The position numbers were made by a program, and so were the translations under genes. 64,000 nt of DNA from Candidatus Coatesiibacteriota bacterium (GTDB lineage Bacteria; RBG-13-66-14; B26-G2; JAUVZD01), in assembly GCA_030602715.1 (NCBI GenBank), contig JAUVZD010000004.1:62001-126000 (forward strand), read 5' to 3'. The notes under the pieces were generated by a model. That model worked only from the letters and a program-made list of their open reading frames with translations, did no database searches and had not been told where the DNA came from. This document shows positions 1 to 64,000 of this stretch, piece after piece (the first letter of the stretch is position 1; each line of letters starts with the position of its first letter).

Positions 1-393
1 CTGGTTGCCGGCGGAATGTTGGACACATTCGTGGTTCCCCTCTGGGTGATAATCGCCTGCGCCACAGCAATGGCTCTGGGAACCGCCGCCGGGGGCTGGC
101 GAATTATTCGCACCGTGGGCAAGAAGATTATGGGGCTTAGACCGGTGCACGGCTTCGCCAGCGAGACCACCGCTGCCATAATAATCAGCACCGCCACCGC
201 CCTGGGAGCTCCGGTCTCCACCACCCATGTCATCAGCTCTAGCATCATGGGTGTGGGCTCAAGCCAGAATATACACGCCATCCGCTGGGGAGTGGCTCGC
301 AACATCGGTCTGGCATGGATTTTCACCCTCCCCTGCTCGGCGATAATGGCCGGCATATCCTATCTGGGACTGAGGATGGTCTTCGGTAACTAG
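1..393 (+). CDS. PiT-family inorganic phosphate transporter, C-terminal part (5' end outside window)
   Basis: The reading frame is open from the first base, so the gene starts upstream of the window and only about 130 C-terminal residues are visible. They carry the second PiT signature, GFASE followed by GAPVSTTHV, which in this family lies in the repeated half that forms the phosphate path across the inner membrane. Hydrophobic segments flank it and the protein ends in a last membrane helix. It sits 52 bp upstream of nuoI on the same strand. Phosphate specificity is family knowledge; sulfate or arsenate carriers of the same fold cannot be excluded. Confidence 0.85.
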   Translation: MVAGGMLDTFVVPLWVIIACATAMALGTAAGGWRIIRTVGKKIMGLRPVHGFASETTAAIIISTATALGAPVSTTHVISSSIMGVGSSQNIHAIRWGVARNIGLAWIFTLPCSAIMAGISYLGLRMVFGN

Positions 394-445
394 TCTTTTA
401 CGCAGTAGAAATTACTCGCAACCACATCTAAAAGTAAGGCTTGCT

Positions 446-958
446 ATGAAGAAATATCGTGACATGACCAAACGGGGCTACTTCTACCGCATCTTCATCG
501 GCTTCTACAGTCTGCTGGTGGGTATGTTCACCACCATCAAATACCTACTCCGCCCCGCAGTAACCTTACAATATCCCAGGGAACGCTGGAAGATGCCCGA
601 GCGCAGTCGTGGGCGCATCGGAATGGTCAAAGACCCCGAAACCGGGGAATCGCTGTGCAACGCCTGCATGATCTGCGTCAAGAACTGCCCGGCATACTGC
701 ATCTGGGTTTTGGGGGAAACTGTGCAGGTTCCCAACCCGGAGGATGCGGACAAACCGAAGAAGAAGCGGGTGATGAGCGACTACATCCTTGATTTCCGCC
801 TGTGTATCTTCTGCGGTAACTGTATAAGCGTCTGCCCTCAGGGCGCCCTCTGCCCGGTGCCCGAGGAATATGAATGGGCTCAATTTGACCCGGATGACCT
901 CATCTTTGACGCTGAGATGCTTATGCAGTCGGCAAAAGAGCCGGAGATTAAAAGATAA
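446..958 (+). CDS. nuoI: NADH-quinone oxidoreductase subunit I (two 4Fe-4S ferredoxin)
   Basis: This 170-residue protein has the two ferredoxin motifs of NuoI. The first CxxCxxCxxxCP uses C71, C74, C77 and C81; the second uses C120, C123, C126 and C130. Together they ligate clusters N6a and N6b, which carry electrons toward N2 in the arm of complex I. The N-terminal part (about residues 10-35) is amphipathic or hydrophobic, as in subunits that dock to the membrane arm. The gene opens the run nuoI-J-K. The subunits A-H expected upstream are replaced here by a phosphate transporter, so the complex is encoded in at least two loci. Confidence 0.93.
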   Translation: MKKYRDMTKRGYFYRIFIGFYSLLVGMFTTIKYLLRPAVTLQYPRERWKMPERSRGRIGMVKDPETGESLCNACMICVKNCPAYCIWVLGETVQVPNPEDADKPKKKRVMSDYILDFRLCIFCGNCISVCPQGALCPVPEEYEWAQFDPDDLIFDAEMLMQSAKEPEIKR

Positions 959-989
959 TCATTTTTTTTCATAGACAAAGGGTCTTCAA

Positions 990-1538
990 ATGTCTTATTC
1001 GCTTTCAGAACTGGTGCGACCTCTCATCTTCTATCTTCTGTCATTCATTACCTTGGGCTCGGCAATCATGGTGGTGGTCAAGCGCAACATATTCCACTCC
1101 GCCCTCTTCCTGATACTCTCCTTCTTCGGTGTTGCCGCCCTCTTCATCACCCTGGACGCCGAATTTCTAGCGGCGGTGCAGGTGCTGGTCTATATCGGTG
1201 CCATCGCCATCCTGATACTCTTCGCCATAATGCTCACCCGAAGAATCTCCGACCCCCTGGTGCGCCAGACCACCCGCTCCTATATCCTGGGGGCTTTTGT
1301 GGGCGCCCTGCTCCTCTTCTTCCTCATCTTCGCCCTCCTGCAACTCTCCCCGACCACACCTTATGCCCCCCAGACCGTGCAGGGGGGAGATGCCACCTAC
1401 CCCCTGGGCGAGCTACTCATGACCAACTACCTCATCCCCTTTGAGGTGATCTCCGTGCTTCTGGTAGCCGCCCTGATAGGCGCTATCATCCTTGCCCGCC
1501 GGGAAAAAAGGACCGGGAAAAGGGGGGAGAAACGGTGA
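990..1538 (+). CDS. nuoJ: NADH-quinone oxidoreductase subunit J
   Basis: A 182-residue membrane protein with five predicted helices, the usual number for NuoJ. The segment around residues 50-80 (LDAEFLAAVQVLVYIGAIAI) is the conserved TM3 region that contains the pi-bulge helix of complex I. An AAAGGG ribosome site precedes the ATG. The last bases overlap the GTG start of nuoK (GTGA), so the two are translationally coupled. The C-terminal tail is short and rich in Arg, Lys and Gly. Confidence 0.92.
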   Translation: MSYSLSELVRPLIFYLLSFITLGSAIMVVVKRNIFHSALFLILSFFGVAALFITLDAEFLAAVQVLVYIGAIAILILFAIMLTRRISDPLVRQTTRSYILGAFVGALLLFFLIFALLQLSPTTPYAPQTVQGGDATYPLGELLMTNYLIPFEVISVLLVAALIGAIILARREKRTGKRGEKR

Positions 1539-1879
1539 GCTCGCCGACTGAATTCCTGGACACACTACTCAATATAACCCCTACCCACTATCTGGTGGTA
1601 GCCTTTGCCCTCTTCGCCATCGGCTTGGCAGGCGTGTTGATCAGAAGAAACGCCATCCTCATCTTAATGGGCATTGAACTTATGCTCAACTCTTCCAACA
1701 TCGTCCTATTAGCCGCCGGTCGCTCCTTCGGGTTGCAGGAACAGAGCGCCGGGGTTTTCGTGGTCTTCGTCATCACCATCGCCGCCGCGGAAGCCATAGT
1801 GGGGTTGGCACTCATACTTGCCTGCTACCGTAAGTGGCGGGATGTGAGCGCAGACCGTTTCAACCTGATGAAATGGTAG
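1535..1879 (+). CDS. nuoK: NADH-quinone oxidoreductase subunit K
   Basis: A 114-residue protein with three transmembrane helices. It holds the conserved membrane glutamates of NuoK, in MGIELMLNSSN (helix 2) and in the AAAEAIVGLAL helix 3, which take part in proton translocation. The start is GTG and overlaps the nuoJ stop codon. The length matches the family, with a slightly longer polar C-terminus. The next gene on the strand is not a nuo gene but a membrane glycosyltransferase-like protein. Confidence 0.93.
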   Translation: MSSPTEFLDTLLNITPTHYLVVAFALFAIGLAGVLIRRNAILILMGIELMLNSSNIVLLAAGRSFGLQEQSAGVFVVFVITIAAAEAIVGLALILACYRKWRDVSADRFNLMKW

Positions 1880-1897
1880 TCTCAAAATTTAGCGAAT

Positions 1898-3547
1898 ATG
1901 CCCTCTACTACCAAAATCAAAGACACCTTTAAGAAAAGTTGGTTGCCGGTCGGCTTAGTAACCATACTCATCATGGTTATTGCCACCCGATTTATATGCC
2001 GACAGCAATATCTACACATCTTCGACTCCATCGGTTTTGTCTGCGCAGTTACCTCCTACGACCCATTAAATAACATGCCCCATCCTATGGGTTATCTCTA
2101 CTATATAGGTTGTGGTAAAGTAATCAATCTCTTGCTCAATGACCCTATGCTCAGCTTGCAGATGCTTTCCATTCTGGCAAGCCTTGCCGGTGTGCTCCTC
2201 TTCTTCTTCCTCTGTCGCCGTTTTGTAAGCGATAAACTGGCTTTGGGGGCGACATTTGCCTGGGCAGCCAATCCACTCTTCTGGTATTACGGCTGTCTTC
2301 CACTGACTTATATTTTCTACCCGTTAATATCTTTGATTATCGGGTGGTTTATTCTCCCCAAAGATACTAATGCACATAAAGATGTAAACAAGGGTAAATG
2401 GTTTATGTGGGCTGGTCTGGCATTGGGAATACTCAGTGGATTCCGCTTCGACATTTTCATGACCTTGGGACCGGTATTAATATTTGCTACTGCACTTAGA
2501 CGACCTAAGTGGAAATATATAATCACAGGCATACTATTGGGAGCCGTCGGTTTCGCCGGCTGGTATGTTTGGGTAAATATTGCCGGGGGAGGTTTCGCCG
2601 TTTATAGCACCTTTACCACCAGATACACCTGGAGTATGTTGATGCGATCCTCCATCCTCAGCGGAATTACCTCCCCAATTTGGCTGCGAAGTGTTGCCCG
2701 CACCCTGTCGTGGTGGATACTTGCTCTAGCCGGCACCTGGATCATTATCCCATTTGCCCTGAAGCCCCCCAAGGGTGCTCTCTTAGGTGAGAGGCGGCGG
2801 TTTCCCATCGCTTTAGCATGGATTAGCTGGTCGTTTATCTACTTCATCTTCCTGGGAACCGCAGTGCCCGGCTTTCTGCTGCTGGTCTCTCCAGCGACTT
2901 TGATAGTGGTTTTATGGCTCTCGGCAAAAAGACCATTTTTCAATAGATTCGGTCATTGGTGGCTTTCAGGCGTCGCCTTAGTTAATATCGCCCTGTTTTT
3001 ACTTCTTACTCCTTTGGAGCTGACCGCTCCAATAAATTACGCCCCGGGCATTAAAGATTGGTCAGCCGGGCGCACCAATCGCCTCTTCCTGGATTACTCC
3101 TTTGGGGCAATAGAACAATACGACCGAAGTGCACAGGAACTGACCGACTACATAAAAACCAATTTCACCCCGGATAATGTCATCCTTATGTCAGTAGAAA
3201 CCTCTCAAGCTCGCAACAGTGATTCATACGGATATTTAGGGGTTTACCTACCGGAGTATCCTACGGTCATCTTTCCAATGAATCCTAAAACGAAAAACCC
3301 TAATGATATATTGAGACCATTGGACTTCCCCAGACAGTTTTTCCCAAATGAAATATTGAACTTATCACCCAAAGAAAGCACCAATTACCTGCTGGTGTCG
3401 GAGGGACCGCTTAAAGCAACCAACTTTGATGGCGCAAATGTAGTTGACGAACAATTTTTCTCTGGCAGATATTTCTGCAGATGGATAAAAAGTGAGCTCT
3501 CAGTGCGCAAGCTATATGAAAAGATAATGTGTGTTTGGAACGATTAA
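1898..3547 (+). CDS. GT-C-fold membrane protein, probable glycosyltransferase family 39-like
   Basis: A 549-residue protein with about ten hydrophobic helices through residue 400 and a soluble C-terminal part of about 150 residues. Early acidic motifs (IFDSIGFV, and TSYDPLNNMPHPMG near residues 55-65) fall in the first large loop, where GT-C enzymes of the ArnT/PMT type keep their catalytic Asp. That supports a lipid-linked sugar transferase, but the donor and acceptor are unknown. The gene interrupts the nuoK-nuoL order and looks more AT-rich than its neighbours. No clear ribosome site precedes the ATG at 1898. It may be a later insertion that uses the operon's transcript. Confidence 0.6.
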   Translation: MPSTTKIKDTFKKSWLPVGLVTILIMVIATRFICRQQYLHIFDSIGFVCAVTSYDPLNNMPHPMGYLYYIGCGKVINLLLNDPMLSLQMLSILASLAGVLLFFFLCRRFVSDKLALGATFAWAANPLFWYYGCLPLTYIFYPLISLIIGWFILPKDTNAHKDVNKGKWFMWAGLALGILSGFRFDIFMTLGPVLIFATALRRPKWKYIITGILLGAVGFAGWYVWVNIAGGGFAVYSTFTTRYTWSMLMRSSILSGITSPIWLRSVARTLSWWILALAGTWIIIPFALKPPKGALLGERRRFPIALAWISWSFIYFIFLGTAVPGFLLLVSPATLIVVLWLSAKRPFFNRFGHWWLSGVALVNIALFLLLTPLELTAPINYAPGIKDWSAGRTNRLFLDYSFGAIEQYDRSAQELTDYIKTNFTPDNVILMSVETSQARNSDSYGYLGVYLPEYPTVIFPMNPKTKNPNDILRPLDFPRQFFPNEILNLSPKESTNYLLVSEGPLKATNFDGANVVDEQFFSGRYFCRWIKSELSVRKLYEKIMCVWND

Positions 3548-3688
3548 TAAATAAAGAATTCTTTATGATTCCCAAACAAAGATAAAGATTTTAAAACCTT
3601 AACCCGTCCCCACATTAAACATGAAATTATTCCTTCGTGAAGTAAATAATTTTTTAGCGATAAATATCCACCCGGGAGGATTCATCCC

Positions 3689-5626
3689 TTGAGTTTCTGG
3701 ATCCCCTTAGGAATCGTGGCACTGCCCATCCTGGGCTTTGCCCTCATCATCTTCTTCGGCAAAAAACTCCCTTTGAAGGGTGCCAGCGTAGGCATCTCCG
3801 CTCTGGGCGCCTCTTTTCTGCTCTCATTGTGGTGCTTCATCCACATGCAGGGCGCCCCGGCGGATACCGCGTATAACTTCAACCTGGATTGGGTGGTATT
3901 CGGCAACTTCACCGTCACCCTGGGCTTCCTCATTGACCGCTTCTCCGCCACCATGATGCTGACCGTCTCCCTGGTAGCCTGGTTAATCCACATCTACTCC
4001 GTGGGCTACATGCACGGCGACCGCAGATTCACCACCTACTTCGCCTACCTGGGTCTGTTCACCACCTCCATGCTGGGAATAGTGACCGCCAACAATTTCT
4101 TTCAGGTCTTCATCTTCTGGGAGCTGGTGGGATTATCGTCCTATCTGCTCATCGGCTTCTGGTATGAGAAGAAGTCAGCCGCCGACGCCGGCAAGAAAGC
4201 CTTCATCGTCAACCGCATCGGCGACTTCGGCTTCCTGGTGGGCATCCTCGCCCTCTTCGCCGGCTTGGGCACCTTCTCCTTCCAGGAGATCTTCTCCGCC
4301 GCCGAGGGAGCGGTCCACAACCCAGCCCTCTATCCCATTCTTGCGGTGGGGGCTTTCGGCGTCCTCTGTGGGGCTGTGGGAAAAAGCGCTCAACTGCCCC
4401 TCCATGTGTGGCTGCCGGACGCCATGGAGGGTCCCACGCCGGTCTCCGCCCTCATCCACGCAGCCACCATGGTGGCTGCAGGGGTCTATCTGGTGGCAAG
4501 GTGCTTCCCCCTCTTCTCCGCGGTGCCCAATGTTGCCGAGGTGGTTGCCTGGACAGGGGGATTGACCGCCATCTTCAGCGCCACCATAGCCATAGTGCAG
4601 GTGGATATAAAACGGGTGCTGGCATATTCCACGGTCAGCCAGCTGGGCTTTATGATGATGGCTGCCGGGGTGGGAAGCGACACCGCCGCCATCTTCCATC
4701 TGACCACCCACGCCTTCTTCAAGGCTCTGCTCTTCCTGGGGGCCGGCTCGGTAATCTACGCCCTGCATACCAATGACCTTCGGGAGATGGGCGGTTTATA
4801 CAAAAAAATGAAGACCACGGCCATCACATTCATCGTCGGCGGTCTTGCCCTGGCAGGATTTCCGCCCTTCTCCGGCTTCTTCAGCAAGGACGAGATATTA
4901 GCCTCCGTCTGGGAGAGCGGTCATTATGCTCTATTCGCCATCGCCGCAATAACCGCCTTCCTCACCGCCCTCTACACCTTCCGACTCATCTTCCTGGCAT
5001 TCTTCGGCAAGGAGAGCGAAGCAGCCTCCCAAGCCCACGAGTCGCCCAAGGTAATGACCGTTCCCCTGGTAGTATTGGGCTTCTTTGCGCTGGTAGCCGG
5101 CTGGATTGCCATCCCCGGTCTGGGTAAAGGCTTCGCCGGACTTGCCCACACGCACCACCACGGCGAGCCCAACTGGATGTTGATGGGCGTCTCCGTGCTC
5201 ATCGTCACCATGGGCATCTTCACCGCCTGGGTCATCTTTCATAAGCGCTGGATCTCCAAGGAGAGGCTCTACAACTCCTTCTACTACATAGCCAAAATCC
5301 TGGAGGCAAAATACTGGTTTGACGAGCTCTATCATTACTGCGTGGTCAAGCCCCTTTTGTGGTTCAGCCGATTTTGCAGAATCTTTGACCTGCGGGTAAT
5401 TGATGGGGCGGTAAACGCCGTCGGTTATCTGACCGTCGCCGCCTCCAAAGCCGAGGGTTCCTTTGACCTCAAGGTGATAGACGGCGCTGTGGACGGGACC
5501 GGCTGGCTGGTGCGCTTCCTGGGCAGAATCTTCCGCCGATTCCAGACCGGTCAGGTGCAGGAATATATCATCCTGGTCTCCATCGCCGTCCTGGCGATAG
5601 TGGTGGTCGGCGTTTTTCTCTTCTAG
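3689..5626 (+). CDS. nuoL: NADH-quinone oxidoreductase subunit L
   Basis: A 645-residue antiporter-like subunit with the conserved blocks of NuoL: FWELVGLSSYLLIGFWY with the key Glu near residue 148, the QLPLHVWLPDAMEGPTPVSALIHAATMV block near 240, and KALLFLGAGSVIYA near 345. The C-terminus has a long amphipathic stretch and a final anchor helix (about residues 625-645), as expected for the lateral helix of NuoL. The start is TTG at 3689, chosen because GGGAGGA lies 8 bases upstream and no ATG fits. It follows a 141-base spacer after the glycosyltransferase gene and leads into nuoM. Confidence 0.94.
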   Translation: MSFWIPLGIVALPILGFALIIFFGKKLPLKGASVGISALGASFLLSLWCFIHMQGAPADTAYNFNLDWVVFGNFTVTLGFLIDRFSATMMLTVSLVAWLIHIYSVGYMHGDRRFTTYFAYLGLFTTSMLGIVTANNFFQVFIFWELVGLSSYLLIGFWYEKKSAADAGKKAFIVNRIGDFGFLVGILALFAGLGTFSFQEIFSAAEGAVHNPALYPILAVGAFGVLCGAVGKSAQLPLHVWLPDAMEGPTPVSALIHAATMVAAGVYLVARCFPLFSAVPNVAEVVAWTGGLTAIFSATIAIVQVDIKRVLAYSTVSQLGFMMMAAGVGSDTAAIFHLTTHAFFKALLFLGAGSVIYALHTNDLREMGGLYKKMKTTAITFIVGGLALAGFPPFSGFFSKDEILASVWESGHYALFAIAAITAFLTALYTFRLIFLAFFGKESEAASQAHESPKVMTVPLVVLGFFALVAGWIAIPGLGKGFAGLAHTHHHGEPNWMLMGVSVLIVTMGIFTAWVIFHKRWISKERLYNSFYYIAKILEAKYWFDELYHYCVVKPLLWFSRFCRIFDLRVIDGAVNAVGYLTVAASKAEGSFDLKVIDGAVDGTGWLVRFLGRIFRRFQTGQVQEYIILVSIAVLAIVVVGVFLF

Positions 5627-5676
5627 CATAAACGGTTGATTAAAGAATTCAGATAGATTTTCTGGGAGGAAACTTA

Positions 5677-7197
5677 ATGCTAGAGACCGTATTTCTAAAC
5701 CATATTCTCTCCTGGATAGTGTTTACCCCGGTAATCGGCATCATCGTCCTCTTCTTCATACCCAAGGAGAAGACCCGGGCACTGCAGTGGGTATCGGTGC
5801 TCGCCACTTTCATCGCCTTTGTCCTGTCAGCAATCCTGTGGTATCGCTTCCAGCCCTCATCAGCCGAGATGCAAGCGGTTGAATACGCCACCTGGATACC
5901 CCAATTCGGCATCGGCTACTCTATGGGTGTGGACGGTATCTCCATGCCCCTGGTGGTGCTTACCACCCTGCTCTCCTTCCTGGCGGCGGTCGCCAGCTTC
6001 TCCATCAAGGAGCGGATAAAAGAGTATTACATCCTCTATCTACTTCTGGTCACCGGCATGTTGGGGGTGTTCGTTTCCCTGGATCTGGTGCTCTTCTATG
6101 TCTTCTGGGAGGTGGTGCTGGTGCCTATGTATTTCCTCATCGGCATCTGGGGAGGAGCCAGGCGGGAGTATGCGGCGATCAAATTCTTCCTCTATACCCT
6201 CCTGGGCTCCGTGGTGATGCTTCTGGGTATTCTCGCCCTATTCTTCAAAGGCGGAGCGGAGACATTCAATATGCTGGAGCTGGGGGCAAAGAACTTCGGC
6301 TTGCAGTTCCAGATAATCGTCTACCTTGCCCTGTTTCTGGGATTCGCCATCAAGGTGCCTATATTCCCCTTCCACACCTGGCTTCCCGACGCCCATGTGG
6401 AAGCGCCCACCGCTATATCGGTCCTGCTTGCCGGCGTCCTGCTCAAAATGGGTGCCTACGGCATCCTGCGCATCTCCTACTCCATCGTGCCCAACGGAGC
6501 CCTATGGTTCGCCCTGCCATTAGCTATTCTGGGGCTAATAAATATCATCTACGGAGCTCTGGTGGCTATGGCTCAGAAGGACATGAAGAAACTGGTGGCT
6601 TACTCCTCGGTGAGCCACATGGGCTATGTCCTTTTGGGCATCGCCGCCCTGACCTACATGGGTTTCAACGGGGCGGTGCTACAGATGTTCAACCACGGCA
6701 TCATCACCGGGGCGCTCTTCCTCCTGGTGGGGGTGATCTACGACCGTGCCCATGTTCGCCAGATTGACGGCTTCGGGGGTTTGGCTCGCACCATGCCCAT
6801 ATTCGCCGGGGTGATGTCGTTCTCCTGTTTCGCCAGCCTGGGTCTTCCCGGCCTGTCCGGATTCATCGGCGAGTTCTTCTGCCTGGTGGGAGCGTTCAAA
6901 CCCAACGCCGCCCTTTCTATGGACTTCGCCTTCAAAGCCATAGTCATCGCCAGCGCCAGCGGAATCGTAATTACCGCCGGCTACTTCCTGTGGATGCTAC
7001 AGCGCATCTTTATGGGCAAGGAAAACGAGAAATGGAAGAAGTTGCCGGACATCAGTGGAAGGGAGCTTTTCACCATCATCCCCCTGATGATACTTATGCT
7101 GCTAATCGGCATCTGGCCCCGTCTCTTGGTGGATGTGATGAACCCCACCATCATCAGGATGGTGGACTTCGTCGCCTCCCTTGCCGGAGGGAAGTGA
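5677..7197 (+). CDS. nuoM: NADH-quinone oxidoreductase subunit M
   Basis: A 506-residue antiporter-like subunit of the membrane arm. Diagnostic parts are FYVFWEVVLVPMYFLIGIWGG (conserved Glu on helix 5), FAIKVPIFPFHTWLPDAHVEAPT near residue 225 (conserved Lys and loop His), and the discontinuous helix 12 region LSGFIGEFFCL. About fourteen helices can be counted, the normal number. The ribosome site GGGAGGA lies 6 bases before the ATG. It is followed closely by nuoN. Confidence 0.94.
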   Translation: MLETVFLNHILSWIVFTPVIGIIVLFFIPKEKTRALQWVSVLATFIAFVLSAILWYRFQPSSAEMQAVEYATWIPQFGIGYSMGVDGISMPLVVLTTLLSFLAAVASFSIKERIKEYYILYLLLVTGMLGVFVSLDLVLFYVFWEVVLVPMYFLIGIWGGARREYAAIKFFLYTLLGSVVMLLGILALFFKGGAETFNMLELGAKNFGLQFQIIVYLALFLGFAIKVPIFPFHTWLPDAHVEAPTAISVLLAGVLLKMGAYGILRISYSIVPNGALWFALPLAILGLINIIYGALVAMAQKDMKKLVAYSSVSHMGYVLLGIAALTYMGFNGAVLQMFNHGIITGALFLLVGVIYDRAHVRQIDGFGGLARTMPIFAGVMSFSCFASLGLPGLSGFIGEFFCLVGAFKPNAALSMDFAFKAIVIASASGIVITAGYFLWMLQRIFMGKENEKWKKLPDISGRELFTIIPLMILMLLIGIWPRLLVDVMNPTIIRMVDFVASLAGGK

Positions 7198-7202
7198 GCA
7201 TA

Positions 7203-7244
7203 ATGGCTCAATATCTGACCGACTATGAGGAGGGCGGAGCATGA
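7203..7244 (+). other. 13-codon ORF whose stop overlaps the nuoN start
   Basis: Between nuoM and nuoN an ATG at 7203 opens a 13-codon frame (MAQYLTDYEEGGA) that ends in TGA overlapping the nuoN ATG (ATGA). The nuoN ribosome site GAGGAGGGCGGAG is inside it. It could couple nuoN translation to ribosomes leaving nuoM, or it could be chance. There is no evidence of a functional peptide. Confidence 0.2.
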
Positions 7245-8725
7245 AGATAGACATAAACTGGGCTCTGCTCTCTCCGGAACTCACCCTGATTGGCGGCGCC
7301 CTGGTCATCTTCATCGTTGACCTGATCTTCCGCAGGCGAGCCCGCTATCTCCATCTGCCCCTGGCAATAATCACCCTGGCGGTAGCTTCCTGGCTTCTAT
7401 CCTCCCTCGGCTGGAATTACCAGAGCACCGTAGCCGACTCCTTCTTCACCGACCGAGCGGCGATATTCTTCAAATTAATAGTCTATCTGGGCACTTTCAT
7501 TATCTTGCTCCTGGCTGAGGGCTACCGCCCCCTCTCCAGATACCCCCTGCCGGAGTTCACCGGGCTGATCCTGCTGGCGGCGTCGGCTATGTCCTTCATG
7601 GTATCCTCCAAGGACCTCATCCTGCTTTACGTCTCCATTGAGTTCGCCTCCATCGTAAGTTACATCCTGGCAGGCTACATGCGAGACAATGTAGAAAGCG
7701 CCGAAGCCGGCTTGAAATACTTCCTCTTCGGGGCATCAAGCTCCGCAGTCATGCTCATGGGCTTCGCCCTGCTCTTCTATGTCAGCGGGGGGGTTACCAA
7801 TCTGCCGGCTATGGGACAAGCCCTGGTTGAGAACAATATTCATCCGGCGTTTATTATCATCGCCTTCGGTCTGGTCGCGGTAGGTCTATCCTACAAAGTG
7901 GGTGCGGTGCCCATTCACGGCTGGGTGCCGGACACCTACCAGGGAGCGCCGACCCCCATAGCCGCCTTCCTCTCCGTCTCCTCCAAGGTGGCGGGCATCG
8001 CAGTCCTGCTACGCATCATCATCTGGCTCCTGCCCCAAGAGTCAGCCATAATGGGTCCCTGGACCATGATACTCTCCTTCTCAGCTATGGCTTCTATGAT
8101 CCTTGGCACCACTGTGGGGATATTACAGATGAACCTCAAGCGCCTCCTTGCCTACTCGGCTATCGCTCACATCGGCTTCGTCCTCATCGGTATCATCGTG
8201 GGCATGAACTACGTCACCTATACCGGCAACGATTTCGGCAAGGTGAGTGTGTTAATCTATGTGGCCGGTTATCTATTTATGAATCTGGGGGCATTCGCCA
8301 TCGTCAATATGATCGGCAACGCCACCGGCGGATACGAACTCCACCATTACCGGGGTCTTGCCAGCCGAAAGCCGGTGCTTGCCCTGCTCCTTGCGGTCTT
8401 CCTGCTGGCACTTGCCGGTATTCCCCCCACCGTGGGCTTCATCGCCAAATTCTATGTGTTGGCGGCGGCAATAAAGGCAGACTTCATAGCTCTGGCGGTG
8501 GTGGGCATCCTCACCAGCGTGGTCTCCCTCTTCCTCTACGCACGGGTGCTCAAAGTAATGTATATGGATAAGCCCCCGAAGGAAGAGATACCCTCCAAAC
8601 CCATCCCCGCCCCCAGTTGGGCGGCGGTCGGTCTCTGTCTTCTGGGCACCCTCCTCTGGGGCATCTATCCCGGCCCCCTGATTCACTTCGCAAAATTCTG
8701 CGTCAAGCAGATATGGCTGCAATAA
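7241..8725 (+). CDS. nuoN: NADH-quinone oxidoreductase subunit N
   Basis: A 494-residue antiporter-like subunit with the NuoN blocks: LLYVSIEFASIVSYILAGY (conserved Glu near residue 133), YKVGAVPIHGWVPDTYQGAPTP near 225 (conserved Lys), and LAGIPPTVGFIAKFYVL near 395. It has about fourteen helices. The ATG at 7241 is preceded by GGAGGGCGGAG. It is the last gene of the complex I run; the next gene starts 118 bases later and encodes an unrelated membrane-anchored protein. Confidence 0.94.
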   Translation: MKIDINWALLSPELTLIGGALVIFIVDLIFRRRARYLHLPLAIITLAVASWLLSSLGWNYQSTVADSFFTDRAAIFFKLIVYLGTFIILLLAEGYRPLSRYPLPEFTGLILLAASAMSFMVSSKDLILLYVSIEFASIVSYILAGYMRDNVESAEAGLKYFLFGASSSAVMLMGFALLFYVSGGVTNLPAMGQALVENNIHPAFIIIAFGLVAVGLSYKVGAVPIHGWVPDTYQGAPTPIAAFLSVSSKVAGIAVLLRIIIWLLPQESAIMGPWTMILSFSAMASMILGTTVGILQMNLKRLLAYSAIAHIGFVLIGIIVGMNYVTYTGNDFGKVSVLIYVAGYLFMNLGAFAIVNMIGNATGGYELHHYRGLASRKPVLALLLAVFLLALAGIPPTVGFIAKFYVLAAAIKADFIALAVVGILTSVVSLFLYARVLKVMYMDKPPKEEIPSKPIPAPSWAAVGLCLLGTLLWGIYPGPLIHFAKFCVKQIWLQ

Positions 8726-8843
8726 TCAGCCAGCTCCGATAATCCACAACCTCACCCCCACCTCCACCCGGGGGTTTCCCTATTTGCGATAAATCTTTAC
8801 TCACAAATGGCGAGCTTTCTATGCTAAAATTTCCCGGAAAAAG

Positions 8844-10040
8844 ATGACCCTTAATCCCCATATGAAGATACGCGTCATCGCCCTGATAATAGTCCTGGGG
8901 CTGGTCGTAGTGCTGGTGGGCGCAATTATACTTACCAGCAGTGTAGAGAATAGAACCGAAGGGGGAAAAAGCCTCATCTCCATGATAACCGAGAAGGTGA
9001 TGGGCGAAAGCAAGGAGAAGCCGGAAGTGGTTTTCCCCGATTGGGCTGGCAGTCTCCAGTCATATACCGAGACGGTAAAGATAGCCGCCATCCCTCAAAA
9101 TACCCCCGCTCAGTTCACCCAGAACCTGCTGTCCTACTTCCCCTTGGGGGCTTACAATAAAGAGAACAACTCCCTCCAGTTGGGGGTGATAATTGAGGAC
9201 GATGTGCCCTTGCTTCCCAAACCAGACGGTTACGGCATCTACCTCACCCCCAACACCAACGCCCTGCTCAAGACCGGTCAGGCATTCTGGAGGATACAGT
9301 CCGTTCAGGCGGAAAATTTGGTCATCTGGAACAAGGTGTGGACCTTTGAGGGGGACGACGGTTTCATCTCCGAGGTATGGCGCTTCAACGGTCTGGGGAT
9401 GAAGATACGGGACTTCGTCCCTCCCCGGGTCTGCGTCGGCGCCGACGGCAGTCAGCTCTACACACCCGACGGTCAGCCAGCCATCTATATATCCCCGGGC
9501 GCCATATTGCAGGTAACGGACATGCACTTCGGCTCAATCAAAGCGGCAAAGACCCCAGCAAAGAATCCCCCAATCTGGTTCAAGGTGAAGGCTGGGGAGG
9601 AGTATGGTGAACTGCTGGTCAATGCCGACGACTGCTGGCTGCTCACCGAAGACCTCTTCTATTACCTATATCTAGCCCCCAAACCGCTATTCTCCTGGGC
9701 AGGTCTTTACAAGAAGACCGAGGATGTGCAGGCGGGCATAACCCGCCACAAATGGTTCCTGCTCTCCTTTCCACAGAGCGAATATATCCCCCAGGTATTA
9801 CACGACTGCGCCCAACTGATGACGCTTGCGGGAGACGAGGCTTCCGCCAAGGTATTCTTCGCCCGCCTGGAGGATAACTATCCCGATGCTCAGATTGAAC
9901 CGTCCTTTGTCTTGAAAAAGAAGGAGGACCAGGAGGGCGAGGATATAGAGGGACTGGATGAGGGTTTACTCGCGGAGAAGCCGGAACTGGTGGAGATACT
10001 TCCCCGGGGAACGATAGACCTGAACCAAGGTCAAAATTAA
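8844..10040 (+). CDS. membrane-anchored protein of unknown function
   Basis: 398 residues. A single hydrophobic helix (about residues 8-30) follows a short basic N-terminus, with ATG at 8844 or an alternative ATG at 8862; both sit just before the helix. The rest is soluble and presumably outside the inner membrane. It contains no catalytic motif I recognise. The C-terminal 60 residues are acidic and end near LPRGTIDLN. GGAAAAAG is a modest ribosome site. It is followed 33 bases later by the PCM-like gene, so the two may be cotranscribed. Confidence 0.7.
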   Translation: MTLNPHMKIRVIALIIVLGLVVVLVGAIILTSSVENRTEGGKSLISMITEKVMGESKEKPEVVFPDWAGSLQSYTETVKIAAIPQNTPAQFTQNLLSYFPLGAYNKENNSLQLGVIIEDDVPLLPKPDGYGIYLTPNTNALLKTGQAFWRIQSVQAENLVIWNKVWTFEGDDGFISEVWRFNGLGMKIRDFVPPRVCVGADGSQLYTPDGQPAIYISPGAILQVTDMHFGSIKAAKTPAKNPPIWFKVKAGEEYGELLVNADDCWLLTEDLFYYLYLAPKPLFSWAGLYKKTEDVQAGITRHKWFLLSFPQSEYIPQVLHDCAQLMTLAGDEASAKVFFARLEDNYPDAQIEPSFVLKKKEDQEGEDIEGLDEGLLAEKPELVEILPRGTIDLNQGQN

Positions 10041-10073
10041 GTGAAATAACACCTCACTAAGGAGGCGACTATA

Positions 10074-10829
10074 ATGAGTAAGACGATAGCCTTTGTTGCC
10101 ATACTGCTTTTGATTATCCTTTTGATCCTTTTAATCAATATCGGATGCTTGCGGGCAAAGACAGAGGGAAAGGTTGAAGAAGAGGAGGAGGATGTGTTCG
10201 CCAAAAAGCGTGTCAATATGGTCAAATATCAGTTGGAGTATCGGGGAATAAGCGATGAGGCGGTCCTGACTGCGATGGGCAAAGTCCCCCGGGAGGCTTT
10301 CGTCCCCGACAGCTACCACAACCAAGCCTATGACGACGGACCTCTACCCATCGGCGAAGGGCAGACCATCTCCCAGCCCTATATCGTTGCCCTGATGACC
10401 GAGCTTCTAAAGCCTGCGCCTGACGACAGAGTGCTGGAGATAGGCACCGGCTCCGGCTACCAGGCGGCTATCCTGGCGGAGATAGTTTCCGAGGTCTATA
10501 CCATTGAGATAATTGAGAGCCTCTCCCTCAACGCACAGAAGGCATGCGAGGAGCTGGGATATGAAAACATCACCTTCAAGGTGGGCGACGGCTTCATCGG
10601 CTGGGAGGAGTATGCCCCCTTTGACGGCGTCATCGTAACCTGCGCCCCCGACGAGGTGCCCCAACCGTTGATTGACCAGTTAGCCGACGGCGGACACCTG
10701 ATCATACCGGTGGGAGGGGGCTATCCACAGGTGTTGAAGGTGCTCACCCGCCATGGCGATGAGATTGAGACGGAGACCATAACTGCGGTCTCCTTCGTGC
10801 CCATGACCGGCATCGCCGAGGATGAGTAG
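10074..10829 (+). CDS. pcm: protein-L-isoaspartate O-methyltransferase, exported or membrane-anchored form
   Basis: 251 residues. The PCM family block begins near residue 45. VPREAFVPD, the DGPLPIGEGQTISQPY block and the SAM-binding LEIGTGSGYQAAIL (motif I, about residues 121-134) are all present, and the C-terminal HLIIPVG block matches. The enzyme repairs L-isoaspartyl residues by methylating them with SAM. Unusually, it begins with a 20-residue hydrophobic helix ending in INIGC, so it is likely anchored or exported. SAM supply outside the cytoplasm would then be a problem unless the catalytic part faces inward. AAGGAGG lies 8 bases upstream of the ATG. Confidence 0.88.
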   Translation: MSKTIAFVAILLLIILLILLINIGCLRAKTEGKVEEEEEDVFAKKRVNMVKYQLEYRGISDEAVLTAMGKVPREAFVPDSYHNQAYDDGPLPIGEGQTISQPYIVALMTELLKPAPDDRVLEIGTGSGYQAAILAEIVSEVYTIEIIESLSLNAQKACEELGYENITFKVGDGFIGWEEYAPFDGVIVTCAPDEVPQPLIDQLADGGHLIIPVGGGYPQVLKVLTRHGDEIETETITAVSFVPMTGIAEDE

Positions 10830-10891
10830 GTTTGCAGCGGTGGTATCAAACCTCCACTGCATTTTTCATAACACATTCTCCTCTGATACAC

Positions 10892-10916
10892 AAAAGCGGC
10901 TCCTTCAGCCGCTTTT
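10892..10916. terminator. bidirectional intrinsic terminator between convergent genes
   Basis: AAAAGCGGCT, a 5-base loop and AGCCGCTTTT form a 10-bp stem. It has an A tract on one side and a T tract on the other, so it can stop transcription from both the pcm gene and the minus-strand operon. Confidence 0.85.
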
Positions 10917-10946
10917 CCATACATAACATAGAGCCTTATGCCGTCA

Positions 10947-11561
10947 TTAATTTATTTTAAAAACCAATCCCAATAAAAATCCCACCATAATAGTGAAAAG
11001 GGCGAAAAAGGTCAGCATCAGAATAAATATCAGCCGGCGGGAATTGCGCAAACCCTTAATATCCCCGCATCCCCTGTATTCCTCAATGGCGGAATCAATC
11101 CTCTCCCGTTCGCTTTCTCCCTCCTCCACCCCTTTGAAGATAAATCCCTCCCCCAACACCGCATACCTACTGTAATCCTCACCTCGCAGAAAGAGCGGAG
11201 CCTTCGCCGAATACATCATAAACGGGAATTTTGCGTCCTTTTCGGTCAGTCTGCCGGCCACCTCCAATCCCAAAGCGTCATACTTGCCCACATATCTCTC
11301 CCTGAACCTGCCCAATTCGTCCATCAACGCCCGCCACTCCTCCTGCAGGCGAGAAGAACCTTTAGCCCCCTCTTTCAAGAAATATACATCTATCAAAAGC
11401 AGGTCCGGCTGGCGCCCTTCCTTGAGGGCACTGTAAAGCTCCTGCGGGCGATAGAACGAGACCAGGTGATAGTAGCCGGCGTGCTTCTCGGCAAAGGACT
11501 GGTGATGTTCCTGCTCATCATCCAACAGCCATATCTCCCTGGTCTTTTGAGCAAACGCCAT
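10947..11561 (-). CDS. response-regulator receiver domain tethered to the membrane by a C-terminal helix
   Basis: 204 residues. Residues 8-150 look like a receiver domain. The acidic pair is in WLLDDE (D14, D15), the phospho-acceptor Asp is D58 in LLLIDVY, the conserved Ser is S118 in MMYSAKAP, and the conserved Lys is K143 in FIFKGV. No output domain follows. After a charged linker there is one hydrophobic helix (about residues 177-200) and then FKIN, so the receiver would hang from the cytoplasmic face. GGAGG lies 8 bases before the ATG. It is the last gene of an operon with two dehydrogenases and a HIT protein, separated from the gene before it by only two bases. No kinase is nearby. Confidence 0.65.
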   Translation of the reverse strand: MAFAQKTREIWLLDDEQEHHQSFAEKHAGYYHLVSFYRPQELYSALKEGRQPDLLLIDVYFLKEGAKGSSRLQEEWRALMDELGRFRERYVGKYDALGLEVAGRLTEKDAKFPFMMYSAKAPLFLRGEDYSRYAVLGEGFIFKGVEEGESERERIDSAIEEYRGCGDIKGLRNSRRLIFILMLTFFALFTIMVGFLLGLVFKIN

Positions 11562-11563
11562 CG

Positions 11564-12601
11564 TCAGCCCTCCGGGTCCAACGCCACCTTCAAAGCGACG
11601 CCGGATGCCATCAACTCAAACGCCTTCTCAATCTCGGAAAGCCCCAGATGATGGGTAACTATCTGGTCAACATCCAGCCAGCCCACCTCCAGCAGACTGA
11701 GCGCCTCCCGAATATAGATGGGCGTGTGGTGATAGACGCCGAGGATAATCACCTGGTCGTAATGGATTCGTTTGGGGCTGATGGAGACATCCTTATCCCG
11801 TGCCACCCCGCCGAACATCACCGCTTTGCCCCCTTTGCGCACCGACTCAATCGCCTCCACCCAAGCCTCAGGGGTGCCCACCGCTTCTATAGCCACATCC
11901 ACGCCCAGCCCTTTCGGGGTTAGGGCGCGCACCACCTCTGCGGTGGACTTTCCAGATTTGACCTGGACCGCCTCCACCGCTCCCAGGCGTTTCGCTCGCT
12001 CCAGCCGTGATTTATCAAGGTCAACGGCGATGACCCGGGCTTTCCGACCGGTGAGATGGGCGGTGAAGAGTGAGCCGGTGGGTCCTTGACCGAAGACGGC
12101 GGCAAATTCACCCGGCTCGCTCTCACTGACATCCACCCCGTGCAGAACGCAAGCCAGCGGCTCGGTCAAAGCCGCCTGGTAGAACTCCAGCTCATCTACG
12201 ATGCGCATCATGTTCCTCTCCACGATGCGGGAGGGGATGAGCAGAAACTCCGCATAAGCCCCGTTAACATAGATGATATCCTCACACAGGTTCTCCCGAC
12301 CCATCATACAGTATGGACAACGACCACAGGGGGCGGAGTTGGCGGCGACTATTCGCTCCCCGACGGTAAAACCGTCCACCCCACCACCCACCTCAACGAT
12401 AGTGCCGGCAAACTCGTGCCCGAAGGGATGGGGCAGGCTGGGCGCCAGCGCCGGGTGATAACCCCGGGCGTAGGTCTTGAGGTCGGAGCCGCATGTCAAA
12501 GCAGACCCCACCTTTATCAGCACCTCGCCTGCTGAAGGCTTTGGGCGCTCCACCTCCACTATCTCAAGTTTATTTTTTCCCAGCAGGCGAACCTGTCTCA
12601 T
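11564..12601 (-). CDS. zinc-dependent alcohol dehydrogenase (MDR superfamily), sorbitol/threonine dehydrogenase-like
   Basis: About 345 residues. Catalytic-zinc ligands are visible in TCGSD and GHEFAG, and structural-zinc cysteines in CGRCPYCMMGRENLC. The nucleotide-binding motif is GQGPTGS with the acidic VIAVDLD end of beta-2, which favours NAD over NADP. The substrate cannot be fixed from sequence. The ATG at 12601 is preferred over two upstream TTG codons because it sits 9 bases from AGAGG. It lies 50 bases downstream of a second, distantly related dehydrogenase. Confidence 0.82.
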   Translation of the reverse strand: MRQVRLLGKNKLEIVEVERPKPSAGEVLIKVGSALTCGSDLKTYARGYHPALAPSLPHPFGHEFAGTIVEVGGGVDGFTVGERIVAANSAPCGRCPYCMMGRENLCEDIIYVNGAYAEFLLIPSRIVERNMMRIVDELEFYQAALTEPLACVLHGVDVSESEPGEFAAVFGQGPTGSLFTAHLTGRKARVIAVDLDKSRLERAKRLGAVEAVQVKSGKSTAEVVRALTPKGLGVDVAIEAVGTPEAWVEAIESVRKGGKAVMFGGVARDKDVSISPKRIHYDQVIILGVYHHTPIYIREALSLLEVGWLDVDQIVTHHLGLSEIEKAFELMASGVALKVALDPEG

Positions 12602-12651
12602 CAACAATACCTCTCACCTTCACTTCACACGCCGGCTCCATCCATTGATGA

Positions 12652-13668
12652 TTAAAGCACCACCACCGCCTTCAGGCACTCCCGACGGTAGATGGCTTCA
12701 ACCGCATCCCCCACCGCATCCAGTCCCACCCGATGGGTGATCAAAGGCTCCACCGCTATCTCCCTGGTGGTGATGAGGCGGAGGGCTTCTGCCATGTCCT
12801 GAGGTGCAGGGGAGTAGGAACCGATTACGGTTATATCACGGTAGTATATCTGGTTGAGGTCAACGGTCAGACGGTCTCGCCTGGGCACCGAGGAGAATAC
12901 ATTAATTATCCCTCCGTCACGAATATAGCGGAGGGTGCCCTCATATGAGGCGCTGGTTCCCGCGGTCTGCACTATCAGGTCGGCGCCCCGCCCGTCGGAG
13001 AGCTCCATTATGGCGTTTATCGCCTTTCGGCTGCGGGCGGGAAAGGCGGCGGAAGCCCCAAACTCCCTAGCCATCGCCAGACGGCTCTCATCCAGGTCGG
13101 TTGCCACCACCTGCAAACCCCGACGGACCAGAATCTGGGTCATCAACAGCCCGATAAAACCGGCTCCCACCACCCAGGCGGTGTCCCCGGGATAGACCTT
13201 ACAACGGTGAACGGAGCGCAGACAACAAGCCACAGGCTCGGTAATCGCAGCAAGCGGGTGGGAGACATTATGCTTGAAGGTGGCTTTGGCAAGATTCTCA
13301 CCACCGGTGGCGAAATACTCGGCAAACCCGCCGGGATATATATTGGTGCTCTTAAACTGGGAACACATAGAAGGACTGTCGTGACGGCAGTAGTGACAGA
13401 TTCCACAGGGAGCGTGATGTCCCACAACCACCGCATCACCCTCCTTGAATTGATGGTGTTCACCTGCAGCAAGCTCAGCGATTACTCCGCTCACCTCATG
13501 ACCCAGAACCACCGGCGGCTGGACTATTCCGTCCCGCATCTTGACCAGATCGGAGCCGCAGATACCGCAGGCGGAGACCTTTACCAACATCCCCCCCGGG
13601 GGAATCTCCGGTTGGGGCACCTCCTCCACCTCAAATTTATTGTTGCCCTTCCACACCGCCGCTTTCAT
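12652..13668 (-). CDS. zinc-dependent alcohol dehydrogenase (MDR superfamily), second copy
   Basis: 338 residues. It has CGICGSD and GHEVSG for the catalytic zinc, CGICHYCRHDSPSMC for the structural zinc, and VVGAGFIGL for NAD binding with VVATDLDES after it. It is only moderately similar to the dehydrogenase beside it, so the pair is an old duplication or two separate recruits; they may act in succession on polyols or sugar acids. The start ATG overlaps the end of the HIT gene by four bases, which indicates translational coupling. Confidence 0.82.
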   Translation of the reverse strand: MKAAVWKGNNKFEVEEVPQPEIPPGGMLVKVSACGICGSDLVKMRDGIVQPPVVLGHEVSGVIAELAAGEHHQFKEGDAVVVGHHAPCGICHYCRHDSPSMCSQFKSTNIYPGGFAEYFATGGENLAKATFKHNVSHPLAAITEPVACCLRSVHRCKVYPGDTAWVVGAGFIGLLMTQILVRRGLQVVATDLDESRLAMAREFGASAAFPARSRKAINAIMELSDGRGADLIVQTAGTSASYEGTLRYIRDGGIINVFSSVPRRDRLTVDLNQIYYRDITVIGSYSPAPQDMAEALRLITTREIAVEPLITHRVGLDAVGDAVEAIYRRECLKAVVVL

Positions 13669-14165
13669 ATTGCTCCCCTCTCCTTAAACGCAGCAAAGAG
13701 CTTCTCTTTGGTTATTATCGGGTCTTCAACGATCACCCGGGTCCCGCTGACCACATCTATCAAGCCCAACTCCCGACTGTATCTGGGGACGATATGCTGA
13801 TGCAGATGGAGTATGGAGGCTCCGGAACTACGACCGATATTGAAGCCCAGGTTGTAGCCTTGGGGCTTATAAAGTTCATCCAGCACATCCATACACATCC
13901 TGGTGAGGGAAAACATTGTGCACAACCGCTCCTCACTGAGCTGTCGCAAATCCTCTATATGCTCCTCGGGAAAGACCATTAAGTGACCGGGGTTGTAGGG
14001 ATAGAGGTTGAGGCTCACGATAAAGCTGTCCCTTCGCCCCACCACCAGGTTGGATACCTGAGGGTCGCCCTCAGCGATGGCGCAGAGGATACAGACACCC
14101 TCGGGGCGATCCTTCCCCTTGGTGTAAGCCATCTTATCGGGTATGAATAGATTACGCCTGCACAT
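13665..14165 (-). CDS. HIT-family nucleotide hydrolase or phosphorylase
   Basis: 166 residues. The histidine triad is HLHQH followed by IVPRY near residue 126. Upstream are CILCAIAEGD (a CxxC often seen in Ap4A phosphorylase-like HIT proteins) and YPYNPGHLMVFP near residue 65. The middle His of the triad forms a nucleotidyl-enzyme intermediate on dinucleoside polyphosphates or AMP conjugates. ATG at 14165 is used although its ribosome site is weak; an internal ATG at residue 12 is possible. It is first in the operon with the two dehydrogenases. Confidence 0.85.
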   Translation of the reverse strand: MCRRNLFIPDKMAYTKGKDRPEGVCILCAIAEGDPQVSNLVVGRRDSFIVSLNLYPYNPGHLMVFPEEHIEDLRQLSEERLCTMFSLTRMCMDVLDELYKPQGYNLGFNIGRSSGASILHLHQHIVPRYSRELGLIDVVSGTRVIVEDPIITKEKLFAAFKERGAI

Positions 14166-14198
14166 GATAACGCTCAGCCTACCAAGTTACCATAAGCT

Positions 14199-14507
14199 CT
14201 AAAACCCAATCTTTTCCCCCTCTTTCTCCATCTTCCCCATCTTAATCTCGCCATACTTAGCCTCATAGCGCTGCACATTGTCCTTCAATACTACAGCCAG
14301 TTGTTTGGCGTGTGCGGGATTGGTGATTATGCGGGAGAGGATGGAAAACTCCGATTTACCGGGCACCACCCGACCAAAATCAATGATGAACTCCACTCCA
14401 GAGAAGATGACATTGGCGACATTGACATAGATGCCGTCTGCCACCTCCGGCGATAATTTAGCTCGCATACTTGGTGCAGGCTTTCTAGGTTCCTGTTTTT
14501 TGGGCAT
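14199..14507 (-). CDS. DUF3467 family protein
   Basis: 102 residues. It matches the pattern of DUF3467: YVNVANVIFSGVEFIIDFG in the first half and SRIITNPAHAKQLAVVLKDNVQRYE in the second. Members are small, soluble, of unknown function and common in bacteria and archaea. The start at 14507 is chosen because AAGGAG lies 5 to 6 bases upstream; a longer frame has no ribosome site. It is transcribed in the same direction as the HIT operon, 33 bases upstream of it. Confidence 0.75.
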   Translation of the reverse strand: MPKKQEPRKPAPSMRAKLSPEVADGIYVNVANVIFSGVEFIIDFGRVVPGKSEFSILSRIITNPAHAKQLAVVLKDNVQRYEAKYGEIKMGKMEKEGEKIGF

Positions 14508-14641
14508 ATTCACTCCTTGAGTATTTTCCTCCTGAAGATAATGAAATATTATCACAACCACCGCACAAATTCAAAAAGTAAGCCCATCGCTTTCACCGAA
14601 GGGGGGGAGCCGATGAAGCTTAATCCGTTGTCTGAGCCACA

Positions 14642-15520
14642 TCACCCCCTGGTGGCGACTATCAAGGCGACGATGACCGCTATGACCAGCACCACTATTC
14701 CCACCGCCAGGAGCACCTTGATTAGCGAGACCGGCTTCTTGCCCCAAATCCTGCCGGTCAAACCGTTGATGAGGGCTTTGAAGTATTTGTCCTTGTAGCG
14801 ATAGCCGAAAATCCACACCGGCAGATAGACCATCTTGACCAGTCTATCGGTGAAGTTGACATCCAGGGTGTTTATACGCTCCACCTCGGAGCTCACCCGG
14901 CTGCGCTCGTCCTGCCGGCACTCCTCCTGAGCCTTTGACCAGGCGGTATTCTCGTCAATGGTCGGTCGTTCCCCCTTATAGCCGGCGATATATTCTGTGG
15001 AGAAGGGACGTGCCGACTCCAGCTTGAAGGGGGCTATTGCCTCCACCTCCTCAAAGGTGAGTCCGGCGGAGGCGGGAATGAACATGTCATAAGGATGTTC
15101 CCAGCTGCCGGAGCGGGGAATCCATTCGGTCTCGGTAGTAGTCCTCTGTTTGCCGTCCCGACCGGTAATGGTGCGGGTTCGGGTCCGCTTGCGGTCCCCA
15201 GCCCAATAAGTTTTGGCGGTGAAGCGGAAGTTGTAGGCGGGGATATAAGTTCCCTCCACCTTCTCCCGCCACAGGGCTTTGTGCAGTTCGCCGGGCTTGA
15301 ACAAACCCTTTTTGGTCCAGGCATTGAATATATCCCGAGCCTTGCGCTCATCAATGGAGAAGAGCAGGATAGACTCCCCCTCGCCGGGTAACCCCTCTCC
15401 GGGGTCCATCTCCACCAGATAGGTGGAGCCACAGAAGTCACACTTCATCACCTGTTGCTGGATGTCAAAAAAGACCTGCGCCCCGCAGTTCTTGCACTCC
15501 ATGGATTTGAGTTCAGCCAT
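14642..15520 (-). CDS. zinc-ribbon protein with C-terminal membrane anchor, unknown function
   Basis: 292 residues. The N-terminus has a TFIIB-like zinc ribbon (MECKNCGAQV then 12 residues on KCDFCGS), followed by a region of about 210 residues with an Arg/Thr-rich patch. A single helix near residues 265-288 closes the protein. Proteins with this arrangement exist in many phyla without known function. The start at 15520 follows GGAG at 6-base spacing. The soluble part is probably cytoplasmic. Confidence 0.65.
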   Translation of the reverse strand: MAELKSMECKNCGAQVFFDIQQQVMKCDFCGSTYLVEMDPGEGLPGEGESILLFSIDERKARDIFNAWTKKGLFKPGELHKALWREKVEGTYIPAYNFRFTAKTYWAGDRKRTRTRTITGRDGKQRTTTETEWIPRSGSWEHPYDMFIPASAGLTFEEVEAIAPFKLESARPFSTEYIAGYKGERPTIDENTAWSKAQEECRQDERSRVSSEVERINTLDVNFTDRLVKMVYLPVWIFGYRYKDKYFKALINGLTGRIWGKKPVSLIKVLLAVGIVVLVIAVIVALIVATRG

Positions 15521-15597
15521 AAGATTCTCCCCATTTGAGGTGTTTTTTAGCTTTTTGGAGGATATTAACATATCAGACGGAAATTGCAAGGGGGAAT

Positions 15598-15620
15598 GAA
15601 AAAGCCGGGGGTATAAGCCC
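15598..15620 (-). terminator. probable intrinsic terminator, minus strand
   Basis: CCGGGG, a 7-base loop and CCCCGG pair; on the minus strand the hairpin is followed by GGCTTTTTC. It would end transcripts coming from the restriction-modification region. Confidence 0.5.
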
Positions 15621-15741
15621 CGGGCGATGGAATTAGGTTTTAAACTCTGGCTGCTTCATATAACTTTTCAAAGGAATATCTATAACACAAAAAACACCAT
15701 CTGTTAATATGCACTTAGAGCCTTTATGTTCAGCCGATTTT

Positions 15742-15921
15742 TTAAATATCTTCCACTTCCCTTATCTCCTCCTCACTCAGCCCATACAGCTCATAGACCA
15801 ATGCGTCTATCTGCTTGTCGGTGGCGATTATCTGCCTATTGAGGGCGGAGCGCTCGTGGTCGGTGAGGGCGGACGCCATCTTCTTGTGCAACTATAACAT
15901 ATCCTCCACCAGCGCCACCAT
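15742..15921 (-). pseudogene. broken C-terminal fragment of a type IIG restriction-modification gene
   Basis: On the minus strand this reads MVALVEDML, then a TAG, then LHKKMASAL... and LVYELYGLSEEEIREVEDI before a stop. It aligns with the last 58 residues of the type IIG gene at 16204-19182 (MVSLVEDMLELHKK ... LVYELYGLTEEEIRVVE). The TAG stands where the intact gene has GAG. Only the 3' end survives, so this is the remnant of a second copy or of an earlier allele. The rest of 15521-15956 holds nothing else I can support apart from the terminator. Confidence 0.75.
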
Positions 15922-15956
15922 ACTTGTAGGGGCGGGCTAAGCTAGCCCTAACTAAG

Positions 15957-16166
15957 TTAATGACCTATTTTCTTTAGTTTGTCTAATTCCGTTTGTACTT
16001 TACTTAAATCATCCCCTTTATATTCTATGGTAACGCCACAATGAGGACATGTTTTAATACGGCCCGGTTTGATTTCCCTAATTTTTTCTTGGAATATATG
16101 CCCGCATTTAGGGCATTTTAAGTCGATTTTAACCTCGGGCACGGTGACTTTAATTTCGAATTTCAT
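15957..16166 (-). CDS. small zinc-ribbon protein
   Basis: 69 residues. Two CxxC knuckles, CPKCGH and CPHCGV, are separated by 17 residues and preceded by a beta-rich N-terminus; the tail is helical (DDLSKVQTELDKLKKIG). AAAGGAGG lies 4 bases before the ATG at 16166, so it is likely translated. It sits between the intact type IIG gene and the remnant, so it may belong to the same mobile module. Function unknown. Confidence 0.6.
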   Translation of the reverse strand: MKFEIKVTVPEVKIDLKCPKCGHIFQEKIREIKPGRIKTCPHCGVTIEYKGDDLSKVQTELDKLKKIGH

Positions 16167-16203
16167 ACATCCTCCTTTTGTATAAGCCAAGCTTTTGCCA
16201 GTT

Positions 16204-19182
16204 TTAACCGATTTCCCCCTCCACCACCCTTATCTCCTCCTCGGTCAGCCCATAGAGCTCATAGACAAGGTTGTCTATCTGCCTGTCGGTGGCGTCTATC
16301 TGGCGCTTTATGGATTTTTGTGTGGGGGGCGTCTTCGCCTTCGCCAGCTTCTTGTGCAACTCCAACATGTCCTCTACCAGCGAAACCATCCGGTCGTGCA
16401 TTTTGACATCCTCCGGGTCATCAAAATCAATGGTGCGGATGGGCAGATTCCTCATGATTTTATTAGATATTCTTACAGTCAAATCAGCTCCTGATGTATA
16501 CCTCTGTTCAAAATATATATTTATCAAACTAGAATTTAATATACCGAGAATGTATTCTAGCGCATATTTATGACCATTTCTTACTTTTACAATATTTAAC
16601 GCATTCAGGCTTTGTGTGTTATCCCTATCAATATTTCCTCTAAGGTTCTTTGAAATTCTTATAAAATATATCTTGTCACCTAAATGTAATTCAGATTTAT
16701 AATCAATACCAGGTATGTCTTTTTCTACAACATATTTAGTTGACTTATGAACATATCTGTCAATGTCATTTCCAACCAATAACGGGGAAATATTCTCAGA
16801 TAACGAACATCGCTCTATCTTGTGAATAAAGACCTTCTCTAAATATCTACTTCTAGGTGATTCATTCCTGCAATGGTGACATACATATTCCGGCTTATAA
16901 ATACTAGCTTTTCCAGGTTTTTCGAACCATAATTTACAATTTTTGCATTTTATAATATTACCAGTCCTACCATGTTCCATTCCCCTCCCAACCTTACATA
17001 TATCACCTAAAGAAATTGATATTTTATCTATTTTGTTAAATATACATACAAAATTCATATCAAGCGTCAAAGATATTATATTTTCTGGTTCTTTCATAAC
17101 TACTTTTTTTGTAAGGAAACCAATATCTTCCAAGACACCATCCCTAAAAGATAGTCTATTTATTTTATAATCGCTCTTCGATTCATCGCTTATATAAATG
17201 CTAACTGCTTCCTGCGCAACTCCTGGGAATTTTCCATGGTCTGTAATGCAGTTTATAAAATAATTCATTAATATATTTCTTCTATTCTCATGATATGCAG
17301 AAGTCTTAATATAATTCTTTGGTATCAGCAAACCTACAACACCTTTCCTCTTAACTATTTTTTCACAACTCAAAGTAAGAAAAACCGCAAATATGTTCAA
17401 ATTCATCCTCTTAATGCCCATCTTTTTTTCAAAATAGTTTATTTCATCTTCTTTTAAGACCTCTTTGCTACCCCACGGCGGATTGCCTATCACCGCATCA
17501 AACCCCGCCTTTGCCCCACCATAGGCGGGGCGGGGCTCCATTATCTCCCCAAACTCCGCTTCCCAGTCAAAGGGGTTTATGCGTAACCGCTCCTCGTCCG
17601 AGAGCAAGCTCATCTGTTTGCCCTCATAGAAGTCCGGTCCGATGAGCGAGTTCCCGCACTTGATGTTATGTCCAAGGTCCGGCAGGGCTCGTTCTTTGTA
17701 TAACTTCAGCTGGGCGCCTACAGACTCACGGCTTTCACCCTCTATAGCTTTTAAAAGAAGAGAAAGCTTGGTAACCTCTACAGCTTGTTCGTCTATATCT
17801 ACTCCGTAGATGTTGTTCTTTAAAATCCGCTTCTTTTCGTTGATGTTAAGGCGCCAGCTTGTGCCATCAGGTACAAGTTTTTTACGGTGTTTCTCATGCC
17901 CATCTTTAAAATACCAATCAAGGTGCCAGTCCAATAGTCGTTGATATGCACCAAGAAGGAAAGAGCCGGATCCGCACGCCGGGTCTAGTATCCTCAGTTT
18001 TGCGGCGTCCGAAGGTCTACTGCACTTCTTCAATAGCTTACTTACTGTATTCTCTACGATGTAATCTACAATATATTGGGGTGTGTAATAGACACCCTCT
18101 CCTTTTCTGTATCCCGGTTTTTCATCAAACTTCACCACACCGGTTTCTGTAAGCCTTATGGTCTTTCCTAGGAACTGCTCATATGCCTGTCCTAGTATCT
18201 CTACAGGGACCAATGCGAAATTGAATGGGCTGTCGTAGAGCTCTTTTATTATTCTACGCAAAACCATGTCGTCTATTCTGATTTTAGGCGTCAGCTCGTC
18301 CGGCTTTGTGGAACGACCCTTCTCTTCAAGGAAATGAAAAAGCCCAGAGTTATATCTGTCATCAGCTTCATAGAATATTTTTATAAGATTTGAGTAGACA
18401 CCTTCTCCATCAGCAATATTACTCAAACGCCCTGATTCTTCTATGTTACGGTCTTCTGCTACACGAAGAAAAATTAAACGGTCAAGGACCATCTGCACTA
18501 CCCAGGTTAGTTCATGTTTATCTAAACCTAAGTTGCGGTTGCGGTTAGCTACATTTCTGGCTAGATCTTCCCGCCACTTGTTCAACATATTTAAGAATGA
18601 CTTGTTTAGCGGCTCATGTTTTCCGCCCCTATTCTCCTCGGCAAATTTATCAAATGCGCCTTGCCAAATAGCGTCGCGTGAGAAGATAGCTTTAATCTCT
18701 TTCCAGCGGTCATTGTATTCCTCGTAAGTTAAATACATCACACGCGCTTTAGCCGCTAGGTCTTTTTTGCTCGGCTTAACCCTTCCATCGTAAACAGCAA
18801 ATTCCTCAAAGTCTGTGAGGACTGATAGTGGAAGCTGTTGCGAATAGGCATATTCGCGAAGTTGGTAGGCTGGTCCAGGGTCGTTCTTAAGCCGGACACC
18901 TGGTCTTTTAGCCTCAACAAAGAACTTAACCCTCTCACCTACCCTGAATGCGTAATCTGCGGTCTTTTTCAATCCCTCTACTTCTGTCCCGTAGTGGCGA
19001 ACAACTTCTTGATAAACAGGTGAAGCCCCAGCCTTATTATCAACATCCCAGCCTAGGGCTTCAAAAAAACGGTCTATAAACTCGGACCGAAACTGGATTT
19101 CATCGTATCCAGTAGCGCTATAAAGCGGTAGGTTTCTACGGATTCTTTCAATAAGTCCTAAAACAATATCAGGCGCAGCCAT
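16204..19182 (-). CDS. type IIG restriction-modification enzyme (Eco57I-like, nuclease and N6-adenine methylase in one chain)
   Basis: 992 residues. The N-terminal 150 residues look like a PD-(D/E)xK nuclease (D76, then E90 and K92 in FFVEAKRP). A helical linker follows, then the gamma-type N6-adenine methylase: DPACGSGSFLLGAY (motif I, near residue 399) and GNPPWGS (motif IV, near 566). Target recognition follows, with a four-cysteine knuckle (KCKNC ... CHHC, about residues 744-775), and the C-terminus is a coiled coil. The recognition region, roughly 16440-17460, is visibly more AT-rich than the rest, suggesting a swapped specificity module. A weak AAAGGA precedes the ATG. The specificity cannot be read from sequence. 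Confidence 0.85.
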   Translation of the reverse strand: MAAPDIVLGLIERIRRNLPLYSATGYDEIQFRSEFIDRFFEALGWDVDNKAGASPVYQEVVRHYGTEVEGLKKTADYAFRVGERVKFFVEAKRPGVRLKNDPGPAYQLREYAYSQQLPLSVLTDFEEFAVYDGRVKPSKKDLAAKARVMYLTYEEYNDRWKEIKAIFSRDAIWQGAFDKFAEENRGGKHEPLNKSFLNMLNKWREDLARNVANRNRNLGLDKHELTWVVQMVLDRLIFLRVAEDRNIEESGRLSNIADGEGVYSNLIKIFYEADDRYNSGLFHFLEEKGRSTKPDELTPKIRIDDMVLRRIIKELYDSPFNFALVPVEILGQAYEQFLGKTIRLTETGVVKFDEKPGYRKGEGVYYTPQYIVDYIVENTVSKLLKKCSRPSDAAKLRILDPACGSGSFLLGAYQRLLDWHLDWYFKDGHEKHRKKLVPDGTSWRLNINEKKRILKNNIYGVDIDEQAVEVTKLSLLLKAIEGESRESVGAQLKLYKERALPDLGHNIKCGNSLIGPDFYEGKQMSLLSDEERLRINPFDWEAEFGEIMEPRPAYGGAKAGFDAVIGNPPWGSKEVLKEDEINYFEKKMGIKRMNLNIFAVFLTLSCEKIVKRKGVVGLLIPKNYIKTSAYHENRRNILMNYFINCITDHGKFPGVAQEAVSIYISDESKSDYKINRLSFRDGVLEDIGFLTKKVVMKEPENIISLTLDMNFVCIFNKIDKISISLGDICKVGRGMEHGRTGNIIKCKNCKLWFEKPGKASIYKPEYVCHHCRNESPRSRYLEKVFIHKIERCSLSENISPLLVGNDIDRYVHKSTKYVVEKDIPGIDYKSELHLGDKIYFIRISKNLRGNIDRDNTQSLNALNIVKVRNGHKYALEYILGILNSSLINIYFEQRYTSGADLTVRISNKIMRNLPIRTIDFDDPEDVKMHDRMVSLVEDMLELHKKLAKAKTPPTQKSIKRQIDATDRQIDNLVYELYGLTEEEIRVVEGEIG

Positions 19183-19267
19183 TAAAAAAATCCTTTAAGT
19201 TAGATGCATAAATTATCACGCTTACTTGCTTCGGATGAATACTCACCTTATAATAAATAGCCATAAA

Positions 19268-19504
19268 TCACTCCTCGGGAACATAAACCTTCTCTTCATC
19301 TATTAACTCCAAACACACCCTATGGGCTTGTTCTAAATCAAGTTTCAATCTATCTATAATATCACTTAAATATACGACTTCTTTTCCATCCAACAATAAT
19401 TTTAGGATCTCTTCCCTCGCTTCTTCGTCTGAAATATCCCTGATCTCTATGATTTCATCCTCGGTTTCACCTTTAAATTCAGCAAGGTCCTTATCTTGTT
19501 TCAT
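19268..19504 (-). CDS. small acidic protein, unknown function
   Basis: 78 residues, rich in Glu and Asp, with two predicted helices separated by KEVVYLSDIIDRLKLD, which could form a winged-helix-like unit. AGGAGAG precedes the ATG at good spacing. It lies just downstream of the clpC operon and upstream of the type IIG gene, all on the minus strand. I recognise no family. Confidence 0.5.
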   Translation of the reverse strand: MKQDKDLAEFKGETEDEIIEIRDISDEEAREEILKLLLDGKEVVYLSDIIDRLKLDLEQAHRVCLELIDEEKVYVPEE

Positions 19505-19548
19505 GCTTTATCTCTCCTCATAATCATAGTCCAATCTGAAAACCCCAC

Positions 19549-22002
19549 CTACTTCCTCGCCCCGGTCATGGGCGCCTCCTCCCGGAAGACCAGCTCGCTT
19601 CCGGACAGCTCCAGTATCAGGTTAGCCCCCTCACCAACCTCCTTCTTCAGTATCAGCTCCGACAGCGGGTCCTCAATCTGCTTCTGGATAGTGCGCCTGA
19701 GCGGTCGGGCACCATACTGGGGGTCAAAGCCCTCTTCAATAATAAAATCTACGGCTTCTTCGGTCAGAGTGATGGTGATGGAGTGCTCCACCAACCGCTC
19801 GGAGACCTGAGCAACCATCAAGTCCACGATGGCGGTGAGGTGGTCACGGTCCAGGGCGTGGAAGACGATGACCTCATCCAGGCGGTTGAGGAACTCGGGG
19901 TTGAAGATTTTCTTTACCTCCCCTAAAACCGTCTCCTTCATCCGCTCATATGTCAGCTGGGCGTCGGAGGACTGGAAGCCGATGGTGGAGCCGTCCCTTA
20001 TCTCCCTGGCGCCGATATTGGAGGTCATTATAAGCACCACATTGCGGAAGCTGACCACCCTGCCGAAGCTGTCGGTCAGCCGTCCGTCCTCAAGTATCTG
20101 CAATAAAATGTTGAAGACATCCGGATGGGCTTTCTCTATCTCGTCTAAAAGAACCACCGCATATGGCCGCCGGCGAACCTTCTCGGTCAGTTGACCACCT
20201 TCCTCGTAGCCCACATAGCCCGGAGGGGCGCCTATCAGACGGGAGACCGCAAAGCGCTCCATATACTCACTCATATCAATGCGCACCATCGCCTCTTCGT
20301 CATCAAAGAGGAACTCGGCAAGCGCCTTGGCAAGCTCCGTCTTTCCCACCCCGGTCGGTCCCAGGAGGAGGAAGGAGCCGATGGGACGGCGACTGTCCTT
20401 GACTCCGGCTCGGGAGCGGCGAATGGCTCTGGTGACCGCATCAACCGCCTCATCCTGTCCGATAATCCGCTTGTGTATTGCCTCCTTCATATTCAACAGT
20501 CGCTGATGCTCGCCCATCTCCAGCCTGGCAAGGGGAATGCCGGTCCACTTGGAGACCACTACGGCTACATCCTCAGCGGTCAGTATCTTCCTATCACCCT
20601 CCTCAAGCGCCAAGCCCTTCATAAGGGTATTAAGTTTTTTGCGCAAGGAACGCTCCTCGTCGCGCAAGGTGGTGGCGGTCTCATAATCCTGCCGGGCTAC
20701 TGCCTCATCCAACTTGGTGGACACCCGGCGGATATTCTCCATCAACTCCTCTGCCTCCGGTGAGACCAGCTCGTTGCGCAGGCGAACCATTGCCTGAGCC
20801 TCATCAACGACATCTATGGCTTTGTCCGGCAGGTGGCGGTCGCTAATATAGCGGTCGGCAAGCCTGACCGCCATGCCTATTGCTTCATCGCTTATCTCCA
20901 CCAGATGGTGAGCCTCATACTTACTACTCAACCCCTTAATTATCTCCTTGGTCTCCTCGGTGGTGGGCGCATCCACCATAATGGTCTGGAAGCGCCGCTC
21001 CAGCGACCCATCCTTCTCAATATACTTCCTATATTCATTGAGGGTGGTCGCCCCGATGCACTGTAACTCCCCCCGGGATAAAGGTGGCTTGAGCATATTG
21101 GAGGCATCTATAGCCCCCTCGGCGGCGCCGGCACCCACAATCGTGTGCAGTTCGTCTATGAAGATGATTATGCCCTCAGTTGCGGTAATCTCCGAGATTA
21201 TCGCCTTGAGCCGTTCCTCAAACTGCCCCCGATATTTTGTCCCCGCCACCACTCCGGCAAGGTCTATGGTCAGCAAGCGCTTCTTCTGCAGGCTGGAGGG
21301 AACCTCTTTGTTGATGATGCGCTGGGCTAGACCTTCCACAATAGCGGTCTTCCCCACGCCGGGCTCGCCTATCAAAACCGGATTGTTCTTCTTGCGCCGG
21401 GAGAGAATCTGCACCAACCGATCCATCTCATCACTGCGACCGATAATGGGATCCAACTTCCCCTCCCGGGCAAGCTTGGTCAGGTCCCGGCTGAACTCAT
21501 CAAGGGCTGGGGTCTTGCTCTTACTTCGGTGGCTTCCCTTGGCTATACCCCGCCGACTGGAAGGAGCCTCGCCACCCAGAAGGGTCATTATCTCCTCTCG
21601 CAAGCTTTCCAAAGTCACTCCCATCTTCTTCAATACCGTAGCTGCAATCCCCCCGCCCTCCCGCAGCAGTCCCAGAAGCAGATGTTCGGTGCCCACATAG
21701 TTGTGACCCATCATCTGGGATTCCTCCCAGGCCAGCTCAAAGACTTTGCGCGCCTGAGCGGTGAAGGCGATCTCCTTGGGAGGTTTGGTCTCTCCACGAG
21801 TAAGCAGGCTCTCCACCTGAGATATGAGCTCCTCCAGACTTACCCCCATGTTCTGCATTACACCTACAGCAATCCCTTCCGCCTCTTTGACCAGACCAAG
21901 GAGAATGTGCTCCGTTCCCAGATAGTTGTGATTGAAGCGCTCAGCTTCCTCCCGGGAAAGCACTATCACCTTTCTCGCTCTTGTGGTAAATCTCTCTAAC
22001 AT
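19549..22002 (-). CDS. clpC: ATP-dependent Clp protease ATP-binding subunit ClpC
   Basis: 817 residues. Two Clp-N repeats (to about residue 145) precede AAA module 1 with Walker A GEPGVGKT near 211. The middle domain includes a UVR-like stretch ([20 protein letters not shown]). AAA module 2 has GPTGVGKT near 551 and a sensor/R-finger block. This is the unfoldase that feeds ClpP and recognises arginine-phosphorylated proteins made by McsB. The start [12 protein letters not shown] at 22002 matches the usual ClpC N-terminus; an upstream in-frame ATG would add ten residues. It ends the lolC/E-lolD-mcsA-mcsB-clpC run. CtsR is absent. Confidence 0.93.
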
Positions 22003-22091
22003 AGAAAAACCCGGTTCCTTTCCTGCATTCAAAACATCGCTGGTGGGGAAAACCCCCTATAAATATACCAGTTATTAACCCCAAAATCAAG

Positions 22092-23168
22092 CTAATTTGA
22101 TAAGGCGGTCTTTATATCCTTAAGCGATTCCCGCAAATACCGGGCACGGAGGACATCCCTTCTCTGCGCCGCATCTCTACCGCCTATCTTCTCACCATAC
22201 AACCTACTTAGATGAGTCGGCTTGATATTATCCAGTAGCTCGTTTATGGGAACCTTGGGTGCCCCGTCAAAAAACTTCCATTCCAAACCCAACCTGATCG
22301 CTGACAACAGTCCCGCCGCTTCCCCGGAGCTTATCATGCGAGCGCTGTTTACAACCCCCAAAGCACGAAAGACCTTGTCCTCCATAACCTCCCTCATCGC
22401 CCCCAAAAGCTGTCGGCGACAATCCCCTTCAAACCCCCCCATCCTGTCAGCCATGTGGATGACTCCGCTGATTATCTCCTCCTCGGACAACCCCAGAGTC
22501 CTCTGGTTGGAGAGTTGATACAGATTCCCAGCCAGGTCGCTCCCCTCACCGTGGGGTCCACGAATGGTGTATCCCAGAGCCCGACAAGCGTTGGTCAACT
22601 TAGGAATCTGCTTGGTCAAACTCAGGGCGGGCAGATGAACCATCACCGAGGCTCTAAGCCCGGTGCCCACATTGGTGAGGCAGGCGGTCAAGTATCCCCA
22701 GCGCTTGCTGAACGCCACCTTACCCAAAACCCCTTCCATGAGTTCGTCTACCTTCAAAGCCATCCTGTATAGCTCACTCAGGGCTTTACCGCTACAGAAG
22801 GCTTGTATGCGTATATGGTCCTCCTCGTTTATCAGGATACTTACCGCTCCTCCGCCGATGATGATCCCCCTATAGCCGTCGGGGTCAAAGAACTTCTCCG
22901 GGATGAGGTTGAGCTCCTCCAGAAGCCGGCGCTCTTCCACTTTAGTATTATCCCGGGTGAGCAGACGGAAATCGCCGCCCAGCTTGGCTAATATGGTTTC
23001 AGACACACTCTTTAAAAGGTCCCTCCTCTGGTCTATCCCCATCCGGGAGACAAAGAAGTGCTCGGAAAGGTTGCGCGCCAGCCTGACCCTGCAGGAATTG
23101 ACCGCCGGGTCTTCCTCGCCTTTGTAATACAAGCGATGGGAATCAATCAACTTTTCCAAAGGTTCCAT
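22092..23168 (-). CDS. mcsB: protein arginine kinase McsB
   Basis: 358 residues of the ATP:guanido phosphotransferase fold. SCRVRLARNL near residue 25, the VSILINEEDHIRIQ block near 110, and NVGTGLRASVMVHLPAL near 170 are conserved phosphagen-kinase/McsB motifs. It phosphorylates arginines on proteins and marks them for ClpC-ClpP. McsA, encoded just upstream, normally activates it. The gene starts 64 bases after mcsA and is 89 bases upstream of clpC. Confidence 0.93.
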   Translation of the reverse strand: MEPLEKLIDSHRLYYKGEEDPAVNSCRVRLARNLSEHFFVSRMGIDQRRDLLKSVSETILAKLGGDFRLLTRDNTKVEERRLLEELNLIPEKFFDPDGYRGIIIGGGAVSILINEEDHIRIQAFCSGKALSELYRMALKVDELMEGVLGKVAFSKRWGYLTACLTNVGTGLRASVMVHLPALSLTKQIPKLTNACRALGYTIRGPHGEGSDLAGNLYQLSNQRTLGLSEEEIISGVIHMADRMGGFEGDCRRQLLGAMREVMEDKVFRALGVVNSARMISSGEAAGLLSAIRLGLEWKFFDGAPKVPINELLDNIKPTHLSRLYGEKIGGRDAAQRRDVLRARYLRESLKDIKTALSN

Positions 23169-23232
23169 CCTCCCATACCTTCAAACATACGCCATATACG
23201 AACCGTTCCCGTCAAGGTAATCCAAAAAAATG

Positions 23233-23580
23233 CTAAACGCTTTGCCCTGGCTTTTTGCCTTTATGCTTCTTTTCTCCCTGCTGGGATTCCCTGATCAACT
23301 TCTCAATCACCGATTCAAAGAATTCGTAGCAAGTGCTACAACCGGGTCGGTTCTCGGAACCAATCTCATCCTCGGTCATCTCGCAGTTAGGACATACATC
23401 ACTTCGCGCTTTTCTATCGCCCCTTTCCTTTCGGGCAAGGATATCCCTGAGCCAGTTATCATTCCGGGGAGAGCCTTCCAACAAGCATCTTTCGCAAAGT
23501 TCTACGCATACATTCTTGCCGTCTATCTCCCGCTCTATATTTGCCACTGTCTTTGAATATCCACAACTGTCACAGGGCAT
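23233..23580 (-). CDS. mcsA: McsA-like zinc protein, short form lacking the C-terminal UVR motif
   Basis: 115 residues. Four CxxC knuckles (CDSC, CERC, CPNC, CSTC) match the two zinc-binding units of McsA, and GCSTCYEFF is the family's second-unit signature. Bacillus McsA has a further segment of about 60 residues with a UVR motif; this one instead ends in a Lys-rich tail (KKHKGKKPGQSV). It is the activator of McsB by gene order. The start ATG at 23580 is 4 bases after the lolD stop, so translation is coupled. Confidence 0.8.
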   Translation of the reverse strand: MPCDSCGYSKTVANIEREIDGKNVCVELCERCLLEGSPRNDNWLRDILARKERGDRKARSDVCPNCEMTEDEIGSENRPGCSTCYEFFESVIEKLIRESQQGEKKHKGKKPGQSV

Positions 23581-23584
23581 CCGC

Positions 23585-24295
23585 TCAGTCCACCTCCTCA
23601 TAGACCACACCCTCGGAGAGCTGGAAGATACGCTCGCCCTTTGCCGCCAATTCCTCGTTGTGGGTGGCAATTAGAAAGGTCATCCCCATCTCCCTGTTGA
23701 GGCGAAAGATGAGCTGGTGCAACATCTCCTTTGAAGCGGTATCCAGATTGCCGGAGGGCTCGTCAGCCAAAACCACATCCGGCTCACCGACCACCGCCCT
23801 ACCCACAGCCGCCCGCTGTGCCTCCCCGCCGGAGAGCTGACTGGGATAGTGGTCGGCTCGCTTATCCAAACCCAGCAAAGCCAACATCTCATCCGCCCTC
23901 TCCTCCGCTTCCTTCCTGGGCAGACCTTTAATCATCAAAGGCATCATCGTGTTTTCCCGGGCGGTGAACTCCGGCAGAAGGTGATGGAACTGGAAGACGA
24001 AGCCCACCCGCCGATTGCGAAGGGCGGAACGCTCCACATCGTTCAACTTCCACACCTCCTCACCGCCGATCACCACCCTTCCCCTGGTGGGTCTATCCAG
24101 CATTCCCAGGATGTGCAGTAGTGTGGACTTGCCGGAGCCGGAAGGTCCCACCAGAGTCACCAACTCGCCGGGATAGATGGAGATGGAAAGTCCCTTAAGC
24201 ACCTCAAGCTCGCCCTCCCCGGAGGGGAAACTCTTGTAGAGCTCCTCCCCCAGAACCACCGCTGCGGATTGCTCTCTTTTTTTGCCGTCACTCAT
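23585..24295 (-). CDS. lolD: lipoprotein-releasing ABC transporter ATP-binding protein
   Basis: 236 residues. Walker A GPSGSGKST near residue 51, the signature LSGGEAQR near 158, Walker B VVLADEPSGNLD near 178 and the His switch in IATHNEE are intact. The family includes LolD and MacB-like ATPases; the adjacent LolC/E-type permease supports LolD, which drives lipoprotein extraction to the outer membrane. Its start overlaps the end of the permease gene by eight bases. Confidence 0.88.
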   Translation of the reverse strand: MSDGKKREQSAAVVLGEELYKSFPSGEGELEVLKGLSISIYPGELVTLVGPSGSGKSTLLHILGMLDRPTRGRVVIGGEEVWKLNDVERSALRNRRVGFVFQFHHLLPEFTARENTMMPLMIKGLPRKEAEERADEMLALLGLDKRADHYPSQLSGGEAQRAAVGRAVVGEPDVVLADEPSGNLDTASKEMLHQLIFRLNREMGMTFLIATHNEELAAKGERIFQLSEGVVYEEVD

Positions 24296-25610
24296 AGCGG
24301 ATAGCCTCCACCGGGTTCAAGCGAGAGGCGATAACCGCCGGATAGAGGGTGGCAAGAACGCTGATAGCCATCGCCGCCAGAGCGATTACCACCACATCCT
24401 GGACGGATACCGAAACCGGCAGGGTTTCTAGATAGTAACTTTCCTGGAAATAGCGCACAATGCTGGACGGCATTATAGTGGTAAAATACCTCTCCAGCAC
24501 AAAGGCGCCGACCAAGCCCAAAATCACCCCCAGGAAGGTGCCTATAACCCCCACCAGAGTTCCCTCCCAGATGAAGATTGCCCGTATCATCCTCTTGGTA
24601 GCGCCGATAGAACGGAGTATCCCTATGTCCCGGGTCTTCTCTATGACCGTCATCAACAGCGAGCCGGCGATGTTCAGCGCCGCCACCAGCACTATCAGCG
24701 CCAGAATGATGAACATCACCACCTTCTCCAGAAGCATCACAATGAAGATGGTGCGGTTGGTCTCCTTCCACCACTGCACCAGATGGGGCGAGGGTAGCTC
24801 CTGCTGGAGCTTCTCAGCCACCTCCTCCGCCCTATAGATATCGTCCACTTTTATCTCCACCCCGTTGACCAGTCCCTCAAGCCCCATCATCTCCTGGATC
24901 TTTTCCAGGGACAGATAGGCGGTAGCCATGTCAAACTCCAGCACTCCGCTGTCAAAGATACCCACCACCTGGAAGTTGGCATCCACGGTGCCAATCGGTC
25001 TGAGCGGTGACCAGGTCTGCGTTGGTAGAGATACGGTTACGATATCGTTCAGGTCCGCTCCCAGATAATCCGCCAGAACCACCCCCAACACAATCCCCCC
25101 CTCGGGACGAAACATCTTCTCCTTCTGATGGGGGATGACCCCCTCCAGATCAAAGTTCAACCCCCCCTTGATGAGAGTATCCTCAATGTTATATACCTGG
25201 GGTGCGGTCTCGGGGTCTATCCCCCGCAACAGGACGCCCTTGGTGTTCCAGCGGGTGGTCAATATCCCCTCGGTGATGACATAGGAAGTAGCCGCCACCA
25301 CATGGTCCAGGGACATAGCGATATCCATCACCCATTGGGGGTCGCTTACCCCCTCCTGGGCGGCGTTGTTGACCACCACATGGGCACGATTGCCCAGTAT
25401 CTTCTCGGTCAGGTCCTGCTCAAAGCCGTTCATTATCCCCATGACGATTATCAGAGCCATCACCCCCACCACCACTCCGGAGATGGAGATGAATGTTACC
25501 AGGGAGAGAAAAGCCTGCTTCCTGCGTGCCCACAGGTGGCGCCGGGCTACGAATAGGTGAAATAGGTTCAAGGGGAAGTCCGCCTTTATCTTATAGACAG
25601 ACCAAAGCAT
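24288..25610 (-). CDS. lipoprotein-releasing system transmembrane protein LolC/LolE family
   Basis: 440 residues. One helix near residue 40, a periplasmic domain of about 230 residues, then three helices near 285-430 with the FtsX-like fold. Conserved features include SLVTFISISGVVVGVMALI and TRDIGILRSIGATKRMI. Only one permease is present with LolD, so it probably forms a homodimer, as in lineages with a single LolF-like subunit. The ATG at 25610 has no clear ribosome site; a TTG at 25571 preceded by AAAGGCGG would give a more typical N-terminus. Confidence 0.87.
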   Translation of the reverse strand: MLWSVYKIKADFPLNLFHLFVARRHLWARRKQAFLSLVTFISISGVVVGVMALIIVMGIMNGFEQDLTEKILGNRAHVVVNNAAQEGVSDPQWVMDIAMSLDHVVAATSYVITEGILTTRWNTKGVLLRGIDPETAPQVYNIEDTLIKGGLNFDLEGVIPHQKEKMFRPEGGIVLGVVLADYLGADLNDIVTVSLPTQTWSPLRPIGTVDANFQVVGIFDSGVLEFDMATAYLSLEKIQEMMGLEGLVNGVEIKVDDIYRAEEVAEKLQQELPSPHLVQWWKETNRTIFIVMLLEKVVMFIILALIVLVAALNIAGSLLMTVIEKTRDIGILRSIGATKRMIRAIFIWEGTLVGVIGTFLGVILGLVGAFVLERYFTTIMPSSIVRYFQESYYLETLPVSVSVQDVVVIALAAMAISVLATLYPAVIASRLNPVEAIRYE

Positions 25611-25678
25611 GCCGGGCGATTAAAGAATTCGCTCTCACACAAATAACGGGGCAAAATCTATACCACAATATGAATTTC

Positions 25679-27178
25679 CTACTTCGGTCTTAGCTGAGGA
25701 AAAAGGATGGTCTCCCGAATCTGCGGGTTGTCGGTGAGCACCATCACCAATCTATCCACCCCGATTCCCATACCACCGGTGGGGGGCATGCCATATTCCA
25801 GGGCGACGATGAAGTCCTCGTCCATCGCCTGGGCTTCCTCATCCCCCTTTGCCCGCAGGGACTCCTGAGCGGTAAAGTTTGCCCTCTGCAAAACGGGGTC
25901 GTTCAGCTCGGTGAAGGCGTTGCCCAGCTCCACGCCCATGATGAAGGGCTCAAAGCGTTCCACCAAACGGGGGTCGTCGGCTCTGGGCTTAGCCAGCGGG
26001 GAGAGTCTCTGGGGAAAATCAACCAGGAAAGTGGGCTGTTTGATATTCGGCTCCAAAAGCCCCTCCACCAGCTCATTGAAATATTCCTCCCACTCCCATC
26101 CGCCCTCCACCTCCAGCTTGTGTCTCTTACAAGCGGAAAACAGGTCCTTGGCGCTCGCCTCCATCACATCCAAACCCAGCTTCCCGGAGAGTGCCTCGGG
26201 TATGGAGAGCCGCTCAAATGGTGGCTGGATGGTGAACCTCTCACCATCAAACTCAAAATCCTTGGTGGCGAAGACGGTATCCGCGATGTGAACTAAAAGT
26301 TGCTCAAATATCTCCATCATCCCGTTGTAGTCGCTGTATGCCTCGTATAGCTCCAGCTGGGTGAACTCCGGATAGTGCAGGCGGTCTATCCCCTCGTTGC
26401 GGAAGTCCTTGGAGAGCTCATAAACCTTGTTGAAGCCCCCGATTATCAGCCTTTTGAGGTAGAGCTCATCGGCGATACGCAGATAGAGGTTCATATCCAG
26501 GGCGTGGTGATAGGTGGTGAAGGGACGGGCGCTGGCTCCGCCGTATATCGGCTGCAGCACCGGCGTCTCCACCTCCAGGTAGCCCCGCAGGTCAAGGAAG
26601 CTACGCATCTCCTCAATTATGCGAGTCCGGGTGCGGAAGAGCCGACGCACATCCGGGTTGACCATCAGGTCCAGATAGCGCTGGCGGTAGCGTGCCTCCT
26701 TGTCGCTGAAGGCGTCGTGCAGGGTCTTCTTCCCGCTCTCATCGGTCGTCTCTTTCACAACCGGCGGGGGGCGCAGGGCTTTGGTCAGAAAGATAAGGGT
26801 CTTCGCCAGAATGGTCTCTTCACCGGTCTTGGTGACCATAGGGGTTCCGCTCACCCCGATGATGTCGCCGATGTCCAGAAGCCCGTGAAGCTCCCACTCC
26901 CGGTCGGAGAGGTTATCCTGGCGCAGATAGACCTGGATACGCCCCTCACCGCCGACCAGATCCAGGAAGCAGGTCTTGCCGTGACTGCGGACGGTGGAGA
27001 CTCGCCCGGCGACGGAGACCTCCCGCTCAGCCTTCACCAGCTCGGCGAACTTCTCCCTCAGCTCCTTCAGGCTGTGGGTGCACTGACAGGTGGTGGGATA
27101 GGGCTCAACGCCCAACCGGCGGATTCTCTCCAGCTTCTCCTTGCGGACGGTGATCTGTTCCTGTTCCTCGTCTGCCAA
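25679..27178 (-). CDS. lysS: lysyl-tRNA synthetase, class II
   Basis: 499 residues. The OB-fold anticodon domain (residues 50-150) is followed by the class II core with motif 2 FRNEGID near 262 and motif 3 GMGIGVDRLVM near 480. The family signature MNLYLRIADELYLKRL is intact. It charges tRNA-Lys, a gene for which lies at 34065-34137. It is first of the minus-strand run with lolC/E, 68 bases before it. Confidence 0.95.
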   Translation of the reverse strand: MADEEQEQITVRKEKLERIRRLGVEPYPTTCQCTHSLKELREKFAELVKAEREVSVAGRVSTVRSHGKTCFLDLVGGEGRIQVYLRQDNLSDREWELHGLLDIGDIIGVSGTPMVTKTGEETILAKTLIFLTKALRPPPVVKETTDESGKKTLHDAFSDKEARYRQRYLDLMVNPDVRRLFRTRTRIIEEMRSFLDLRGYLEVETPVLQPIYGGASARPFTTYHHALDMNLYLRIADELYLKRLIIGGFNKVYELSKDFRNEGIDRLHYPEFTQLELYEAYSDYNGMMEIFEQLLVHIADTVFATKDFEFDGERFTIQPPFERLSIPEALSGKLGLDVMEASAKDLFSACKRHKLEVEGGWEWEEYFNELVEGLLEPNIKQPTFLVDFPQRLSPLAKPRADDPRLVERFEPFIMGVELGNAFTELNDPVLQRANFTAQESLRAKGDEEAQAMDEDFIVALEYGMPPTGGMGIGVDRLVMVLTDNPQIRETILFPQLRPK

Positions 27179-27307
27179 AGCTCAAACTCCCCATAGAATT
27201 CAAATGATAGGACGAATATAACAGCCCCTACAATGATAAGACAGGTAGGGGCTTGAGGCAAGGGGAAAAGGTAAATGCAAAAAACACAAATTTTCTAAAT
27301 TTTTCTC

Positions 27308-27336
27308 TTGACAACAAATTCTAGATGTTGTATAAT
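27308..27336 (+). promoter_or_regulatory. consensus sigma-70 promoter for the XRE/ImmA-IrrE module
   Basis: TTGACA at 27308-27313, a 17-base spacer, and TATAAT at 27331-27336 match the consensus exactly. It drives the genes at 27383 and 27772. Confidence 0.85.
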
Positions 27337-27366
27337 TATTACAACATTCAGTTTGAAATGAATGTT
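27327..27366 (+). promoter_or_regulatory. candidate autoregulatory operators over the promoter
   Basis: GTTGTA (27327-27332) and TACAAC (27340-27345) form an inverted repeat that covers the -10 box. AACATTC (27343-27349) and GAATGTT (27360-27366) form a second one over the transcription start region. Their position predicts repression by the XRE protein encoded next to them. Confidence 0.55.
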
Positions 27367-27382
27367 AAAAAAAGGAGAAAAG

Positions 27383-27769
27383 ATGAACCCCGATCAGTTG
27401 CGGTCAAAGAATTTCGGAGAATTTTTTAGAGAAAGGAGATTGCTCGCTGGTTATTCACTGCGTTCATTTTGCAAGGAATTTGGTTACGACCCTGGAAACA
27501 CAAGCAAAATGGAACGAGGTTTGTTGGCACCACCTTCTTCTAAGGAAAAACTAGAAGAATACGCAAGAAACCTAGAAATTTCTCCTGATTCTGATGAATG
27601 GTCATTGTTTATGGACCTGGCAAGTATTGCCCAGGGGAAAATTCCAAGTGAGCTGATTAAAGATGAAAACGCAGTGAAGATGTTACCGGTAATTTTCAGG
27701 ACCCTTAGAGGGGAAAAGCTAGGTAGAGAGAAACTAAAGGAGCTCGAAAAAATCATAATAGGTGATTAA
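27383..27769 (+). CDS. XRE-family helix-turn-helix regulator
   Basis: 128 residues. The N-terminal 65 residues hold a Cro/CI helix-turn-helix (FRERRLLAGYSLRSFCKEFGYDPGNTSKMERG). The C-terminal half is helical and Lys/Glu-rich. The ATG at 27383 follows AGGAGA by 5 bases; an earlier in-frame ATG lies in the operator. Three bases separate it from the ImmA/IrrE gene. Pairs of this type act as regulator plus protease that destroys it, in mobile elements and stress circuits, or as antitoxin with toxin. The module is AT-rich compared with its surroundings. Confidence 0.8.
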   Translation: MNPDQLRSKNFGEFFRERRLLAGYSLRSFCKEFGYDPGNTSKMERGLLAPPSSKEKLEEYARNLEISPDSDEWSLFMDLASIAQGKIPSELIKDENAVKMLPVIFRTLRGEKLGREKLKELEKIIIGD

Positions 27770-27771
27770 AG

Positions 27772-28428
27772 ATGGCCATAGATTGGGAAAGTCTAGTTCC
27801 ATACATGGAAAACGACGAGATCGAAAAAAGAGCTGAGCATTTTTTAAATCAGTATTGGGACCAGAAAACACCTAAAATCCCAATTGATTTAATCGTTGAA
27901 AGAGACCTTGGAATAGACATAGAAAGTAAAATTGACTTGCAAAGACTAAGTATTGATTCTTGCTTGTCAAAGGACATGAAAACAATTTATATATCCAAAA
28001 GATCTTGGGATGTTGAAGTGAGATATAGATTCTCAGTTGCTCATGAATGCTCACATTTTCTCCTCCACAAAAATGTTATTGAGATCGCAGATTTCCAAAA
28101 TTTCGAAGAATGGTGTACTTTTTACGAATCAATCCCTGAAAAGACTAAAAAAAGGCTTGATTTACAGGCTGATTCAATGGCTGGGAAAATTTTGATCCCC
28201 AAAAAACTCGCATCAAAAGCTATTGATAATGCTTTAGAAGAAATGAAATTCCAATTTGAAGAAGCTAAGATTCATATACTTGAGCTGTCAGCCGAAACAG
28301 AGAAAATGTTTGCTCAAATAGTTGGAACCAAAATCGCACCACTATTCGACGTTTCCTGGGAAGCTGCTAAATGGAGAATTTATTGGTCACAAGAACTTAT
28401 GGACAAGATAAAGGATTTCTTGTTCTAA
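27772..28428 (+). CDS. ImmA/IrrE-family zinc metallopeptidase
   Basis: 218 residues. FSVAHECSHFLLHK near residue 87 is the HExxH zinc site of the M78 family; QADSMAGKILIPK near 140 is the usual family block downstream. Known members cleave the XRE-type repressor encoded beside them. The base composition is AT-rich, unlike lysS and the aminotransferase on either side, so the pair was probably acquired together. Confidence 0.85.
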   Translation: MAIDWESLVPYMENDEIEKRAEHFLNQYWDQKTPKIPIDLIVERDLGIDIESKIDLQRLSIDSCLSKDMKTIYISKRSWDVEVRYRFSVAHECSHFLLHKNVIEIADFQNFEEWCTFYESIPEKTKKRLDLQADSMAGKILIPKKLASKAIDNALEEMKFQFEEAKIHILELSAETEKMFAQIVGTKIAPLFDVSWEAAKWRIYWSQELMDKIKDFLF

Positions 28429-28484
28429 CTCTAACCTAATTCCAGGAACTAGTTTTCCCCAATCTCCTATTTTAACCGATGTAG

Positions 28485-28507
28485 CGGAGAGTTAAACTCT
28501 CCGCCAC
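28485..28507. terminator. hairpin between convergent genes
   Basis: An inverted repeat of the type GCGGAGAG-TTAAA-CTCnCCGC lies between the ImmA/IrrE gene and the convergent aminotransferase gene. There is no long T tract, so its strength as a terminator is uncertain. Confidence 0.4.
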
Positions 28508-28534
28508 AGAATATCATCATTATACAATAAATAA

Positions 28535-29932
28535 CTATTTCATCCCCACCAGCGTCTCCCTGATTATCCCCAGCCCCTTGTCTATGTCCTCCCTGGTCAC
28601 ATCCAGATGGGGGCGGAAGCGGATGGTCCGCTCACCGCATTTGGGGACGAGCAGTTTATTCTTGATAAGCTCGCCGAACAGTCTGTCCCGCTCGGCGTTG
28701 GTGGGCATGTCAAAGGCGCACATCAGCCCCCTTCCTCTGGCGCCTGAGACCTCATCAAACTCCATCTCCAGCTCCTCAAGGCTACCCAGCAGGTATTCGC
28801 CCATACTAGCCGAATTCTCCACCAGCTTCTCCTCCTCCACTATGCGCAGATAGTAGGTGGCTCGCACCATATCCGCCAGATTGCCCCCCCAGGTGGAGTT
28901 GAGGCGGTGCACGCCGGGCGCCATCCCCATACTCTCATCAACCTCAGTGGTGAAGACATTGAATTTGACCTCCTCCACCCTATCTCCCACCAGGATACCG
29001 CAGACCTGAAATTTCTTGCCGAAGGCTAGGATATCCGGGCGGGCTTCCCCGCCGAAGTTCTCCCAGCACCAGAACTTGCCGGTCAGTCCCATCCCGGTCT
29101 GCACCTCATCGTAGATGAGCATGAACTCAAACTCATCCGCCAGCCGGCGAAGGGAGACGAAAAACTCGTCCCGGAAGTGATTGTCCCCCCCCTCAGCCTG
29201 TATGGGCTCTATTATCATGGCGGCGACATGATGGGGCCACTTGGCGATGTATTCCTTGATCTCCTCAACCACCCTCCGCTCCAGTTCCTTCGTCTCGGCG
29301 AGGGATTGGGGTGTGAGGGGAAAGGTGAGCTTGGGGTTGTCAAACAGGGGCCAATCAAACTTGGGATACATAGCCCACTTGCGGAAGTCGTAGGTCTGGG
29401 TGACGGAGAGGGTGTAACCGGTGCGACCGTGGAAGGATTCCTTGAAGCCCAGCACCTTGAGCTGGTTCGCCTCTTTGCGGTCCAGCTCCTTCCAGCTCCC
29501 CTTCCAGATACCCTGTTCTATGTTCTTCTTCGCCTTCCAGTCAAAGGCGGTCTTGAAGGCATTCTCCACAGCCAAGCCCCCACCGGAGATGCAGAAGAGA
29601 CGGGTCAGGTCATCCTTCATGGCTATCTCCTCCATAGCCCTGACGAACTCGCCCATCTCCACGGTGTAGAAGTCGGAGTTGGTGACTTTATGGACCGATG
29701 CCCGGGAGACAGCCTCCAAAAACTCTGGTGAATGGAGCTTGGGGTGGTCATAACGTAGCGGGGTGGTGGCGAAGAAGGTGAAGAAATCCAGATATTCGTC
29801 TCCGCTCACCTCATCAACCAGGTAGGAGCCGTGGCTTCTGCTCAGGTCAACTACTAGGCTATCAAAGCCGTCAACCAGCATATGTCGGCGGAGTTTATTA
29901 ATAATTTCACCGGCGGCTAACTTCTCGGTCAT
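28535..29932 (-). CDS. lat: L-lysine 6-aminotransferase
   Basis: 465 residues of the class III PLP-dependent aminotransferases. FCISGGGLAVENAFKTAFDWK is the Lat-specific PLP-binding block. MLIYDEVQTGMGLTGKFW holds the PLP Asp, and FGKKFQ the Schiff-base Lys. Lat transfers the epsilon-amino group of lysine to 2-oxoglutarate, giving allysine (piperideine-6-carboxylate), a step of lysine breakdown or alpha-aminoadipate synthesis. ATG at 29932 follows GGGGAAGC; an upstream ATG adds five residues. No pathway partners are adjacent. Confidence 0.88.
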   Translation of the reverse strand: MTEKLAAGEIINKLRRHMLVDGFDSLVVDLSRSHGSYLVDEVSGDEYLDFFTFFATTPLRYDHPKLHSPEFLEAVSRASVHKVTNSDFYTVEMGEFVRAMEEIAMKDDLTRLFCISGGGLAVENAFKTAFDWKAKKNIEQGIWKGSWKELDRKEANQLKVLGFKESFHGRTGYTLSVTQTYDFRKWAMYPKFDWPLFDNPKLTFPLTPQSLAETKELERRVVEEIKEYIAKWPHHVAAMIIEPIQAEGGDNHFRDEFFVSLRRLADEFEFMLIYDEVQTGMGLTGKFWCWENFGGEARPDILAFGKKFQVCGILVGDRVEEVKFNVFTTEVDESMGMAPGVHRLNSTWGGNLADMVRATYYLRIVEEEKLVENSASMGEYLLGSLEELEMEFDEVSGARGRGLMCAFDMPTNAERDRLFGELIKNKLLVPKCGERTIRFRPHLDVTREDIDKGLGIIRETLVGMK

Positions 29933-30092
29933 CGCTTCCCCTTTCATGCAATTAATGTAATCCCCATTCTGTCCAAAATTTCACAAACTCTCCCGGGCAA
30001 AAAAAATGCAAGCGAGGTGCCCTATAAGTCACAAAATAACATCTCCCGACTACGCTGTCAATCAAAATGCTTCCCCTCACCTCTCCAAGCGA

Positions 30093-30125
30093 AAACCCCG
30101 CACCGTCAAATCCGATGCGGGGTTT
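30093..30125 (-). terminator. intrinsic terminator
   Basis: AAACCCCGCA and TGCGGGGTTT form a 10-bp stem with a 13-base loop, just downstream of the repeat protein gene on the minus strand, followed by TTTTCGCTT on that strand. Confidence 0.7.
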
Positions 30126-30142
30126 GAATGAAACTCCTTCAA

Positions 30143-30961
30143 TCATTTGGAGGCGTAGCGGCGGGACTTTATGCGCATAACATCGCTATAATCCAGCCCG
30201 GCTTCTTCAATAGCCTTACCCCAACCACCGAATCGGCGATAAGCGGCGGAGAATAACCCGGAGTGGTGGCGCTGCATATAGCCCGAGGATAGGTCGCACT
30301 TCTCGGCGTGCAGGCGCTTTATCTCTTCTATGATCTTCTTCTCATCCCAGCGCTTATCCGAGCGACAACTCTCAATAATCTTGGGGTCTATACCTGCGGC
30401 TTTGAGGGCATTTGCCCAATTGCCGAAACGGCGATAGGCTGCGGAGTAGAGAAGGATGTTATTCTTGGTGATATGTCCGTATCCGAGACGCTCTTGGGGA
30501 ATCTCCAGGACCATACGGACTATCTTCTCCTCGGTCCAGGGGGTGTAATTGGTATTTGCCAGCTCGTTGATCTCATCGTAATTGTATCCGGCGAACTCCA
30601 CTGCGCTCCGCCAGGTGCCGAATTCACGACGAGCTGCAGAATGTAGCGCTTGGTGGGTCTTGTATACGAACCACAGCTTATTCTTCGGAATCTTCTTAAT
30701 TTCGCCAATTATCCTCCGTTGGTTCCACTTGGTTATCTTGGCAATAGCCTCTTGACGACTCCGCCTGCGAATGCTATTGTAGTCAATGCCGGCGGCGTTG
30801 ACCGCATCAGACCAATGCCCGAAGTAGCGCAAGGCGGCGCTATAGAGCGCAGTGTAGTTTTTTGAGACATGCTTGACGGTTAGCGGTTGCTTCTTCCTTT
30901 CAATCTCCTTAATGTGAGAGACTACTTTATCCTTGCTCCATTTGATGTAGGTTCTAGCCAT
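30143..30961 (-). CDS. four-repeat DNA-binding-like protein of the homing-endonuclease-associated repeat type
   Basis: 272 residues made of four units of about 62 residues. Each has W..(E/D)K(I/V)...I near its start and ends in LYSAAYRRFG.W..A(L/V)..AGID or a close variant. This is the pattern of the repeat found next to HNH homing endonucleases (HNH_repeat). No HNH nuclease motif is present, so it may bind DNA without cutting. It is basic. ATG at 30961 follows GGAGG by 4 bases; a promoter lies at 31113-31141. Confidence 0.7.
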   Translation of the reverse strand: MARTYIKWSKDKVVSHIKEIERKKQPLTVKHVSKNYTALYSAALRYFGHWSDAVNAAGIDYNSIRRRSRQEAIAKITKWNQRRIIGEIKKIPKNKLWFVYKTHQALHSAARREFGTWRSAVEFAGYNYDEINELANTNYTPWTEEKIVRMVLEIPQERLGYGHITKNNILLYSAAYRRFGNWANALKAAGIDPKIIESCRSDKRWDEKKIIEEIKRLHAEKCDLSSGYMQRHHSGLFSAAYRRFGGWGKAIEEAGLDYSDVMRIKSRRYASK

Positions 30962-31112
30962 CAATCCTCCCTTTCAGTTTTCTTTTTTGAACTATTAGTG
31001 CGAAATTAAGATTAGAACAATTGACCGTTAAATCACATTAAACTATAAGTTCGTTTACAACCTATTAATACATACCACTAAAATGTGGTAGCGTGCTGAG
31101 ATTTAATATATC

Positions 31113-31141
31113 ACTATATCATAACAACCCCCGATTGTCAA
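31113..31141 (-). promoter_or_regulatory. sigma-70 promoter for the repeat-protein gene
   Basis: On the minus strand TTGACA (31141-31136), a 17-base spacer and TATAGT (31118-31113). The 5' leader of about 145 bases contains the hairpin TACCAC (31073-31078) / GTGGTA (31085-31090). The rest of 30962-31253 is AT-rich and shows no further gene. Confidence 0.7.
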
Positions 31142-31253
31142 GAGTTATTTATAGCTTTTTTACCCTTTTTGTCCAATCTTTCTCTTGATTTCAATATCCT
31201 TCATTCTCATTTAGCAGATAAAACGGTCCTCTTCTCCAAAAAATTCCGAATAT

Positions 31254-32816
31254 ATGGCTTCTTTAAACATACAAGCCCCAATTAACAGCAGCGATAAACC
31301 ACCTTCCCTGGGATATGTGGTCTTCAGTGCCTTTCTGCTCACCTTCGCCTTCCCCTTCTTCAATCTCTTCCCCCTGGCTTGGATCGGCTTACTACCCCTG
31401 CTTTACGCCCTCCAGAACCGAACCCCCACTCAAGCCTTCGGTGCCGGCTTCCTCTTCGGACTCCACTTCTGCGCCCTACTGCTATACTCAATCATCTCCA
31501 TCACCTTCTACGGCTACTTCCTGCTCATCACCTACCTGGCCCTCTTCTATGCCCTTTTCGCCCTGTTCGCCGTTCTCGCCCGTCAATATACCCCCATACC
31601 CGGCTTCCTTGCCATTCCCATCTTGTGGACATTTATGGAGGAAGCTATGTCCTGGGGCTTCTTCGGCTTCACCCTTCCCCACCTGGTCTATTCTCAAACC
31701 AACTTCCTTCCCCTCATACAGCTGGCCTCCATAACCGGACCCGGGGGGGTGACCTTCATACTCGTCCTAATCAATGTTCTGGTCTATGAGAGCCTGGTCT
31801 CTTTAAAGTGGAAGCGCCAGCTGACTTTTCTATTCACAACGGTAGTAATTATACTGGGAGTATTCTTCGCCGGTCGGGCGGCAATTCAACCACTGGATGA
31901 GGACCAGGATAGGCAGGAGGGGATAAAGGTGGGAATCGTCCAGGGAAATATTGACCAGGACATCAAGTGGGATGCCACATATCGGGAGCAAGTCTATAAG
32001 AAATACATATCCCTCTCCAGGATGGCTAACCACCTAAGACCGGACCTGCTCATCTGGCCCGAAACCTCCGTCCCCTTCCATCTGGGGGACAACCCCAAGG
32101 ATCTGGAGCGGATAGAGGAGTTCTGCCGAACGCTTGACACCTATTTCTTCGCCGGCATCCCCTCCCGAAAATTTGAGGAGGGCAAAGCCCTTACCCAAAA
32201 CTCAGCCATACTGTTCTCGCCCACAGGCGAGCAGTTGGCAAAGTATGACAAGATGCATCTGGTTCCCTTCAGCGAACATATCCCCTTTGGGGAGGAGATA
32301 CCCCTGCTGGCGAGGATAATGGAGGAGGCGGGTCATTTTGTCGCCGGCGAGGAGATGGTCATCTTCCCCTTCCCCAAGGCAGAGTTCGGCACCCTCATCT
32401 GCTTTGAATCCATCTTCCCCTCCATGTCCCGGGAGCTGATAACCGCAGGAGCCGACTTCCTGGTGATCATCACCAACGACGCCTGGTTCGGCACCACCAC
32501 CACCACCTCTCAGCACGCCGCGGTTGCCGTCCTGCGGGCGGTGGAGAACCGCACCTGGGTGGCTCGGGCGGCAAACACCGGCATCAGCATGGTCATAGAC
32601 CCCTACGGTCGGGTGGTGGAGAAACGGGGGATGAAGGTCTCCGCCACCATAAACGCCACCATCTATCCCCTGGAGGAGAAGAGTTTTTACACCAGATGCT
32701 ACTGGCTCTTTCCCGGCGCCATAATCTCCCTGGCTGTAGCGTTGATAATCTGGACCATAGTCACTGCCTTCAGGGAGCGCCGCTTAAAATCCGCAATTAG
32801 TGCAAAGAAGGGATAA
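31254..32816 (+). CDS. lnt: apolipoprotein N-acyltransferase
   Basis: 520 residues. Six or so helices up to residue 205 carry the Lnt N-terminal bundle. The nitrilase-like domain follows: Glu in LLIWPETSVPF near 265, Lys in YDKMHLVPFSEHIPFG near 335, and Cys in GTLICFESIFP near 385, the catalytic triad. A final helix is at about 490-510. Lnt adds the third acyl chain to lipoproteins in diderms, matching the LolCD genes at 23585-25610. prfB starts 5 bases after its stop. Confidence 0.93.
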   Translation: MASLNIQAPINSSDKPPSLGYVVFSAFLLTFAFPFFNLFPLAWIGLLPLLYALQNRTPTQAFGAGFLFGLHFCALLLYSIISITFYGYFLLITYLALFYALFALFAVLARQYTPIPGFLAIPILWTFMEEAMSWGFFGFTLPHLVYSQTNFLPLIQLASITGPGGVTFILVLINVLVYESLVSLKWKRQLTFLFTTVVIILGVFFAGRAAIQPLDEDQDRQEGIKVGIVQGNIDQDIKWDATYREQVYKKYISLSRMANHLRPDLLIWPETSVPFHLGDNPKDLERIEEFCRTLDTYFFAGIPSRKFEEGKALTQNSAILFSPTGEQLAKYDKMHLVPFSEHIPFGEEIPLLARIMEEAGHFVAGEEMVIFPFPKAEFGTLICFESIFPSMSRELITAGADFLVIITNDAWFGTTTTTSQHAAVAVLRAVENRTWVARAANTGISMVIDPYGRVVEKRGMKVSATINATIYPLEEKSFYTRCYWLFPGAIISLAVALIIWTIVTAFRERRLKSAISAKKG

Positions 32817-32821
32817 CCATT

Positions 32822-33944
32822 ATGACCGACATCACCAACCTGCAGGATATGTTCGCCAGAGCCGGCTCAACGCTCGCCGAGCTAAGGGGGTTACTTTGAC
32901 CCCCGGAGACTGCAACGACAGGCTGAAGAGCTACAGGCAAAGCTGGCACTACCCGACATCTGGGAAAACCCCGACCAAGCCCGGCGCATAAACCAGGAGC
33001 TTTCTCTGATTCAGGGCGACCTGGATACACTTGAGGAGCTTTCCAGGGAGCTTGGCGAGATTTCAGCCATCATTGAACTGATAGAGAGCACCCCGGATGA
33101 GGAACTGGCGCTTGAAGCCCAAACCAAGCTGGAGGGGCTCGCCCGGCGCCTCAACCAGATGCGCACCAGACAACTGCTTGACGGGCAATACGACAAAAAT
33201 CCAGCCCTGATGACCATCACCCCGGGAGCCGGGGGAACGGAGAGCCAGGACTGGGCGGGGATTCTTCTGCGTATGTATGAACGCTGGGCGGAGGAGAATA
33301 AATATAAGGTAACCGTGGTTGATTATCTGCCGGCGGATGAAGCCGGGCTAAGACATGCGGTCTTGCTCATTGAGGGGTCTTACGCTTACGGTTATCTGGC
33401 AAGCGAGAACGGGGTGCATCGTCTGGTGCGCCTCTCGCCCTTTGACGCCAGCCACCGACGGCACACCTCCTTCGCTGCGGTCTCGGTCATCCCCCAGATA
33501 GACGAGACCATTGAGGTGGAGATAGACCCCGACCACCTGCGCATAGACACCTACCGCTCCTCAAGTGCCGGTGGTCAGCATGTGAATGTCACAGATTCCG
33601 CGGTGCGCATCACCCACACACCCACGGGCATCGTTGCCTCCTGCCAGAACGAGCGCTCCCAGCACAAGAACAAAGCCATGGCCATGCAGGTGCTCCGCTC
33701 CCGCCTCTTCCAGTATTATCAGCAGAAGAAGGAGGAGGAGATGGCACAGATAAAAGGGGAGCGGAAGGCGGTGGATTTCGGCAGTCAGATTCGTAGCTAC
33801 ATCCTCCATCCCTACAAGCTGGTCAAGGACCACCGCACCGATGTGGAGACCGCAAGCGCCGAGCGGGTGCTGGACGGGGAAATCAGCCGGTTTATTGACG
33901 CTTATCTAACCTGGAGTAAGGGGGAGGATAATGACGAGAAATGA
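32822..33944 (+). CDS. prfB: peptide chain release factor 2, with programmed +1 frameshift
   Basis: The first frame (32822-32899) codes 25 residues and ends at an in-frame TGA. The rest is in the +1 frame from 32898 to the stop at 33944. The joined product is 373 residues, the normal RF2 length. SPF (LVRLSPFDAS) is the stop-codon-reading tripeptide of RF2, and SSAGGQHVN is the GGQ catalytic loop. RF2 releases peptides at UGA and UAA and autoregulates through this UGA. Without the shift only a 25-residue peptide would be made. Confidence 0.95.
32884..32900 (+). promoter_or_regulatory. programmed +1 frameshift site in prfB
   Basis: A Shine-Dalgarno-like AAGGGGG is followed three bases later by the slip site CTTTGAC. 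Ribosomes stalled at TGA slip from CTT to TTT and continue with GAC. Spacing equals that of the E. coli prfB site. Confidence 0.95.
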
Positions 33945-34015
33945 GGAGTGTAGCTGAGGCGAAGCTCTAAGTAAGGGAAACCAAGCTAATGATTAACCAG
34001 CTGGACAACAAAACC

Positions 34016-34044
34016 TTGACAATATCCAAGAAATTTGCTAACAT
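34016..34044 (+). promoter_or_regulatory. promoter for tRNA-Lys
   Basis: TTGACA at 34016-34021, a 17-base spacer and TAACAT at 34039-34044, 20 bases before the mature tRNA. Confidence 0.75.
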
Positions 34045-34064
34045 ATCAAACCATCTCGGACGAC

Positions 34065-34137
34065 GAGCCGCTAGCTCAGTCGGTAGAGCATCTGCCTTTT
34101 AAGCAGAGGGTCTCGGGTTCGATTCCCGGGCGGCTCA
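34065..34137 (+). tRNA. tRNA-Lys (anticodon TTT)
   Basis: A 73-base cloverleaf without encoded CCA. Acceptor GAGCCGC pairs with GCGGCTC. The D-arm reads TAGCTCAGTCGGTAGAGCA. The anticodon stem-loop is TCTGC-CTTTTAA-GCAGA, and the T-loop TTCGATT is intact. The discriminator base is A. Confidence 0.97.
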
Positions 34138-34149
34138 GAAAAGATGAAG

Positions 34150-34173
34150 GCGACCTCCAAAGGGTCGCTTTTT
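34150..34173 (+). terminator. intrinsic terminator after tRNA-Lys
   Basis: GCGACC and GGTCGC form a stem with a short loop, followed by TTTTT (34169-34173). Confidence 0.85.
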
Positions 34174-34206
34174 CATTCTTGATAATAAATTTCATATTTC
34201 CCCACC

Positions 34207-34785
34207 TCACTCCTCCACCCCCACCACCGTATCAGCCCAGATTACCATCGGGGTCACGCTATCCAGGTATTCATCCGGTGGGATGATGTGTATCAGCTTC
34301 TGCACCCTCCTCTCCTCCTCGCTGGGCAGGAACTCCAGCAGCACCTCCCGGGGCGAAAGGTCCCAATGCTCCTGCACATAATCAAAGAGCTGCTGGGCGC
34401 TCATTACTTTACCCCTCACCCTAGCCGAATACCCGCTGACGAAGGAGCACCTGGCTTGGGGAGGAAAGATGACATCTATGTGCTCCGGAGCGAACAGTTG
34501 CAGCAAGCCCAGGTCGGTCCCCGAAAGCCGAGCCTCTATTATCACATAGCCCTCCAGCACCACCCTCTTGCCCAGGAACTCCTCCCCTCCATCCAATATC
34601 TCCCCCGCCGACTGTATATTTTCATCAAACAGGAGAGGGAGTGCTAAGAGCCCCGCTATCGCCAGGGGAATACAGAGAAGCATAATCAAAAACCAGCGTC
34701 GGCGATGGAAGGGGATTTCCGGCAGGTCCTCGCCGTGCGGATAGTCAGTAGATTTTCTGCCACCCTCTCTTTCCCTTTTTACCAT
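34207..34785 (-). CDS. membrane-anchored protein of unknown function
   Basis: 192 residues from ATG 34785. A basic, polar N-terminus of about 28 residues is followed by a helix (about residues 30-52). The rest is a soluble domain starting DENIQSAGEILDGGEEFLGKRVVLEGYVII, which looks like an OB-fold-type beta barrel. The region upstream has no ribosome site, but a promoter whose predicted start falls on this ATG suggests a leaderless transcript. A longer in-frame version from 34941 lacks the expected signals. Confidence 0.6.
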   Translation of the reverse strand: MVKREREGGRKSTDYPHGEDLPEIPFHRRRWFLIMLLCIPLAIAGLLALPLLFDENIQSAGEILDGGEEFLGKRVVLEGYVIIEARLSGTDLGLLQLFAPEHIDVIFPPQARCSFVSGYSARVRGKVMSAQQLFDYVQEHWDLSPREVLLEFLPSEEERRVQKLIHIIPPDEYLDSVTPMVIWADTVVGVEE

Positions 34786-34791
34786 ATCTTG

Positions 34792-34821
34792 ATTATATGA
34801 TAAATTTTCGGAAACTTTCAA
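34792..34821 (-). promoter_or_regulatory. promoter that would give a leaderless mRNA
   Basis: On the minus strand TTGAAA (34821-34816), an 18-base spacer and TATAAT (34797-34792). The first transcribed base is expected about seven bases after the -10 box, at the A of ATG 34785. Confidence 0.5.
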
Positions 34822-34922
34822 TCCAATCCATAAGCAAAAGCAATTCCATCCACTGAAACCTTTCCTGAGAGGATTTCGGTTTTGATTGATATTTGCAAAA
34901 GGAGATGCCAGAATATGCTTGA

Positions 34923-35480
34923 ATGAAACCTTCTTGCACAATCGGGCTTCACAGCATCATCCTCGCCCTAATATTCCTCACCGCTTGCGGCTCCCTTGGG
35001 GGACCGGGTGAGGTGACCACCGCTGGGGGCATCACCCTCAACTTCCCCCGCCACTGGAGCCTGCAGGAGGAGCACTCCTGCCGAATTGACGCCTCCTTGC
35101 GGGAGGGGGAGATAGTCCTGGCTCTCTATCCCCTACAAACGCCCCTGGAGGTGGGGGTCAACGGTCTACTTGATGCAAGGGGCTACTTCTGGAACGGAAA
35201 AGCTGACCACGATCAACTCCCGGGATACGGTTTTCGGTCCTTGGGGCGATGTTGCATCAGCTCCTGTCAGCACGGTGGGGACAGAGCCTCCCAGAAGGAC
35301 TATCAGGCGCAGACCCTGTATTGCTGTCAATACCAGTTTCTATTTCAACACCAAGATACAGCTTATATTGCAGAATTAGTCGCCTACATTGATGCGGACG
35401 ACGAAGGAGAAGCGAAGGGTTATTTTGAGGGACTGCTTGCCCCTGGTTTTGAGGTGCTGGAGACCCTCTCCGTGGATTAA
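34923..35480 (+). CDS. lipoprotein of unknown function, possibly with a compensated frameshift
   Basis: 185 residues. The signal peptide ends in a lipobox, FLTACGS, so Cys 22 would be lipidated. The middle, roughly residues 85-120, is Gly/Cys/Gln-rich and looks unnatural in this frame, while the +1 frame over 35170-35379 reads GATSGTEKLTT ... VFGPWGDVASAPVSTVG. The C-terminal part is well-behaved again (QHQDTAYIAELVAYID). A pair of opposite indels or read errors is possible. The start ATG overlaps a 3-codon frame. It is divergent from the gene at 34207. Confidence 0.5.
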   Translation: MKPSCTIGLHSIILALIFLTACGSLGGPGEVTTAGGITLNFPRHWSLQEEHSCRIDASLREGEIVLALYPLQTPLEVGVNGLLDARGYFWNGKADHDQLPGYGFRSLGRCCISSCQHGGDRASQKDYQAQTLYCCQYQFLFQHQDTAYIAELVAYIDADDEGEAKGYFEGLLAPGFEVLETLSVD

Positions 35481-35511
35481 GGCAAGGTGAAATTTTTATT
35501 AAAAATTTCCC

Positions 35512-35540
35512 TTGAAAAGCGGTGTAAAAGGATATATAAT
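35512..35540 (+). promoter_or_regulatory. promoter for the secreted protein gene at 35612
   Basis: TTGAAA at 35512-35517, a 17-base spacer and TATAAT at 35535-35540. Just upstream, GAAATTTTT (35489-35497) and AAAAATTTC (35501-35509) form an AT-only hairpin. Confidence 0.75.
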
Positions 35541-35611
35541 TATCAAAGACATATAACATCATATTGCAATCAGATTTTATTAACTACATAGAATTAAAAA
35601 AGGGAGAAAAT

Positions 35612-37945
35612 ATGAACAGGAATATCACCCCGGTTTTGCTATCGGTATGTCTGCTCATCCTCCTGCCCCTATCGGAAGTGGCAATCGGCCAAACTCTACC
35701 CGGCAATGTAAGTTCGGCAGGCGATACCACCACCACTCTCTCCAGCGATTCCAACACCATCTCCAACGCCAATATCCAGATTACCGTATCCAACGGCGAG
35801 TTTGGAAGGCCCGGTCAGCTCTCCTCGCTCCGTTACAAAACCGCTTCCGGTGAATGGGTGGAGCTCATTGAAGAGGGTCTATTCCTCGGCTTACAGGCGG
35901 GGGAGACATTTCCCGCACCGGGCACCATCACCAAGACCTCCAATACCTCCATCACCTTCCACTCCGACAGTTTCCCGGGCACGGAACCCGTTCCCATAGA
36001 AAGCACGGTAACCTACACCCTCAAAGGCAACCAACTGTGGGTAGACTTCACCCTCACCTTTAGCGACGAGGTTCTTCTGGACTACGGTCTGGAATGCGAT
36101 ATAAATTGTTCGCCTTTCTATGACATCCATAGCTACACCAACCAGAGCAAGGACGGAAAATTTTCACCTCTATCCTCCGATGGGGACGATAAGTTCTTCC
36201 TCAACCAGTTGATATTCTTAGCCGGCGAAGATGTCAGCTTGATGATAGTCCAGCCCAACCCCTACCACTCCACATTTGCAACCTTTCCAAATAAATATCT
36301 CACCTTAATGTTTATAGATTCCGAAGAACCGATATACGACCTTCCCGGTCCCCGCTTAGCCTCCTTGATGGCTCCCGGTCAGACCTTACGCCGGACTCTC
36401 TGCTTCATACCCACTGAGCTGGATTTCAACCCCTGGCAATTCTACAACTTCAACGACTCACCGCTGGTCTATCTCTCCCCCCACAAAGCCGGCTACGACT
36501 CCTCACTGATTTTCATGTGGGATGAGCTTCCCACCGTGTACACGCCGGAGGACGACCCCTGGAGTTTTTCGGAGGACGAAGACGACACCGAAAACTACTG
36601 GATCTCGGAGATGATAAAACAACTGAACAAATATCCCCGCCTAAGATTTAGTTGGCTGATACTGCCCGACGGCATAGGACCTTTTGAGGTGGATTCCGTC
36701 TATTACGAGGACGAGTCACATGATTGGTGGATGACCCACGCAGACCACAGGCTGTTGGATTTTGCAACTGAGGAGTACATTGACTGGCTACACAAGATAA
36801 GGGACAACTATTATCCCTGGGCAAAGCAGGTGGAGTTGGGCAACCACGGCTATCATCACACTCCCAACCTTGACGAACTGCTGAAGCACGAGTTTATCTA
36901 TTTTGATGAATTTCGTGACTCCAACATGATCGCCAAGATAGTATCGGACATGGATGCTCTAGGGTTAAATTGCTCCGTCCATGCGGTCCGTTTTCCCGGA
37001 TTCAAATATACCCGCTCCACGCTATGGGCTATCCTGGATAACGATTTCATCTTCTTGGATAATGGTAAAAGACTGGATGAATTCTACATGTCCTTCTACT
37101 ACAAGGATGGAAAGACAATATCCAGCGTGAATACCTGCTGGTGGTCCGACTACCACCCCGACACCGATTGGGGCAGACCTTTCTCCATGATAGGCCAACA
37201 ATTGGACAAACACAAGATAGCCCTTCTGGGCGGCCATCCGGTGGAGACTTTCTACGAAGACTCCCCCGAAGCATACCAGCGCTTTGATGAGATGATGGGG
37301 CGCATCTTCAATGAATATCCCCACGCTATCTTCTACGGGGCAAGAGAGATGGGCGCATTTATGATAGCTGTGAATGAAATTGACCGCATACGCTATCAAA
37401 TTTCGGACGGATATCTGGAAGTCAACCTCAACGGTGCCGTCCCCCAGGACACCACCCTAATCATCCACCTGCCGGACAATATGTTCATCACCTCAAACAC
37501 CGTCGTTATTGACGGCAGTATAATGAACGTCTCCCTGACCAAGAAGAATGATTTTCTGGTCTACATCATCCTACCCGCAATCTCTGAAGGAGCGCACACG
37601 ATACAGATTCCCATATCCACTATGCCTGTTCCATCAACAACCAACATATCGGTCAAATTATTTCCTAATCCCATCAGCTCAACTCAACAACTAAACGCAA
37701 TAGTAAACTGTCGCACAACCATCACCAATTGTTCTACTAGGGTCTATGACATCGCCGGCAACCTGATTATGGAGATAGACAATAGTCACTTCACCGCCCT
37801 CTCCGACACCACCAGAACTTTAGCCTTCAACCTCCTGGGACCGGGCAGTAACCTGGCTAACGGCGTCTACCTCCTCCATTTCAGCATCCAGACCGCCTGC
37901 GGTGAATTATTGCACCAGGTGGAGAAACTCGCCGTCCTGAAGTAA
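35612..37945 (+). CDS. secreted polysaccharide-deacetylase-like protein with type IX-like C-terminal sorting domain
   Basis: 777 residues from ATG 35612 (AGGGAG just upstream); an earlier in-frame ATG lacks this. A signal peptide ends near VAIGQTLPG (residue 27). A beta-rich N-terminal domain is followed, near residues 290-620, by a deacetylase-like region with WDELPTVYTP, FSWLILPDG and LGNHGYHHTPNLDEL, the last matching a metal-binding His block. The C-terminal 80 residues (VKLFPNPIS ... VYDIAGNLI ... LANGVYLLHF ... LAVLK) match the type A sorting or FlgD-like domains of FCB bacteria. Substrate unknown; the catalytic assignment is tentative. Confidence 0.65.
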   Translation: MNRNITPVLLSVCLLILLPLSEVAIGQTLPGNVSSAGDTTTTLSSDSNTISNANIQITVSNGEFGRPGQLSSLRYKTASGEWVELIEEGLFLGLQAGETFPAPGTITKTSNTSITFHSDSFPGTEPVPIESTVTYTLKGNQLWVDFTLTFSDEVLLDYGLECDINCSPFYDIHSYTNQSKDGKFSPLSSDGDDKFFLNQLIFLAGEDVSLMIVQPNPYHSTFATFPNKYLTLMFIDSEEPIYDLPGPRLASLMAPGQTLRRTLCFIPTELDFNPWQFYNFNDSPLVYLSPHKAGYDSSLIFMWDELPTVYTPEDDPWSFSEDEDDTENYWISEMIKQLNKYPRLRFSWLILPDGIGPFEVDSVYYEDESHDWWMTHADHRLLDFATEEYIDWLHKIRDNYYPWAKQVELGNHGYHHTPNLDELLKHEFIYFDEFRDSNMIAKIVSDMDALGLNCSVHAVRFPGFKYTRSTLWAILDNDFIFLDNGKRLDEFYMSFYYKDGKTISSVNTCWWSDYHPDTDWGRPFSMIGQQLDKHKIALLGGHPVETFYEDSPEAYQRFDEMMGRIFNEYPHAIFYGAREMGAFMIAVNEIDRIRYQISDGYLEVNLNGAVPQDTTLIIHLPDNMFITSNTVVIDGSIMNVSLTKKNDFLVYIILPAISEGAHTIQIPISTMPVPSTTNISVKLFPNPISSTQQLNAIVNCRTTITNCSTRVYDIAGNLIMEIDNSHFTALSDTTRTLAFNLLGPGSNLANGVYLLHFSIQTACGELLHQVEKLAVLK

Positions 37946-37968
37946 ATAGATAGGAGACCAGCGAAAAA

Positions 37969-37993
37969 GGGCGGGGGAGAATAATCCCCGCCC
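37969..37993 (+). terminator. hairpin terminator
   Basis: GGGCGGGG and CCCCGCCC form an 8-bp stem with a 9-base loop, 24 bases after the stop; the T tract is poor. Confidence 0.6.
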
Positions 37994-38109
37994 CTCCCTT
38001 AATCGGGTTTGCGACTTCCCAACCATTTTATCGGCTCATCCCCCACCCCTCCTCTCACCACCCGCCATCTCATACCTTATCTACCACCATTGCCAGCAAT
38101 CAATCCGTA

Positions 38110-38138
38110 TTTACTAACTCAACGATCTGTGTTATATT
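38110..38138 (+). promoter_or_regulatory. promoter for the methyltransferase gene
   Basis: TTTACT at 38110-38115, a 17-base spacer and TATATT at 38133-38138. The gene starts 46 bases later. Confidence 0.5.
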
Positions 38139-38184
38139 CCCCAAAAGCACCCTTTCACTCTCCCAGAGCCCCCACCGATAGCCT

Positions 38185-39093
38185 ATGGCAAACATCATAT
38201 CACCGACAATCCCCAAGAATCCACCCACCTCCTGCCCCCTCTGCTCCTTCACCCACGCCTTCCCCTACCTGACCGTGGACGGCATCCCCCTCTGGGGCTG
38301 TTACCGCTGTGGATGCCTCTTCGCCCATCACCCCCGGCTGGAGCGTATCCTCGGCGAATACTACGCCGGGCAATACGCCGATGACCGGGGACACGGCGGG
38401 GAGAGGGGAATAGACCGCTGTAAAGAGGGGACCTACACCAGGTATCTAAGCAGGATAGCGACGAGGAAGGGTTCCCGTCCCCGCAGACTGCTGGAGATAG
38501 GCTGTTCGGCGGGTTTGGGGTTGCTCACCGCAAAGAAGCTGGGCTTTGAAGTAGCCGGTTTGGAGCTCTCCCCGGATTCAGTGCGCACAGCAAGAGAGCT
38601 TCTACCCGGCGTGGAGATATTCTCCGGCACGGTCCTGGAAGCTCCCTATCCCGATAACAGCTTTGATGTGGTGGTGCTTCTGGATACCGTGGAGCATTTC
38701 CAGAAGCCACACGCCGAACTTGAGGCTTGCGCCCGCCTCCTCGCCCCGGGCGGGGATATGGTGATCGTTACCCCCAACACGGTCTCCCTGACCCATCGGC
38801 TCTCCCCCCACCTCTGGCCCCATCTGGTCATTGAGCACTCCACCCTCTTCAACCCCAAAGCACTGCGACGGACTCTGGAGGAGTTCGGCTTGAGGCAGGT
38901 GCACACCGGCTTCGCCCACAAGAGATTCAATCTGGAGATGATGACCCACCACCTGAATCTAAACCCGGGCACCCCCGGGGCTGGTCTCCTCCTCAAGCTG
39001 TTCTCCCTGATGCCGGCAAAACTGCGCCAGGCGCCCTTTCCCTTCAACTACGGAGAGTTCTTCGCCTACTTCAAGAAGCCGTCCCCCGCCTGA
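38185..39093 (+). CDS. class I SAM-dependent methyltransferase with N-terminal zinc ribbon
   Basis: 302 residues. A CPLC and CYRCGC pair near residues 17-45 forms a zinc knuckle. The methyltransferase core starts at LLEIGCSAGLGLL (motif I, near residue 98) and includes DVVVLLDTVEHFQKP and LAPGGDMVIVTPN. This architecture is common in enzymes that modify sugars, lipids or natural products; the acceptor cannot be read. It is flanked by secreted protein genes and has its own promoter. Confidence 0.75.
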   Translation: MANIISPTIPKNPPTSCPLCSFTHAFPYLTVDGIPLWGCYRCGCLFAHHPRLERILGEYYAGQYADDRGHGGERGIDRCKEGTYTRYLSRIATRKGSRPRRLLEIGCSAGLGLLTAKKLGFEVAGLELSPDSVRTARELLPGVEIFSGTVLEAPYPDNSFDVVVLLDTVEHFQKPHAELEACARLLAPGGDMVIVTPNTVSLTHRLSPHLWPHLVIEHSTLFNPKALRRTLEEFGLRQVHTGFAHKRFNLEMMTHHLNLNPGTPGAGLLLKLFSLMPAKLRQAPFPFNYGEFFAYFKKPSPA

Positions 39094-39159
39094 ACACCAG
39101 AGCTGGATGGAATTTTCACCCAAAGCTTCAGTCTGTCAACATCAGCGACAGATGGATAT

Positions 39160-39192
39160 AAAAAAAATCCGCCGACTGCCCGCGCCGGCGGA
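39160..39192 (-). terminator. strong intrinsic terminator
   Basis: TCCGCCG and CGGCGGA form a 7-bp stem; on the minus strand a run of eight T follows (39167-39160). It ends the gene at 39216. Confidence 0.85.
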
Positions 39193-39215
39193 GTGAGAAC
39201 CGCTCAACGGAGGGG

Positions 39216-40337
39216 CTACTCACCGCCCGGAAGTGGGGGATAGCCGAAAGCATCAAAAATCAGCGGAATCTTCACCAGCCCCAGGTCAAATATGCCGAAA
39301 TCGGCGACCAGGTCTATCTCCCGACAGCCTTGGGGGACATAGAAGGTAACCTTTCCCCCCAGATGTTCATCGGAGGAGAGCATCTCATTGGGAATCTCGC
39401 CAGCCGAACCCGATTTATCCGGCAGCAGGGGCTCAAAATCCGCACCCTGCACACGGAATATCAAACTGCGGGAAAAAAGCCAGCTGTCGTCCCCTTCACT
39501 ATAAACCTCCACTTCAACGACCAGCTTATCCCGAACCACAACCTCACCGTAGAGCTCTATCTCCTCCCCCACATCCAGGTAAAACCCCAATACCCGCACA
39601 CGATAATCACCCACCCCCACTTCCTTATCCACATCATATTTCAAGGGTTGTTTTTCAGGCGCTTTGGGGACCCTCTTGGGAGTGAGTTTCCCGCTCTCCT
39701 CCAGCTCTATACTGTAAGAGCTCAAATCAAGCGAGGTGAGGCGAATTATGGGAACGGTATTGTCAATGTGGAACTCCGCTATCTCTTCACCGTATCTGCA
39801 GTAGTATGTGAAGATACCTCCGCAGATACTTTCAGCCTGGTTGCCCTCAGCCGGGGGCAGGGCGCAGACATTACCCAAAAGTAAGTCTATGGGACCGCCG
39901 CCCCCCTCCTCTGTGCGGTTATACTCCTCCACGCCAGCCGCGTCCAGCTCCCAACGACGCCCCCAACTGTATTCAATCAAACGCACCACCTGATAGGGCT
40001 GACCTACCTCCGGAGGAGCCTTCACCAGAAATTCTCGCACTTGCATGTGGCCCGCATCATCCCGCTGGGTCTGGCGAATCCAGTAAGCCTTCTCACCATC
40101 CACCGACTCCTCCCCGAACACCAACAAGGTCTCCTCAAAAGAGCCGGCGGCGGAGTTGGACACCTTATAGGTCACCCACTCGCCCACCTCCAGCTCCTGT
40201 CTGGGAAGCTCATCAGCCAGCCGGTCCTGCAGCCTCTTACTACAGCCCCAGTTTATGAGCACCACCGCCGAAAGAACTGTGACAGCCAGCAGGAGGGCTA
40301 TGCCCAAACCCAGAAAACGGATTCTCAATCCACCCAT
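39216..40337 (-). CDS. membrane-anchored extracytoplasmic protein, unknown function
   Basis: 373 residues from ATG 40337 (GGGAG at 8-base spacing). A signal-like helix (about residues 8-30) ends in LINWGCSK, which could be a poor lipobox. The rest is soluble with many short beta strands, including a region ending DYRVRVLGFYLDVGEEIELYGEVVV. I recognise no family. It stands alone between a terminator and a 392-base gap. Confidence 0.55.
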   Translation of the reverse strand: MGGLRIRFLGLGIALLLAVTVLSAVVLINWGCSKRLQDRLADELPRQELEVGEWVTYKVSNSAAGSFEETLLVFGEESVDGEKAYWIRQTQRDDAGHMQVREFLVKAPPEVGQPYQVVRLIEYSWGRRWELDAAGVEEYNRTEEGGGGPIDLLLGNVCALPPAEGNQAESICGGIFTYYCRYGEEIAEFHIDNTVPIIRLTSLDLSSYSIELEESGKLTPKRVPKAPEKQPLKYDVDKEVGVGDYRVRVLGFYLDVGEEIELYGEVVVRDKLVVEVEVYSEGDDSWLFSRSLIFRVQGADFEPLLPDKSGSAGEIPNEMLSSDEHLGGKVTFYVPQGCREIDLVADFGIFDLGLVKIPLIFDAFGYPPLPGGE

Positions 40338-40521
40338 TGTAAATCTCCCGGAAAGAAGATTAACTGGCATTATAACAATAAATTCGGGAAAGGGAAGGTG
40401 AAAATTACATCTTTTCATAAGGTATTATTGGCTTATATAATATGCCATGTTTGAATAGCCTTGATATCACCGTTCAGCGGAACGCCAAAGAGGATAGCTT
40501 TAATGTCGGTAAATTTTATCT

Positions 40522-40550
40522 TTGTTAGGAATTATTTTATATGATATACT
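40522..40550 (+). promoter_or_regulatory. promoter in the 40338-40729 gap
   Basis: TTGTTA at 40522-40527, a 17-base spacer and TATACT at 40545-40550. It would drive the genes at 40730 and 41170 with a leader of about 170 bases. I see no gene or RNA family in the rest of this gap. Confidence 0.5.
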
Positions 40551-40729
40551 GTTATTGTGTAAAATGGCACCGAAGCTCTTGCGTGTTCTTCCATTGAAAG
40601 TATCAACTTCATACTTGAATTCAAGCTTGGGATCTAACCTATACATTGATTTTTTAACAAAGCTACACCCAACTTATGTCTGTAGAGCTGGAAACATAAA
40701 CATGCGTTCAATCAAAAAAGGAGGAGGGT

Positions 40730-41152
40730 ATGACCTGGAGAGTTTTAATTCCCTGGGGTTGCGCCGTCACTCTTATCATTCTGGTTCTGTCCGGCTGTGA
40801 GGGAGAAGCTGTGACCCCCCCATACATCAACCCTGACGATGTGGAGAAGATGGCCGTCTATTTCGCCACAACCGGCACCGACGACCTGACCGAAGCTCAG
40901 GTGAATTTCAACATCACCGATGCCACCACAATCAAGTTACTCCTTGATACCATCCCATCTGATCAAACAGAGGACGGCTCCATGTATCTTGCCGACAATA
41001 ACGGCTACATCTACATCAAATTCAAAAACGGGGCCTTCAAAATCTATCATATCTATCTTGATTGGGCACGCTTCTGCGGCAAAGACTTGCGCACAACCAG
41101 CTATTCCATCAGCGAGACCGGCCAGACCCTTTGGCCGTCTTACGCCCAATAG
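40730..41152 (+). CDS. small lipoprotein, unknown function
   Basis: 140 residues. The signal peptide ends in the lipobox LVLSGCEGE, so Cys 23 is the likely acylated residue. The mature part (about 118 residues) has alternating strands and a short VYFATTGTDDLTEAQVNFNI stretch. GGAGGAGGGT precedes the ATG. It is 17 bases upstream of the DUF4347-like gene and presumably shares its transcript. Confidence 0.6.
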   Translation: MTWRVLIPWGCAVTLIILVLSGCEGEAVTPPYINPDDVEKMAVYFATTGTDDLTEAQVNFNITDATTIKLLLDTIPSDQTEDGSMYLADNNGYIYIKFKNGAFKIYHIYLDWARFCGKDLRTTSYSISETGQTLWPSYAQ

Positions 41153-41169
41153 GAGAGGGGGATTGACAG

Positions 41170-41718
41170 ATGAAGAAGCATCATCTACTTATCGGCGTAT
41201 CGGTCCTGGCAATTCTGGCACTAGCCATCAGCATCTCTCTCTCCGGACCTAAGTCGCCCAACCCGGCACCCGTGACCATAATCGGAGTGGAACAACCGAT
41301 GGAAGAGGATTCCGCTCTGGAAGCGGCAGTCGATAACCTGGAAGACAACGGTTACGACGTATCCCGTTGGGAATGTAAAGAGACTATGGTAAGTACAGTT
41401 CTGGAACAGTTGGGAGAGGGTGACTGCATTCAGGACCTTTACCTCATCGGGCATGGGAGTCCGGGAAATATCTCCACCGGTGACGGCAAAGGAACCGAAC
41501 GCTGCAAGCACATCAACGGCGACCCCACCGATTGGCAGGATGCCTTGGCACCACTGCAGGGCAAATTCTGTCAAGGGGCGGAAGTGCATCTTATCGGTTG
41601 TGAAGTTGGGAAAGGTGATGCCGGAACCGATAAATTGCAGGCGTTGGCAAACTTCCTCGGTGTAACCGTCAGCGCACCCACGTCACGGTCAGGGCCGGAG
41701 ATGTATCTGACTGGATAA
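41170..41718 (+). CDS. exported DUF4347-like protein
   Basis: 182 residues. An N-terminal helix (about residues 6-25) anchors or exports it. The body matches the DUF4347 pattern: DLYLIGHGSPGNI near residue 95, then WQDALAPL, then GAEVHLIGCEVGKGDAGTDKL near 140, which resembles the His and Cys positions of clan CD peptidases. Most known members are large adhesin-like proteins in which this is one domain; here it stands alone. Whether it is a peptidase is unproven. Confidence 0.6.
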   Translation: MKKHHLLIGVSVLAILALAISISLSGPKSPNPAPVTIIGVEQPMEEDSALEAAVDNLEDNGYDVSRWECKETMVSTVLEQLGEGDCIQDLYLIGHGSPGNISTGDGKGTERCKHINGDPTDWQDALAPLQGKFCQGAEVHLIGCEVGKGDAGTDKLQALANFLGVTVSAPTSRSGPEMYLTG

Positions 41719-41765
41719 AGTGACAACCCACAAGTTATATTAAATCTCTCAAAACCCCCACTCCC

Positions 41766-41802
41766 CCCCCCCCCCCGCCAAAGGCGGGGGGGGCGCCTTT
41801 TT
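41766..41802 (+). terminator. intrinsic terminator with C and G homopolymer arms
   Basis: A run of 14 C (41763-41776) followed by GCC, AAA, GGC and eight G makes an 11-bp stem with a 3-base loop, then CGCCTTTTT (to 41802). Confidence 0.85.
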
Positions 41803-41931
41803 CATCTTTATCATTGAACCTAGGAAGTAAGTTATTGTAGTATCTTGGAAAATCCAACTTCTCACCACACAGATGAGACCCTCCAACTGTGGCAACTAAA
41901 CTGAACAATCAGCAGAAGCTGAGGTGTCACC

Positions 41932-42741
41932 ATGCCCGAACTACCTGAAATATCCATTCTGGCTCGGCAGATGAGCGAGACCATCGTTGGACGAAGGATA
42001 AAATCCGCCGAGATAGTCCAGCCCAAATGCCTAAACATCCCTCCGGAGCAGTTCAGAGAAGGGGTCGCCAAGCAAGAGATAGTTGAGGTCCAACCTCGTG
42101 GCAAGTGGCTGGACCTGAGGCTCTCCCACCGACACCTCCTGCTCAATCTGGGCATGGGCGGGGACTTATTATACTTCCCTTTGGGCAAGGAGCCCGCCGA
42201 AAAGCGCCGAGCCCTCTTCGCCTTAGACGACGGCTCAGGCTTCATGGTGAGCTTCTTCTGGTTCGGATACATACATCTGGTCAAGGATATAAGCGAACAC
42301 CCCCAGGTGGGTTCACTGGGGATGGAGCCCCTCTCCCCTCAATTTACCGTTGATTCCCTCAAAAAGTTGCTTGCCGGCAGGCGGGGCAACATCAAATCCC
42401 TCCTAACCAATCAAAGAATGGTCGCCGGAATCGGCAATGTCTATATTCAGGATATTCTCTTCTCCGCAAGGCTCCACCCCAAGCGCAGGGCAGGCTCCTT
42501 GAACGAGGAAGAGGTGCTCGCATTGCACCGGGCCATCACAGACGTCCTTCGGGCTTCCGTCAATAAGGGCGGTCTGGCTTACGAGCGGGACTTCTTTGGA
42601 AACTCCGGGCGTTTTCGTGTGGAGGACATGGCTGTCGGCTACCGGGAGGGGAAGCCCTGTCCGCTCTGCGGCTCTGCAGTGGAGAAGATTAAGACCGGAA
42701 GCACCTCACAGTATATCTGCCCCAACTGCCAAAAACTTTAA
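41932..42741 (+). CDS. mutM: formamidopyrimidine-DNA glycosylase family protein
   Basis: 269 residues. MPELPE at the start gives the catalytic N-terminal Pro and the adjacent Glu after Met removal. The H2TH region (NIKSLLTNQRMVAGIGNVYIQDILF) and the C-terminal zinc finger CPLCGSAVEK ... YICPNC are intact. It removes oxidised bases and nicks the abasic site. It may be closer to plant or nei-like branches than to E. coli MutM, so the gene symbol is by family. The MscL-like gene follows 19 bases later. Confidence 0.88.
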   Translation: MPELPEISILARQMSETIVGRRIKSAEIVQPKCLNIPPEQFREGVAKQEIVEVQPRGKWLDLRLSHRHLLLNLGMGGDLLYFPLGKEPAEKRRALFALDDGSGFMVSFFWFGYIHLVKDISEHPQVGSLGMEPLSPQFTVDSLKKLLAGRRGNIKSLLTNQRMVAGIGNVYIQDILFSARLHPKRRAGSLNEEEVLALHRAITDVLRASVNKGGLAYERDFFGNSGRFRVEDMAVGYREGKPCPLCGSAVEKIKTGSTSQYICPNCQKL

Positions 42742-42760
42742 AAACCCGGGAGGTAAAAAA

Positions 42761-43078
42761 ATTGCTAAAGGCGGAAGGTCTCGGGGTTCCAGAGCGTTTA
42801 GAACTTTCTTCAGTGACATCAATATCCTCACCCTCATTGTAGCGGTAGCGGTCGGCGAGGTGGCTCGGGATTTCGTCCTCTCATTTGTCCACGGCATCAT
42901 CATGCCCCTAATAAACCTCATCTGGCAGGTGGAGAACTGGAAGGACTGGAAGGTGCCCCTGGCAGGAACCTGGCTTAAAGTGGGCGAACCCCTTGCCAAC
43001 CTCATCGTCCTTTTGGTCACCCTGGGGCTGGTCTTCTTTGCCGCAAAAACCCTCCTGGAAAGAAACATCAGGGGCTAG
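42761..43078 (+). CDS. MscL-family-like small membrane protein with probable ATT start codon
   Basis: 105 residues. Two helices match the MscL layout: RTFFSDINILTLIVAVAVGEVARDF for the first, then HGIIMPLINLI, a loop, and GEPLANLIVLLVTLGLVFFAAKTLLER for the second. The conserved MPLI stretch is typical. The start is inferred to be ATT at 42761: GGGAGG at 42748-42753 sits seven bases upstream and no ATG, GTG or TTG lies in frame before the first helix. A channel role is inference. The Lys/Arg/Gly-rich N-terminus is longer than in E. coli MscL. Confidence 0.65.
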   Translation: MAKGGRSRGSRAFRTFFSDINILTLIVAVAVGEVARDFVLSFVHGIIMPLINLIWQVENWKDWKVPLAGTWLKVGEPLANLIVLLVTLGLVFFAAKTLLERNIRG

Positions 43079-43226
43079 AACTCCGAAATGGTTCATCAAT
43101 GACCAAAGATGAATATGAAGTTGCCTGGTGGATGAGGATTTCCGCAAGCCTGAATATTTATACCTGAAATCTATTGGACATGCTTAACCATTCATTATAT
43201 AATCTTCTCATAATTTTTTCACCAAC

Positions 43227-43334
43227 ACCTACCCGGAAGTCCTGCAAGCCGCCCAACTATACGACCCCCCTTACAATTATTCTCTCAATGTCCAACCCTC
43301 CAGCCTGGGGAAGATTCGCTCCCTCTATCACTAG
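43227..43334 (+). pseudogene. 3' remnant of a selenoprotein paralogue
   Basis: Reads TYPEVLQAAQLYDPPYNYS, then LNVQPSSLGKIRSLYH and TAG. It aligns over 36 codons with the end of the gene at 43500-44312 (TYREVLQAAQLYDPPYDYA, LNIQPSSLGVIRSLYH). No start or upstream part is left in 43079-43226, which contains only a 22-codon frame of no clear meaning. The downstream terminator was copied too. Confidence 0.8.
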
Positions 43335-43358
43335 TAAAAGACCAAAGGTTCTTATTTG

Positions 43359-43397
43359 ACAACGCCGCCCCTGAGGGAGGCGTTGTTAATTTTTTTA
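43359..43397 (+). terminator. intrinsic terminator of the remnant gene
   Basis: ACAACGCC ... GGCGTTGT stem with a GCCC/GGGA extension and a 4-base loop, followed by TAATTTTTTT. The same design follows the intact paralogue at 44336. Confidence 0.85.
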
Positions 43398-43429
43398 TTA
43401 AACCAGACCTTTTTTTCTAAAAAAATTAC

Positions 43430-43458
43430 TTGACAGGGTGAACTATTCATGTTAAATT
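43430..43458 (+). promoter_or_regulatory. promoter for the selenoprotein gene
   Basis: TTGACA at 43430-43435, a 17-base spacer and TAAATT at 43453-43458. In the leader, GTTGTT-TC-AACAAC (43469-43482) is an inverted repeat that could be an operator or hairpin. Confidence 0.75.
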
Positions 43459-43499
43459 ATATGCAATAGTTGTTTCAACAACAATCCAAGGAGGCGAAA

Positions 43500-44312
43500 A
43501 TGAGAGGGAAGGTGAAACTGCTCTGGGCTTTCATGATTCCATTGACAATTGTCGCTTTTTCCGTTCCTGCGGGAGGCGCCGACAGGTGTGTTCTCACCGA
43601 GCTCTTCGGAACCACCACTTGACCGTACTGCCCTAGTGCTGTAAATGCGCTGGTTCAGCTGCATGAAAACGACTTCACCATAGAAGAACTCGCCACCATC
43701 TACTATGTCAATGGTAGTCCCTTCACCCAAACCTTCTGGAACGAACGTTGGGCTCTATACGACGGCTACGCTGTCCCCGACTGCTGGTTTGATGGGGTTT
43801 ACCACCATTTGGGCGGTGGCAGTCCCTACAGTTACTACCTGAGCTACATACAAACCCGCATAGCGGTGCCCAGCCCCATGACCATAGACATCTACGAATC
43901 CAAGGGCAAAGAAGAATTTGATGTCACCATTGACATCTACCTGGAGGATGATGTCCCCTCAGGAAGCAAAATCTATCTGATTGCTTGCGAAAACTACATC
44001 TACTACGGCGGAAAGACCTACCAGTTCTTGTATCGCTGTGAAAACTCACAATACCCCATCATCCACGGCGAGTCCCTGGGAATCTACAACGCCGGGGAGA
44101 GCACCACCTTCTACGCCACCGTGGACTTTGACGACCTGGCTTACGAGAACCCGTTGATGATGTATCTGGTCTGCTGGGTGCAGGATATGGACTCGCAATC
44201 GCCCACCTACCGGGAAGTCCTGCAAGCCGCTCAACTATACGACCCCCCCTACGATTACGCTCTCAACATCCAGCCCTCCAGTCTGGGGGTAATTCGTTCC
44301 CTCTACCACTAG
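43500..44312 (+). CDS. secreted thioredoxin-fold selenoprotein (Omp28-like), Sec at the active site
   Basis: 270 residues if the TGA at 43620-43622 is read as selenocysteine (Sec41). AAGGAGG precedes the ATG. A signal peptide (KLLWAFMIPLTIVAFSVPA) is followed by a thioredoxin-like domain: VLTELFGTTT-U-PYC-PSAVNAL, Sec41 and Cys44 forming a U-x-x-C pair, and a cis-Pro-like GYAVPDCWFDG (P93). A beta-sandwich domain fills residues 108-255. The layout resembles Omp28-related proteins, which normally have CxxC. There are no further stops over 229 codons after the TGA. A SECIS-like hairpin lies downstream of it. Likely a periplasmic or surface redox enzyme; the substrate is unknown. Selenium genes must lie elsewhere. 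Confidence 0.8.
43645..43664 (+). promoter_or_regulatory. SECIS-like hairpin downstream of the Sec codon
   Basis: ATGC-GCTG, loop GTT, CAGC-T-GCAT: eight base pairs with a single bulged U at 43660; opening the last pair gives the loop GGUUC. The apical GGU is about 30 bases after the UGA, within the range of bacterial SECIS elements, which also carry a bulged U and a loop G. In E. coli fdhF the bulged U is on the 5' arm; here it is on the 3' arm. Confidence 0.65.
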
Positions 44313-44335
44313 TAAAAAACCCAAGCTTCTTATTT

Positions 44336-44366
44336 AACAACGCCGCCCCCGAGGGCGGCGTTGTTT
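44336..44366 (+). terminator. intrinsic terminator of the selenoprotein gene
   Basis: AACAACGCCGCCC and GGGCGGCGTTGTT form a perfect 13-bp stem around CCGA. Confidence 0.85.
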
Positions 44367-44441
44367 ACACTTGTGTTTTAAAACCATATATTTTACCTTA
44401 TCTACGCAAAGCCTCTACCCAAATAAACCGAGGGAGTCCGT

Positions 44442-45566
44442 ATGAAAACCGCCTTTCGCCTGTTCAGTTTTCGGGGCATCTCCATCCGCATAGACCTCTC
44501 CTGGCTCATCATCTTCCTTCTGGTGGTCTGGTCCCTAGCCGCCTTCTACTATCCCTCGCAGGAGGGTTTCGCCGCCTGGTCCTGGGGTCTGCGCATTGCA
44601 GTAGCCATAGTAACCGCCCTCATCTTCTTCATCTCCGTCCTTCTCCACGAACTGGCTCACAGCCTGGTAGCCCAGTCCCGGTCCATAACGGTCACCTCCA
44701 TCACCCTGTTCATCTTCGGAGGGGCGGCGGCAATAGCCGAGGAGCCCAAGCGAGCCGGCGACGAGTTTCTCATTGCTATAGTCGGTCCCATAGCCAGTTT
44801 GATAATCGGCGGGATATTCTGGGCAATATACTTCTTCTTCGGCAACTCCTGGGCGCCGCTTGCCGCCGTGTCCTACTGGATCGGCTTGGTCAACATACTA
44901 CTTGCGGGCTTCAATCTACTGCCCGGCTTTCCGCTGGACGGAGGACGGGTGTTGCGCTCCATCATCTGGGCGGCGACCAAAAATCTGGTCAAATCCACCC
45001 GCATCGCCACCTACATGGGTCGCCTCGTCGGCTATGCCATGATCGCCTACGGCATCTTCCTCATATTCGGCGGTCTGTGGTTCAACGGCATCTGGCTCAT
45101 CTTCATCGGCTGGTTTCTGGAAAACGCCGCCACCCAGAGCTTCAGGCAGCTCACCCTGCGCATTATGCTCAAAGGCTACAAAGTCTCCGAGTTGGCGAAA
45201 AAGGAGTGCCCCGTGGTAGCTCCCCACCTCACCGTCAAGGAACTGGTGGAGGAAAAAATCCTCCCTTCCGGTCTGCGCTGTTTCCCGGTGCTTGAGGGAG
45301 GAAAACTGGTGGGCATCGTCACCCTAAAGGAGGTCAAAAGTCTGAATAAGGACGCCTGGGCTGACAAAAGAGTATCCGACATTATGGTGCCGAACAAAGA
45401 TGTGCAGGCGGTAGGTCCCAATGACGAACTGGGGTTAGCTCTGCAGAAGATGGTCAGGGCTAATATCAACCAGCTACCGGTGATGGAGGGCGAAGAGTTT
45501 GGGGGGATGATCAGCCGGGATAGGGTGCTGGGATTTCTGGGGATTTTGATGGAGCTTGGGAAGTAG
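44442..45566 (+). CDS. site-2-protease-family zinc metallopeptidase with two CBS domains
   Basis: 374 residues. The M50 HExxH motif is in LLHELAHSLVAQ near residue 72, and the second zinc motif is in NLLPGFPLDGGRVLRS near 165. Six helices surround them. A CBS pair follows the membrane part (residues 245-370). The family cleaves substrates inside the membrane; the CBS pair is thought to sense nucleotides. The substrate, for example an anti-sigma factor, is unknown. It starts 75 bases after the selenoprotein terminator. Confidence 0.9.
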   Translation: MKTAFRLFSFRGISIRIDLSWLIIFLLVVWSLAAFYYPSQEGFAAWSWGLRIAVAIVTALIFFISVLLHELAHSLVAQSRSITVTSITLFIFGGAAAIAEEPKRAGDEFLIAIVGPIASLIIGGIFWAIYFFFGNSWAPLAAVSYWIGLVNILLAGFNLLPGFPLDGGRVLRSIIWAATKNLVKSTRIATYMGRLVGYAMIAYGIFLIFGGLWFNGIWLIFIGWFLENAATQSFRQLTLRIMLKGYKVSELAKKECPVVAPHLTVKELVEEKILPSGLRCFPVLEGGKLVGIVTLKEVKSLNKDAWADKRVSDIMVPNKDVQAVGPNDELGLALQKMVRANINQLPVMEGEEFGGMISRDRVLGFLGILMELGK

Positions 45567-45642
45567 GAACTCCTGCAATTGAGAAAGACTGCTGGTGACA
45601 AAGCCCGCTACTGTTGCATCTTCACCCACCGGCAAACGAAAG

Positions 45643-45665
45643 CCCCGCTCAACTTCTGAGCGGGG
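45643..45665 (-). terminator. intrinsic terminator at the end of the smc operon
   Basis: CCCCGCTCA and TGAGCGGGG form a 9-bp stem around a 5-base loop; on the minus strand it is followed by CTTTCGTTT. Confidence 0.75.
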
Positions 45666-45696
45666 AAAAACTTCATAAATTCCTGCAATTTTCACC

Positions 45697-48600
45697 TCAA
45701 CCCACATACTCCTCCTCTCGCTCCTTAAGATTGATGGACACCATCTGGGAGATGCCGGGGACCTCCATGGTCACCCCGTAGAGCACATCAGCCACCTCCA
45801 TAGTCCTCTTGTTGTGGGTGATGAGGATGAACTGCGTCTCCTCCTTAAAGCGGTTCAACAATCCGATAAAGCGGTCTATGTTGGGGTCATCCAGGGGGGC
45901 GTCCACCTCGTCCAGGATGCAGAAGGGAGTGGGCTTGACCAGATAGAGGGCGAAGAGCAGGGCGATAGCCACCAGCGCCCTCTCCCCGCCGGAGAGCAGT
46001 GAAAGCGAGCGCATCCTCTTGCCCGGGGGCTGAGCCTCAATTATCAAGCCGGCTTCCAGCGGGTCTTTGTCCTCCTCCAGGCTCAAGCGAGCTTTCCCTC
46101 CACCGAAGATGTAGCTGAATATCTCCGAGAAACTCTCGCTTGCCCGATTGAAGGTGTTCATAAAGATAATTGTGGATTCATCGTCAATATGCTGAATGGT
46201 AGCCAGCAGATTCTCCTTGGCTTGGTGAAGGTCCTTCTCCTGACCGCTCAGAAACTGCTCCCGTTTGCGCAACTGCTCATACTCCTCGCCGGCGGCAAAG
46301 TTGATGTTGCCCATAGCGGAGAGTTCCTGCGTAAGCTCCGCCACTCGCTCTTTAACTTTGGCTTCATCTTTCAGTGAGGGCAATCTGGCAAGCTCCCCGA
46401 GCTGTTCGTCCAGCGCCTTTCCATATCTGGCCAAGAAGGTCTCCTCCAGAGAGTTCAGGCTCCCCTCCCTCTTCTCTCTACGCACCCGAACCTCCGATAT
46501 CCTCTCCGAGAGCCTCTGCTCTTTCTCACGCAGTTCTTTGATACTCCCCTCAAGCCGGGATACCCTCTTCTCTATGGGTTCCATCTCCTTCCGGGCATCC
46601 TGGCGCATCCCCTGGCTGGCTTTGAGGGCTTCTCCCTCCTCGCCAATCTTCACTTTAAGGGTCACTTCTCTCACCTGCCCGTCCTTGACCAGTCCATCCA
46701 GCTCAGCGATGCGCTGTCTGCGCCCCTCCATCTGACCCTGCACTTCCTCAATCCGAGCCCGAATCCGGGCAAGCTCCTCAGTCGCTCGTTTCAGGTCTCG
46801 CTCGTTCTCAGCTTGAACTAGGGCAACATTGGACTGCCTGCGCTTGGCGGACTCCACAGAGATGGTCAACCGACTGAGCGAGCCCTCGCAGTCTGCAAGC
46901 TGTGCCGAAAGCTCCTCCTCCCTCTTCTCATCTAAGGCCAGGCTCTTCTCCTGCTCCTTCAGGCTCTCCCGAAAATCCTTGATGGCGCCCTTCAGGTCCT
47001 CCTTCTCCCGCCGGTCCAACTCCTCCCTGCGGGCAACCTCCGAAGCATCCCTCCCCAAAACATCAAGCTCCACCCGCAAACCCTCCAGGCCGAGCTCGGC
47101 CTGCTTCAACTGCTCCCGTGCCTCCTCCACCCGCCCCTCCAGCCCGGACTTCCTCTCAACAAGCCCAACCAGTTCTTTTGCCAACTGTCTCTGCCTGCGG
47201 TGCAAATCCTTCGCCTTCTCCTTCTCCAGTTTCAACGCCCGCTTGCGCCCTACTAAAGGGGTCGCCTCATCGCCAGAGCCGGCGACGACAATCCCTCCCT
47301 CCAGAAGCACCTCGCCCTGCAGGGTGACCACCCCGCCGGCGGGGAGTTTATCAGACTGCATCAAGGCCATACCCTGCCCCAGGTCCTTGACCACCCCCAC
47401 CTGACCCAGCAGATAGCTTACCACCCCGCCAAACTTTCCCCGAGCGGAGACCACCTCATCAGCCCAACACAGCAGTCCCCTCTTTCTCCCGTCCTCTTTC
47501 GCTTTCGGCACATCACCCGGAATGAGGATGGCTCTGCCTCGTTTAGCCTTGGTCAGCCGGCTTGCCTGACTCAGTGCCGTCCCGCGGTTGCTCACCACCA
47601 GCGCCTTCCGCCAGGGCTCCAGAGCGGAGGCTATGGCAAGCTGGTAGCCCTCCTCCACCTCTATGGACTCCAACAGGGAGCCCAAAAGCCAGGAGAAACC
47701 AGCCTTATCCTTTTCCTTTCCCAAAAGCAGAGCACGGGCACCACGCCCCAGACCCTCACGTTCGGCAATCAAGCCCTCCAGCCACCCGATTCTGCTTTCA
47801 GTGGTCGCCAACTTCACCTCCAGCTGCCCCAGCTCCCACTCCAGTTTGTGCTCCTCCTCCTGGAGGGAGGCAAGCTCCGACTTCTTTAAAGCCACCTGTT
47901 TATTCTTCTGGGCGATATCGGCTTGTGCTGAACTTATTCGCCCCTGCAACTTACCCACCACCTTCTCCACCTCCTTGCGACGGTTGGCAAGTTTGGAAAA
48001 ATCCTCGTCCAACCTTTCGGTGGAGATGGAAGACTCTCCCAGCCTCACCCGCAACTCCTCCAGCTTACCTCGCCCCGCCGACTGACGGGCATTGACGTCA
48101 ACTATATCCTCCTTAAGCGACATGACCCGAGTCTCCATAGCCGACAACCGCTCCTTGCGTCCCTCCACCAGCAGGTCACAACGTTCGGCTAAGGCACTTA
48201 TCCGCTCCTGGCGCTTCCCCAGGACACCGAAGTTGTCCGAAGCAAGGCCCTCTTCCTTGCGCAGACCCTCCAATCCCTCCTCCAGACCGACCAGGTCGGC
48301 CTCTTTCTCCACCCGCTCCTGCCGGTAAGCCTCTCGTTGGGTATTTAGAACCGCTATCTCCCGCTCCAGGTCCTTGAGCAACTCGCTCTTCTCCTCAATC
48401 TTGCTGGTGAGGTGCACCATCTTCCCGGAGCACTCTGCCCCCTCAAGGCGGAGTTGAGCACTCTCCTCCTCCCCGGCGGTGAGCTTCGCCGATAACTGCT
48501 CCCGCCTCAGCTCAAGCCCCTCCAATTCCTTATCCAGCTTAGCCAACCTCCCCCTCAGCTCCTCACGGTCCCGCTTGGCTAAAGCGGAAGCCAACTTCAC

Positions 48601-49263
48601 CAGCTCCCAGCGCCGTTCGCTGAAAACCCTTGCCTTCTCAGCCTGCCTCTTCAGCCCCTCCGCCTGCCGGCGCACCTCCTCAATGATATCGGAGAGACGG
48701 AGCAGGTTATCCTCCGCCTTCTCCAGCTTGTGCATGGTCTCCTCTCTCTTCTTTCGGTAGCCGGTGATGCCGGCGGCTTCATCAATAACTGTGCGCCGCT
48801 CCTCCGGTTTGGAGGAGAGGATGACATCCACCATCCCCTGCTCCAGAACGGAGTAAGCCGACTTGCCAAGTCCGGTGCCGACCAGAAGGGATTGAATATC
48901 CTTTAGGCGACAGGATTGTTTATTGATGAAAAACTGGCTCTCCTTACTGCGGAAGAAACGACGAGTGATGGTAATCTGGTCGTCGTCGCCGTCCAGACCG
49001 GCGCATCCATCCAGGGTTATCTCCACCTCAGCCATGCCCAAAGGGGGCTTATCCCTGGAACCGGAGAAGATGACATCCTCCATCCGCTCGGCACGGAGGG
49101 CTTTGGTGGACTGCTCACCCAGCACCCAGCGCAGGGCATCGGCGATGTTGGACTTACCACAGCCGTTGGGTCCCACTATGGCGGTTACCCGCTCGGGGAA
49201 GGCGATCTCCGTGGTATCCGGAAAGGACTTGAAACCGGTCAACTTTATCTTGGATAGATACAT
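45697..49263 (-). CDS. smc: chromosome segregation protein SMC
   Basis: 1188 residues. Walker A GPNGCGKSN near residue 32; long coiled coils with a hinge near residues 520-660; signature LSGGERALVAIALLFAL near 1090 and Walker B FCILDEVDAPLDD. This is the complete bacterial SMC with head, arms and hinge, about the usual length. The start ATG at 49263 follows AAGGAGAGG; an upstream in-frame extension has no signal. It starts 10 bases after nrdJ ends, so both are likely in one transcript; scpA and scpB are elsewhere. Confidence 0.95.
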   Translation of the reverse strand: MYLSKIKLTGFKSFPDTTEIAFPERVTAIVGPNGCGKSNIADALRWVLGEQSTKALRAERMEDVIFSGSRDKPPLGMAEVEITLDGCAGLDGDDDQITITRRFFRSKESQFFINKQSCRLKDIQSLLVGTGLGKSAYSVLEQGMVDVILSSKPEERRTVIDEAAGITGYRKKREETMHKLEKAEDNLLRLSDIIEEVRRQAEGLKRQAEKARVFSERRWELVKLASALAKRDREELRGRLAKLDKELEGLELRREQLSAKLTAGEEESAQLRLEGAECSGKMVHLTSKIEEKSELLKDLEREIAVLNTQREAYRQERVEKEADLVGLEEGLEGLRKEEGLASDNFGVLGKRQERISALAERCDLLVEGRKERLSAMETRVMSLKEDIVDVNARQSAGRGKLEELRVRLGESSISTERLDEDFSKLANRRKEVEKVVGKLQGRISSAQADIAQKNKQVALKKSELASLQEEEHKLEWELGQLEVKLATTESRIGWLEGLIAEREGLGRGARALLLGKEKDKAGFSWLLGSLLESIEVEEGYQLAIASALEPWRKALVVSNRGTALSQASRLTKAKRGRAILIPGDVPKAKEDGRKRGLLCWADEVVSARGKFGGVVSYLLGQVGVVKDLGQGMALMQSDKLPAGGVVTLQGEVLLEGGIVVAGSGDEATPLVGRKRALKLEKEKAKDLHRRQRQLAKELVGLVERKSGLEGRVEEAREQLKQAELGLEGLRVELDVLGRDASEVARREELDRREKEDLKGAIKDFRESLKEQEKSLALDEKREEELSAQLADCEGSLSRLTISVESAKRRQSNVALVQAENERDLKRATEELARIRARIEEVQGQMEGRRQRIAELDGLVKDGQVREVTLKVKIGEEGEALKASQGMRQDARKEMEPIEKRVSRLEGSIKELREKEQRLSERISEVRVRREKREGSLNSLEETFLARYGKALDEQLGELARLPSLKDEAKVKERVAELTQELSAMGNINFAAGEEYEQLRKREQFLSGQEKDLHQAKENLLATIQHIDDESTIIFMNTFNRASESFSEIFSYIFGGGKARLSLEEDKDPLEAGLIIEAQPPGKRMRSLSLLSGGERALVAIALLFALYLVKPTPFCILDEVDAPLDDPNIDRFIGLLNRFKEETQFILITHNKRTMEVADVLYGVTMEVPGISQMVSINLKEREEEYVG

Positions 49264-49273
49264 CTTCCTCTCC

Positions 49274-51670
49274 TTATGAACACTCGCTGTGCCCACAGCT
49301 CTTACATACCTCACAACCGCTCTCCATAATCAAAACCCCGCCGCAGATCGGGCAAGCACCGGCTCCCTCCACTGCGCTCTCCGCTCCCTTACCCGGGGCC
49401 GGGACCGCCCCCGGCTCAATTCCCACCTTCTGCTCCAGAGCCTGGGCTACCGCGTCGGCGCAGGAGAGAACCCGTTGGGGACCGAAACCGATGGGCTTGT
49501 GACAGCGAATTCCCTTCAAGTGCTTTATAATGGTGCGGGGTTCAACCCCGGCTCTCAGAGCCATGGAGACCAGCCGGCTTACCGCCTCGGTCTGAGAAGC
49601 GGTACAGCCCCCGGCTTTGCCCATATTCAAAAAAACCTCAAAGAGACCCTGCTCATCGGAGTTGATGGTCACATAGATACTGCCACAACCGGTCTTCATC
49701 TTGCGGGTTTCGCCGACCACCAGCTCCGGACGCTCCCGTTCAATCAACCGGGTTCTCTGCTCCCGAAACATCTGCAAAAACGCTTCATCCTCCACCCCAG
49801 CGAAAGCAGGTCCCTCCTCCCCCCCGTCAGCTTCCAGTTCAGCACTGCCCACATTGAGAACCTGCACATCACGACTCCGGTCCCGATAGACGGTCAGACC
49901 CTTACATCCCTCCTTCCATGCCATCATATATGTATTGTGCACATCCTCCACCGTGGCATCGTTGGCGAAGTTGATGGTCTTGGAGACCGCATTGTCGGTA
50001 TAACGCTGGAAGACGGCCTGCATGCGAATGTGCCACTCCGGGGCGGTGTCATGAGCCACCACAAAGATGTTTCGCAACTCCTCGGGAATCTCCTCCATAT
50101 CACGGATGCTTCCCTCCCGGGAGATCTTCTCCATCAGCTCCGGGGAATAGAAACCATGTTCCTTGGCTACCTGCTCAAAATATGGATGCACCTCAAGCAG
50201 TCTGTCGTCGTCCAGGACTATGCGGTGGAAGGTGAGGGCGAAGAGCGGCTCCACGCCGGAGGAACAACCGGCGATGATGGAAATGGTCCCGGTGGGGGCG
50301 ATGGTGGTGACGGTGGCGTTGCGCATCAGCGGAAAACCCTGATGGTCGTAGGTGGAACCTCGGAAATTGGGGAAAGGACCCCGCTCCCTGGCAAGCTCCA
50401 TGCAAGCCTCCCGCCCCTTTTTCTGGATGAAGGAGCCCAACTCCTCAGCCACCTTTAACGCCTCCTCACTATTGTAAGGGATGCCCATCTTGAAGAGCAG
50501 GTCGGCAAAACCCATTATCCCCAGACCAATCTTGCGGTTGCCCTGGGTCATCTCCTTAATCTTGGGCAACGGATAGCGGTTGACATCCACCACATTGTCC
50601 AGAAAGCGCACCGACCAAACCACCAAGCTCTCCAACTTCCCCCAGTCCACCTCCACCCCACCGTTATCCTCTCCGGTCATCTGCGCCAGATTGATGGAGC
50701 CCAGATTGCAGGATTCATAGGGCAGAAGGGGCTGTTCTCCGCAGGGGTTGGTAGCCTCTATCTCCCCCAACTGCGGCGTTGGATTGTCCCGATTTACCGC
50801 ATCCAGGAAGATGATGCCCGGCTCTCCGTTCCGCCAGGCACCTTTCACCATGGCATCAAAGACCTGACGGGCGGGAAGCTCCCCGCCTGGTTCGCCGGTT
50901 CGGGGACTTATCAAATCATACTTCCCTCCTGCTTCCACCGCCTCCATAAACTCGTCGGTCACCGCAACGGAGATATTGAAGTTGTTGAGCCGCCAGTTCT
51001 CCTCCTTACAGGTGATAAACTCCATTATGTCCGGATGGTCCACCCGTAATATGCCCATATTGGCGCCTCTGCGGGTGCCCCCCTGCTTGATGGTCTCGGT
51101 GGCGGCATCAAAGACGCTCATGAAGGATATCGGTCCAGAGGAAACCCCCTTGGTGGAGGCGACCACATCGTTTTTGGGGCGAATTCTGGAGAAGGAGAAG
51201 CCGGTGCCCCCACCGGACTTGTGGATGAGGGCGGTGTTCTTGATGGCTTCAAAGATGGAGTCCATGGAATCCTCCACCGGCAGAACGAAGCAGGCGGAGA
51301 GCTGACCCAGTTCCCGTCCGGCATTCATCAGGGTGGGGGAGTTGGGCATGAACTGGCGCTTCATCATCATCTCATAGAAGCGGTCCTCCACCCCTTCCAG
51401 CTCTTCCCCACTCAAGTTACGGTTATGAAGAAGCTCGGCTCTGGCGATGCTTCTAGCCACCCGCCAGAACATGTCGCCGGGTTCCTCCAGGATATTGCCC
51501 TTCAGGTCCTTGCGCAGATAGCGTCGCTCCAACACCGTGACCGCATTCTCGGAGAAATCTCCCTCAAACTCCAGCCGGGGAGGGGGAATCTCCTGACGGG
51601 GAACATCCTCCTCGCTTACCGCAATCAGTGGCAAGGTCTTACTATCCCTGCGGCTCCTTCCCGCAGACAT
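49274..51670 (-). CDS. nrdJ: adenosylcobalamin-dependent ribonucleotide reductase (class II)
   Basis: 798 residues. [15 protein letters not shown] near residue 195 and [23 protein letters not shown] near 308 hold the class II active-site blocks (Cys and Glu in the second). A C-terminal domain ([16 protein letters not shown]) precedes a four-Cys zinc finger (CPICGG ... [12 protein letters not shown]). The enzyme reduces ribonucleotides with the help of coenzyme B12 and works with or without oxygen. It is the first gene of the run with smc. Confidence 0.94.
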
Positions 51671-51901
51671 CTCTTCCTCCTTCTCCTTTTTTTCTCAGGT
51701 CGCCGTTCTCCACCGTCTTCCACAACAAAAACGGGCTCTTTTCCACTGAAGCCCGTAATTCGCTGAGATTAAACAACTTACATTATGCCCCCATGTTGAA
51801 AATATGTGGCATATCTTGTTACTTGTAACATTATAATACACAATATATTGCGTGTCAAGGGAAAAATCCACTTTTTGGCAAAAAAAATCAACCTTCTACA
51901 T

Positions 51902-51928
51902 AAAAAAACCCCCCCAACATTTGGGGGG
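51902..51928 (-). terminator. intrinsic terminator for the rubredoxin-like gene
   Basis: CCCCCCAA, CAT, TTGGGGGG form an 8-bp stem; on the minus strand seven T follow (51908-51902). Confidence 0.9.
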
Positions 51929-51947
51929 TAAATTGGGTAGGTCAGGA

Positions 51948-52058
51948 CTATTCCGCCTTCTCAAAATTTTCCTTATCCGCCCCACACTTGGGGCAGGTCT
52001 TGGGTCGGCAGCGACCCTCAACGGTCTCACCGCACTTACCACATTTCCAGATGGGCAT
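51948..52058 (-). CDS. very short rubredoxin-like iron or zinc protein
   Basis: 36 residues: two knuckles, CGKCG and CPKCG, fifteen residues apart, in the style of the C-terminal rubredoxin domain of rubrerythrin. AAGGAGGTG at optimal spacing before the ATG at 52058 and a perfect terminator downstream argue that this short gene is real. Fe versus Zn cannot be told. A longer in-frame reading upstream has no ribosome site. Confidence 0.7.
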   Translation of the reverse strand: MPIWKCGKCGETVEGRCRPKTCPKCGADKENFEKAE

Positions 52059-52164
52059 CTTCACCTCCTTGATAACGCTAGATTGAATAATTGGTTCTAT
52101 TCCAAAAAAGTTCCCGGATACACCTATATCAAATAAAAGAATACCATAATTCCCTCCATATTTA

Positions 52165-52620
52165 TCAGCCTTCCCACTCCTTTTCATCCGGTTTCTCCTT
52201 GGGTGTGGTATATACCTCCAGCGTAGTCCCCATAGGGTCCATCACGCTCAAGCCCCAGTAGCTGTCCATGCGCCACTCGGGTTTATCCTTGAGCATCTTC
52301 ACACCGGCTTGGCGTAGGCAATTCAACACTTCAGGATATGCCTTCTGTGGTATTTCAACCGCTATGGAACTGACCGCCAGCTCTCCGCCCTCATATCCCG
52401 GCTGGTCCGCCCACTCCTCAAGCACCGCTACCTCCTTCTTCGGCTTAAAGAATACCACTTGCAAGCCCTCGCACTGATACATCAAATAACCGTATTCTTC
52501 ACTATAGTCAACTTCCTGCATACCCAGTAATTCACCGTAAAAATTGCGCATCTTCGCCAGGTCGTTTGCGAAGTTGAAGAGGAAGCGGATGTTAACCTTA
52601 GGTTTTTCCTTCTCCGCCAT
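52165..52620 (-). CDS. VOC-superfamily (glyoxalase/dioxygenase-like) protein
   Basis: 151 residues. Two beta-alpha-beta-beta-beta units, the second ending in LSVMDPMGTTLEVYT with the Glu that ligates metal in this superfamily. The first unit, starting near IRFLFNFANDLAKMRNFYGELLGMQ, matches the usual N-terminal half. The metal and substrate are unknown. TAAGGAGAT precedes the ATG. Confidence 0.8.
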   Translation of the reverse strand: MAEKEKPKVNIRFLFNFANDLAKMRNFYGELLGMQEVDYSEEYGYLMYQCEGLQVVFFKPKKEVAVLEEWADQPGYEGGELAVSSIAVEIPQKAYPEVLNCLRQAGVKMLKDKPEWRMDSYWGLSVMDPMGTTLEVYTTPKEKPDEKEWEG

Positions 52621-52781
52621 TACTTATCTCCTTAGTTACGGATTTGTTGCTCGGGGAGAAATCCAACTTTTGCCCATAAATCAAAACTGATATTACCATT
52701 ACATCATAACCTCAAATATCTACAACTAAAAAATGTTATAATTCCGCCGTATCTATCTGTTCTCAGCACAAGGAGAGGACG

Positions 52782-53294
52782 ATGAGCCTTGAGGAATACA
52801 GCGCAAAAAGGGACTTCTCCAAGACCAAAGAGCCCGCCGGCGGTGAGGAGACGGCGCAGGACGGCTCCCTCATCTTCGTCTGCCAGGAGCATTACGCCAG
52901 CAGCCACCACTTTGACTTTCGCCTGCAGTGCGGTGACCTCCTCATCTCCTGGGCGATCCCCAAAGGTCCTTCATCCGACCCCACGGTCAAGCGATTGGCG
53001 GTGCGCACCGAGGACCACCCCCTTGCCTACGCCTCCTTTGAAGGGGAGATCCCCCAGGGGGAATACGGCGCCGGTCGGGTGACCATCTGGGATGCGGGCA
53101 CCTACAGGATGGAGGACTTTCCCACCATTGAGGAGGGGCTTGCCCGGGGCACCTTCCGCTTCACCCTATACGGGCAGAGGATGAAGGGGAGCTGGAAGCT
53201 GGTGCGTATGAAAGAAAAGAACTGGCTGTTGATAAAGAGGAGGGACGAACACTCCCTGGCGGAAGAAGGGGAAAAAGCTAAGAGGAGACAGTGA
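52782..53294 (+). CDS. stand-alone DNA ligase D-type 3'-phosphoesterase
   Basis: 170 residues, all one domain. FVCQEHYASSHHFDFRLQ near residue 37 contains the catalytic His residues and FDFRL block of the LigD PE domain; PSSDPTVKRLAVRTEDHP and FEGEIPQGEYGAG follow as in the family. It removes 3'-phosphates or 3'-ribonucleotides from DNA ends. No polymerase or ligase domain is attached and no Ku gene is nearby. The start follows AAGGAGAGGACG. Confidence 0.9.
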   Translation: MSLEEYSAKRDFSKTKEPAGGEETAQDGSLIFVCQEHYASSHHFDFRLQCGDLLISWAIPKGPSSDPTVKRLAVRTEDHPLAYASFEGEIPQGEYGAGRVTIWDAGTYRMEDFPTIEEGLARGTFRFTLYGQRMKGSWKLVRMKEKNWLLIKRRDEHSLAEEGEKAKRRQ

Positions 53295-53295
53295 A

Positions 53296-53326
53296 GGGGG
53301 GAGAGTTGAACTCTCCCCCCTCTTTT
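53296..53326 (+). terminator. intrinsic terminator
   Basis: GGGGGGAGAGTT and AACTCTCCCCCC, separated by GA, form a 10- to 12-bp stem, followed by TCTTTT. It lies between convergent genes. Confidence 0.85.
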
Positions 53327-53328
53327 GG

Positions 53329-53529
53329 TTACTTCAGGTCCTTCAGACGCTCTCTGGCGCCTTCCAGTTCCTTCTCCAGCATACCGACATACTCCTCCAG
53401 CCTTTCCTTGCGCTCCGCCTCGGTGGAGTAACGCCGGACGAAGCCCCCTGCGGGCACACAACAGCCAGAGGACTCCACAGCCGGTTCACAGCAGTATGCA
53501 GAGTATTTGTGGTGGGTGGTGCTACCCAT
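53329..53529 (-). CDS. small cysteine-containing coiled-coil protein, partner of the ArsR regulator
   Basis: 66 residues. The N-terminal half has a cluster of cysteines (YCCEP, then SGCCVPAGG); the second half is a coiled coil (LEEYVGMLEKELEGARERLKDL). GGAGAG precedes the ATG. Similar short proteins with a glycine-rich N-terminus and a coiled-coil tail occur in anaerobes near metal or redox genes, but I cannot name the family. An AT-rich element like that in front of the ArsR gene lies upstream, at 53602-53628. Confidence 0.55.
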   Translation of the reverse strand: MGSTTHHKYSAYCCEPAVESSGCCVPAGGFVRRYSTEAERKERLEEYVGMLEKELEGARERLKDLK

Positions 53530-53601
53530 TTTTCTCTCCTTTCGTTTAGTTGAATGTTTCGCTTCTTCTTCCCTGCAGGGAAATACCTATTAATCAATGA
53601 A

Positions 53602-53628
53602 CTAATTAGGCATATAGTTAATTAATTA
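53602..53628 (-). promoter_or_regulatory. candidate ArsR-type operator
   Basis: CTAATTA, nine bases, then TTAATTAATTA. The second part is shared with the site at 53984-54000 upstream of the ArsR gene. Confidence 0.4.
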
Positions 53629-53639
53629 CTTAAAAAAAT

Positions 53640-53960
53640 TTATCCCTTTTCTTTCTCCTCTTCCTCTTCCTCAACACAGCTCTTAGCGTTACAGGAACAG
53701 ACGATTACGAATATGTCGGAGAGTTCGCCCAGCTTCTCCGGGCAAAGGCAATAGTGGATATTACAACCATCTCGCCGGTCATCAACCAACCCCAGCGACT
53801 TGAGGATACGCAGGTGCTGGGAGGTGGCAGGCTCGCTGATGGAGAGCTTTTTGGCCATGGCGCCTACACAGCAGGGACCCTCTTTGAGCATCTCAATTAT
53901 CTCCACCCGCTTCTCAGCGGAGAGGGCTTTGAACAGCTCGGCTATCTCCTTTGGCTTCAC
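53640..53960 (-). CDS. ArsR-family metal or redox-sensing regulator
   Basis: 106 residues. A winged helix-turn-helix (KKLSISEPATSQHLRILKSLGLV) is flanked by candidate sensing cysteines: CCVG in the middle and VCSCNAKSC near the C-terminus, which ends in a Glu/Lys-rich tail. GTG at 53960 follows GGAGG by six bases. Members repress their own operon until metal or thiol change releases them. The inducer here is unknown. Confidence 0.85.
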   Translation of the reverse strand: MKPKEIAELFKALSAEKRVEIIEMLKEGPCCVGAMAKKLSISEPATSQHLRILKSLGLVDDRRDGCNIHYCLCPEKLGELSDIFVIVCSCNAKSCVEEEEEEKEKG

Positions 53961-53983
53961 AAGCTACCTCCATAAGCGTTTAA

Positions 53984-54021
53984 GCAATTAATTAATTAGC
54001 ATAGAATTTCCATCTTGTCAA
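53984..54021 (-). promoter_or_regulatory. promoter and operator of the ArsR gene
   Basis: On the minus strand TTGACA (54021-54016), a 17-base spacer and TAATTA (53998-53993). The palindrome GC-AATTAATTAATTA-GC (53984-54000) covers the -10 box, the position expected for an autoregulating ArsR repressor. Confidence 0.6.
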
Positions 54022-54099
54022 GTGGAAAAGGAGCAAAAAGTGCGGAAATTTTTAATTTTTTTCGGGTTTTTTCACGCCCTCCAAAGCGGTCTAATATGG

Positions 54100-54128
54100 T
54101 TGAAATGGGGGCGATGATATGTTATTTT
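54100..54128 (+). promoter_or_regulatory. promoter for tRNA-Ser
   Basis: TTGAAA at 54100-54105, a 17-base spacer and TATTTT at 54123-54128, just before the tRNA. Confidence 0.45.
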
Positions 54129-54134
54129 GGGTGT

Positions 54135-54226
54135 GGAGAGATGTCCGAGCGGACTAAGGAGCACGCCTGGAGAGCGTGTGAGGATGGCAACATCCTCCGT
54201 GGGTTCGAATCCCACTCTCTCCGCCA
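54135..54226 (+). tRNA. tRNA-Ser (anticodon GGA)
   Basis: 92 bases including encoded CCA. Acceptor GGAGAGA pairs with TCTCTCC. The anticodon loop is CTGGAGA in a CACGC/GCGTG stem. A long variable arm (GAGGATGGCAACATCCTC) identifies a class II tRNA, and the T-loop is TTCGAAT. The discriminator is G. Confidence 0.96.
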
Positions 54227-54236
54227 CTAAAATGAC

Positions 54237-54265
54237 AGCGACCCGTGGGAGGGTCGCTATTTATT
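54237..54265 (+). terminator. intrinsic terminator after tRNA-Ser
   Basis: AGCGACCC and GGGTCGCT form an 8-bp stem around a 6-base loop, then ATTTATTT. Confidence 0.75.
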
Positions 54266-54344
54266 TAAAATCGGAATATTCCCTTACATACTACTGACTT
54301 TGACTAACCAAAAATTCCCCTCACATGTGGATACTCAAAGATCG

Positions 54345-54620
54345 CTACGCAAGAATGTAATAGTACCCGCAAATATGTGATTTGTGAACAACGCTCTCAA
54401 ACTCAAGTCCTTTCAAAGCTTCAGCCCTTTTAGTTATTTCCTCTTTGTGTTCTTTTGGAGGTTCTTCTAATAATTTCATCTCTTTAATCAGGTCGTCGCT
54501 ATTTACTGTTATCTCAGTCCACATCGGTATTATCTCAGCGACCTTCTTCCTAGGCTCGTATTCAATATCACCAATACAACTTAGCAATAGAACCTCTTCT
54601 TTCCTCAATTCCTCACCCAT
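54345..54620 (-). CDS. small protein of unknown function in an AT-rich island
   Basis: 91 residues from ATG 54620 (GGAAGGAA upstream). Glu/Lys-rich helices alternate with a strand ending HKSHICGYYYILA. It lies downstream of the methyltransferase on the same strand, in DNA much more AT-rich than the surroundings. It could be a regulator or accessory protein of the restriction system; nothing in it shows this. Confidence 0.5.
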   Translation of the reverse strand: MGEELRKEEVLLLSCIGDIEYEPRKKVAEIIPMWTEITVNSDDLIKEMKLLEEPPKEHKEEITKRAEALKGLEFESVVHKSHICGYYYILA

Positions 54621-54710
54621 CTTTCCTTCCTCCCTTATGTTATTATCCAATAAATAGAAGTTCTCTGTGGTTGAGAGCTGAAACAATAGTGTTTAATTTC
54701 CAACCATCTT

Positions 54711-55571
54711 TCAGTCAAATAAAGCTTTATCTCTCGTCTTCGTATGGTTTCTATGCCTACCTACAAATTCGCCTCTTTCTTTTCTTTCAGCGAATGTCTT
54801 AGTAACCACATGTTTTGACAGTTCTTCTTCTGCTAATGGAATTTCTCTTTCGTAATCTCTAAGCCTTCTTTCAGCATACTTTACATATTCTTCAGTTATG
54901 TCAACTCCAATGTAGTTATGACCTAGTATTTTTGCCGCAACCAATGTTGTTCCACTACCACAATAAGGATCTATCACTAAACCACCTTTAGCATCGCTCA
55001 TTATTGAATAGATCGCTCTCACTGGTAAAGCTAAAGGAAAGGGAGCAGGATGTGGATTATTGGTTTCCGGTGAGAACCTCCAGATTGATGTAAGCAGAGC
55101 ATGTTTAGATTCCAATTCTTTGCCTATTAAACTCTTTCCTTTCGCTTTGTAGAGCCAATATATCCTTTCTTCCACTTGCCAAAATCTCCACCCTCTTATG
55201 TTTGCTGCAATTTTTCTATCCCAGATTATCTCCTGTCTAATAGTCCACTTAGTCTTTCTCAACCAATCCATTGGATGTATCATATATCCCCTTTCCCACC
55301 TTGTCTTATGATTATAGAAGAATGACCCACCGGGTTTTGTTACTCTATAAATTTCATTCAACACCTTCACTTGAATATCTTGATATTCATCTTCTGGCAA
55401 TTTGTCAGTCGCTCCTGAATATACCACATTTTTTACCAGCCATCCCTTTTTATTCTCCTGTTTATTATATGGAGGCGAAGTAACACCTACATCTACACAA
55501 CTATCTGGTAGTCGTAAAAGCGTTTCCAAAACATCTGCCTTAATTATTTTGTTAGCAAACTGCTCAATCAT
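54711..55571 (-). CDS. site-specific DNA methyltransferase (beta class)
   Basis: 286 residues. TSPPYN (motif IV) near residue 31 comes before DPYCGSGTTLVAA (motif I) near 205, the order of beta-class amino-methyltransferases that make N4-methylcytosine or N6-methyladenine. SPPY leans toward N4-C but does not decide it. Its start overlaps the restriction gene by eight bases. The whole unit is AT-rich, suggesting transfer. Confidence 0.85.
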   Translation of the reverse strand: MIEQFANKIIKADVLETLLRLPDSCVDVGVTSPPYNKQENKKGWLVKNVVYSGATDKLPEDEYQDIQVKVLNEIYRVTKPGGSFFYNHKTRWERGYMIHPMDWLRKTKWTIRQEIIWDRKIAANIRGWRFWQVEERIYWLYKAKGKSLIGKELESKHALLTSIWRFSPETNNPHPAPFPLALPVRAIYSIMSDAKGGLVIDPYCGSGTTLVAAKILGHNYIGVDITEEYVKYAERRLRDYEREIPLAEEELSKHVVTKTFAERKERGEFVGRHRNHTKTRDKALFD

Positions 55572-56265
55572 CTTCAGCTCTTTCTAGTAAGAATTCATAG
55601 AAATCCCTGCTAATGTACTCTTTAAACTCCTCCAGTCTTCCTCTGCTAGGCAAATAAAGCATTTTTAATTCTTCACATTCTATATAATCTCTATAGTAAA
55701 AATTTGCACCCCTCAAGTACTCACTTATCTGGTCCCCTTCTGGAAATCTTTTTATAAGTTGTCTTTTCAGTTTGTTCACAAATGGCTTATACTTAAATGG
55801 AAATTCTAATATATATATTAACTTCCCGTCTACAAAACCACTTACTAACATATTCAAATCTTCGTCCAAATCCTTTTCAAATCTTTTGAAAGTATAATCT
55901 GTAAAATTACCTCCACCATTTAATTTATATGGACGGCTTTTCCTTTCTCCCCTGCGGTATTTCTCATGCTCCTCTGTTTCCACATTTTTAGGTTTTGCCT
56001 CACAATTTATTGTTTTTCCTTTTACTATACTACTTTGCTTATATCCATTATACCCTATCTTGGTAATAGTATGTGTGTATCCCGCTATCGTCACTGTTAA
56101 AAACTCCCTCAGCAAAGACGAATTTTTGTCATTCATATATATTGTTATTAAATCAGTAAGAATGGCTAATATTGTGTTCTTGGATTTATCTATAAGGTAC
56201 TGATTCAACTCTCTAAGAGAAGTCGTCGCATACCGCCTAATTACTTCCGCTAATTCTTGGTTCAT
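55564..56265 (-). CDS. putative type II restriction endonuclease
   Basis: 233 residues from ATG 56265, or 11 or 13 more from upstream GTG codons; a GTG at 56271 follows AAGGAGG by ten bases. A candidate catalytic patch is CEAKPKN near residue 97 (Glu-x-Lys). The layout resembles MjaI-type enzymes, though this is by overall impression. The assignment rests mainly on overlap with a methyltransferase gene, the usual arrangement of a type II restriction-modification pair. Confidence 0.6.
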   Translation of the reverse strand: MNQELAEVIRRYATTSLRELNQYLIDKSKNTILAILTDLITIYMNDKNSSLLREFLTVTIAGYTHTITKIGYNGYKQSSIVKGKTINCEAKPKNVETEEHEKYRRGERKSRPYKLNGGGNFTDYTFKRFEKDLDEDLNMLVSGFVDGKLIYILEFPFKYKPFVNKLKRQLIKRFPEGDQISEYLRGANFYYRDYIECEELKMLYLPSRGRLEEFKEYISRDFYEFLLERAEDD

Positions 56266-56427
56266 AGACACAAATCCCAATCCTCCTTTCTTCTTTTCGC
56301 CCACTTCCTTGCACTTTTGGTTCTATCCAACCGTAACAATAATCCCCACTTCTAAAGTCACTTCCTCCCCCAATTTATACACCAATAAACCAAATATTTC
56401 AACCTATTTTCGCAAAAATCCCCCCCC

Positions 56428-58743
56428 TTACCACCCCATCATCCTAAGCATCCTATCCGCCAGCTCCTTGTGGGGTATCAGCGGTCCCCCGTCCAGGTCC
56501 GGGTCGTAGTGGCGGGCGCCCCGCTGGCGGATGAGACCCACGCAGGAGGGACACCCCCCATCGCAGTCGCAGTCCCGTATCAGCTTGGCGACCGCAGTGA
56601 GAATCTGGTCAAAATCGCCGTATGCCCGCTCGGCGAAGCCCAAACCGCCCGGATAGCGGTCGTAGATAAAGATGGTGGGCTCACCCAGATTGCCACCCTC
56701 CACCACCCCGCCGATGTCCATTGAATCGCACATGGAGTGAAGAGGGATTATCGCTAAAAGGGCGTTCTTTATCCCCACCAGCCCCTCGTAGGGATTTGCG
56801 CCCCCGGCGGATACCTTGCTCAGCACCTGCGGCGGAACGGTCATAAAGAGGGATACCGTCTGTAGCTCCTGCTTGGGCAGGTCCAGTCCCGCCCAGCCGA
56901 TGGATTCCATGGAGAAGAAGCGAATCTTCTTGAAGCCCACCGTCTTCCAGGCCGCCTCCACCTCAGCCAGCCCCAGCCGACCGGGGAACTCCTCCTTGGG
57001 CTTCTCCTCCAACCGCTTGGTTATGCGTATGCCGGTCTCCACCTGCGCCTGGGTGTAGTAATCCACCTCCTTCCCTTCCACATAGGCGATCTTCTGCTCA
57101 ATATCCAGCGACCTGACAAAGTAGGTCTCCCCGGCGTGCAGATAGACCGCCTCCGGATAGAGCAGTTCGTAGGCGCTCATAACATCCACCGTGCCGACCA
57201 CCTCCTCGTCGGCAATATCTATTATGTTGTAGGTATTGTCCGCCATGGTGCGCAGGTTGACCTCCGCCGCCGGATAATCGGTGCTGGACCAGAAGTAGCC
57301 CTCGGGAAGCTGTGCCACTTCCCCGCTCTCCACCAGAAGGGGCATAATATCACCCGCCGGCTCGGCGAAGAGTTCCATATCAGCCTCCGCCAGGGGTAAC
57401 TCGTAACTGGCACAGCGCAGGTGGGAGGAGAGGATATAGACATTCTGGGGGTCAATTATGGCCCGTTCAAATTCGGCGCCGAAGAGATACTCCGGGTGGC
57501 GCACCAGAAACTGGTCCAGGGGGTTCTCGTAGGGCACCAGGATGACCATGCTGGCCCTCTCCCGCCTGCCGGCACGCCCCGCCTGCTGCCACATGCTGGC
57601 GATGGTGCCGGGATAGCCCACCATTATGCAGGCGTCCAGCCCGCCGATATCTATGCCCAGCTCCAGGGCGTTGGTGGAGGTCACCCCCAGAAGCTCACCG
57701 TTGAAGAGCTTCCGTTCAATGGCTCGGCGCTCCTCGGGGAGATACCCACCGCGATAGGGCATGATGGATGACGCCAGCCTGGGGCTTATCTTTTTTAATG
57801 CCTCCCGACCGTAGCGATAGATGAGCTCGGCGACGATGCGGGCTCGGGTGAAGACTATGGTCTGCACCTCCTGTTCCACCAGGTTGGTGAAGATATCGGT
57901 CGCCTCCACATTGGAGGAACGGCGGGCTAAGCGTGCGGTATCTATAAACGGCGGCTGCCAGAGGAGAAAGTGGCGCTCCCCTCTCGGCGAACCGTCCTCG
58001 GTTATGGTGGTTACCGACTCGCCGAGTAAGCGCTCTGCCAGCTCCTGGGGGTTGGCGATGGTCGCCGAGGAACAGATGAAGCGGGGGCGGGAGCCGTAGT
58101 GGTCGCAGATGCGGCGGAGGCGACGCAGAAGATTAGCCATGTGGCTTCCGAAGATGCCCCGATAGGTGTGTATCTCGTCTATCACCACATACTTGAGGTT
58201 GGAAAAGAGGCGCATCCAGCGGGTATGGTGGGGCAGGACGGCGGTGTGGAGCATATCCGGGTTGGAGATGACCACATTGGCCCTGTCCCGCACCGCCCGG
58301 CGCCGATTTGGAGGCGTGTCGCCGTCGTAGGTGTCGGCGGCGAGCAGGTTGGAGACGCCGGCGTCGGCAGACGCCATCAGATTGATGCCTTTGAGCTGGT
58401 CCTGGGCCAGGGCTTTGGTGGGAAAGAGATAGAGAATGCAGGAGTCGGCGTCATCCAGGATGGCTTCCAGGGTGGGGACGGTGTAGCACAGGGTCTTGCC
58501 GGAGGCGGTGCCGGTGACCACCAGGACATTCTCCCCCCGCCTGACCGCCTCAATTGCCGAGACCTGGTGGGTGTAGAGCCGTTCTATTCCCAGCGAGCGC
58601 ACACAACGCTCCACCTCCGCCGCCAGACTGCACTCGGCATACCTAGCCCCCCGGGGGGCGAAGACCTGATGGGAGAGAATCTGTCCCGCATCCCCCAACT
58701 CTGCCAGGAGATGCTCTATCAACTGCTCCATGGATATCTCCAT
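56428..58743 (-). CDS. mrfA: MrfA/YprA-type DEAD-box helicase with C-terminal four-cysteine domain
   Basis: 771 residues from ATG 58743 (GGAGG six bases upstream). VTGTASGKT (motif I), DEIH, SSATI and an Arg-finger block QQAGRAGRRERA are intact. The C-terminal DUF1998 ends in CDCDGGCPSCVG, where the four cysteines bind an iron-sulfur cluster or zinc in MrfA. In Bacillus MrfA with MrfB takes part in repair of mitomycin crosslinks. No mrfB is adjacent. A second, gutted copy lies upstream at 58891-61096. Confidence 0.9.
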   Translation of the reverse strand: MEISMEQLIEHLLAELGDAGQILSHQVFAPRGARYAECSLAAEVERCVRSLGIERLYTHQVSAIEAVRRGENVLVVTGTASGKTLCYTVPTLEAILDDADSCILYLFPTKALAQDQLKGINLMASADAGVSNLLAADTYDGDTPPNRRRAVRDRANVVISNPDMLHTAVLPHHTRWMRLFSNLKYVVIDEIHTYRGIFGSHMANLLRRLRRICDHYGSRPRFICSSATIANPQELAERLLGESVTTITEDGSPRGERHFLLWQPPFIDTARLARRSSNVEATDIFTNLVEQEVQTIVFTRARIVAELIYRYGREALKKISPRLASSIMPYRGGYLPEERRAIERKLFNGELLGVTSTNALELGIDIGGLDACIMVGYPGTIASMWQQAGRAGRRERASMVILVPYENPLDQFLVRHPEYLFGAEFERAIIDPQNVYILSSHLRCASYELPLAEADMELFAEPAGDIMPLLVESGEVAQLPEGYFWSSTDYPAAEVNLRTMADNTYNIIDIADEEVVGTVDVMSAYELLYPEAVYLHAGETYFVRSLDIEQKIAYVEGKEVDYYTQAQVETGIRITKRLEEKPKEEFPGRLGLAEVEAAWKTVGFKKIRFFSMESIGWAGLDLPKQELQTVSLFMTVPPQVLSKVSAGGANPYEGLVGIKNALLAIIPLHSMCDSMDIGGVVEGGNLGEPTIFIYDRYPGGLGFAERAYGDFDQILTAVAKLIRDCDCDGGCPSCVGLIRQRGARHYDPDLDGGPLIPHKELADRMLRMMGW

Positions 58744-58890
58744 AACCACCTCCACCCGATGCTACCATACATTTGTTGAGCCGTCAAGGGGTAATTGCAA
58801 AAACGGACAGTGAAAGTACCCTGTCCGTAAGATCGGCAAAACGAAAAGCCTTATCTCGCAACTACAAGCCGCGCGCTGGGAATATCGCCG

Positions 58891-58954
58891 ACGGATGAGA
58901 TTCACGCAGGATGGACACCCCTCATCGCAGTCGCAGTCCCGTATCAGCTTGGCG
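58891..58954 (-). pseudogene. 3' remnant of a second mrfA copy
   Basis: On the minus strand this reads KLIRDCDCDEGCPSCVNLIRR, nearly identical to KLIRDCDCDGGCPSCVGLIRQ in the intact gene. Above 58954 the sequence changes to unrelated DNA. With the 5' fragment at 60977-61096 it marks a tandem copy whose middle was lost. Confidence 0.8.
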
Positions 58955-59056
58955 GCGCTGGGGGGATGTCAAGGGGGACGAAAAAAAGAGCCGGATCCCC
59001 TTGACCCGGCCGAACATCCAGTAGTAATTGCTGCGTTTTCGAACTCGGTAGCCCAT
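58922..59056 (-). CDS. short ORF, paralogue of the ORF at 60583
   Basis: 44 codons: MGYRVRKRSNYYWMFG, then a tail that runs into the mrfA remnant at about 58954, so its true 3' end was probably lost. The ATG overlaps the stop of the HNH gene (TAATG). The start of the protein matches MDYRARKRGRYYSISG of the ORF at 60738-60583. Unknown function. Confidence 0.35.
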   Translation of the reverse strand: MGYRVRKRSNYYWMFGRVKGIRLFFSSPLTSPQRRQADTGLRLR

Positions 59057-59796
59057 TATTTCGTATATACTGCACCTTGTACTACAAGCTGTTTGAGTTC
59101 TTCGACGCTGATCAGTTCTTTTCTCCGGTGGATTACGCGGTGGCAGTTCGCGCATAAGAGAGCTAAGTCTTTTAACCGGGTTTTAGAACCCTGTTGAAGA
59201 AGATGGAGCGGCACTTTATGGTGGCATTCAATGTAACCCTCTCCAATAGAGCCGTAAACTTCTGAGTAATCAAATCCACAGACTTCGCACTCCAGCTTCC
59301 CCTTTTTTTCTAGAACATTCTGCTTCTTTTTTCTAACCTGCCCAGTATCTCGTTCCCTGTATTTGTGAAGTCGAAGAAGTAGCCTTCCCTCGCGGACCCC
59401 GTTATCTGCAACTTCGTCCGAGATGTCAGCTATGCTGTCGATTTCCGGTCCGTCCGCTAATGCCCGAATCGAATCGGCCAGCTCGTGGAGTTCCTTGCGG
59501 CTGTCGTAAAACTCATCCCATATTTCCGCTTCGAGTTTCCCTCCGTGGGTAAGTCCTTTACCTTCGTACGACGGATCGAAACGGAGGAAGTTGCAGAGCT
59601 TAAAATAGACTCCGGTAGGATTTCTAAAGCGCTCAGGATCTGGCCTTGCTTTGTGTAGTGGAAGTCTTCTGAGTAAATTACTTAAAGCGACGACTTCGGA
59701 GTGGTTTTCGGAAATGTTGTTTGGATTGTAGCGTAAGTACAGATCTAGCGCTAGGATCAGTTCATCTCTAACCCAAGTTGGGTTCTTTTTACCCAT
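59056..59796 (-). CDS. HNH endonuclease
   Basis: 246 residues. The C-terminal HNH fold is clear: CEVCGFDY, then ECHHKVPL, then LALLCANCHRVIHR, with two zinc CxxC knuckles and the catalytic His. An N-terminal domain of about 170 residues resembles those of McrA-like restriction nucleases, with a coiled part near RELHELADSIRAL. The start is at 59796 without a strong ribosome site. It sits inside the disrupted mrfA copy, with two other genes of the island upstream. Confidence 0.8.
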   Translation of the reverse strand: MGKKNPTWVRDELILALDLYLRYNPNNISENHSEVVALSNLLRRLPLHKARPDPERFRNPTGVYFKLCNFLRFDPSYEGKGLTHGGKLEAEIWDEFYDSRKELHELADSIRALADGPEIDSIADISDEVADNGVREGRLLLRLHKYRERDTGQVRKKKQNVLEKKGKLECEVCGFDYSEVYGSIGEGYIECHHKVPLHLLQQGSKTRLKDLALLCANCHRVIHRRKELISVEELKQLVVQGAVYTK

Positions 59797-59839
59797 TCTC
59801 TGTTCAGGTTGTTTATGAGCCTAAGCCGCTCCACCGTTT

Positions 59840-60610
59840 TTATAAACGACGATTTAGCTGGCGCCTTAGACGTTCTATATCCGGAGAATTTATAAAATCC
59901 TGCCCTATCGAGAGTATTTCAAAATATACTAAGCTTATTTTACCTTCATCAGTTTCCAAACCGTGCATAGATTCACATATATCTAATAACGCGAATTTCC
60001 TTTGTTTTGGGGAAGTAAGAATACGATTAGTGTCAATGTGTGTTCCCCCTTTTTTATGGGTCACGTATTCTATTAACTCTTCCCGGCTAATAACTTCCCC
60101 GAAAGCATATACGGTGGGAACTTTTTAAAAATCTGTGACCTTTAAAAACACTTCCTCGATATTCGATATTATCGGTTTACGACCTAACGAAAAACCGGAT
60201 TGGCTAATACCGAATTCCCGGAATATAGCCCCACCGTTAACCGCGAAATAAGCTCGGTCTTCAGGTATAATCGCGAAGATTTGCCCGAACGTAAAAGGCC
60301 GGTCAGTCGTTTTATTATACTCGTTTATAAGGTCGTTTTGTATTTTCTGGTCCCAAGGTTCTTCTTGGTTTATAGACGAAAAAAAACTGTTCGCATACGT
60401 TTTTATTGAAGGTTCGTCTTCGAAACCCATTGATTCCCACGCTTCTATTAAATGCCGAGTTCCTTTTCCGTGAGTTTCGGTTAACAACCTCCGTAAGGTA
60501 GTACTTGTCATACGTAGAATTTCTTGTTCAGCGTATTGGTCCCAATTATCTTTTAAGTAATTTAAATCGCCGGCTACGTATTTTAGTCGTTCTTTAAGTG
60601 CCCTTTCCAA
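59840..60610 (-). pseudogene. 257-codon frame with one internal TAA, unknown function
   Basis: A single frame from ATG 60610 to 59840 is broken only by TAA at 60125-60127. The first part codes 161 residues (ending EVFLKVTDF), the second runs KVPTVYAFGEVISREELIEY and on to the end. No other stop is present. It could be a recent nonsense mutation, a read error, or two genes. I recognise no family. Confidence 0.5.
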
Positions 60611-60738
60611 TGAATCTCGTTATCCCCTTTCCTTTTTTCTCCCTTCTCCCGCTCCTTCCTCTCCTCGGGCTCCTCCTCGAGGACGCGGTCCCCGGATATC
60701 GAGTAGTACCTTCCGCGTTTTCGGGCTCTGTAGTCCAT
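60583..60738 (-). CDS. short basic ORF at the upstream edge of the HNH island
   Basis: 51 codons: MDYRARKRGRYYSISG, then a highly charged Glu/Arg/Lys stretch. Its 3' end overlaps the start of the 257-codon frame by 28 bases. Its N-terminus is related to that of the ORF at 59056-58922. No ribosome site stands out, so translation is uncertain. Confidence 0.35.
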   Translation of the reverse strand: MDYRARKRGRYYSISGDRVLEEEPEERKEREKGEKRKGDNEIHWKGHLKND

Positions 60739-60745
60739 ATTTCAT

Positions 60746-61096
60746 TTATTCGTCTTCGCATTCGATTTCTTTTCCGTTATTAGGCGGGTCGTAATAAGCG
60801 ATCCAGTCATCATGTAAACTTTTAGCGTCTGTCAACCCCCGATACCCTTCCCAATAATCCCCCTTGATAAATCCCCGTCCCATCGGTAAAATGGCCGGGC
60901 CGGTGGGCGATCGAAAACCGGCGCCGGGTCCCGGCGGTAAAGTCCGTAGCGGTAGTACAGTATTATTAAGAAGACCAAGACTGCATTCGGCATACTTAGC
61001 CCCCCGAGGGGCGAAGACCTGATGGGATAGAATCTGTCCCGCATCCCCCAACTCGGAAAGGAGATGCTCAATCAACTGCTCCATGGATATCTCCAT
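60746..61096 (-). pseudogene. 5' fragment of a second mrfA copy, joined to unrelated sequence
   Basis: The first 40 residues, up to YAECSL, match the N-terminus of the intact MrfA with only two changes. The junction is at about 60977, after which the frame runs on for 76 unrelated residues. The upstream promoter region, including AAGGGGTAAT, is duplicated as well (compare 58744-58794 with 61097-61149). No helicase motif remains. Confidence 0.75.
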
Positions 61097-61235
61097 AACC
61101 ACCTCCAGACAATGCTACCATACATCTGTTTAGGCGTCAAGGGGTAATATGAGGCGAATATTATTTTTGGGGGGGCTTTGTAAAAAGGTATGTTATCCTT
61201 GGTGGAGCAGATATACACCAGCAAAGGAGCGGTCT

Positions 61236-62765
61236 TTGGCGCAGGCGACATTGCTCAAGGGGAATATTCTCACCAGCGGGAAAAGCCAGGCCGACTTCCT
61301 GCTCATTGAGGGGGAGACGGTCTCCGCAGTAGGTCCCACCGAGGAGATGAAAGCCTATCTGGGCGATGAGATTCGGACGGTGGAACTCGGCGACTGCGTC
61401 GCCCTGCCGGGCTTGATGGACTCCCATGTCCACCTGGTGCAGACCGGTCTCTCCTGCCTCAATGTGGACCTGACCACCGCAAAGGACAAGGACCACGCGC
61501 TCTCCCTGCTCGCCGAGGAGGCAGTCACCAACCCGGAGTTAGTCTGCGGTTTCGGCTTTGACGAGAGCGCCTGGCTTGAGGGCGAGCTTCTCACCCTCCC
61601 CGAATTGGACTGCGTCTCCAAGACCATACCCATCTTCGTATCACGTCGGGACTCCCATCTATTCGTAGCCAACACCCCGGCGGTCAAGAAGTTCGCCCCT
61701 GCGCTTGAGGACGAGCCCCTGAACGACGAGAACACCCGATTGGGCATCTTCCGGGGGGAGCTGGGCTATAAACTTCAGCGGGAGGTCTTTTTGTTGATAA
61801 GCGAAGAGCGCAAGGAGGAAGGAGTGCGCCTGGCTTGTGAGAAGGCACTGCGACGGGGCATTACCGCCATCCAGGCTATGGAAGGGGGCAAGTTCTTCGG
61901 CGAGGGAAACATCAAACTAATACAAAGGCTCTCCCCCACTCTACCCCAGGAGATAATCGTCTTTCCCCAGATCACCGACTGCGATGCCGTTGAACGGATG
62001 GGGCTTCCCCGCATCGGAGGATGCATAATGGTTGACGGCTCCATCGGAGCACGCACCGCCGCCCTTTATAAGCCATACTCCGACCAGGCGGAGAACTGCG
62101 GCGTCCTCTACTTCTCCGATGAGGAGCTATTCGCCTTCACCGGGGAGGCAAACCGCCGAGACTTACAGATAGCCCTGCACGCCATCGGGGACAGGGCAAT
62201 TGCCCAGACCCTTGAAGCCTACCGCCGGGCGCTTGATGACCACCCCCGCAAGAATCACCGCCTGCGAATTGAGCACTTTGAGCTGGGCACCGACGAGCAG
62301 ATAGAACAGTGCGCAGAGCTGGATATGGTCATCGCCATGCAGCCCAACTTTGAGAGGTTGTGGGGAGGAGCGCAGGGGATGTATGCAAAACGGCTTGGCC
62401 AGCGCCCCACCAACCGCCTGGCAACTATTGTGCGAGCCGGCGTGGTGGTGGCTGGGGGCTCGGACTCCAACATCACCCTCCTGGACTCCCTTCTGGGCAT
62501 TGCCAGCGCCCTAAGCCACCCTAATCCCCGGGAGCGGTTGAGCTTCTCCGAGGCGCTTGCCCTCTTCACCGAGAACTGCGCCTACGCCGGCTTCCAGGAA
62601 GATATAATGGGCACTTTAGAGGTGGGAAAAAGGGCAAATATCACCATCCTGCACCAAGACCCACAGAAGATGACCCCCAAACAACTGGCGGAGGCTGGTG
62701 TGGAGGCTACCGTCATCGGCGGGCGCACACTTTTCAAACCAGAGGGGAGCAACCTCAACATATAA
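61236..62765 (+). CDS. YtcJ-like metal-dependent amidohydrolase
   Basis: 509 residues from TTG 61236, chosen because AAAGGAG (61223-61229) lies six bases upstream; an earlier in-frame ATG lacks it and adds a Cys/Trp-rich N-terminus. LPGLMDSHVHL near residue 65 gives the HxH metal site. HAIGDRAI near 345 and VAGGSDSNIT near 410 supply further ligands, and RIEHFEL the family block. It hydrolyses an amide or related bond; the substrate is unknown. Confidence 0.85.
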   Translation: MAQATLLKGNILTSGKSQADFLLIEGETVSAVGPTEEMKAYLGDEIRTVELGDCVALPGLMDSHVHLVQTGLSCLNVDLTTAKDKDHALSLLAEEAVTNPELVCGFGFDESAWLEGELLTLPELDCVSKTIPIFVSRRDSHLFVANTPAVKKFAPALEDEPLNDENTRLGIFRGELGYKLQREVFLLISEERKEEGVRLACEKALRRGITAIQAMEGGKFFGEGNIKLIQRLSPTLPQEIIVFPQITDCDAVERMGLPRIGGCIMVDGSIGARTAALYKPYSDQAENCGVLYFSDEELFAFTGEANRRDLQIALHAIGDRAIAQTLEAYRRALDDHPRKNHRLRIEHFELGTDEQIEQCAELDMVIAMQPNFERLWGGAQGMYAKRLGQRPTNRLATIVRAGVVVAGGSDSNITLLDSLLGIASALSHPNPRERLSFSEALALFTENCAYAGFQEDIMGTLEVGKRANITILHQDPQKMTPKQLAEAGVEATVIGGRTLFKPEGSNLNI

Positions 62766-62787
62766 AAAACCTGCCCGGTCGGGCAGG
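62764..62787 (-). terminator. intrinsic terminator between convergent genes
   Basis: CCTGCCCG and CGGGCAGG form an 8-bp stem; on the minus strand six T follow. It ends the small membrane protein gene and may also end the amidohydrolase transcript. Confidence 0.75.
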
Positions 62788-62831
62788 CTAGCCTGCTTTC
62801 AACAGGGCAGGGTAGAATAGAGCGGAGCCGA

Positions 62832-63068
62832 CTAACAGTAGCATCCCCAATGGTGCCGGGGGAAGCAGAATCCGCAGGGTCCCAGGCTACAGACCAGACC
62901 ACCGGCGACAAACCCCAGAACTCCAAAAATCAGGCACATCTTACCGAACTCTTTCGCCGACTCATCCTTTCCGCTGTAATAGATCGCCCCCAGAATTATC
63001 CCCACCAGGGGGATGAAGAAGGAAAGCAGATAAAACAACACCCGGGGCTCCAAAGGTTTATCAGCCAT
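62832..63068 (-). CDS. small membrane protein with Cys-rich C-terminus
   Basis: 78 residues. Two helices (about residues 10-32 and 44-62) are followed by CSLGPCGFCFPRHHWGCYC, a run of five cysteines and two histidines that could bind metal. GGAGGGGCG precedes the ATG. Its first of two helices resembles the DUF/TM2-like small proteins found in many genomes. Function unknown. Confidence 0.5.
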   Translation of the reverse strand: MADKPLEPRVLFYLLSFFIPLVGIILGAIYYSGKDESAKEFGKMCLIFGVLGFVAGGLVCSLGPCGFCFPRHHWGCYC

Positions 63069-63152
63069 CGCCCCTCCTTACGGTTAATAGAATCTCCTTC
63101 ATTCATTTCTCACAGAAAACGGTCAAGGAAATCTCAGACAAAAAACTATCGC

Positions 63153-63380
63153 TCACCTGCATATATACACTATCAGCAATACCGCCGCCAAAAGCACAAA
63201 GGGTTCAATGAAAGCCACAATCAGGCAGTTGCGGGTGATGCGCCGATACCGGGGCTGGGGTCGGCGCATATAAAAGATGGTCATGGCAAGCCCCATCAAG
63301 GGGACCATCAGAGCCAGGAGATAGAGCCAGAGGGATGGTCCCCTCTCCTCGCCGATAGGTCTGTGGTCAATCCCGGTCAT
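63153..63380 (-). CDS. small two-helix membrane protein
   Basis: 75 residues from ATG 63380, right after the yidD stop. Two helices, about residues 18-40 and 52-74, are separated by a basic loop (RRPQPRYRRITR). No family recognised. It appears to be co-transcribed with yidD. Confidence 0.45.
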   Translation of the reverse strand: MTGIDHRPIGEERGPSLWLYLLALMVPLMGLAMTIFYMRRPQPRYRRITRNCLIVAFIEPFVLLAAVLLIVYICR

Positions 63381-63382
63381 AA

Positions 63383-63670
63383 TCAGTAACAGGTCAAGAT
63401 TCGCCTGAAAGCAAGCCAACCACCCTTGAGGGTGCCGAACTCCTCAAGCACCATAATTGCATACTGCATACAAGTGGGCTGGTATCGGCAGTGAACCCCC
63501 ATCTTTCCCAGAAGGGGGGATAGGGTCGCTTGATAGCCCTTTATGCCCCAGATCAACAGGCGGGCGGATATTTGTGAGGAAGGCGCCCTCCATAATGTAT
63601 CGTAAGCGAGAAGCATTATGAAGAGCGCCAGAATAACAATTGCAACCTTTTTCCCGAAAGCAGGTTTCAA
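63383..63670 (-). CDS. yidD: membrane protein insertion efficiency factor YidD
   Basis: 95 residues. GYQATLSPLLG followed by CRYQPTCMQYAIMVLEEFG is the family signature with its conserved cysteines. It begins with an extra helix (about residues 8-28), longer than the usual YidD start, which would fix it in the membrane. It helps YidC insert proteins. Its usual neighbours, rpmH, rnpA and yidC, are not in the window. The start is TTG. Confidence 0.9.
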   Translation of the reverse strand: MKPAFGKKVAIVILALFIMLLAYDTLWRAPSSQISARLLIWGIKGYQATLSPLLGKMGVHCRYQPTCMQYAIMVLEEFGTLKGGWLAFRRILTCY

Positions 63671-63713
63671 TTTCCGCTACTCTGGTTCAATTGACTGATT
63701 TACCTTAGATTGC

Positions 63714-63971
63714 TTAAGTGGTCGGTGGCGGACCTTCTCCCCCCTCAGGAAGCTTCTCCTTGGGACGCACCACCAGGTAGATGATAAGACCGATCAGCCC
63801 GGTAAAGATGACCAAGATGAGCCAGACCGCCGGATTGTCCACCCCTCTGGCTTTGGCGTCTTTATACACCCAGACCAGAATGATTATCTCCACCACAAGG
63901 CAGACGAATATAAAGATGACCAAGCCGATTATACAGCCGACACCCCAGGCTGCAGCCTCTTCAGGGTGCAT
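63714..63971 (-). CDS. small membrane protein with PLDc_N-like layout
   Basis: 85 residues. Two helices, about 10-35 and 48-68, are separated by VYKDAKARGVDNPAVW, which resembles the PLD nuclease N-terminal type of small protein. The tail is Pro/Gly/Glu-rich. It precedes yidD on the same strand. No function is indicated. Confidence 0.5.
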   Translation of the reverse strand: MHPEEAAAWGVGCIIGLVIFIFVCLVVEIIILVWVYKDAKARGVDNPAVWLILVIFTGLIGLIIYLVVRPKEKLPEGGEGPPPTT

Positions 63972-64000
63972 GGTGCCCTCATAGGTATATGTCTGAGCCA

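Follow-up and report, generated by a model that had tools for sequence, protein, structure and literature searches.

Porphyromonas gingivalis HBP35 (structure 5y1a) is an exported protein made of a thioredoxin domain and a beta-rich C-terminal part; it reduces insulin faster than Escherichia coli thioredoxin, a reaction for which both active-site cysteines are needed, complements an E. coli dsbA mutant and binds hemin (PMC2907840). Its secretion by the type IX secretion system (T9SS) proceeds via its own C-terminal domain (PMC2907840, PMC3120885). Similar folds are found in the Omp28 family (PF11551, NF033782, structure 2r2c) and in the DUF1223 family (PF06764, structure 2axo), a Cys form that carries the motif ELFTSxxCxxCPxAxxAL. 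A selenocysteine (Sec) protein of this kind has also been catalogued: GOS_C was a new family of the 2008 ocean metagenome survey, a Trx-fold UxxC selenoprotein (PMC2398784), and in a 2026 review NF045500 appears under the name "hypothetical protein GOS_C", again with UxxC (PMC13188914); NCBIfam names this model "Omp28-related selenoprotein".

The window, i.e., the whole 64,000-nucleotide stretch of a Ca. Coatesbacteria genome analyzed here, contains a gene whose frame is interrupted only once, by a TGA in the context ELFGTTT-TGA-PYCPSA (Table 1). The preliminary description, made from the letters of the window, had placed this TGA at the first Cys of a CPYC-type site and counted 229 more open codons after it; both statements were confirmed, the frame running up to the TAG at 44310-44312. 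Annotated with the standard code, the gene would end at the TGA, and all that would remain of it downstream is a truncated 167-amino-acid ORF at 43809. Insertion of Sec is by far the best reading of this codon, and we consider it very probable that the resulting U-P-Y-C protein belongs to the HBP35/Omp28/DUF1223 superfamily and acts, after export, as a thiol(selenol)-disulfide oxidoreductase.

The promoter and the Shine-Dalgarno sequence that had been proposed for the gene were both located, with three promoter-like sites found in the region where 1.3 would be expected. Its "strong terminator" stood in part: the stem is perfect, but the T-tract is poor. The proposed signal peptide was upheld on inspection of the N terminus, which would direct export, and nearly all full-length relatives have an equivalent in the alignment.

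Table 1 Features of the U-P-Y-C gene and its flanks, in positions of the window.
Feature	Position	Strand	Evidence
Tandem-paralogue remnant, an 87% copy of the last ~36 codons of the gene and of its 3′ hairpin	43226-43387	+	Sequence comparison
Sigma-70-like promoter, TTGACA-17-TAAATT	43430-43458	+	Promoter scan, 10/12 matches
Shine-Dalgarno sequence, AAGGAGG	43488-43494	+	Sequence
Predicted selenoprotein gene, ATG to TAG, 270 residues with Sec41 (TGA read through)	43500-44312	+	Sequence, alignment
Signal-peptide-like N terminus, MRGKVKLLWAFMIPLTIVAFSVPAGGA, without a lipobox cysteine	43500-43580	+	Inspection by eye
Thioredoxin-fold domain, about residues 31-121 (predicted)	43590-43862	+	AlphaFold secondary structure, Foldseek, alignment
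In-frame TGA, very probably the codon for Sec41 in the U-P-Y-C redox site	43620-43622	+	Aligned column, Sec machinery in genome
Putative bacterial SECIS hairpin, loop UGUAAAU, 7-bp upper stem	43625-43662	+	RNA folding, -15.2 kcal/mol
Cys44, second residue of the U-P-Y-C site	43629-43631	+	
C-terminal beta-sandwich domain, about residues 127-247 (predicted)	43878-44240	+	AlphaFold, Foldseek
Disordered C-terminal tail with family motif PSSLGxI[KR]xLY (predicted)	44277-44309	+	pLDDT below 50
Terminator-like hairpin, perfect 13-bp stem, weak T-tract	44336-44365	+	Not listed by terminator scan

To place the gene in its phylum, we used a set of 14 Ca. Coatesbacteria genomes, and relatives were found in 12 of them, often as several paralogues per genome, some in tandem. 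Single-sequence scans of the genome contigs and viral contigs found no relatives. Of the 25 aligned members, window gene included, 21 have TGA and 4 have TGC as the codon of the first active-site column, so that Cys, for which the preliminary description had suggested looking at position 41, does occur there, as it does at the first site of 2axo and 5y1a. The second Cys, the cis-Pro-like Pro93 (in VPDCWFDG), Glu34 and Arg83 are invariant. Near-identical orthologues within one genus differ at the first site (TGA in loci L032 and L038, TGC in L027 and L030), and the tree requires at least three changes of the Sec label. The window protein itself forms a long branch (1.55), which makes its placement unsure, and has unusual residues after the site (SAVNAL, against A[DE]xA in most relatives).

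This shared column decides whether the TGA could be a nonsense mutation that inactivated a gene with Cys at this site. Decay does occur at this very place, since the remnant just upstream is a clear paralogue fragment, which shows that the genome once carried a neighboring copy, since deleted (intact tandem paralogues are found in genomes G003 and G004). However, 20 further genes from the phylum have their TGA at this very column, by which the pseudogene reading is refuted, and the 229 downstream codons are open, conserved and coding-like: their frame scores 0.167 log-odds per codon, against -0.34 for each of the other two frames, which contain 9-10 stops, and the C-terminal domain is kept in 24 relatives. 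With the Sec machinery also present in the genome, we regard decay as very improbable, in agreement with the initial view of the gene as not decaying. As the column recurs in independent genomes, the TGA is neither a product of chance nor an assembly error, and a sequencing error at this codon was likewise rejected.

The 2.31-Mb genome encodes all four components for which a search had been suggested. Profile searches identified selA (contig C3, 335759-336904, 446.6 bits) and selB (C3, 338074-339957, 317.8 bits), which lie side by side with a tRNA-Sec of anticodon TCA, reading UGA as tRNA-Sec(UCA) (C3, 336968-337061), and selD on contig C11 (355.9 bits). The selD gene (L021:1480-1620) has its own in-frame TGA, in AAG-U-AAK, which we take to be the known Sec position of SelD, making it a second selenoprotein of this genome. 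A second match above the RF01852 cut-off in the same genome was a tRNA-Leu. Across the 14 genomes, SelB was found above cut-off in 13, and 11 have a tRNA-Sec that scores at least 64 bits. These genes also speak against a genome-wide reassignment of TGA to Trp, Gly or Cys. The frame would be open under any such code, but TGA ends 9 of the 28 long ORFs of the window and Trp is encoded by TGG (208 uses); the stops in these ordinary genes refute a recoded genetic code, and we give this explanation even less credence than decay.

Published rules for bacterial SECIS elements call for a loop of 3-9 nt with a G in its first two positions, located 16-37 nt after the UGA, on an upper stem of 4-16 bp with a minimum free energy of at most -7.5 (PMC13188914). 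The hairpin that follows the TGA in the window satisfies all of these constraints, with a 7-nt loop, a G at position 2 and a distance of 17 nt from the UGA; the z-score of its folding energy is -2.4. When synonymous codons were randomized, the native sequence was more stable than 90% of the randomizations in 8 of the 13 Sec genes that belong to the window gene's class. The hairpin is nevertheless supportive evidence only, because the window gene scored modestly in this test (0.07) and the Cys homologues, two of four of which also scored well, were not clearly different from the Sec genes.

The preliminary description had assigned the protein a thioredoxin fold resembling that of Omp28-like proteins, and structure prediction supports this. 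The AlphaFold model (mean pLDDT 83.8) has a thioredoxin domain followed by a beta-sandwich and a disordered tail. A strand at residues 31-38 precedes the UPYC site (41-44), which would sit at the start of helix 1 (44-58); together with the invariant cis-Pro-like P93, the model thus predicts the beta-alpha-beta arrangement and active-site position of a thioredoxin-fold oxidoreductase. The top Foldseek matches were HBP35 (5y1a, E 1.8e-10, TM 0.67) and the DUF1223 protein 2axo (E 8.7e-9), with the Omp28 domain 2r2c lower in the list, and sequence profiles agree with these matches. Like HBP35, the window protein would be exported and would combine a thioredoxin domain with a beta-rich C-terminal part, and the CxxC of HBP35 falls at the same place as U-P-Y-C; however, HBP35 has Cys rather than Sec, shares only 14% identity, and carries the T9SS-targeting C-terminal domain that the window protein lacks. 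The DUF1223 motif and fold are also alike, with a weak sequence match (E 0.22). The predicted C-terminal domain resembles 2r2c, and 12 of the 25 relatives match PF11551 at E up to 0.1 (best 2e-17). The window protein gave no match to PF11551 even at E 1, the gathering score not being reached, and differs from the Omp28 family in having no lipobox.

The protein had been put forward as a new selenoprotein type. This holds only in a narrower form, since an Omp28-type selenoprotein is already catalogued as NF045500/GOS_C, with which the window protein shares the Trx-like fold, UxxC and the relatedness to Omp28. In the window protein, residues 26-234 align to the model, with 48.7 bits (E 6.9e-13), far below its curated cut-off of 200 bits. 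Every Coatesbacteria member of the family matches NF045500 weakly, and the cut-off was reached in none of the 14 Coatesbacteria genomes and by none of the ten Sec relatives tested, which places these lineages outside the model. On these sequence scores, the window protein is a divergent, uncatalogued new subfamily of a known selenoprotein kind. In a literature search, no paper was found that pairs selenoproteins with Coatesbacteria, and Omp28 and selenocysteine occurred together only in an unrelated Helicobacter genomics study. The family adds a phylum-wide, multi-copy subfamily of secreted selenoproteins beyond the catalogued model. By tying the unassigned GOS_C selenoproteins to HBP35, whose thioredoxin activity has been measured, it also gives them a testable function.

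Because the fold matches both HBP35 and DUF1223, and because HBP35 reduces insulin and complements dsbA, the most likely role of the protein would be that of an extracytoplasmic selenol/thiol-disulfide oxidoreductase. SelB carrying Sec-tRNA(UCA) would bind the hairpin after the UGA and insert Sec, and the product would be exported through its N-terminal signal peptide. In the folded thioredoxin domain, as modeled, Sec41 would lie at the N terminus of the first helix, with Cys44 as the resolving residue. The selenolate would then attack substrate disulfides or oxidized thiols outside the cytoplasm, Cys44 would resolve the selenenylsulfide, and some partner would reset the enzyme. In selenoenzymes in general, Sec is a faster nucleophile than Cys and more resistant to over-oxidation. 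Regarding the partner, the only DsbD/CcdA-like match in the genome was weak, below cut-off and located beside an ArsR-type gene, and the gene neighbors (an Fpg glycosylase, an MscL-like protein and an M50 protease with CBS) point to no partner.

The chemistry could also run in another direction: with Sec inserted, the protein might work chiefly as a DsbA-like dithiol oxidase or as an isomerase, and not as a reductase or in the handling of peroxides. We hold this to be possible, although less likely than the alternative: many secreted CxxC proteins oxidize or isomerize, and the nearest solved fold, HBP35, acts in place of DsbA besides reducing insulin, but a profile search of the genome found no VKOR homologue, and Sec usually favors reductive or exchange chemistry, which we count against an oxidase or isomerase. 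The hemin binding of HBP35 (PMC2907840) suggests, in addition, a surface haem- or metal-binding protein in which the U/C pair is a ligand rather than a catalyst; this appears unlikely, as the invariant UxxC/CxxC and the cis-Pro are a thioredoxin-fold redox signature.

A second family member in the window genome (L063:1360-2115; contig C18, 50390-50953) carries Gly in place of Sec (AVW-G-PHCP) and hence lacks the first redox residue; its GGA codon is one base from TGA.

As the family as a whole is too diverse in alignment for a peptide pattern, a DNA pattern, ExF(4x)-TGA-GYCP, was scanned in 85,000 genomes. Of the 62 stretches that it matched, over 30 are similar frames with a signal peptide, and the rest look like chance. 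Most of these frames come from Cloacimonadota, the others from Eisenbacteria, Krumholzibacteriia, Planctomycetota, Marinimicrobia, Chloroflexi and Coatesbacteria. Sorting domains of T9SS type A were found on five Omp28-like candidate Sec proteins (L074, L078, L087, L101 and L128) from Cloacimonadota, Eisenbacteria and Marinimicrobia, which are therefore candidate surface-exposed selenoproteins. We lean, by a small measure, towards the view that the window gene is part of a large radiation, so far uncatalogued, of exported HBP35/Omp28-like thioredoxins with Sec, which would extend over Coatesbacteria, Cloacimonadota, Eisenbacteria, Krumholzibacteria, Planctomycetota, Marinimicrobia and Chloroflexota, with several T9SS tails that would put Sec enzymes on the outer cell surface. 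The Coatesbacteria subfamily also prompts one to ask how Sec enzymes beyond the cytoplasm or at the cell surface are reduced and how they are exported.

In the window genome, a PorU-like T9SS sortase was found above cut-off (contig C10, 22281-25679). A profile search found no TIGR04183 type A sorting domain in the window protein, whose tail, PSSLGxIRSLY, differs from T9SS tails. Positions 44277-44309 of the window and loci L006, L048, L060, L129 and L135 show a tail of the form P-[ST]-S-[LWVI]-G-x-[IV]-[KR]-x-[LMQ]-[YF], with which not only the Sec family but also other Coatesbacteria ORFs, not matched to the family, end at the C terminus, e.g., NVQPASLGVIKAMYQ in the window genome. It may be an unrecognized sorting or anchoring tail. 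Elsewhere in the window, positions 35564-37945 encode a secreted protein of large size whose match to a T9SS sorting tail is weak (E 0.00079).
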